A stretch of DNA of 25,673 nucleotides, from positions 1 through 25,673 of the IMG/VR virus record IMGVR_UViG_3300008469_000017; one strand, 5' to 3'. Origin of the DNA: a virus. How positions within the stretch are numbered: the first letter of the stretch is position 1; every line of letters starts with the position of its first letter. Shown here piece by piece: positions 1 to 25,673 of the stretch. Under the pieces are notes generated by a model. It ran no database searches, had not been told where the DNA came from, and saw only the letters and a list, made by a program, of their open reading frames with translations. The translations under genes were made by a program, and so were the position numbers.

Positions 1-930
1 CTTTTAGTTGGAGATGGATATATTGATTTTAAAGGACAATATTGTATAATTACTTCTAATGATATTGAAACTCAAGAATGGTTATTAAACAATCCTCATT
101 TTGAATGTCATAGAGAAAAAAGAAAAGAAGATAATATTCATTTTAGATTACAAGGAAAATATCTTGTAGAATTATTAAAACAATTAGGATTTACGAAGCA
201 AAAAGCAAAAAACAAGATATTTCCTAAGAAATTATTACAAATGAGCAGAAATAATATTTCTGCTTTATTAAGAGGTTTATTTGATGCTGATGGACATAGT
301 AGAACAAGAGATGGTTCAATAGGCTTTACCTCTACTTCTAAAGAATTATTAAAACAAGTTAAGATTTTATTAGATATGTTTGGTATACAGATTTCTAATG
401 AAAAATGGAATATTATAAGCCCAGAAAAATCAACAAGAGTTAAGGTTGAAAGTTTAGTTGGTCAAATAACATTATCAAGTTATTTTTCAAAGTTATTTTA
501 TGAAAAAATTGGTTTTAGCATAAAAAGAAAACAGGAAAAATATAAATTAGTAAAACATGTAGAATATAGTAATTCTCAATCTTATCCAAATATCAAATAT
601 TGGATAAGAGATAATTTAATAAATAAATATGTTGATAATAAATTACAACAAAAACTTGCAAAAGGAATTAGAAAAGGATGGATATCTCCAGCAAGAATTT
701 TAAGATATGATATAAATGATAAAACTACAAGACATCATATAAAAATGATTTTAGATTATTATAATACTATTTTAAACGAAACAGAAGAATATAAAAAATT
801 GTTAGATTTTTACGAAAAGAATTGGTATCTTTTAAAAATAAAAAAAATAGATAGTGGGAAAAATCATACTTATGATTTTGTTATACCTGAAACAAAAAGC
901 TTCTATGCTAATGGAGCAATTACTCAGAAC
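1..930 (+). other. Intein with LAGLIDADG (DOD) homing endonuclease inside terL, N-terminal part outside window
   Basis: Two dodecapeptide motifs are visible: LLVGDGYID at the window edge (codons 2-10 or so) and LLRGLFDADG (codons 89-98). About 85 residues separate them, as in LAGLIDADG inteins. The C-terminal splicing blocks follow: YDFVIPETKSFYANG (block F) and GAITQN (block G), ending in Asn at 928-930 with Thr as the +1 residue (931-933). Frame is kept across the junction, as splicing demands. The residue before the final Asn is Gln, not the usual His. The N-terminal splice junction and block A cysteine/serine lie upstream. The intein sits directly at the conserved TPNG motif of the terminase ATPase, a typical active-site insertion point. 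Confidence 0.9.
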
Positions 931-2127
931 ACGCCAAATGGAGTAGCAGGTAAAGGTTCCTATTATTATGAACAAGTAGTAAAAGCTAAAGCAGGAGCTT
1001 CTAAAGATACTAAATATTTAGAAATTGATTGGTGGGAAGTAAATGATGATGATAGAATTCAAGGCCCTAAAAAAGGTTATAACGATATTCTTGAAAAAGC
1101 AGTTAAAGAAGGATATTATTATAAACCAGAAATTAAGAAAAAATATAGTGAATTTTTCAAACCAATAGCAAGAGAAAGATATTTAGATAATAAATGGCTT
1201 AAAGCAGCATATGATGATTTAGGAATGGCAGCATATCGTCAAGAAATACTTCACGATTTTATTGTTGCAGGAGATAAAGTATTTAGTGAAGAAGTATTAT
1301 CAAATGTTGAAGAGAGATTAAAAGATCCATTAATAAAAGATGTATTTGGAGCGTCTGAGTATGAAGGTTGGTGGGTATGGAAAAAACCAATTCCTGGTCA
1401 TCGTTATATAATAGGAATAGATGTTTCAACAGGAACCAGCAATGATTATTCAACAGCAGAAATTTTTGATGTAGGAGAATATGAGCAAGTAGCAGAATAT
1501 AAAGGTCATATGTCGACACCAAACTTTTCAAGATTTATAAAGAAAATAGGAAATTATTATAATGAAGCATATTTAGTAATAGAATGTAATAGTATTGGAG
1601 AAGCTATATTTAATGGAGTATATTACTCTGAAGTTGACCCATACAATAATGTATATAAGCAAAAGAAAACTAAAAATGGTATAACAAGAATGACTGGGTG
1701 GATAACAGATGTTAAAACAAGAAAACTTTTAACAAACGATTTTATAGATTGGATAACAGTTCCAGAATTATTTGATACTATTAAAATATATAGCAAGAGA
1801 TTATGGTTAGAATTATCAACATGGATATGGTCAGGAGGAAATCGACCAGACCATAGTGAGGGAAGTCACGATGACTCGATTATTGCATTAGCATTAGCAT
1901 TATATTTAAGGTCAAAAGCAATAAATTCAGGAGAATCATTTCTTATTACTGATGATGGAGAAGTAATAGAGTCTGATAGTAAAGATAATTTAGAGGATGA
2001 CCCTAAAAAGAAAGTATCGGAGACATTTGATGTTATTTCTTCAGAAGATATGAATGATGATGATTTTCAAAGTAAACATGGTTGTTCTAAGGAAGAATAT
2101 GATTGGCTTATAGGAAGTATAAATTGA
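1..2127 (+). CDS. terL: Phage terminase large subunit (T4 gp17-like), 5' partial, with in-frame intein
   Basis: The reading frame is open from base 1, so the gene begins outside the window. Codons 1-310 are intein (separate entry). The host protein resumes at 931 with TPNG, the motif III (ATPase coupling) region that T4 gp17 also has; the Walker A and B parts lie upstream. The rest is the RNase H-like headful nuclease: first acidic residue in IGIDVSTG (Asp at 1420), second in LVIECNS (Glu at 1582), third in HDDSIIALA (Asp at 1870 or 1873). All three catalytic acids are therefore present. The enzyme pumps DNA into the prohead through the portal and cuts the concatemer. The tail is acidic and ends at TGA 2125-2127, overlapping the next start. 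The enzyme should be active only after the intein splices out. Family assignment is sure; nuclease residue numbering is by motif. Confidence 0.93.
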   Translation, partial: LLVGDGYIDFKGQYCIITSNDIETQEWLLNNPHFECHREKRKEDNIHFRLQGKYLVELLKQLGFTKQKAKNKIFPKKLLQMSRNNISALLRGLFDADGHSRTRDGSIGFTSTSKELLKQVKILLDMFGIQISNEKWNIISPEKSTRVKVESLVGQITLSSYFSKLFYEKIGFSIKRKQEKYKLVKHVEYSNSQSYPNIKYWIRDNLINKYVDNKLQQKLAKGIRKGWISPARILRYDINDKTTRHHIKMILDYYNTILNETEEYKKLLDFYEKNWYLLKIKKIDSGKNHTYDFVIPETKSFYANGAITQNTPNGVAGKGSYYYEQVVKAKAGASKDTKYLEIDWWEVNDDDRIQGPKKGYNDILEKAVKEGYYYKPEIKKKYSEFFKPIARERYLDNKWLKAAYDDLGMAAYRQEILHDFIVAGDKVFSEEVLSNVEERLKDPLIKDVFGASEYEGWWVWKKPIPGHRYIIGIDVSTGTSNDYSTAEIFDVGEYEQVAEYKGHMSTPNFSRFIKKIGNYYNEAYLVIECNSIGEAIFNGVYYSEVDPYNNVYKQKKTKNGITRMTGWITDVKTRKLLTNDFIDWITVPELFDTIKIYSKRLWLELSTWIWSGGNRPDHSEGSHDDSIIALALALYLRSKAINSGESFLITDDGEVIESDSKDNLEDDPKKKVSETFDVISSEDMNDDDFQSKHGCSKEEYDWLIGSIN

Positions 2128-2552
2128 TTATAAATATTGAAGGAGTAGAAGTAGAAGAAGAAGTTAAAAATTTTGGATTTCGTTATATATTTTATGATAA
2201 AGATAATAAAATAACATTAGATTTAACTGAATTAACTATAAATGAATTTTATGAATTAAGTAAAAATCTTTGTAATTTTTATGAATATAATATAATTAAT
2301 AAATATAACGTTCAAACTATTACAGGATATGATTGGAAGATTGATTTAGGAAAAGATAAACCAAACATTAAAATAATATTAAGAACAATAGAATTAATAG
2401 GGAAAAGGTATACAGGAATTTATTATCCTGATATAATGTATTATGACTATAAAGATAAAAGAAAGCATAAGTATTATAAAGAATGGATTGAATATATGGG
2501 ATATGGATTAATACATTGTAAAAATGTGGCAATATTCTTAAAAGAGAGATAG
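2124..2552 (+). CDS. Hypothetical protein, 142 aa, translationally coupled to terL
   Basis: No family recognised. The best start is TTG at 2124: it overlaps the terL stop (TTGA) and has AGGAAG at 2112-2117, six bases before it. An upstream TTG at 2103 in the same frame has no such site. The product has an acidic start (VEVEEEV) and then a mixed, aromatic-rich sequence with many Tyr, Lys and Ile; no membrane segment or clear motif is seen. Its place between terminase and portal, where T4 carries tail sheath and tube genes, suggests a virion or assembly role, but that is inference from position only. Confidence 0.7.
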   Translation: MIINIEGVEVEEEVKNFGFRYIFYDKDNKITLDLTELTINEFYELSKNLCNFYEYNIINKYNVQTITGYDWKIDLGKDKPNIKIILRTIELIGKRYTGIYYPDIMYYDYKDKRKHKYYKEWIEYMGYGLIHCKNVAIFLKER

Positions 2553-2554
2553 AT

Positions 2555-2995
2555 ATGATATACAAAAATAAGAATACAAAATTATTAAAGAATAGAATGA
2601 TTCAAGGAGTTAATCCAACCAAAAGAGGTATTAAAAAAGCTATTAATGCTAATGACTCTATAAAGAATAAAACAAATAATGGAATAACTATAAATGATAT
2701 AGTAGCTAATTCTCATAAAAAGTTAAATATCAATAAAAAAAGTATATTGGGTAAGGTTACAAGGAATATAAATAAAGGTTCTGGAGAATCTACTATGGAT
2801 AATAATCATTTAGAAAAGAAAGAAGAAGAGCTTGAAGATAAATTAGACCCAAATAAGAAAGTAGTTTCTAAAGATCCAAATAAAAAAATTATGTTTAATG
2901 GGAAATTAGTTTCAAAGCAATATTTACTATTAAAATCAAAAAATGATAAAAAAGCGGCCGAAGCCCTTGCTTTAGCCTTGAAGTCAGGAGTATAA
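2555..2995 (+). CDS. Hypothetical basic protein, 146 aa, upstream of portal
   Basis: No family recognised. ATG at 2555 lies two bases after the previous stop, with a purine-rich AAAGAGAG before it. The first 80 residues are strongly basic and Asn/Lys-rich (KNKNTKLLKNRM, KKLNINKKS); the middle is charged (EKKEEELEDKL), followed by two similar short stretches, DPNKKVVSK and DPNKKIMFN, an internal duplication. The C-terminal end is Ala/Leu-rich (KKAAEALALALKSG). The stop is two bases before the portal start, so it is in the same operon. A nucleic-acid-binding or head-assembly role would fit but is not shown. Confidence 0.7.
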   Translation: MIYKNKNTKLLKNRMIQGVNPTKRGIKKAINANDSIKNKTNNGITINDIVANSHKKLNINKKSILGKVTRNINKGSGESTMDNNHLEKKEEELEDKLDPNKKVVSKDPNKKIMFNGKLVSKQYLLLKSKNDKKAAEALALALKSGV

Positions 2996-2997
2996 TT

Positions 2998-4908
2998 ATG
3001 CCACTTATAGATGGAGTTGAAGTTTTTGTAGATGAAAAAGCAGCAAGGAAATTACAAAAAAACATTAATGCTATTCCAGAACTTTCACAAGAATTAAAGA
3101 CAGATATTGACCCAAACAAAATAAATTTATCAAATGAATTCAATGATGGTTCTAACTTAAATATATTTTTTGACGATACTGAATATGGATCTGGCAAAGA
3201 TTTAAATGATAGAAAAGCAAGATATATAACTTATAAAGAAATGGATGGAATGGAATTTATTCATAGAGGTATTGAAATAATTTCAGATGATGCATCACAA
3301 TCTAATGATGCAGGCGATGTAATGAAATTCTTTTCTGATGATGAAGCCATTAAGGGAGTTCTTGAGGAATTATTTATCAAAAAATTAGATATGAATAATG
3401 AGTTATGGACTATATTTTATGAGACAGTTAAAATGGGAGATAATTTCTATGAGATTATTCCTGATGATTATAAAAAACCAAAAGAGATTAAACGTATTAG
3501 ATATTTAGATCCAGATAAAATGGAAAGAATAGAGAAAGATGGAAAACTTTCACACTTTTCATATAAAGTAATTAAAAAAGAAGATAATATTGAAAAAAAA
3601 GAAACACAGGAATATAAATTATTTCCTTGGCAAATAATTCATTTTAAAATAGACAATAAATCTCATGCTCCTTATGGAGGTAGTTTATTAGAAGCTGGAG
3701 TAAGAACTTATAGACGTTTAGTAATGCTTGAAGATTTAATGTTAGTATATCGAATTAGCCGAGCACCAGAAAGAAGAGTATTCTACATAGATGTAGGTAA
3801 TCTCAATGCTGTAGAGGCTAAACGATTTTTAACTAAAATGAAAAATGCTTATAGAACTCAATCATTTGTAGATGAGAATGGAAATATAAATAAAAAAGCA
3901 AACGTAATGTCAATTACATCTGATATATTTGTTCCGGTTAGAGAAGGGCAAACTGGGACACGAATTGAAACTCTTCAAGGTGGACAAGCAATGGGAGCAA
4001 CTGGCTCTGAAGATCCGCTATTAACATATTTTAAAAATAAAATATTAAAGACAATGAATATTCCTCCTAGTTATATGGGAGAGCAACAAGAGATGAAAGG
4101 ATCTCTTTCAACTATTGACCAAAAATTTGGTAGATTTATAGAAAGAGTTCAAGCACAAATAGTTCAAGGATTAAATAAAATAGCAGCATTAGAATTATTT
4201 TTTAAAGGATATAAAAAAGAAGATTTAAATAATTTTATGATTGAACTTACTCCTCCTTCTAATGTAAAAGAAATAACAGAAATAGAATTGATTAATCAGA
4301 GAATGTCTTTAATTGCAACAATACAACAATTAAATTTATTTCCTAACGAATGGATACTTAAACATATTATGAAAATGTCAGATAAAGAAATATCTGATAT
4401 TACATTACAAAAAAAGCTTGAAGCAGGTGCTGCTGGCGCTGGTGGAATAGTAGGCGCTGGAGCAGGTGGAGCAGAATTAGGTGGAGCAGAATTAGGTGGA
4501 GCAGAATTAGGTGGAGAAATTCCACCAGAAGCAGGAGTTCCAGCAGAGGCAGGAGCAGCTCCAGAAGAATTAGCAGCGAGCGCATTAGTAAATATGTTTG
4601 GTAAAGATTTCTTAATAGAAAATAAAGAAGACTTTTTTAATCTTGTTAAATCTTCTAAAGAATATAACAGGAAAACAAAATTAGCACCTATGCTTGAAGC
4701 AGCTAGCGATTTTATTTTGGGTAGTGTTAAAGTTAAAAATAATAAGGTTAATAGAAATAATATTGTTGCATTATCATCATTAAATGAATTTAAAGGTTTA
4801 GATTTTAAAAATAGAAAAATTCATCTTTGGGAAAAAGACAACAATGGAACATTAAAAGATTTAAATGAATTAATAATAGAATGTGGAAATGGAGCATTAA
4901 ATGGATAA
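2998..4908 (+). CDS. Portal vertex protein (T4 gp20-like)
   Basis: This forms the dodecameric ring at one capsid vertex through which DNA is packaged and ejected; it also starts prohead assembly. The 636-residue product matches the T4 gp20 family in its core: RGIEIISDDA, then LWTIFYETVKMGDNFYEI, FPWQIIHFKI, the wing/stem region SRAPERRVFYIDVGNL, then FVPVREGQ and the ETLQGGQ loop, and NIPPSYMGEQ near residue 360. T4 gp20 is about 520 residues. The extra length is mostly C-terminal: a Gly/Ala-rich stretch around residues 475-530 with exact 15-bp repeats, and about 100 more residues with no recognised motif. It overlaps the next gene by 8 bases. The family call is sure; the tail is of unknown function. 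Confidence 0.92.
   Translation: MPLIDGVEVFVDEKAARKLQKNINAIPELSQELKTDIDPNKINLSNEFNDGSNLNIFFDDTEYGSGKDLNDRKARYITYKEMDGMEFIHRGIEIISDDASQSNDAGDVMKFFSDDEAIKGVLEELFIKKLDMNNELWTIFYETVKMGDNFYEIIPDDYKKPKEIKRIRYLDPDKMERIEKDGKLSHFSYKVIKKEDNIEKKETQEYKLFPWQIIHFKIDNKSHAPYGGSLLEAGVRTYRRLVMLEDLMLVYRISRAPERRVFYIDVGNLNAVEAKRFLTKMKNAYRTQSFVDENGNINKKANVMSITSDIFVPVREGQTGTRIETLQGGQAMGATGSEDPLLTYFKNKILKTMNIPPSYMGEQQEMKGSLSTIDQKFGRFIERVQAQIVQGLNKIAALELFFKGYKKEDLNNFMIELTPPSNVKEITEIELINQRMSLIATIQQLNLFPNEWILKHIMKMSDKEISDITLQKKLEAGAAGAGGIVGAGAGGAELGGAELGGAELGGEIPPEAGVPAEAGAAPEELAASALVNMFGKDFLIENKEDFFNLVKSSKEYNRKTKLAPMLEAASDFILGSVKVKNNKVNRNNIVALSSLNEFKGLDFKNRKIHLWEKDNNGTLKDLNELIIECGNGALNG
4471..4515 (+). repeat. Three exact 15-bp tandem repeats in the portal gene
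   Basis: The unit GCAGAATTAGGTGGA occurs three times in a row (4471-4485, 4486-4500, 4501-4515) and encodes AELGG repeated. The copies are identical at every third position too, which points to recent slippage rather than long selection. The repeat lies in a Gly/Ala linker in the portal C-terminal region. Confidence 0.95.
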
Positions 4909-5569
4909 TTTACTTAAAAATATAAGAAATAATTCTGGAATTGTAGAAAGTAAAGAATTATTACCAAATCAGGCATCTAAATCAGATAAAAATTTTCTTA
5001 AAAAATTAAAACTTCTTTATCGAATAGGAGATAAAGAAGAATTTAACAAATCGCTTAAAAGATTAAATTTTATAAGAAAAAGTGAAGGTCTTCCAGAACT
5101 TCATAAAAATGAAATATTTAGTAAAGAAACTTCGAAGGTAATAAAAAACGCTATAAAGAAAGATAAATTAAAACAAAAAGAAGATAATTCTAAAAAAGAT
5201 AAAGTTTTAAGTAAAATGTTTTATACTCATGAATATTATACAAACATTAAAAAAAGAGAAAAATATAAAACAAATGTTCAAACTAGAAAAATTATAAACG
5301 ATTCAAATCTTGGAATAAATTTAGACGACTTAGGAGAAAAAACTAAGAAATCTGGTGAAAATATATCTTTTTATATTGTTAGAGTTAATGGAGAAAAAGT
5401 ATATATACTTTCTACTACAGGTATTTATCTTGGTGAACCAATAAATAAAATAATAAAAGTTAAAAGTAATCTTAAACATAAAGTTCAAGGTACTACAATA
5501 ATTTTACCTGAAATTAATAAAAAAATTGATATTATTAAAAATGATTTATTAAAAATAAAGAAATTATAA
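4901..5569 (+). CDS. Hypothetical Lys-rich protein, 222 aa
   Basis: No family recognised. It starts inside the last 8 bases of the portal gene. The N-terminal two thirds are very Lys-rich and probably helical (for example KNFLKKLKLLYRIGDKEEF and KNAIKKDKLKQKED). From about residue 150 the sequence turns beta-like (FYIVRVNGEKVYILSTTG, GTTIILPEI), which suggests a small C-terminal folded domain. The next gene begins directly after its stop. Position after the portal is where T4 carries the small core genes 67 and 68, so a prohead core or DNA-binding role is possible, but composition alone does not prove it. Confidence 0.68.
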   Translation: MDNLLKNIRNNSGIVESKELLPNQASKSDKNFLKKLKLLYRIGDKEEFNKSLKRLNFIRKSEGLPELHKNEIFSKETSKVIKNAIKKDKLKQKEDNSKKDKVLSKMFYTHEYYTNIKKREKYKTNVQTRKIINDSNLGINLDDLGEKTKKSGENISFYIVRVNGEKVYILSTTGIYLGEPINKIIKVKSNLKHKVQGTTIILPEINKKIDIIKNDLLKIKKL

Positions 5570-6004
5570 ATGAATAAGATTTATACATTAGGAACATTAT
5601 TAGAAGAGCTTAAAAAACAAACCCCAAAATTTGAAAAAGGTCAATTTTTTGAGGTTCAAAAAAGCATATATCCTAATACTAAAGTATTAAAAGAAAATAA
5701 AAATGTGCTTATAGAAGGTAAAATATTAACATTACCTATGGCATGTTCACAAAAAGCAAAGAGACAATTTAAAAAAGATAAAAGTCCATTTTTTAACTTT
5801 TCGAAAGATAATACCAGAGGGGATTTTTTAGAGATTATAGAGACGGATGGATATACAGCAAAGTGTATTAATAGGTCTTTAAAAGAAAAAATACAAAAAG
5901 AATATTATATAAACGAAGATATAAAGTATATATCTATTACATTTGATGATATAATGGATAATACTATTAAACGAGTTTATAGAGGAATAAAAAAATACAT
6001 TTAG
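5570..6004 (+). CDS. Hypothetical protein, 144 aa
   Basis: No family recognised. The ATG directly follows the TAA of the gene before it (TAAATG), so translation is likely coupled. The product is basic with mixed alpha/beta character and no membrane segment: a helix-like start (LLEELKKQTPKF), then VLIEGKILTLPMACSQ, and a C-terminal strand-rich part (KYISITFDDIMD). It ends 22 bases before the next gene. Its operon partners are virion genes, so a structural or assembly role is the default inference. Confidence 0.65.
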   Translation: MNKIYTLGTLLEELKKQTPKFEKGQFFEVQKSIYPNTKVLKENKNVLIEGKILTLPMACSQKAKRQFKKDKSPFFNFSKDNTRGDFLEIIETDGYTAKCINRSLKEKIQKEYYINEDIKYISITFDDIMDNTIKRVYRGIKKYI

Positions 6005-6026
6005 AATATTATATGGAGGCAATAAT

Positions 6027-7307
6027 ATGGCTTTAGAAATGTCATTAAGAGAATTTGAAGATATGAACCTTTACTCTAATAAGAGTATGGAAAGAATTAT
6101 CTCTTCAATTGTTAATGAATCATCAAACGCAGCACTTGTTAATATGTATGAAGATAGTGTAATTTTGCTTGATCATGAAAACGGAAGTTTTTATACAGCT
6201 GATTATCATTTTGACCCTAAAACATTAACACTTGTATTAGAAAATTATGAAGAAATTTTTCTTGTAAAAGAGGAATCAGGATTTAAAGATTCTATCAAGA
6301 ATTTTTTTGAAGATGAAGATGCATCAATAGATGATTTAACAGAATCTTATAAAGAAAACGTAATTGAACAAGAAGAGTTTATTAATGAATTAATAAATGA
6401 AACTCTTGCAGTAAAGAATTTTGAAGATATCATAGATTATTCACAGCTTGCAGAAGCTAACGATGATTTATCTATTAAAAATGAAGACTTCTTTAAGGCT
6501 TATCAGGAAAGACTTGAAACACATCCAATCAATGAAGTTAAATTTTTTAATTTTAAAGACAAAGTAGTAGTATCATTACTTGAGAATGAAAAGGTTAAAC
6601 TTATTAATTCAAATATTATTGATAAAGCTGCTGATTTATGGAAAAGAGCAGAATTTAAAAATAGTTTTAATGAAGCAGCATCATTATTTATTGAAGATGT
6701 CGAAGCTGGAAAAGATAAATTCCTTAAATTGTTTGAAGAATTTCCACAAGTATTTTTCCTTGATAATGCTGATAGAAAAGCTATGTTTGGTAAAGCAATT
6801 ATATCTAATAATGATTTAAGAGAATCATTAGATGATTTGCTTAAAGGAATGGATATACTTTTTGAAGATGAAGATATTGATTCAATAAGAGAATCTTATA
6901 TTACAGAACTTGAAGGAGAAGGAGATTCAGTTGGAGCGCATGGTCTTGCAGATAAAAACTCTCCAGCAGCAAAAGCTAAAGCATTAAAAGCTGAAAAATT
7001 AAAAGCTGAAAAATTAAAAGCTGAAAAATTAAAAGCAGGAAAAATAAAAGCAGCAGTCGATACTGCTGATGAAGAACCAGATCCTGAAACTGATAATGGT
7101 GATGAAACAGCTGATGAACCTGCTAAAGAATTAGCTCCTGAAGATATTAAGAAAATTTCTGATGAATTAAAGAAACTTGCTGAAAAAATGGAAGATGAAA
7201 AACTCAAAGAAAAAATGGATGGTATAATTGCAAAACTTGATGGTAGTGTAGAAGAAGGAACTCGTCCTGATTTAGTTAAAGAAGCAGTTTATCTTCTATC
7301 AATATAA
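6027..7307 (+). CDS. Putative prohead core / head morphogenesis protein, 426 aa, acidic
   Basis: No exact family match is claimed. ATG at 6027 follows a strong GGAGG at 6015-6019. The protein is acidic and mostly helical: residues 1-300 contain many Glu/Asp/Leu/Asn stretches (EEFINELINETL, LLKGMDILFEDEDIDSI), then a Lys/Ala-rich spacer with three tandem KAEKL units, an acidic linker (EEPDPETDNGDETADEP) and a predicted coiled segment (KKISDELKKLAEKMEDEKLKE). Several Leu/Ile-x-Glu sites suitable for a gp21-type protease occur. Between portal and protease, T4 has core genes 67 and 68; this acidic helical protein plausibly fills that role, though it is much longer. Confidence 0.75.
   Translation: MALEMSLREFEDMNLYSNKSMERIISSIVNESSNAALVNMYEDSVILLDHENGSFYTADYHFDPKTLTLVLENYEEIFLVKEESGFKDSIKNFFEDEDASIDDLTESYKENVIEQEEFINELINETLAVKNFEDIIDYSQLAEANDDLSIKNEDFFKAYQERLETHPINEVKFFNFKDKVVVSLLENEKVKLINSNIIDKAADLWKRAEFKNSFNEAASLFIEDVEAGKDKFLKLFEEFPQVFFLDNADRKAMFGKAIISNNDLRESLDDLLKGMDILFEDEDIDSIRESYITELEGEGDSVGAHGLADKNSPAAKAKALKAEKLKAEKLKAEKLKAGKIKAAVDTADEEPDPETDNGDETADEPAKELAPEDIKKISDELKKLAEKMEDEKLKEKMDGIIAKLDGSVEEGTRPDLVKEAVYLLSI
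6986..7030 (+). repeat. Three exact 15-bp tandem repeats in the core-protein gene
   Basis: The unit AAAAGCTGAAAAATT is repeated exactly at 6986-7000, 7001-7015 and 7016-7030, encoding KAEKL three times. A diverged partial copy precedes (AAAGCATT) and follows (AAAAGCAGG) it. It encodes a charged linker or helix. Confidence 0.95.
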
Positions 7308-7318
7308 GGAGAAAGGAG

Positions 7319-7963
7319 ATGAATAAATTAATGACTGAATTATTACTTGAAGAAACTGATGACTTATTTAATGAAGTTATCAATGAAGAGATGAATGATA
7401 AACAGAGAAAATCAGCTCTTAAAAAGCTGAAAAGCGGAATGGTTTATAAACCTCTTCCTTCTATCTTTAAAGAAAAAGATGTTATTTTAGCGGCAGGACT
7501 TTCTGTTGATATGGTTCAAAATGATATTGGTAAAAAATATGCAGATGCATATAAAACTTTTATGAAGAATACTACTGATCAAGCTATTTTTGGTAGTGCT
7601 AAACATGCAGAAAATATAGAAGCAGCAAAAAAAGCAAAAGCTGTTTTAAAGAAATACTATGGAAGAGTTCAAAAAATAAAAGAAGCTCTTGCAAAAGCTA
7701 GTAAAAAAGTTGCTTCATCTGCATCAAAAACTAAAGTAGAAAAGGCTAATCTAAACAGAAAAAATATAATGGATAAAGAAGCAGCTGACAAAAAAGCCGC
7801 AGCAGAAGCAGCAGCTAAAAAAGAAGCAGCAAAAGCAAAAAGAGCCGCTAATAAAGCAGCAAAAATGAAAGCAGCAAAAAAAGAAGAAAGTAAAGCAAGA
7901 AAAGCCGCTTTTGTAGATAGAACAAAACAAAAACTTGCAAAAATTAATTTTGTAACAAGATAA
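7319..7963 (+). CDS. Putative prohead core protein, Ala/Lys-rich, 214 aa
   Basis: No named family is claimed. ATG at 7319 follows two purine-rich ribosome-binding stretches (AAGGAGAAAGGAG) in a 11-base gap. The first 30 residues are acidic with Leu-x-Glu sites (LMTELLLEE), resembling a cleavable head-targeting leader. Residues about 100-205 are a long Ala/Lys helix (AAAEAAAKKEAAKAKRAA), highly basic, which suits DNA or scaffold contact inside the prohead. It ends 10 bases before the protease gene. The T4 counterpart by position is gene 68, and the two share only general composition. Confidence 0.7.
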   Translation: MNKLMTELLLEETDDLFNEVINEEMNDKQRKSALKKLKSGMVYKPLPSIFKEKDVILAAGLSVDMVQNDIGKKYADAYKTFMKNTTDQAIFGSAKHAENIEAAKKAKAVLKKYYGRVQKIKEALAKASKKVASSASKTKVEKANLNRKNIMDKEAADKKAAAEAAAKKEAAKAKRAANKAAKMKAAKKEESKARKAAFVDRTKQKLAKINFVTR

Positions 7964-7973
7964 GGAGACTGAT

Positions 7974-8585
7974 ATGGAACAATTGTTCTTAGAAGATTAT
8001 ACAGATGTATTTAAATATCAGTTGCTTGAATCATCAAAAGACAAATTAGGTTATTACATTCGTGGTATAGTTTCTCGTGCTGGAACTAAAAATAAAAATA
8101 AAAGAATTTATCCAATACCTGTTATGGAAAATGCAGTTAATGAATTACAAGAAGCTGTAGCAAGTGGAGGATTTGTAGGTGAATTGGATCATCCACCAAC
8201 ACCAAAAATAAATATTAATAAAATATCTCATAAAATAACTAAGCTGAAAATGGCTCCAGATGGTGCTGTGCTTGCTGAAATGGTTGTTCTGGATACAGAT
8301 GAAGGTAAAACTTTAAAAAAATTAATAGATGGTGGAGTTAGACTTGGAGTTTCAACTAGAGGTCTTGGCGGTGTAAAACCATATGTAGGCGAATTAGGAG
8401 AAGGGTTGGTTGAAGTTCAACCTGGATTTAGAATGAAAGCAATTGATGTTGTTTTTGATCCATCAGCAGGAAAAGATGGAAGACCAAATTTTGTAACAGA
8501 AGATGTAACAGAAAATGGTATAGTTTTAGGGCATACAGCAAATTTTGAAAAAGTTTGGAATGATGTGTTCGGTTCAGGTTTGTAA
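7974..8585 (+). CDS. Prohead core protease (T4 gp21-like serine protease)
   Basis: This enzyme is made inside the prohead and cuts the capsid and core proteins at Leu/Ile-x-Glu sites, clearing room for DNA. The 203-residue product has about the length of T4 gp21 (212). The herpes-protease-like catalytic residues are visible: His73 in VGELDHP and Ser127 in GVSTRG; Asp159 in AIDVVFDPS follows at the expected place. RIYP near residue 45 is also typical of the family. ATG at 7974 follows AAGGAG. It stands directly ahead of scaffold and capsid genes as in T4. Confidence 0.92.
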   Translation: MEQLFLEDYTDVFKYQLLESSKDKLGYYIRGIVSRAGTKNKNKRIYPIPVMENAVNELQEAVASGGFVGELDHPPTPKININKISHKITKLKMAPDGAVLAEMVVLDTDEGKTLKKLIDGGVRLGVSTRGLGGVKPYVGELGEGLVEVQPGFRMKAIDVVFDPSAGKDGRPNFVTEDVTENGIVLGHTANFEKVWNDVFGSGL

Positions 8586-8663
8586 AACCTGATTTTTAGA
8601 TATTAAGTAAGATAATGTTATACAAACATTATATTATATAGAAATTTATTTGGAGGAAATAAT

Positions 8664-9485
8664 ATGGCTAATGAAATACTTCATATGGAACTTTCTACAG
8701 AAGATGAAGCATTACTTAGAGAAAGTCTTTCTACTTGGAAAGAAGAAGTTTATGCAACTCTTTTAGAAGAAGTTGAAGAATTAAAAGCAGCTAAAATTGA
8801 AGAGCTTGAAGAAGCTAATAGAGAATACCAAGCTGAAGTGAAAGAAGAATTTTCACAAAAAATGGTTAAAGCTCTTAGCGAAATGAGATCAGAAATCAGA
8901 TCAGAAGTTTTAGTTGAGATGGTTAACTCAAATCCTGAGTTACAAATATTTGAAAAAGTAAAAGAATTAATTGCACCTACTCTTAATGAAGAGTATTTTG
9001 GCAACATCTACGCAGAAGAAATCATGACTCTTAAAGAGGAAAATGAAAAACTTGTTAAATCTCTTGAGCTTGAAGAAGGAGCAGAAACACTCGCTAACCT
9101 TATAGCTCCTTATTCTGAAAAAACACAAAATATTATTCTTGCTATGATTAAAGAAGGAAATTCAGAAGAAGTTACAGAACAGTTTTATGAGCTTATTGAA
9201 AGTCTTAAAGAAGTTGAAAACGATGAAGATCTTGAAGAAGATGATGAAGACGAAGAAAATGATGAAGATGATGTAGATGACGAAAATGACGAAAATGATG
9301 AAAATGATGAAGATGATGAAGATGATGAAGATGATGAAGATGATGAAGATGACGTAGAAGAATCTATTGGCGATGGCGATGGCGATAGTGCTTCTTATAT
9401 AAATGAAGAAGAAAAAGGTAAAGATAAAAAAGTTAAAAAAGTAAATTCTTTACTTTCTGAAATCGCTGGAATCTCTAACGTTTAA
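8664..9485 (+). CDS. Prohead scaffold protein (T4 gp22-like)
   Basis: The product builds the core around which the capsid shell forms and is then digested by the prohead protease. At 273 residues it matches T4 gp22 (269) in length, position and character: an acidic helical N-terminal half (TWKEEVYATLLEEVEELKAA), a central conserved-looking part (ELQIFEKVKELIAPTLNEEY) and a C-terminal basic patch ending in LSEIAGISN. Between them, from about residue 188, is an unusually long Asp/Glu/Asn run with perfect DDE repeats. Sequence similarity to gp22 is judged by eye and is modest; synteny makes the call firm. GGAGG at 8652-8656 precedes the ATG. Confidence 0.85.
   Translation: MANEILHMELSTEDEALLRESLSTWKEEVYATLLEEVEELKAAKIEELEEANREYQAEVKEEFSQKMVKALSEMRSEIRSEVLVEMVNSNPELQIFEKVKELIAPTLNEEYFGNIYAEEIMTLKEENEKLVKSLELEEGAETLANLIAPYSEKTQNIILAMIKEGNSEEVTEQFYELIESLKEVENDEDLEEDDEDEENDEDDVDDENDENDENDEDDEDDEDDEDDEDDVEESIGDGDGDSASYINEEEKGKDKKVKKVNSLLSEIAGISNV
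9306..9350 (+). repeat. 9-bp tandem repeats encoding Asp-Asp-Glu in the scaffold gene
   Basis: GAT/GAA codons alternate in a 9-bp pattern (GATGATGAA) for at least four copies, with the less regular DEND/DDEN run before it from about 9220. It encodes a highly acidic linker. Confidence 0.9.
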
Positions 9486-9566
9486 GCTTAAATGTTAGAT
9501 AAAGTATTGTTTTAACCATCTTGTTAAGATAGTATTAGATAATATATTATATGGAGGAATAAATAC

Positions 9567-11087
9567 ATGTATTTAGATAGAAATGCACGTCTTCAGGAAG
9601 AAAAGGCTATGGTTGATAAATGGTCTTGGTTAACTGAAGGTATAGAAAACAATGATGATGTAGTTAACACATCAATCGTATTACAGAATTCTTACGAATC
9701 TATGATAGCAGAAAATCAATTAGCTGAAGGGTGGTTAGAATCTCTTCTTAATGAAGAAGAATTAAATGAAGCTCCTCAAGGTTCAGCATCAGTTGGAACA
9801 AACGTAATTCCTAAAGTTCTTTTTCCAGTTATTAGAAGAGTAATGCCTGCACTTATAGCAAACCAAATTGTATCCGTACAGCCTATTGTTGCTAGAACTG
9901 GTGTTATTTATAACATCGCTTATACATTCTCAGATTCAAAAGGAAATATTAACTCTGGTGATGAATATTCAGCAAATATTGCTCAAGGTTCACCTGCTTT
10001 TGCTACATTTTATTCATCAGAAAAAATTGGACCTTTTGTAACTACAACAGCAGCAACTGGTATTAATACAGTTATTGATGCTAATACATCAACATTTTTT
10101 GGTTCAGATGTTTCTAAGTTTAAAATTAAAAGAATTGAAGTTTATAAAGCTGATGGTTCAGCATATGCAACTGTTCTTGATCAAGCAGATGTTGTTGCTG
10201 GTGTTCCAGCTTTTGCAGGATCTGGAAATGTTGGTTATAATGCTTCAACTGGTGAAGTTTATTTACTTGATGGAAATAACGCAGCAGCTCCTTGGGGATT
10301 TAGCGAGGCAGGTGTAACAGTTTATTTAGTTTACGATCAAGAAGGTTCAAGTAAAATTCCTGAGATGGAATTCAGCATCAATAGTCAGACTGTTGATACA
10401 ACTGAAAGAAAATTAAAAATCAGATGGACAAAAGAAGCTGAACAAGATATGAAAGCTTTCCATAAGATTGATGTTGAAAGTGAACTTGTAAAAGTTGCTT
10501 CAATGGAAATGAATTACGAAATTGATAGAGAGCTACTTTCTTATATTAGCGATCAAGTAATTCCTGCTCTTTCTTTTACTCACGATTGGGATGATGATGC
10601 AATTGGTGATGGTGCTGGAACTGGTGGAAATAATACTTCTGGAAATTACCTTGATAGACATAGAGCTCTTGCTCAAAAAATGGCTATGGCTGGTGCAAAA
10701 GTTGCTCAGTATAATAGACAGGGTGCAGCAAACTGGGCAGTGGTTTCACCACAAATTGCTTCAGTTTTAGCAATGCTTCCTTCTTTCAAAGGCGAAATTG
10801 CAAATAATGGAATGAATATTCAACTTGTTGGACAACTTAATGGACTTAAAGTTTATGTAGACCCAAATAATACATCTAGTGAAATTCTTATGGGTTATAA
10901 GAGCACTTCTTCTACTTATGGTGCTGGTGTTGTTTATTCACCTTACACAAATTGGATGAGTAATACTGTTACACATCCAGACAATTTTAACAGCATTAGA
11001 GGGTTCTTCTCTCGATATGCAGTTACAAAAGTTGTTCGTGGTGAATATTTTTATTCTAAACTTACTGTTAACAACTTAACTTTTTAA
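9567..11087 (+). CDS. Major capsid protein (T4 gp23-like)
   Basis: This is the main hexamer protein of the head shell. The 506-residue product has the T4 gp23 pattern: an acidic propeptide of about 68 residues, then VLFPVIRRVMPALIANQIVSVQPI, the central ERKLKIRWTKEAEQD and MNYEIDRELLSYI segments, and the C-terminal RGFFSRYAVTKVV and GEYFYSKLTV. The likely maturation site is LNE/APQG (Glu68-Ala69), close to Glu65 in T4. Other Leu/Ile-x-Glu sites (LTE24, IAE49, LAE54, LNE63) lie in the propeptide. The 81-base gap before it carries GGAGG at 9553-9557. Codons here are somewhat richer in GCT/GGT than in neighbouring unknown genes, as expected for a highly expressed gene. An intrinsic terminator follows. 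Confidence 0.95.
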   Translation: MYLDRNARLQEEKAMVDKWSWLTEGIENNDDVVNTSIVLQNSYESMIAENQLAEGWLESLLNEEELNEAPQGSASVGTNVIPKVLFPVIRRVMPALIANQIVSVQPIVARTGVIYNIAYTFSDSKGNINSGDEYSANIAQGSPAFATFYSSEKIGPFVTTTAATGINTVIDANTSTFFGSDVSKFKIKRIEVYKADGSAYATVLDQADVVAGVPAFAGSGNVGYNASTGEVYLLDGNNAAAPWGFSEAGVTVYLVYDQEGSSKIPEMEFSINSQTVDTTERKLKIRWTKEAEQDMKAFHKIDVESELVKVASMEMNYEIDRELLSYISDQVIPALSFTHDWDDDAIGDGAGTGGNNTSGNYLDRHRALAQKMAMAGAKVAQYNRQGAANWAVVSPQIASVLAMLPSFKGEIANNGMNIQLVGQLNGLKVYVDPNNTSSEILMGYKSTSSTYGAGVVYSPYTNWMSNTVTHPDNFNSIRGFFSRYAVTKVVRGEYFYSKLTVNNLTF

Positions 11088-11105
11088 GTTAGTTTAACAT
11101 AGATT

Positions 11106-11135
11106 AACCCTACTCAAACGAGTAGGGTTTTTTTT
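11106..11135 (+). terminator. Rho-independent terminator after the major capsid gene
   Basis: AACCCTACTC (11106-11115) and GAGTAGGGTT (11120-11129) form a perfect 10-bp stem with the tetraloop AAAC, followed by a run of T (11130-11135). It lies 18 bases after the capsid stop and would end the head operon. Confidence 0.93.
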
Positions 11136-11136
11136 A

Positions 11137-11165
11137 TTGACAATAAAAGAATAATATGTTAATAT
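11137..11165 (+). promoter_or_regulatory. Sigma70-like promoter for the homing endonuclease gene
   Basis: TTGACA (11137-11142), a 17-bp spacer ATAAAAGAATAATATGT, then TAATAT (11160-11165); a TATAAT follows at a longer spacing. The spacer closely resembles that of the three minus-strand promoters (AAAAAAGAATAATTTGT). The -35 box begins right after the T-run of the preceding terminator. The expected start of transcription falls at about 11172, which is the ATG itself, and no Shine-Dalgarno sequence precedes it, so the mRNA may be leaderless. Confidence 0.75.
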
Positions 11166-11171
11166 AATTAT

Positions 11172-12545
11172 ATGAATATTATTAAAATATTAAAAACAAA
11201 TGGTAAAATTTTTGATGGAAATTTAGAAGAAGCAGGCAATCATTATTATGTTTATTTTAAATGTGAAAAATGCGGAAAAGAAACAAAGAAACAAAAGAGA
11301 AGAATAAAGATTAATGGATTTTTTTGTTCTGAATGTTTATCACATAAAAAACATACAGAAGAAATAAAGAAAAAAATTGGAGAAGCTAGCAAAAGAAATA
11401 ACAATATACAGTTAATGAAAAACTCATTGTTAAAATCAGATGGAGTAGATAATGCTTCTAAAATTAATTCGGTAATAAAGAAAAGGCAAAGAACAAAAAG
11501 GATAAAATTACTTCCTGACCTATATAAAAGAATAATAGAAAACGGATATACTCCTTTATTTACATTAGAAGACTATATAGGTCAAAGAGTAAATGGTAAA
11601 AATATAAAATACAATTTTATTCATGATAAATGTAATACAAAATTTTCTGCGTCTTTAAATGGGCACCTTCCTAGATGTCCATTATGTTATCCAGTCTCAT
11701 CTTCTATCGCAGAAAAAGAAATTGTTGATTTTATAAAATCTTTAAATATAAAAAATGTTATTGAAAATGATAGAACTATTCTTGATGGTAAAGAATTAGA
11801 TATTTATTTACCTGATTATAATTTAGCGATAGAATTTGATGGATTATACTGGCATAGTGAAAGTCAAGGAAAAGATAAAAACTATCATTTAGATAAAACA
11901 AATAAATGTAATGAAAAGAATATACAATTAATACATATTTTTGAAGATGAATGGCTTGATAAAAAAGAAATAATTAAATCAATTTTAAGAGTAAGATTAG
12001 GAATAATTGATAATAAAATCTATGCCAGAAAATGTATTATTAAAGAAGTAGAAAATAGAGAAGCAAAAATTTTTCTTGAAAATAATCATTTACAAGGAAA
12101 AGTAAATGGGAAAATTAGACTAGGGTTATATTATAATGATGAATTAGTTTCTTTATTAACTTTTGGCAAATCAAGATTTAATAAAAATTATGATTGGGAA
12201 CTATTAAGGTTTGCGAATAAATTAAACACATCAGTTGTTGGTGGATTTGCAAAATTATTAAAATATTTTAAATCAAATCAAAGTGGAAAAATAATAACAT
12301 ATAGTGATAAAAGATATTTCAATGGAAAAATATATGAAAATAATGGATTTAAAACATTACTTTCTTCTTCTCCAAATTATTATTATATAAAAAATAATAT
12401 TAAGTATAATAGAATTAAATTTCAAAAACATAAATTAAATTCTATTTTAGAAAATTTTAATAATGATTTAACAGAAAGCCAAAATATGCTATTAAATGGA
12501 TATGATAGAATTTGGGATTGCGGGAATAATGTTTTTGTTTTGTAA
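11172..12545 (+). CDS. Freestanding homing endonuclease, VSR-like (EDxHD-type) nuclease with two zinc-binding segments
   Basis: A mobile nuclease gene that spreads by cutting phage DNA lacking it. Order of parts: a CxxC/CxxC zinc ribbon (Cys31, Cys34, Cys52, Cys55), a basic helical linker, a second probable zinc site (His151, Cys154, Cys169, Cys172), then the nuclease core SSIAEKEIVDFI, KELDIYLPDYNLAIEFDGLYWHSE (shown here in part: Asp210, Glu221, His228) and LIHIFEDEWL, typical of VSR-like homing enzymes such as the I-Bth0305I group. Residues 290-450 form a further domain of the kind often found in these phage proteins. It lies between the capsid gene and the next structural-type gene; in T4 a homing gene, segD, occupies the gap after gene 23. 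It has its own terminator-insulated promoter. Confidence 0.85.
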   Translation: MNIIKILKTNGKIFDGNLEEAGNHYYVYFKCEKCGKETKKQKRRIKINGFFCSECLSHKKHTEEIKKKIGEASKRNNNIQLMKNSLLKSDGVDNASKINSVIKKRQRTKRIKLLPDLYKRIIENGYTPLFTLEDYIGQRVNGKNIKYNFIHDKCNTKFSASLNGHLPRCPLCYPVSSSIAEKEIVDFIKSLNIKNVIENDRTILDGKELDIYLPDYNLAIEFDGLYWHSESQGKDKNYHLDKTNKCNEKNIQLIHIFEDEWLDKKEIIKSILRVRLGIIDNKIYARKCIIKEVENREAKIFLENNHLQGKVNGKIRLGLYYNDELVSLLTFGKSRFNKNYDWELLRFANKLNTSVVGGFAKLLKYFKSNQSGKIITYSDKRYFNGKIYENNGFKTLLSSSPNYYYIKNNIKYNRIKFQKHKLNSILENFNNDLTESQNMLLNGYDRIWDCGNNVFVL

Positions 12546-12550
12546 AGATA

Positions 12551-12580
12551 ATTATAAATAAAAAATAAGGAATTTATAAT
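12551..12580 (+). promoter_or_regulatory. Late-promoter-like TATAAATA inside a hairpin over the start codon of the 12579 gene
   Basis: ATTATAAAT (12551-12559) and ATTTATAAT (12572-12580) form a perfect 9-bp inverted repeat. The loop holds the Shine-Dalgarno AAGGA and the 3' arm ends in the AT of the start codon. TATAAATA (12553-12560), the T4 late consensus, is in the 5' arm, so a transcript started just downstream would lack that arm. GTAAAGATAATTA (12542-12554) precedes it. AT-rich sequence makes chance matches likely, so this is tentative. Confidence 0.4.
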
Positions 12581-13079
12581 GAAACTAAATGAATTCAATA
12601 AAGCATATGATGAATATACTTTAACAGAAGAATATTATATTGAAGAAGGTTTAAAATTTTTTAAGAAAAGTAAAAGATTATATAAATATGCTGAAAGAAT
12701 TAATAATAAACTTATTAAAGCAGAAAAATCATCTCCAGCGTCATCTACTGAAATAAATGGTTTAAAAGGATTAGCAAAAGATATTATTAGATTAGCTGAT
12801 GAATATAAAGTTATTGAAGATAATTATTCTAAAAAAACTACTAACAAGAAAGTATCTAAAGAGAAGATTAAAAAAATTAATTATGAAAATTCACAATTAA
12901 TTGCTAAATTAAAAAAAGATGAAACTAAAAGATTATTTAAAAAAATCGGTTTAGGAGCAATTTCTTTAGGATTAGGAGCAGTATTAGCTCAATTAGGTTT
13001 AACACCAGCAATTGCTGGAGCTTTATCAAAATCAACAACAACTGTTGGTTCAAGTTTTGCTCTTAAAGAAATACGTTAA
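12579..13079 (+). CDS. Small protein with possible head-targeting leader and C-terminal hydrophobic segment, 166 aa
   Basis: No family recognised. ATG at 12579 follows AAGGA (12567-12571). The N-terminus MKLNEFNKAYDEYTLTE is short and acidic with Leu-x-Glu sites (LNE5, LTE17), like the cleaved leaders that send T4 internal proteins into the head. A Lys-rich helical middle follows (KKSKRLYKYAERINNK), then a Gly/Ala/Leu hydrophobic stretch at about residues 126-152 (GLGAISLGLGAVLAQLGL) that could be one membrane helix or a hairpin. The partial gene at 25254 has the same plan. The leader region contains TATAAATA in an inverted repeat that covers the start codon (separate entry). The role as an internal or ejected head protein is inference. 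Confidence 0.68.
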   Translation: MKLNEFNKAYDEYTLTEEYYIEEGLKFFKKSKRLYKYAERINNKLIKAEKSSPASSTEINGLKGLAKDIIRLADEYKVIEDNYSKKTTNKKVSKEKIKKINYENSQLIAKLKKDETKRLFKKIGLGAISLGLGAVLAQLGLTPAIAGALSKSTTTVGSSFALKEIR

Positions 13080-13255
13080 TCATTTTCATATTTTAACCAT
13101 AAATCACGAAAACTCTTAGAATATTTTTTTATATATTCCAAGAGTTTTTCATTTTCAGATATATTTATATCTTTATTTTCATTTAAAAGGCATTCAAGCA
13201 TATATATTTGTATCTTATTATATAGTATTGGTTTTTTAACTGGTTTTATCTCCAT
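13076..13255 (-). CDS. Small hypothetical protein, 59 aa
   Basis: ATG at 13253-13255, stop TAA at 13076-13078. It begins 20 bases inside the end of the gene upstream, with GGAAA as a possible ribosome site. The product starts MEIKPVKKPILYNKI and contains ENEKLLEYIKKYSKSFRD, a charged helical sequence typical of small phage proteins. No family recognised. Its 3' end overlaps the stop of the convergent plus-strand gene, and the terminator-like inverted repeat lies inside it (encoding roughly KLLEYIKKYSKS). It may be real, given dense packing and good codon use, but its short length leaves doubt. Confidence 0.55.
   Translation of the reverse strand: MEIKPVKKPILYNKIQIYMLECLLNENKDINISENEKLLEYIKKYSKSFRDLWLKYEND
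13109..13149. terminator. Probable bidirectional terminator inside a coding region
   Basis: AAAACTCTTAGAATAT (13109-13124) pairs with ATATTCCAAGAGTTTT (13133-13148) with one mismatch and an 8-base AT loop. A T-run follows on the plus strand (13145-13149) and TTTT on the minus strand. It lies 30 bases after the plus-strand stop at 13079 and within the convergent 59-aa gene. Confidence 0.7.
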
Positions 13256-13643
13256 TTTTAGTTTCCTGAATATTTGCCTTATGTTTAGTTATTAAATCGC
13301 AGGAAATATTTATAACATTTTCAAAGCTACCATCTAAAGTTTTATAAACTTCATAAACACTTTTAGAATCATTCAATTGGTCAATATTATCTAATGTGAT
13401 AGTTCCAGTTGAACTTTTTAATGTTTTTTTGAAGAAAACAATTTTCCATATATCTTGAAAAGAATCATCAATATTTTCTTCAATTAATATAAATGCAACA
13501 TCATAATGCTCTGGTATATATCCCATTTGAAAATTAGGATATTTTTTTGTTAAAAGTTTTATTACATCATTATTTTTATAATATTCTAACCTTTCAGAAT
13601 CCATTTTAGACGTATAGAACTTTGAATTATTTTCTTTAAACAT
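13236..13643 (-). CDS. Hypothetical protein, 135 aa
   Basis: No family recognised. ATG at 13643; AAGGATG 15-20 bases upstream may serve as ribosome site, and AGTAAAGATAA lies just before it. The sequence looks like a small alpha/beta domain: a basic, helical start (KENNSKFYTSKMDSERLEYYKNND), strands DVAFILIEENI and WKIVFFKKTL, then SSTGTITLDNIDQL. It is the first gene after a 39-base gap following the AAA+ ATPase gene and probably shares its transcript. No motif points to a function. Confidence 0.68.
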   Translation of the reverse strand: MFKENNSKFYTSKMDSERLEYYKNNDVIKLLTKKYPNFQMGYIPEHYDVAFILIEENIDDSFQDIWKIVFFKKTLKSSTGTITLDNIDQLNDSKSVYEVYKTLDGSFENVINISCDLITKHKANIQETKNGDKTS

Positions 13644-13682
13644 TTTCTACATCCTTATCTTTACTTAATTTTTTTTATTCCC

Positions 13683-14810
13683 CTACAAAGTAAAATCAGT
13701 AATTTTTTTTACTTCTTTATTTTTATTAGCTCCAGTTACTTTTTCTTTAATTATATTTATTATTTTTTCAATTGTAAGTTCTTTTCCAGAAAATTTATAA
13801 ATATTTATATCATCACATATTCCTTTAAGAATAGCATATGAAACATCAGTATTCAAAAATTCTAAATGTTCAACCATTCTAACAAAATACTCTTTTTCGT
13901 CTGGAATATATGCTTCAAAAAATTCTAAATATTCCTTTTTAGTTGGAAGGTCATAATTAATTACTTTATCTATTCTTCCTGGTCTGATAAATGCGCTATC
14001 AAAAACATTTATATTATTTGTTGTAAATATAGAAACTACATCATTAATTTCTTCAACGCCTTCAAGAGTATTAAGAACTTTTCCTAATATCTGATTAGGA
14101 GTTTTTCCTGTATTTTCTCTTTCCATTAAAGCAGCATCAAAATCTTCAAATACAAAAATCTTTTTACCCTTTGAATAATAATCATCTACATCTTCTAAAA
14201 ATTCTTTTACATCTTTAAACTGACGATAAGATATTCCGTTTTCTCCTGCTTTATTTCTAAGCCATTGAAGAGTCATTGTTTTACCTGTTCCAGGCCCGCC
14301 TTGAAGTATTATTCCTCTTTTAAGCTTAATATATTTAGAGCTGCAATACTTTCTAAAATCTTCATTCATTAAAAATTTAATTGTCTCTGATTCTATTTCA
14401 TCAAAATTAAAACCTATTATTGGAAAATTATTATTATAATTGAAATTCTTTTTAGATTCTCTAATTTTAAGTATCCTAAGTATTTCTTCCATTTCACTAG
14501 ATTTACCTATCAAAAAATCATAAGCTCTTTCCATAGTAAAAGGTGTAACAATTTTAATAAATTTATAATTATCAACAGTGCAATAATTAATATCTGATAT
14601 TGAATTATTTTCTTCTTCTTTTATACTATAATCTTGAAGTATTTTTATATTGAATTGAAAATAATTAATACAATTTTTTTCTTCTTTAATTATTTCATCT
14701 ACTAATTCATCGCTATCAGCAAAAAAGCTAACTGTTAAATTCTTTTCCCCTTCAAAAAATTTTGTAAGCTCTTTTTCATATGTATCAATTACCCATTTTA
14801 GCATATCCAT
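13683..14810 (-). CDS. AAA+ ATPase of the BCS1/FtsH type, 375 aa
   Basis: An ATP-driven remodelling enzyme. The N-terminal 125 residues have no recognised domain and are presumably substrate-specific. The AAA+ module has Walker A GGPGTGKT (171-178), Walker B KIFVFEDFDA (217-226), sensor 1 TTNN (263-266) and the arginine-finger-type RPGRID (276-281), all intact. A small helical lid follows. No zinc protease domain or transmembrane segment is present, so it is not FtsH itself. The end is Lys-rich (KEKVTGANKNKEVKK). Its start overlaps the stop of the preceding gene by one base (TAATG). It lies downstream of the VWA gene on the same strand, so it may work with it. Similar lone AAA+ proteins occur in T4-like phages; the target is unknown. 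Confidence 0.85.
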   Translation of the reverse strand: MDMLKWVIDTYEKELTKFFEGEKNLTVSFFADSDELVDEIIKEEKNCINYFQFNIKILQDYSIKEEENNSISDINYCTVDNYKFIKIVTPFTMERAYDFLIGKSSEMEEILRILKIRESKKNFNYNNNFPIIGFNFDEIESETIKFLMNEDFRKYCSSKYIKLKRGIILQGGPGTGKTMTLQWLRNKAGENGISYRQFKDVKEFLEDVDDYYSKGKKIFVFEDFDAALMERENTGKTPNQILGKVLNTLEGVEEINDVVSIFTTNNINVFDSAFIRPGRIDKVINYDLPTKKEYLEFFEAYIPDEKEYFVRMVEHLEFLNTDVSYAILKGICDDINIYKFSGKELTIEKIINIIKEKVTGANKNKEVKKITDFTL

Positions 14811-15058
14811 TAATATAACTCCTTATTAGTTTTTCCAGTATAAATACTTGTAAGCGATGAAAAAGAATCTTTAAGTGTTATCAATTCTTCTGAACTTTTA
14901 CTTTTATTTATTATAATGTTATTAGATTTAAATTTCATTAAATCTGAAGATTTAAAAGTTTTGTTATTTATTTCTGCTCCAAACCCCATCCATTTTTTTA
15001 ATAAAGCAGAATAATTTTTATAATTTGTTTCTTTCTTTTTAATATGATAAATATCCAT
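14810..15058 (-). CDS. Hypothetical protein, 82 aa
   Basis: No family recognised. ATG at 15058 has GGAG six bases before it and the stop shares its last base with the start of the AAA+ gene (TAATG), so the two are probably coupled. The product is basic and Ser/Lys/Asn-rich (KSSDLMKFKSNNIIINKSKSSEEL) with no membrane segment. Tight coupling suggests a partner or adaptor for the AAA+ ATPase, but this is inference from spacing only. Confidence 0.65.
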   Translation of the reverse strand: MDIYHIKKKETNYKNYSALLKKWMGFGAEINNKTFKSSDLMKFKSNNIIINKSKSSEELITLKDSFSSLTSIYTGKTNKELY

Positions 15059-15080
15059 TTAAATCTCCAATCTTTTTTTA

Positions 15081-15287
15081 TTAATAAATAAAATCATCTT
15101 TAATACTATCCTCATAAAGTTTTACAAGATAACTATTTTTAGACGAATTTAAAATTTTAATTTTATCTGTTTCTAAATTATTTATTATATTTGAAACATT
15201 AGAAGATTTAATTTCATACATAAAAGATACCCCATTATTATATTTAATAGTAATAAATTTATTAAATGATTTTTTGTTAATACCCAT
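15081..15287 (-). CDS. Hypothetical protein, about 68 aa
   Basis: No family recognised. The frame is open to 15356, but the upstream part (a run of Ile, Met and Val) is out of frame with the Asn/Gly/Tyr tail of the preceding gene and is probably not translated. ATG at 15287 gives MGINKKSFNKFITIKYNNG; two other in-frame ATGs lie 9 and 21 bases earlier. None has a strong ribosome site, so coupling with the preceding stop (15277-15279) is likely. The product looks like a small alpha/beta protein (ITIKYNNGVSFMYEIKSS, NSYLVKLYED). Confidence 0.55.
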   Translation of the reverse strand: MGINKKSFNKFITIKYNNGVSFMYEIKSSNVSNIINNLETDKIKILNSSKNSYLVKLYEDSIKDDFIY

Positions 15288-15498
15288 AATTACCATAATT
15301 ATAACCATTATTATAATTATTCCCTTTTTTATTAAAAATAAAATCTTCTGAATCAAAAGAACTATTATAAATTGATATTTTAGAAATAGAGATTTTATTA
15401 TTTATAGATGGCTCTTCAATGAATTTTTTTATATAATATCCGCTATTTCTAATTGGTAATATTCCTTTTAAATTAGCTTTAATTATTATATCACTCAT
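15277..15498 (-). CDS. Hypothetical protein with Asn/Gly/Tyr-rich tail, 73 aa
   Basis: No family recognised. ATG at 15498 overlaps the stop of the VWA gene (ATGA), so it is probably coupled to it. Residues 1-55 are a mixed alpha/beta sequence (SDIIIKANLKGILPIRNSG). The tail NNYNNGYNYGNYGY is a low-complexity run of the kind seen in flexible or self-associating segments, as in many small phage proteins. Function unknown; the context suggests a role linked to the VWA/ATPase genes. Confidence 0.62.
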   Translation of the reverse strand: MSDIIIKANLKGILPIRNSGYYIKKFIEEPSINNKISISKISIYNSSFDSEDFIFNKKGNNYNNGYNYGNYGY

Positions 15499-17099
15499 TT
15501 ATATAGCACCTTTTTAGCTCCTTTATATAAATCTTTATCTGTGCGTGTTATAAACATAACACTTTTTTTATCTTCTTTATAAAATTTTAAATCAGTTTCA
15601 TGTAATTTACTATAAAAATATCCATCAGTTAATATTAATAAAAAAGGCAATTTCTTTTTATCTGGTATAAATAAATTTTCTTTTTCATTTAATTTCATTA
15701 TCATAGATTTATTATTATTTTCTGTTCTATATTCTAACCAATTAAATATTCTTTTAGGGTTAGTTCCACCACCACCTGTTAATTTGTAATTCTTCCAATC
15801 ACCAACATTATATTCATACATTTCTTTAGAAGAAACATAAGTATCCCACATTAAAGTATAAACTTTTCCTGAAGAATTGAAATTCATTTCTTTTGCAATT
15901 GAATCAATTTCAGTAAAGAATCTTTCTTTATCATAATCATCATAAAAACAAGAACCACTTGTATCAATTGCAATAATAATATAATTTTGTTGCTTTGTAA
16001 TAGTTCTCATTTTATGTTTTCCAAGTATCCCGTATCTACTTCTAGGATTTAATAAATGAGTAATATAACTTTGTTTAAATCCTTTTACAAATCCTCTATC
16101 TGATAAATAAATATTTAACCCTTGCTTAAATTCTTTTTTCCAATTAACATTAGATTTTAAAATTCTATTTACAGCAGCTATCATAGAATTTCCTTTATTA
16201 ATTCCTGCTGCTTTTTGTGCTGCTTTTAAAGCATCATTACTTTCAACCATAGCTGTAGCTTTTTTAACTAAATTTTCAGTAAATACTTTTTGAGAAATAA
16301 TATTTTCATTTACTTCATTATCACCTTCATCAGGTATTTCTGGATCATTATATCCATGAAATTCATATTCCCAATCTTGTTTAACCCCAGAGTTAAAAGA
16401 TACTTCACCTCCGGCTAAAACTACAGGAATTAAATTATCTACTTTTTCTTCTGAATATCCTCCATCTGGATAATTGCCATTATTAAAATCATCATATAGT
16501 TTTTCTAATTCAGGATATTTAATTACTACAAGACCATCGTTATCTTTATATGAAACTTTAGCATATTCACCAGTACTAATTATTTTGCAATATTTATTTT
16601 TTATAAGAAAACTTTCTTTATCATTAGTTTGTTTTTGTTGATACCAATTATATAATCTTGGTGTAGTATTAGCATCTTCTTTTATAGAATAATAATAATT
16701 TGAAAACTCTTTTGGAACAGTAAAACCTTTTGCTTCTGTTGGCATTTTAGGAGTTAACCCTAAAAATTTCATACTTTCTATTTCAGTATTTATAATTGCA
16801 TCTTCTGCTATATTTCTTAATTTACCATCATTTAAATTTTCATGTATACTAAGGTGATGCTTAAAAATATGCTGTGATTCGTGAATTAAAACAAAATATA
16901 ATTCTTCTAATGGGAGTTCAAGAAAATTCTTTGAATAATAAAATTGAACTCTATTATTTTTATAATTTACTCCAGCAAACCCGTCCCCTAACAACTCATC
17001 ATTTTGTATAAAATCAGAATTGATTATAAACAAATAGATGAGAGGTTCTTTATCCATTAGATAAAATGATAATTTAGAAATTATTTCTGGTCGAGCCAC
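15495..17099 (-). CDS. VWA-domain protein with N-terminal HExxH metallopeptidase-like domain
   Basis: The 534-residue product has two parts. Residues 60-125 carry HESQHIFKHH (HExxH, 73-77) followed by IAEDAIINTEIE, the arrangement of the putative metallopeptidase domain found with VWA-like proteins (DUF2201-type). Residues about 372-534 form a VWA domain with a complete MIDAS metal site: DTSGS (379-383), Thr446 in TGGGGTNP and TDG (491-493). Such proteins usually pair with MoxR AAA+ ATPases; one lies upstream at 19618-21102 on this strand. The start is GTG at 17099, with GGAGG four bases before it; ATG at 17111 runs into a stop. A consensus promoter lies at 17132-17160. Whether the HExxH site is catalytic is unknown. 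Confidence 0.87.
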   Translation of the reverse strand: MARPEIISKLSFYLMDKEPLIYLFIINSDFIQNDELLGDGFAGVNYKNNRVQFYYSKNFLELPLEELYFVLIHESQHIFKHHLSIHENLNDGKLRNIAEDAIINTEIESMKFLGLTPKMPTEAKGFTVPKEFSNYYYSIKEDANTTPRLYNWYQQKQTNDKESFLIKNKYCKIISTGEYAKVSYKDNDGLVVIKYPELEKLYDDFNNGNYPDGGYSEEKVDNLIPVVLAGGEVSFNSGVKQDWEYEFHGYNDPEIPDEGDNEVNENIISQKVFTENLVKKATAMVESNDALKAAQKAAGINKGNSMIAAVNRILKSNVNWKKEFKQGLNIYLSDRGFVKGFKQSYITHLLNPRSRYGILGKHKMRTITKQQNYIIIAIDTSGSCFYDDYDKERFFTEIDSIAKEMNFNSSGKVYTLMWDTYVSSKEMYEYNVGDWKNYKLTGGGGTNPKRIFNWLEYRTENNNKSMIMKLNEKENLFIPDKKKLPFLLILTDGYFYSKLHETDLKFYKEDKKSVMFITRTDKDLYKGAKKVLYK

Positions 17100-17131
17100 T
17101 ATTCCTCCATTAAAAGTTATTCTCTTAATTA

Positions 17132-17160
17132 ATTATAACAAATTATTCTTTTTTTGTCAA
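17132..17160 (-). promoter_or_regulatory. Consensus sigma70 promoter for the VWA gene
   Basis: On the minus strand: TTGACA (17160-17155), 17-bp spacer AAAAAAGAATAATTTGT, TATAAT (17137-17132). Both hexamers are perfect. Transcription would start near 17125, 26 bases before the GTG. The -35 box contains the TGA stop of thyX (17159-17157), so thyX and the promoter share bases. Confidence 0.9.
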
Positions 17161-17912
17161 TCTTTTTGTAGTAAATCCAAAGCTGCTATCATTCTTTTTA
17201 TTTCAATATTATCAGTTAATTTCTCTTGTATTTTCCAATTAAGTTCTGTCATTTCATCAAATATTTCCATAGTCCATACAAGATCAGTTATATTATAAAG
17301 TATTTTTTTTATTCCTTTTGCAAACTCTCTTATTTCATATTGAGCATGCTCATGCAATCTCAATTCAAGAAAATGCAACAAGTTTCTTAAATCAACAGTA
17401 AAATAAAGTTCTGTATATGTAGAAGATGGTAAGACCATTCTTGCCATTTCTTTTGCTACACCATCTTCAAGAAGCTCTTCATAAAAGCTAAAAGTATTAG
17501 TCATATTAGATTTATAATTAAAAGTTAATTGCTTGTTTTTTTCATTATTAAAAGCTTTTCCGCTTCCTTGATGATTTGTTAATCCTTGTATCCTCCAATT
17601 TTCTGGAATATAATAATTATTTTCATCTACCTCACTATATCTCTGGCTATATTCATTAAAACTAAAAGTTCTATGTCTAAGGAATTGTTTTGCTATAAAA
17701 TTAGGAATTTTTGCGTGAAATGTAAATACTACTTGCTCAAAAGGAGTCATGTGTTTATTTTTATATAAATATCTAATTAAACCTCTATCTTGTTTATCTC
17801 CTTTTTTAGCAATTCCTCCAGTCGAAACTCTTGCTGATTGTAATATTCTATAATCATCTCCAATATAATCTACAAGTTCAACAAATCCTTGATCTAAAAA
17901 TTTCTCTTTCAT
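17157..17912 (-). CDS. thyX: Flavin-dependent thymidylate synthase ThyX
   Basis: It makes dTMP from dUMP with methylenetetrahydrofolate, FAD and NADPH. The signature RHRx7S is exact: RHR at 79-81 and Ser89 in RHRTFSFNEYS, with SARVS (27-31) near the N-terminus and TVDLRNLLHFLELR in the C-terminal half, the usual substrate- and tetramer-forming region. At 251 residues the length is normal. AGGAG precedes the ATG at 17912. It supplies thymidine nucleotides for phage DNA, which suits a very AT-rich genome. The TGA stop lies inside the -35 box of the VWA promoter. Confidence 0.95.
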   Translation of the reverse strand: MKEKFLDQGFVELVDYIGDDYRILQSARVSTGGIAKKGDKQDRGLIRYLYKNKHMTPFEQVVFTFHAKIPNFIAKQFLRHRTFSFNEYSQRYSEVDENNYYIPENWRIQGLTNHQGSGKAFNNEKNKQLTFNYKSNMTNTFSFYEELLEDGVAKEMARMVLPSSTYTELYFTVDLRNLLHFLELRLHEHAQYEIREFAKGIKKILYNITDLVWTMEIFDEMTELNWKIQEKLTDNIEIKRMIAALDLLQKD

Positions 17913-17941
17913 TTGTTCTCCTAAAAATTTAATTTATATAA

Positions 17942-18520
17942 TTAATCCCAAAGATTTAATATATATTTTCCTAATAACTCAAGACCCTTTTGTGCTCTTT
18001 GCTGATAAGTCATATCGAGTTTAACATTATAATAAAATGGTTTGCCATTAATAAAAGATTCTGTTTTATTACTTTCTTTTTTCTCATGAGGATCTTCTAA
18101 ATCCCATTTTTCCCAAAAATTTTTTATTTCTTTACCATCATTATGAATAGTGTATTCACAAGCGAAAAGAATTTCATTTAAAATTTTCTTCCATGCTTCT
18201 TGTCCTCCACCTGTTATTTTACCATCTTTTATTGCTTTGTCATATTGCTCTTTAGATTCCCATCCTTCATCTTCTGAGTAATTTGAAAATTCTGCTGGGA
18301 AACCCATTCTTTCAGATTCAATAAATGCTTTAACTCTTGGATAAGCATATTCTACAATATAATATCCAGCATTCCAAACCTGACGGTCAGGAACATGATT
18401 TTTTCTAAAAATTAATTGTAATAAATATTGTATATTATAAAATATATCTTTTATATTACTTGGCAATCTATAAAGAAATGTAGGCATATGTTCATAAGCC
18501 CAATCATCTATTTTATTCAT
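17942..18520 (-). CDS. Conserved phage-type hypothetical protein, 192 aa
   Basis: ATG at 18520 overlaps the end of the preceding gene by 8 bases and follows AAGGAG. The pattern DRQVWNAGYYIVEYAYPRVKAF, then GYP-like and W-rich middle, EEWKKI-like helix (AWKKILNEILFACEYT) and a C-terminal ...QKGLELLGKYILNLWD is one that I have seen in many unrelated phages' uncharacterised proteins; no function is known to me. It is probably soluble and helical. The call rests on remembered pattern, not a search. Confidence 0.7.
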   Translation of the reverse strand: MNKIDDWAYEHMPTFLYRLPSNIKDIFYNIQYLLQLIFRKNHVPDRQVWNAGYYIVEYAYPRVKAFIESERMGFPAEFSNYSEDEGWESKEQYDKAIKDGKITGGGQEAWKKILNEILFACEYTIHNDGKEIKNFWEKWDLEDPHEKKESNKTESFINGKPFYYNVKLDMTYQQRAQKGLELLGKYILNLWD

Positions 18521-18806
18521 TTACAAACTCCTTATTCAATTGCTGCCACAATTTTCTTCTTTCAGCCTTATTAAAGGTTTCTATACTTTTCTTCCTTGCT
18601 AATCTAGCTTGTAGTTCCATTCCATTTTCTTCTCTTTCACCATAAAGAGATAATATAGGTTGGTTTAAATAAGAGTCAAGCTCTAAGTATAATCTATCAT
18701 ATTGAAAATATTCCTTTTTTTGCTCATTAGCCCATTGTATCAACTCGTCCAAGCTTTTTCCATCAATATCATATAATATACTATCTATTTGTTTAGTTAT
18801 CTTCAT
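18513..18806 (-). CDS. Hypothetical protein, 97 aa, helical
   Basis: No family recognised. AAGGAG with 7 bases before ATG at 18806; this ribosome site overlaps the TAA of the gene before it. The product is charged and almost wholly helical (SLDELIQWANEQKKEYFQ, NGMELQARLARKKSIETFNKAERRKLWQQLNKEF). The end overlaps the next gene by 8 bases, so these genes form one operon with the HTH gene upstream and thyX downstream. Confidence 0.65.
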   Translation of the reverse strand: MKITKQIDSILYDIDGKSLDELIQWANEQKKEYFQYDRLYLELDSYLNQPILSLYGEREENGMELQARLARKKSIETFNKAERRKLWQQLNKEFVNE

Positions 18807-18817
18807 CTATAAACTCC

Positions 18818-19564
18818 TTACTGCAAATTTTTATTTTCTTTAAGCATTATTTTTAAATTATGTTTTGCCCATTCTATAATTCCATCATGTTGTAATTTAG
18901 ATTTTATAAATAAACTAATAGTAGGAACTAATTCGCTTCCATCAGTATTATAAAACAATCCATATTCTATTTTATCTTCTAAATAACTTCTTAAAAATTT
19001 AAAACCAATCTCCAATTTTTTTAATCCATCTGCTCCATAAGTTTTATAATATTGTTCTAAATTTTTTTTATCTCCTTTTGTCATATTATAATTACTATTA
19101 TTAATCCATCCTGATTGAATATGTTCTCTTAAATTTTTAGGTATATTATTACAAATATCCATATAAGATTTTTTAAAATTATAAACTACTCTTCCATAAT
19201 TAGTATTCTCTTTTATAGGTAAAATTTTTGCTTTTGAAAAATCTTTTTTAACACTTTTATTTATAGGTTCATATTTTAATAAATAATAAGTATTATGCTT
19301 TTTATTTTTCACGACAGTTGTTTTCCAATCTAGCAAATTATTTTCTCTTAATTTCCTCTTTAATAAATCTATGTTTCTTACAGAGCATCCTAAATCTTTT
19401 GCTAAAGTTTCTCTTGATGGAAAAGCTGTAATCTTATCTCTAGCATAACTAAGCAAAATTAAATATAAACGCATTGAAGAATTATCAATGCGTTTATTTG
19501 TTAATAAAGATCTTTCAATTGGAACCTTCCAATCAATTTTATTATAATTAAAATCATCTGACAT
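18818..19564 (-). CDS. Helix-turn-helix DNA-binding protein, 248 aa
   Basis: Residues about 20-110 form a winged-helix/HTH domain of the kind in phage and plasmid replication or DnaD-like proteins: SSMRLYLILLSYARDKITAFPSRETLAKDLGCSVRNIDLLKRKLRENNLL (here the second helix is about LAKDLG and the recognition helix SVRNIDLLKRKL). The rest, rich in aromatic and Lys residues, is not recognised. It may bind phage DNA as a regulator or replication-linked protein; which is unclear. Its ATG at 19564 lies right after the TAA of a 13-codon mini-frame, with only weak ribosome-site sequence of its own. Confidence 0.72.
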   Translation of the reverse strand: MSDDFNYNKIDWKVPIERSLLTNKRIDNSSMRLYLILLSYARDKITAFPSRETLAKDLGCSVRNIDLLKRKLRENNLLDWKTTVVKNKKHNTYYLLKYEPINKSVKKDFSKAKILPIKENTNYGRVVYNFKKSYMDICNNIPKNLREHIQSGWINNSNYNMTKGDKKNLEQYYKTYGADGLKKLEIGFKFLRSYLEDKIEYGLFYNTDGSELVPTISLFIKSKLQHDGIIEWAKHNLKIMLKENKNLQ

Positions 19565-19606
19565 TTACTCATCGCTTAAAAATACTAAAAATGCTATTGA
19601 TGCCAC
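19565..19606 (-). CDS. Possible 13-aa leader peptide preceding the HTH gene
   Basis: GTG at 19606-19604 with GGAG four bases before it, encoding MASIAFLVFLSDE, stop TAA at 19567-19565, directly followed by the ATG of the HTH gene (TAAATG). The GGAG is clearly better than anything just before the HTH ATG, so ribosomes may load here and restart. It could also be chance; the tight spacing is the only evidence. Confidence 0.35.
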   Translation of the reverse strand: MASIAFLVFLSDE

Positions 19607-19617
19607 TTTACTCCAAA

Positions 19618-21102
19618 TCATACTACAGCCTCTTTCTTTTGAACATCAAATAATTCTTGATCACTTGTATAATAATATCCTTGATAAGAATTTTTATATC
19701 TATCATTTATACTATATAACATTTCTCCTAATTCTTTAGCAGGTTCTGTATTAGTATTTTTTAATTCATAAATAAATACTGTTAAATCTTCTGCTGGAAT
19801 ATCTGTATCTGTTATAAACGTTGATAAATTCAATGCAGGCAATCTTACACCATCTTTTTCATCCCAACTATCAACTTCTTTAATTGAGTGCGCTACAGAC
19901 AGCATAAGGTATAACATAGCTCCTTTTTTCTCGGATAATTTCTTAATTTTGTCACGAACATTTACATAATCAAATAAAACATCTTCAGGTAATACTCTAT
20001 TTTCAGCAAAATATGCATACTTACCAATTATATCTTTTACAATCTCTACCCCATTTTTGATACCAAATTCACTTACATTATTTATTAATGCTTTTATTTG
20101 AACATTAGGATTTTGATAAAATTCTGCGAAAGTTTTTTCTTTTACATCCTCTTCTTTCCACATTTCTACCATATCAAAAATCATATTATTTGCAACCAAT
20201 GTCCATGCTCTAGGAGACATAGTTGAATCTCCTTCGCTATCATTATCTTCTTCGTTATCAGCTTCATTATTTTTAGGAATTAAAAAAGGAGCATCAACTT
20301 TTCCTTCTTCCATAAATTTATCAAAAATATAATAACAAAGAATAGAAGGAATTCTTGTTGGAAGAGTAATTTCTTCTGTCCATTTAAATTTTTTAAATGC
20401 AAATGATCTTAACCAACTAGGAGCATTATATCCTATATAAATATTTCTATGCCATCTTTCAGCAGTTGCAGTATCAAAATTATTAACTGAATTAAAAGAT
20501 GAAACATTTTTCTGTATTTTCCTATTCCCAGAGCCAATTATAACAGTTCTTTTAGGCAATTTATATTTTTCTGACTTACCTGTTTTTTCATTATAATCTG
20601 CACTTCCTCCAATTTCTCCATTTAAAACTAAATTCATTACAGCAGACATACTTTCAGTATCAGCTTTATTATATTCATCTAAATGAAGAATCCATAAAGA
20701 ATCATCATCAGTTGGAGGTAATACTGTTGGTTGCGCTAATCTAACAACTGTTTGTTCTTTTTTATTTTTGTGTAAATAAGGAAATCCTTGTAATTCTTCA
20801 ATAGGAACTTTTTGAATTTCAAGTTTATGATATATTCCATTTTCTTCTTCTGCTAATTGTTTAATAATCTCAGATTTTCCAGAACCTGTTTCTCCATAAA
20901 CAAAAAGAGAATGTCGAGTATCATCTATAAAAATATTATTTTTAGTTAATCTTATAACTCTTCTAACTTCTTTTTTTAAATCTTCATACGTAGAAGGTTC
21001 TGATGATATACTTTTTGTAATTCCTTTTTGAATAGCTTCTATATCAAAATTACCACTTACATTTTTTTGTATATCAAAATATAGCTTTGAATATTCTTTC
21101 AT
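19618..21102 (-). CDS. MoxR-like AAA+ ATPase, 494 aa
   Basis: A chaperone-like ATPase of the class that partners with VWA proteins. Walker A is GETGSGKS (70-77), Walker B LWILHLDEYNKA (136-147), sensor 1 GSGNR (190-194). The MoxR pattern is seen in KVPIEELQGFPYL (98-110), a LARP-like turn, and the loop before sensor 1 (KLPKRTVIIG). An acidic insert (NNEADNEEDNDSEGD) lies near residues 273-290, and the C-terminal half is mainly helical. ATG at 21102 follows GGGGGA; a consensus promoter is at 21129-21157. TGA stop at 19620-19618. It lies on the same strand as the VWA gene (15495-17099), though four genes lie between them. The substrate is unknown. Confidence 0.87.
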   Translation of the reverse strand: MKEYSKLYFDIQKNVSGNFDIEAIQKGITKSISSEPSTYEDLKKEVRRVIRLTKNNIFIDDTRHSLFVYGETGSGKSEIIKQLAEEENGIYHKLEIQKVPIEELQGFPYLHKNKKEQTVVRLAQPTVLPPTDDDSLWILHLDEYNKADTESMSAVMNLVLNGEIGGSADYNEKTGKSEKYKLPKRTVIIGSGNRKIQKNVSSFNSVNNFDTATAERWHRNIYIGYNAPSWLRSFAFKKFKWTEEITLPTRIPSILCYYIFDKFMEEGKVDAPFLIPKNNEADNEEDNDSEGDSTMSPRAWTLVANNMIFDMVEMWKEEDVKEKTFAEFYQNPNVQIKALINNVSEFGIKNGVEIVKDIIGKYAYFAENRVLPEDVLFDYVNVRDKIKKLSEKKGAMLYLMLSVAHSIKEVDSWDEKDGVRLPALNLSTFITDTDIPAEDLTVFIYELKNTNTEPAKELGEMLYSINDRYKNSYQGYYYTSDQELFDVQKKEAVV

Positions 21103-21128
21103 TTTTCCCCCATTATATCAGTTAATTA

Positions 21129-21157
21129 ATTATATCAAATTATTCTTTTTTTGTCAA
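21129..21157 (-). promoter_or_regulatory. Consensus sigma70 promoter for the MoxR gene
   Basis: Minus strand: TTGACA (21157-21152), 17-bp spacer AAAAAAGAATAATTTGA, TATAAT (21134-21129). The sequence is the same as at 17132-17160 apart from one base in the spacer. Transcription would start near 21122, 20 bases before the ATG. It lies between the M23 and MoxR genes. Confidence 0.9.
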
Positions 21158-21162
21158 GAAAT

Positions 21163-21951
21163 TTATTTCTTCTTAATAGATTGTTCACGTAAAAATAATA
21201 TAGGATCTTTATATACACCATCTTGACTTATACCATAATGTAAATGAGGCCCTGTTGAATGTCCACTATCTCCAAGATATCCAATTACTTCACCTTTTAC
21301 TACTTTTTGCCCTTCATGAACAACAACTTTTGACATATGTGCATAATAAGTTTTTATATTATGTTTATGTTGAATAATAACATATCTTCCATAAATTCTA
21401 TTCATAATCCAATGATCTACAACAATACCATCAGCTGTAGCTATTACGGGATCTCCATATCTTGTCACTAAATCTATACCTTCATGAGGGACTAAAGATA
21501 TTTTTCCAGTAAAAGGATCAAATCTATCTCCAAATCCAGATGTTATAATAATATTATGTGTGCTAAAAAGAGGCCAAATATTAGGTAAATCTTTATAATA
21601 GTCTGTCCTATTATCAAAAAAATTGTTTGAATTTTTAAGCAGTTCTGTAAAATTATTAGTATGTGTAAGAACTTTTTCATATGACTTTAAATTGAAATCT
21701 TCTTCTTTGTTTGAGGCACCACCCATAAATAAATAAGAATCTGTCATTTTTACATTCTTAACTATCTTCATTATTGTATTTTTATATTTAATTTCATCAT
21801 TTTTTATCTTTGTGTTTAAAGATACTATTTTATTATTTAAAACTGAATTTTTATTTAATTCTCCTGTATACACTAAATCAGTTTTAATAAATAAAAAAGC
21901 CATAACTAATATTTGTATAATTATTACTGTATACTTTATAAATTTTAACAT
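21163..21951 (-). CDS. Membrane-anchored M23-family peptidase (zinc lysostaphin-type)
   Basis: The 262-residue product has an N-terminal transmembrane segment (5-23, ...VIIIQILVMAFLFI) after a short basic start, then a probable coiled stretch (residues 30-70), then an M23 domain with the zinc ligands in place: HEGID (His156, Asp160), HLHYG (His236 and His238), and His205 in YYAHMS. The domain begins with the usual TSGFGDRFDPFTG. Such enzymes cleave peptidoglycan cross-bridges or stems. Membrane anchoring suggests it acts on the host wall from inside, for lysis or cell-envelope change, or is a particle lysin; its place away from virion genes and its own consensus promoter favour non-virion use. 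GGAAGGA precedes the ATG at 21951. Confidence 0.9.
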   Translation of the reverse strand: MLKFIKYTVIIIQILVMAFLFIKTDLVYTGELNKNSVLNNKIVSLNTKIKNDEIKYKNTIMKIVKNVKMTDSYLFMGGASNKEEDFNLKSYEKVLTHTNNFTELLKNSNNFFDNRTDYYKDLPNIWPLFSTHNIIITSGFGDRFDPFTGKISLVPHEGIDLVTRYGDPVIATADGIVVDHWIMNRIYGRYVIIQHKHNIKTYYAHMSKVVVHEGQKVVKGEVIGYLGDSGHSTGPHLHYGISQDGVYKDPILFLREQSIKKK

Positions 21952-21969
21952 ATTATATCCTTCCTAAAA

Positions 21970-21998
21970 ATTATAACAAATTATTCTTTTTTTGTCAA
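21970..21998 (-). promoter_or_regulatory. Consensus sigma70 promoter for the M23 peptidase gene
   Basis: Minus strand: TTGACA (21998-21993), 17-bp spacer AAAAAAGAATAATTTGT, TATAAT (21975-21970), identical to the one at 17132-17160. Start of transcription would be near 21963, 12 bases before the ATG, giving a very short leader. Confidence 0.9.
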
Positions 21999-22030
21999 AT
22001 ATATGCTTTATCTTTACTATTTACCTTACA

Positions 22031-22075
22031 TGAAGCAAAATTTTGCTCGTGAAGATGGAGCAAAATTTTGCTCGT
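22031..22075. repeat. Two 20-bp direct repeats, each a palindrome, 25 bp apart
   Basis: TGAAGCAAAATTTTGCTCGT (22031-22050) and TGGAGCAAAATTTTGCTCGT (22056-22075) differ at one base; GAAGA lies between. The core AGCAAAATTTTGCT is a perfect palindrome, 14 bp in the first copy and 16 bp (GAGCAAAATTTTGCTC) in the second. No T-run follows, so these are not terminators. They lie between the M23 promoter and the leader of the large neck gene, where paired operators for a dimeric protein would sit. Confidence 0.9.
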
Positions 22076-22092
22076 TAATAATATACAATAGC

Positions 22093-22108
22093 GTAGATTT
22101 AAATCTAC
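22093..22108. repeat. 16-bp perfect palindrome in the divergent intergenic region
   Basis: GTAGATTTAAATCTAC reads the same on both strands, 18 bp after the direct repeats; CTAC/GTAG follows at 22105-22116 with a short loop. A different sequence from the first two palindromes, so possibly a second protein's site. No T-run follows. Confidence 0.85.
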
Positions 22109-22128
22109 TACAGTAGCTTTTAATAAAA

Positions 22129-22176
22129 CCTTATATAAATCAGTAAAGATAATTACAGATGATAATTTATATAAGG
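22129..22176 (+). promoter_or_regulatory. 12-bp inverted repeat masking the ribosome site of the neck gene, with a late-promoter-like box
   Basis: CCTTATATAAAT (22129-22140) pairs exactly with ATTTATATAAGG (22165-22176), with a 24-base loop. The 3' arm overlaps AAGGA (22173-22177), the ribosome site for ATG 22185, so the hairpin would block it. TATAAATC (22134-22141), one base off the T4 late consensus, is in the 5' arm; a transcript starting there would lack that arm and be free to translate. This is like the published control of T4 genes e, soc and 49. Tentative, since AT-rich DNA makes chance matches common. Confidence 0.5.
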
Positions 22177-22184
22177 ACTAAAAA

Positions 22185-24617
22185 ATGACTAAAGAAACTT
22201 TCAGAAGAATAGAATACAGTGATGAAACTAAGTTTCTTAAAACAAATGATAGAATTGAACTTAAAAAATATTCAGATGATTTAATATTTTTAGCTAATTA
22301 CAATGGAACATTAGATGCTCAATATACAACAGGAGAACCAACTCCTACTTTAATAGGAGCTCCAGAAATAGCAGATTTTGATTCTTTTGGATTAACTCAG
22401 CATTGTAATCTTAAAGGTTCTATTGTCTATGGATATGAGGGATTTACTAATTTAAAAGAAGAAGGAATGATTTCCTTTAGATTAAGCTCAGGATTTGATA
22501 ATGCATATGGAGAACAAAAATTTGTTAATGAAGATCCAGGAGTTGTTTCTGCTACTACAGATTATAATTTTAAACTATCAGTTGGTGGAGTTTCTAAAGG
22601 AAGTTTTACAATATCTCTTGATGCTGGAGCAACAAAAGCAGATGTTTATAATGCTTTAACAATTGCAATTGAATCAGAAGCAAATGTTGTATATGATAAT
22701 TTAAAAATTAAAGTTATATCAAAAGTATTAGGGCAATCAGTTGAATTATTTGAACCTGACTCTGGAGAATCTTTAATAACATTAATGGGTGGAGTAGAAG
22801 AAGCAGTTGTCCCAAATGCTCCAACAGTAGATATAGATTTCTTTAAATTAGCACCATCAGGCAATTTAAACAATGCAATAATTTTAACACATAATACAGA
22901 TAGCCATATATTAATAAAAATGTATGATAGCTCTGGTAATTTAATAGTAGATGAAGATGCAGGAATTTGGTCTAATAGCTCAATTGAATATTATGAATTT
23001 GAATTGTCTTGGAATGAAAGCATAGGACAATTATTTATTTCTGGCAAATTGAAACATTTATTTCTTACAGGATTTACAAGAACAAATTCATCAAATGAAT
23101 TAATTCTTCAAGGAATTGATGCAACTGATTTTCATAAAATAGACGAAGTAATATTAAAAAATACTTTTGGTCATACTAAAAATTATACTCCAACAACTAT
23201 TCCATTAACTCCATATGATACAAAAAATCCATATATAGACATTTTCTTTGGTGATGGATTTAAAGAAAATGAAGTAACAGACTTAACTATAAAATCTTCT
23301 ATTGGAACAAACTTTATTGTAAAAATAGGAAATACTTGGTATTATTATTTTTCAGGTTCTTGGAGAGCTTCTGATGGAACATTCTTACAATCTACTTCAA
23401 CTGATATATTTGAAACTCAATTCCCTAATTTGTTTTTTAATGAGAATTATGATTTAGATGTAAGAGTATTCTTTCATACAGATGGTTATGAAAATGTATG
23501 GATAGATGAATTTTCTATTATAACAGAAATAGGAAATGAAGCAGCAGCTTATATAACAGGAACAGTTTCTTTATCTGGAACTGTTGATTTATCAACAGAT
23601 AATTCTGTTGAAATAACAACTAATTATGGAAGTGTAGTAGTAGATGTCTCAAGCGCAGCAGTAGATACTTCTGCTGTCACACTTGATGAAATTAAACAAT
23701 CTATAAATGATGCTAATATTACGGGGCTTGCTCCTGCTTCTGATGATGGAAATGGACGTTTAGTATTATTAAGTTCAAATACTGGAAATGATGCTATGGT
23801 TTCAATTGATCATGCTGATTCAAATGATGCCTTATATTTAATATGGGATACTGAAGGTTCTACAGATTTAGGTGCTGATTCAGAAATAATAAGCGAATTT
23901 TCAGATTATTCTGTATTATATAGTTATATAAGAAGTTCATTAGGAGCTCCATTGGTTCCAGTTGAATTAACAGATGAACAAATAGATAATTGTATAGCAT
24001 CTGCTGTATATCATTATAATAAATGGAGAAATTTTTCAGAAGATATAGAAATGATAAATCTTACAGGCTCTGCTTCTGCTGGTTATGATTTACCTCCTAT
24101 GGTAGGTGGCGCAGATAATATTACAGAAATCGTTTTAGCTCCAAGATATCCACTTGCATATTATAATGGTAGAAGTGATTTAATGGCAAATATTTATATT
24201 CAAGCAATATATGATAGCACAGGAATTATGGCAAATGCTGCTGATTATCATATCGCTTTAGTCGCAACAAAAGGCGTGAATATGATATTGAATACAGAAA
24301 TAACATGGGAATTTTTAAATGGAAAATTATTTTTATATCCAACACCTCCTTCTTCATTAAAGGTAGGAATTAAATATAAAGCAGCTTTAACTTTAAGCGA
24401 AATAGTTAATAATCAACAAATTAAAGATTTTACTTTAGCTGAAGCAAAAATTGTATTAGGTGGAATTCGTAGCACATTTGGAAACTCGGTTCCTGGGGGT
24501 GACGGTATGTTGCAGCTTAATGGTAGTGAATTAATAGCAGCTGGAAAAGAAGAGAAGGAAGCTTTAAAAGCAAATTGGAAATCAAGCACAAATGTTTATG
24601 AGTTTCTGATAGGATAA
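22185..24617 (+). CDS. Large neck/head-completion protein (gp13-like C-terminus) with lectin-like and flagellin-like N-terminal modules
   Basis: The C-terminal ~240 residues (about 568-810) look like the T4 gp13 neck family: a YSYIRSSLGAPLVPVELTDEQIDNCIASAVYHYNKW start, then a beta domain ending ...SLKVGIKYKAALTL and a helical end. Family members such as T4 gp13 are about 310 residues. The other ~565 residues are extra: a concanavalin/LamG-like fold (about 25-310; LIFLANYNGTLDAQYT and the SSIEYYEFELSWNESIGQLFISG strand pair) interrupted by a module at about 120-210, and a second similar module at about 455-560 (SVVVDVSS...GRLVLLSSNTGNDAMV). These modules recall the beta-rich repeats of flagellar and phage fibre proteins. 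AAGGA precedes the ATG. The fusion may build a neck appendage, and the module borders are estimated by eye. Confidence 0.78.
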   Translation: MTKETFRRIEYSDETKFLKTNDRIELKKYSDDLIFLANYNGTLDAQYTTGEPTPTLIGAPEIADFDSFGLTQHCNLKGSIVYGYEGFTNLKEEGMISFRLSSGFDNAYGEQKFVNEDPGVVSATTDYNFKLSVGGVSKGSFTISLDAGATKADVYNALTIAIESEANVVYDNLKIKVISKVLGQSVELFEPDSGESLITLMGGVEEAVVPNAPTVDIDFFKLAPSGNLNNAIILTHNTDSHILIKMYDSSGNLIVDEDAGIWSNSSIEYYEFELSWNESIGQLFISGKLKHLFLTGFTRTNSSNELILQGIDATDFHKIDEVILKNTFGHTKNYTPTTIPLTPYDTKNPYIDIFFGDGFKENEVTDLTIKSSIGTNFIVKIGNTWYYYFSGSWRASDGTFLQSTSTDIFETQFPNLFFNENYDLDVRVFFHTDGYENVWIDEFSIITEIGNEAAAYITGTVSLSGTVDLSTDNSVEITTNYGSVVVDVSSAAVDTSAVTLDEIKQSINDANITGLAPASDDGNGRLVLLSSNTGNDAMVSIDHADSNDALYLIWDTEGSTDLGADSEIISEFSDYSVLYSYIRSSLGAPLVPVELTDEQIDNCIASAVYHYNKWRNFSEDIEMINLTGSASAGYDLPPMVGGADNITEIVLAPRYPLAYYNGRSDLMANIYIQAIYDSTGIMANAADYHIALVATKGVNMILNTEITWEFLNGKLFLYPTPPSSLKVGIKYKAALTLSEIVNNQQIKDFTLAEAKIVLGGIRSTFGNSVPGGDGMLQLNGSELIAAGKEEKEALKANWKSSTNVYEFLIG

Positions 24618-24620
24618 ATT

Positions 24621-25202
24621 ATGGAATATTATATTTATGAATTAATAGACCCAAGAAACTCTATTCCTTTTTATATAGGTAAAGGATCTAAAAAAAGAGC
24701 ACAATCACATTTTTGGCCATCTTCTAAAGGAGAAAATCCATATAAAGATAATAAAATAAACAAATTAATATCTTTAGGGTATAATAGAAAAGATATAATA
24801 AAATATCTTTTCACAAGTAATGATGAGAATAAAATATTAAAGATAGAAGAATATTTAATAGATATTAATATGAAAGATTTAACAAACATGATAAGAGGAG
24901 GAACTCAACCGCCTAAAAGATATGGAAAAGATAATAATTTTTATGGTGGAGTTTCTAAAGAAATTTCAAAAAAATCTTATATATCATTGATGAAAACAAT
25001 TAACAGCAAAACTCCAGAACAGCGCTCGAAAGAAACTGGAGGTAAACCTTTTATAGCAATATCTCCAGATGGTATTGAATATAAAGGATTTAATCAAATT
25101 GAGTTTGGAAAAAAATACAATTTATCTGCGAAAAGTATTAATTCTTGTTTAAAAGGTAAAAGGAAACATCATAAGGGTTGGACTTTTAAATTTATAGGAT
25201 AA
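24621..25202 (+). CDS. GIY-YIG homing endonuclease with NUMOD-type DNA-binding tail
   Basis: A freestanding SegA-like mobile nuclease, 193 residues. The N-terminal nuclease has YYIYELIDPRNSIPFYIGKG (the GIY-YIG signature as YIYEL/FYIGKG) and KKRAQSHFW, with the catalytic glutamate probably in IEEYLIDI near residue 75. The C-terminal part has a modular DNA-binding repeat: KPFIAISPDGIEYKGFN followed by LSAKSINSCLKGKRKHHKGWTF, a NUMOD-plus-helix unit. AGGA precedes the ATG at 24621, three bases after the neck gene's stop, so it is read in the same transcript. It sits between two head genes, as expected for a homing gene. Confidence 0.88.
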   Translation: MEYYIYELIDPRNSIPFYIGKGSKKRAQSHFWPSSKGENPYKDNKINKLISLGYNRKDIIKYLFTSNDENKILKIEEYLIDINMKDLTNMIRGGTQPPKRYGKDNNFYGGVSKEISKKSYISLMKTINSKTPEQRSKETGGKPFIAISPDGIEYKGFNQIEFGKKYNLSAKSINSCLKGKRKHHKGWTFKFIG

Positions 25203-25253
25203 ATTATTAAATCTATAATGTAAAGATATATAGTAAGTATAAAAGGAAATAAT

Positions 25254-25673
25254 ATGAAGAGTTTTAAAGAATATGTTGAATTAAGAGAAGAAAAAGCTTA
25301 TGCAGAACAAATGCTTAATGAAGATCCAATTACTTTAGCAGCAGCTATTATTGGATATGCTGGAGCTGGTCTCCTTTTAGGATGGGCAGGAGCAATAATT
25401 TTATCAGGATATACAAAATTAGCAAGTAAATTTATATCTGGTGTAAAAAGGTCTTATAGAAGACTTTTTAAAAAGAATAAAAGCACTGGAGATATTACTA
25501 AAACAATAGTTGATTTAAAAAAAGATCCAAAAGTAAAAATACAGCAAAATAATATTAGAGATGAAGATAAAAAGTATCAAAGTGAATTTCAAGATATAGT
25601 TAAATCTATTGCTGATAAAAATGCTGATATAACTAAAGCAAGTTTAAAATCAATTAAACTTAATTCAAAAATC
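25254..25673 (+). CDS. Small protein with head-targeting-like leader and hydrophobic segment, 3' partial
   Basis: Open to the window end (140 codons seen). ATG at 25254 follows AAGGA and a leader with GTAAAGATA (25220-25228). The start MKSFKEYVELREEKAYAEQMLNEDP recalls the leaders of T4 internal head proteins (such as IPIII), with gp21-type sites LRE12 and LNE23. Next comes a Gly/Ala/Ile hydrophobic stretch (about residues 27-52, AAAIIGYAGAGLLLGWAGAII), a basic patch (KRSYRRLFKKNK) and a charged helical part. The same plan occurs at 12579. Function unknown; a head-packaged or ejected membrane-interacting protein is a reasonable guess. Confidence 0.65.
   Translation, partial: MKSFKEYVELREEKAYAEQMLNEDPITLAAAIIGYAGAGLLLGWAGAIILSGYTKLASKFISGVKRSYRRLFKKNKSTGDITKTIVDLKKDPKVKIQQNNIRDEDKKYQSEFQDIVKSIADKNADITKASLKSIKLNSKI

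Follow-up and report, generated by a model that had tools for sequence, protein, structure and literature searches.

In the cellular systems CbbQO, NorQD and RavA-ViaA, a MoxR ring works with a VWA protein as its adaptor, and the clients are metabolic. To our knowledge, none of these systems has an HExxH domain. In CbbQO, the MIDAS of the VWA protein binds an acidic residue on the surface of its client rubisco (PMC4660213). Viruses also carry such pairs: ATV p618/p892 consists of a viral MoxR protein and a VWA partner that stimulates its ATPase (PMC4124505), and in jumbo phages a MoxR AAA+ protein occurs with a vWA protein that carries a metallopeptidase domain at its N terminus, for which a role in virion assembly has been proposed (Iyer et al. 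2021, PMC7824862). A search of the literature revealed neither a described client for the MoxR-VWA pair of any tailed phage nor a report linking DUF2201 with MoxR.

Here we describe a pair of this already known kind, a MoxR protein with a VWA/metallopeptidase, in a stretch of viral DNA of 25,673 nucleotides (the window), and a third gene that accompanies it. Judging from its capsid protein, the window phage probably belongs to the Far-T4 group, the one cultured member of which is RM378 according to PMC4360716. All open reading frames named in an initial annotation of this DNA are present where it had placed them. The pair and its surroundings are as follows.

9567..11087, plus strand: major capsid protein gene (gp23-like; tblastn to T4-like gp23 in 2388 records), convergent neighbour of the cassette
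13236..13643, minus strand: g135, small protein with an ITLDN motif, constant companion of the MoxR-VWA pair in this phage group by co-occurrence
15495..17099, minus strand: HExxH metallopeptidase-like domain fused to a VWA domain, 534 aa, GTG start (PF13203, PF09967, PHROG1314)
17157..17912, minus strand: ThyX gene (PF02511), an insert that separates MoxR from VWA in close relatives of the window
18818..19564, minus strand: HTH/DnaD-like replication protein gene (PF13730, PHROG7882), an insert of the window family
19618..21102, minus strand: MoxR-like AAA+ ATPase, 494 aa (PF07728, AAA_5, at the Pfam cut-off; PHROG1297)
22185..24617, plus strand: head-tail adaptor gene (Ad2-like; PHROG211 at 574-802), the other border of the cassette

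Comparison with described pairs

The pair of Atu_ph07 (ASV44729.1/ASV44728.2), which we confirmed in PHROG1297/PHROG1314 as adjacent genes, consists of the same two protein families with the same domain fusion, but its identity to the window pair is about 20%, it has HQILH in place of HExxH and it is set among replication genes; no relative of g135 was found near it. The N4-like phages (Schitoviridae) hold the same pair in the same order as gp24/gp25, although their MoxR protein is shorter and the genes lie close to an N4 RNAP2-like gene, and no g135 was found in these phages. As to whether gp24/gp25 of N4 are essential, the main text of the CRISPRi-ART paper has no mention of MoxR, von Willebrand or gp24, and its gp25 hits concern another phage. 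In Rhodothermus phage RM378 (Rm378p138-p140), an ATPase, a VWA protein and a small gene are followed by a convergent capsid gene; unlike in the window, HExxH is lost there (HAGLMH) while the MIDAS is kept, and the small gene has no ITLDN. Rm378p140 also gave no sequence match to g135 and was rejected as its orthologue. ATV p618/p892 resembles the window in being a viral MoxR protein with a VWA partner, but that partner has no peptidase domain (PMC7824862), and the virus is an archaeal spindle virus in which the pair acts in extracellular tail growth. The similarity to the MoxR and VWA proteins of CbbQO, NorQD and RavA-ViaA is confined to the AAA+ and VWA cores. With the Atu_ph07 proteins as tblastn queries, the ATPase gave matches in 790 of 50,697 phage records and the VWA protein in 621, and the make-up of hosts was similar for both.

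The MoxR and VWA proteins

The intact MoxR-like AAA+ protein reported by the initial annotation is confirmed in position and in content. Its motifs are complete (GETGSGKS, LHLDE, GSGN, R216, SPRAW), so that Walker A and B, the sensor 1 Asn, the arginine finger and the sensor 2 Arg expected of a MoxR AAA+ protein are all found, and G70, K76, D142, E143, N193, R216 and R298 are invariant in 13 diverse phage sequences, both Far-T4-like and distant. It has in addition a C-terminal region of ~150 aa that shorter phage MoxR proteins lack. An in-frame LAGLIDADG intein is inserted at the P-loop of MoxR in two relatives (L008:8801-11284 and L021:2491-4980), and in L008, the same contig as L003, the intein sits exactly between Lys and Thr (GETGTGK|C...HN|TEII).

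The VWA protein scored 24.9 bits against PF13203 (DUF2201_N, putative metallopeptidase), above the cut-off of 23.2, and 21.2 bits against PF09967 (DUF2201 VWA-like), below the cut-off of 26.4, and it matched PHROG1314 at 5.9e-23. As had been claimed for it, the protein holds an HExxH site (HESQH) together with a full MIDAS (D379-S381-S383, T446, D492), and the MIDAS is invariant in 15 sequences with identity down to 19%, N4-like and jumbo phages among them. HExxH is conserved in relatives too, Atu_ph07 and RM378 excepted. It thus shows the fusion of an HExxH domain with a VWA-like domain that characterizes the DUF2201 metallopeptidase-VWA family (PHROG1314). In the AlphaFold model (pLDDT 78.7), residues 334-534 take the I-domain/VWA fold (VIA Z 10.4, rmsd 3.2 Å over 150 residues of predicted structure), and the Foldseek list for the model includes the MDN1 MIDAS complex 8ql1. 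The window protein keeps the catalytic Glu of HExxH, and a peptidase role is putative. Because that Glu is replaced in Atu_ph07 and RM378 while the MIDAS is intact in both, it looks as if the VWA function comes first and cutting is optional. The proteins labelled 'HNH endonuclease' in PHROG1314 are DUF2201 metallopeptidase-VWA proteins; the label, which stands in PHROGs and in RefSeq phage records (e.g. NC_042013, and NC_004735 Rm378p139), does not fit, and the family is widely mislabelled in this way.

A third constant gene and an optional site

In relatives retrieved with MoxR or VWA as bait, the compact gene order is the head-tail adaptor on one strand, MoxR-VWA-(AAA)-g135 on the other, and capsid, prohead protease and portal on the first strand again. 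In the window's close relatives, MoxR and VWA are separated by inserted genes, HTH/DnaD-like and ThyX genes among them; ThyX is absent from this interval in the distant relatives compared. As far as contig ends allow, MoxR and VWA occur together in 13/13 distinct Far-T4-like phages, the window included, and this strict co-occurrence, along with the sequence families, the motifs and the VWA fold, upholds the initial suggestion of a chaperone-like pair.

In order to avoid bait bias, we then used the capsid protein as bait and counted the contigs with enough downstream sequence. By this count g135 is present in 10/10 distinct pair-bearing contigs and in 0/13 pair-less contigs (Fisher p about 1e-6, for contigs that share ancestry and with two of the 13 pair-less ones being near-duplicates). 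With g135 itself as bait, 11/11 matches were contigs already known to hold the pair. A three-gene core of MoxR, VWA and g135 in this phage group is proposed from this co-occurrence. The third gene sits just beyond the span of the initial annotation (13683-21102), and is newly recognised here as a constant member of the cassette.

In g135, S, ITLDN and K are invariant in 12 sequences with identity down to 25%, and in the model (pLDDT 77.8) ITLDN lies at a loop-to-helix turn. The model matched no known fold (Foldseek best E 0.37, VIA best Z 4.8, both uninformative), the sequence matched no known family, and beyond its own phage group no relative was found in the PDB, in phages or in 84,980 bacterial and archaeal species genomes. 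A comparison with known anti-phage defence systems by PADLOC gave nothing specific: only weak generic ATPase matches for MoxR and for the second AAA+ protein, and none for VWA or g135.

The cassette, found between the capsid and neck genes, is an optional occupant of that place. Six distinct capsid-neck sites are without it, one of them in a 160-kb record, and at other such sites there is a thymidylate kinase or an ORF that by eye begins like ThyX; because of these cassette-less sites and sites with other genes, the interval looks like a variable site for accessory genes. A search of 13 cassette-less records, one of 160 kb, revealed no MoxR or VWA at any other place in them; these records are mostly fragments and could hold the cassette elsewhere.

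The second AAA+ protein and the small genes

The initial annotation had joined the pair with a second AAA+ protein and three small genes.

13683..14810, minus strand: classic-clade AAA+ ATPase (PF00004), accessory and untied to the pair
14810..15058, minus strand: small ORF with a weak counterpart (35% identity) in one relative only, L007
15081..15287, minus strand: small ORF, no counterpart found in relatives
15277..15498, minus strand: small ORF that overlaps the stop of the VWA gene, likewise no counterpart found

The second AAA+ protein (375 aa) does have a single intact AAA domain, yet the label 'BCS1/FtsH-type' given to it is not specific: its best PDB sequence matches are classic AAA domains of AFG2/Cdc48/PAN, AFG2/Cdc48 being closest, and Pfam scans of three members found no BCS1 N-terminal domain. 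The MoxR-vWA FtsH ternary conflict system was considered and rejected, since its third protein needs two FtsH-type AAA+ domains, the first inactive. With the capsid bait, this gene was found in 4/10 pair-bearing contigs and in one pair-less contig (L062), an association that is not significant (p 0.13), and it was rejected as a core partner on this distribution. The small genes, proposed as adaptors, are not conserved. The set as first drawn therefore does not travel together, the AAA+ and small genes being independent and the unlisted g135 constant; independent occurrence in related phages was the outcome that the initial annotation had itself named as refuting its proposal.

Promoters

21970..21998, minus strand: the 29-bp early-type promoter, before the M23 peptidase gene
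21129..21157, minus strand: early-type promoter (TTGACA-17-TATAAT, extended -10) before MoxR
17132..17160, minus strand: the same 29-bp early-type promoter before VWA
13655..13664, minus strand: GTAAAGATAA motif before g135, which may be a late signal but is ambiguous because the ribosome-binding site adjoins it

The window holds three exact copies of the 29-bp sequence TTGACAAAAAAAGAATAATTTGNTATAAT, which we read as an early, host-type promoter, against 0 in 100 shuffles. Four related records hold 42 (a 201-kb relative), 21, 13 and 8 copies with <=3 mismatches, and the reversed control had no match in these four records. Since the promoter is genome-wide, it is no mark that pairs MoxR with VWA, and we rejected it as evidence of pairing; of the initial claim of twin promoters, the exact copies before MoxR and VWA stand, but matched expression is trivial for a phage-wide promoter with a third copy before M23. 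The M23 peptidase gene (21163-21951) has both the early-type promoter and GTAAAGATAA (22008-22017) upstream, likewise in L006 and L007, as if it were expressed at two times.

With a stricter pattern, the 201-kb relative has 35 promoter copies on one strand and 3 on the other, with few in its 45-153 kb part, where the capsid-coding strand more often carries GTAAAGRTAA. This motif, a candidate late signal, gave 70 matches in five records versus 14 for reversed controls. In most relatives the capsid gene has this motif, or one very like it, upstream; in the window family the head-tail adaptor gene does too. The T4 late motif TATAAATA showed no consistent placement upstream of structural genes.

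Early-type promoters stand before MoxR and VWA in the window and most close relatives, and because both genes carry one in the window family, they form an early-type island within the structural region and are probably expressed early. The exceptions are L006 and L008, where the promoter is not immediately before MoxR, and L007, where it is not immediately before VWA; several distant relatives have a weaker or no early-type promoter before MoxR and none immediately before VWA.

Inteins and homing endonucleases

Mobile elements were also seen in other genes of these phages. In L007 (16581-19147) the AAA+ gene is split at the P-loop into two ORFs, the first ending in ~28 residues that start with CIFRDAKV and the second starting with ~140 residues that end in ISHN|TLTLQ (a weak Intein_splicing match), with a free ORF bearing CxxC zinc-binding-like motifs between the halves; the arrangement resembles a split intein whose halves flank an endonuclease-like gene. 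ThyX of L004 (8014-9783) is interrupted in frame by an insert whose ends are intein-like (KNKH|C...LSGN|STPFEQ). In the window, a LAGLIDADG-type intein-like insert lies inside the large terminase gene (1-2127), and free-standing homing endonuclease genes lie at 11172-12545 and 24621-25202. The former (PHROG559/3339) follows the capsid gene and has upstream the promoter variant TTGACAATAAAAG, typical of the L008 relative, hinting at recent transfer.

Discussion

On balance, we lean towards reading this locus as a phage MoxR-VWA remodelling cassette in which g135 is the likeliest client or client-adaptor, the basis for the latter being co-occurrence. By analogy with CbbQO, NorQD and RavA-ViaA, MoxR would form an ATP-driven ring on which the VWA protein docks, the metal-bearing MIDAS would grip an acidic residue of the client, and ATP hydrolysis would pull or twist that client, which the N-terminal zincin-like domain of the VWA protein may also cut. 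Much as CbbQO grips an acidic residue of rubisco, the invariant Asp of the g135 ITLDN motif is a candidate ligand at the MIDAS. A bolder version, in which g135 is a dedicated MIDAS ligand that through this Asp loads the MoxR-VWA/peptidase ring onto an early host target, making the three-gene core a client-addressed remodelling and cutting machine, is speculative and we think it rather unlikely to hold in full.

The most serious alternative, which we hold to be possible if doubtful, is that the pair serves virion assembly or maturation, acting as a chaperone in the folding or remodelling of head, neck or tail proteins, which the peptidase domain would process. Its fixed place between the capsid and head-tail adaptor genes in Far-T4-like contigs is what an assembly factor would show too; RM378 has its ATPase, VWA and small gene beside the capsid gene as well, and the jumbo phage proposal (Iyer 2021, PMC7824862) was made by analogy with p618/p892 of ATV in tail development, a viral precedent (PMC4124505). 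However, in the window family the pair lies on the opposite strand under early-type promoters, related phages whose capsid protein is 43-60% identical have no cassette at this site, and the 160-kb record has no MoxR or VWA; the promoters and this absence weaken the case. The pair's neighbours in N4-like phages and Atu_ph07 are transcription or replication genes, and the HExxH glutamate is lost in Atu_ph07 and RM378. Since phages can lack the cassette at its site, we think a host-directed or early role more likely than a general step of capsid assembly.

A metal chaperone resembling CobS/CobT or NorQD, which would insert metal into a phage or host metalloenzyme or reactivate it, seems improbable: a MoxR-VWA pair does so in NorQD (PMC13036017) and related phage MoxR proteins weakly match PHROG249 (porphyrin), but no metalloenzyme gene is constant in the cassette, and the nearby ThyX and HTH genes are limited to the window family. 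A single complex of MoxR, VWA, the second AAA+ protein and three small adaptors, suggested by their shared strand and tight spacing in the window and by conservation of the AAA+ gene in its close relatives, is hardly tenable, being largely refuted by the absence of that gene from about half of the pair-bearing contigs, its occurrence without the pair and the lack of conservation of the small genes.

Several hundred sequenced phages carry MoxR-VWA pairs of this type, and some of them are E. coli phages used in the laboratory. With its invariant acidic motif, the constant third gene offers a specific, testable candidate for what such a machine binds.
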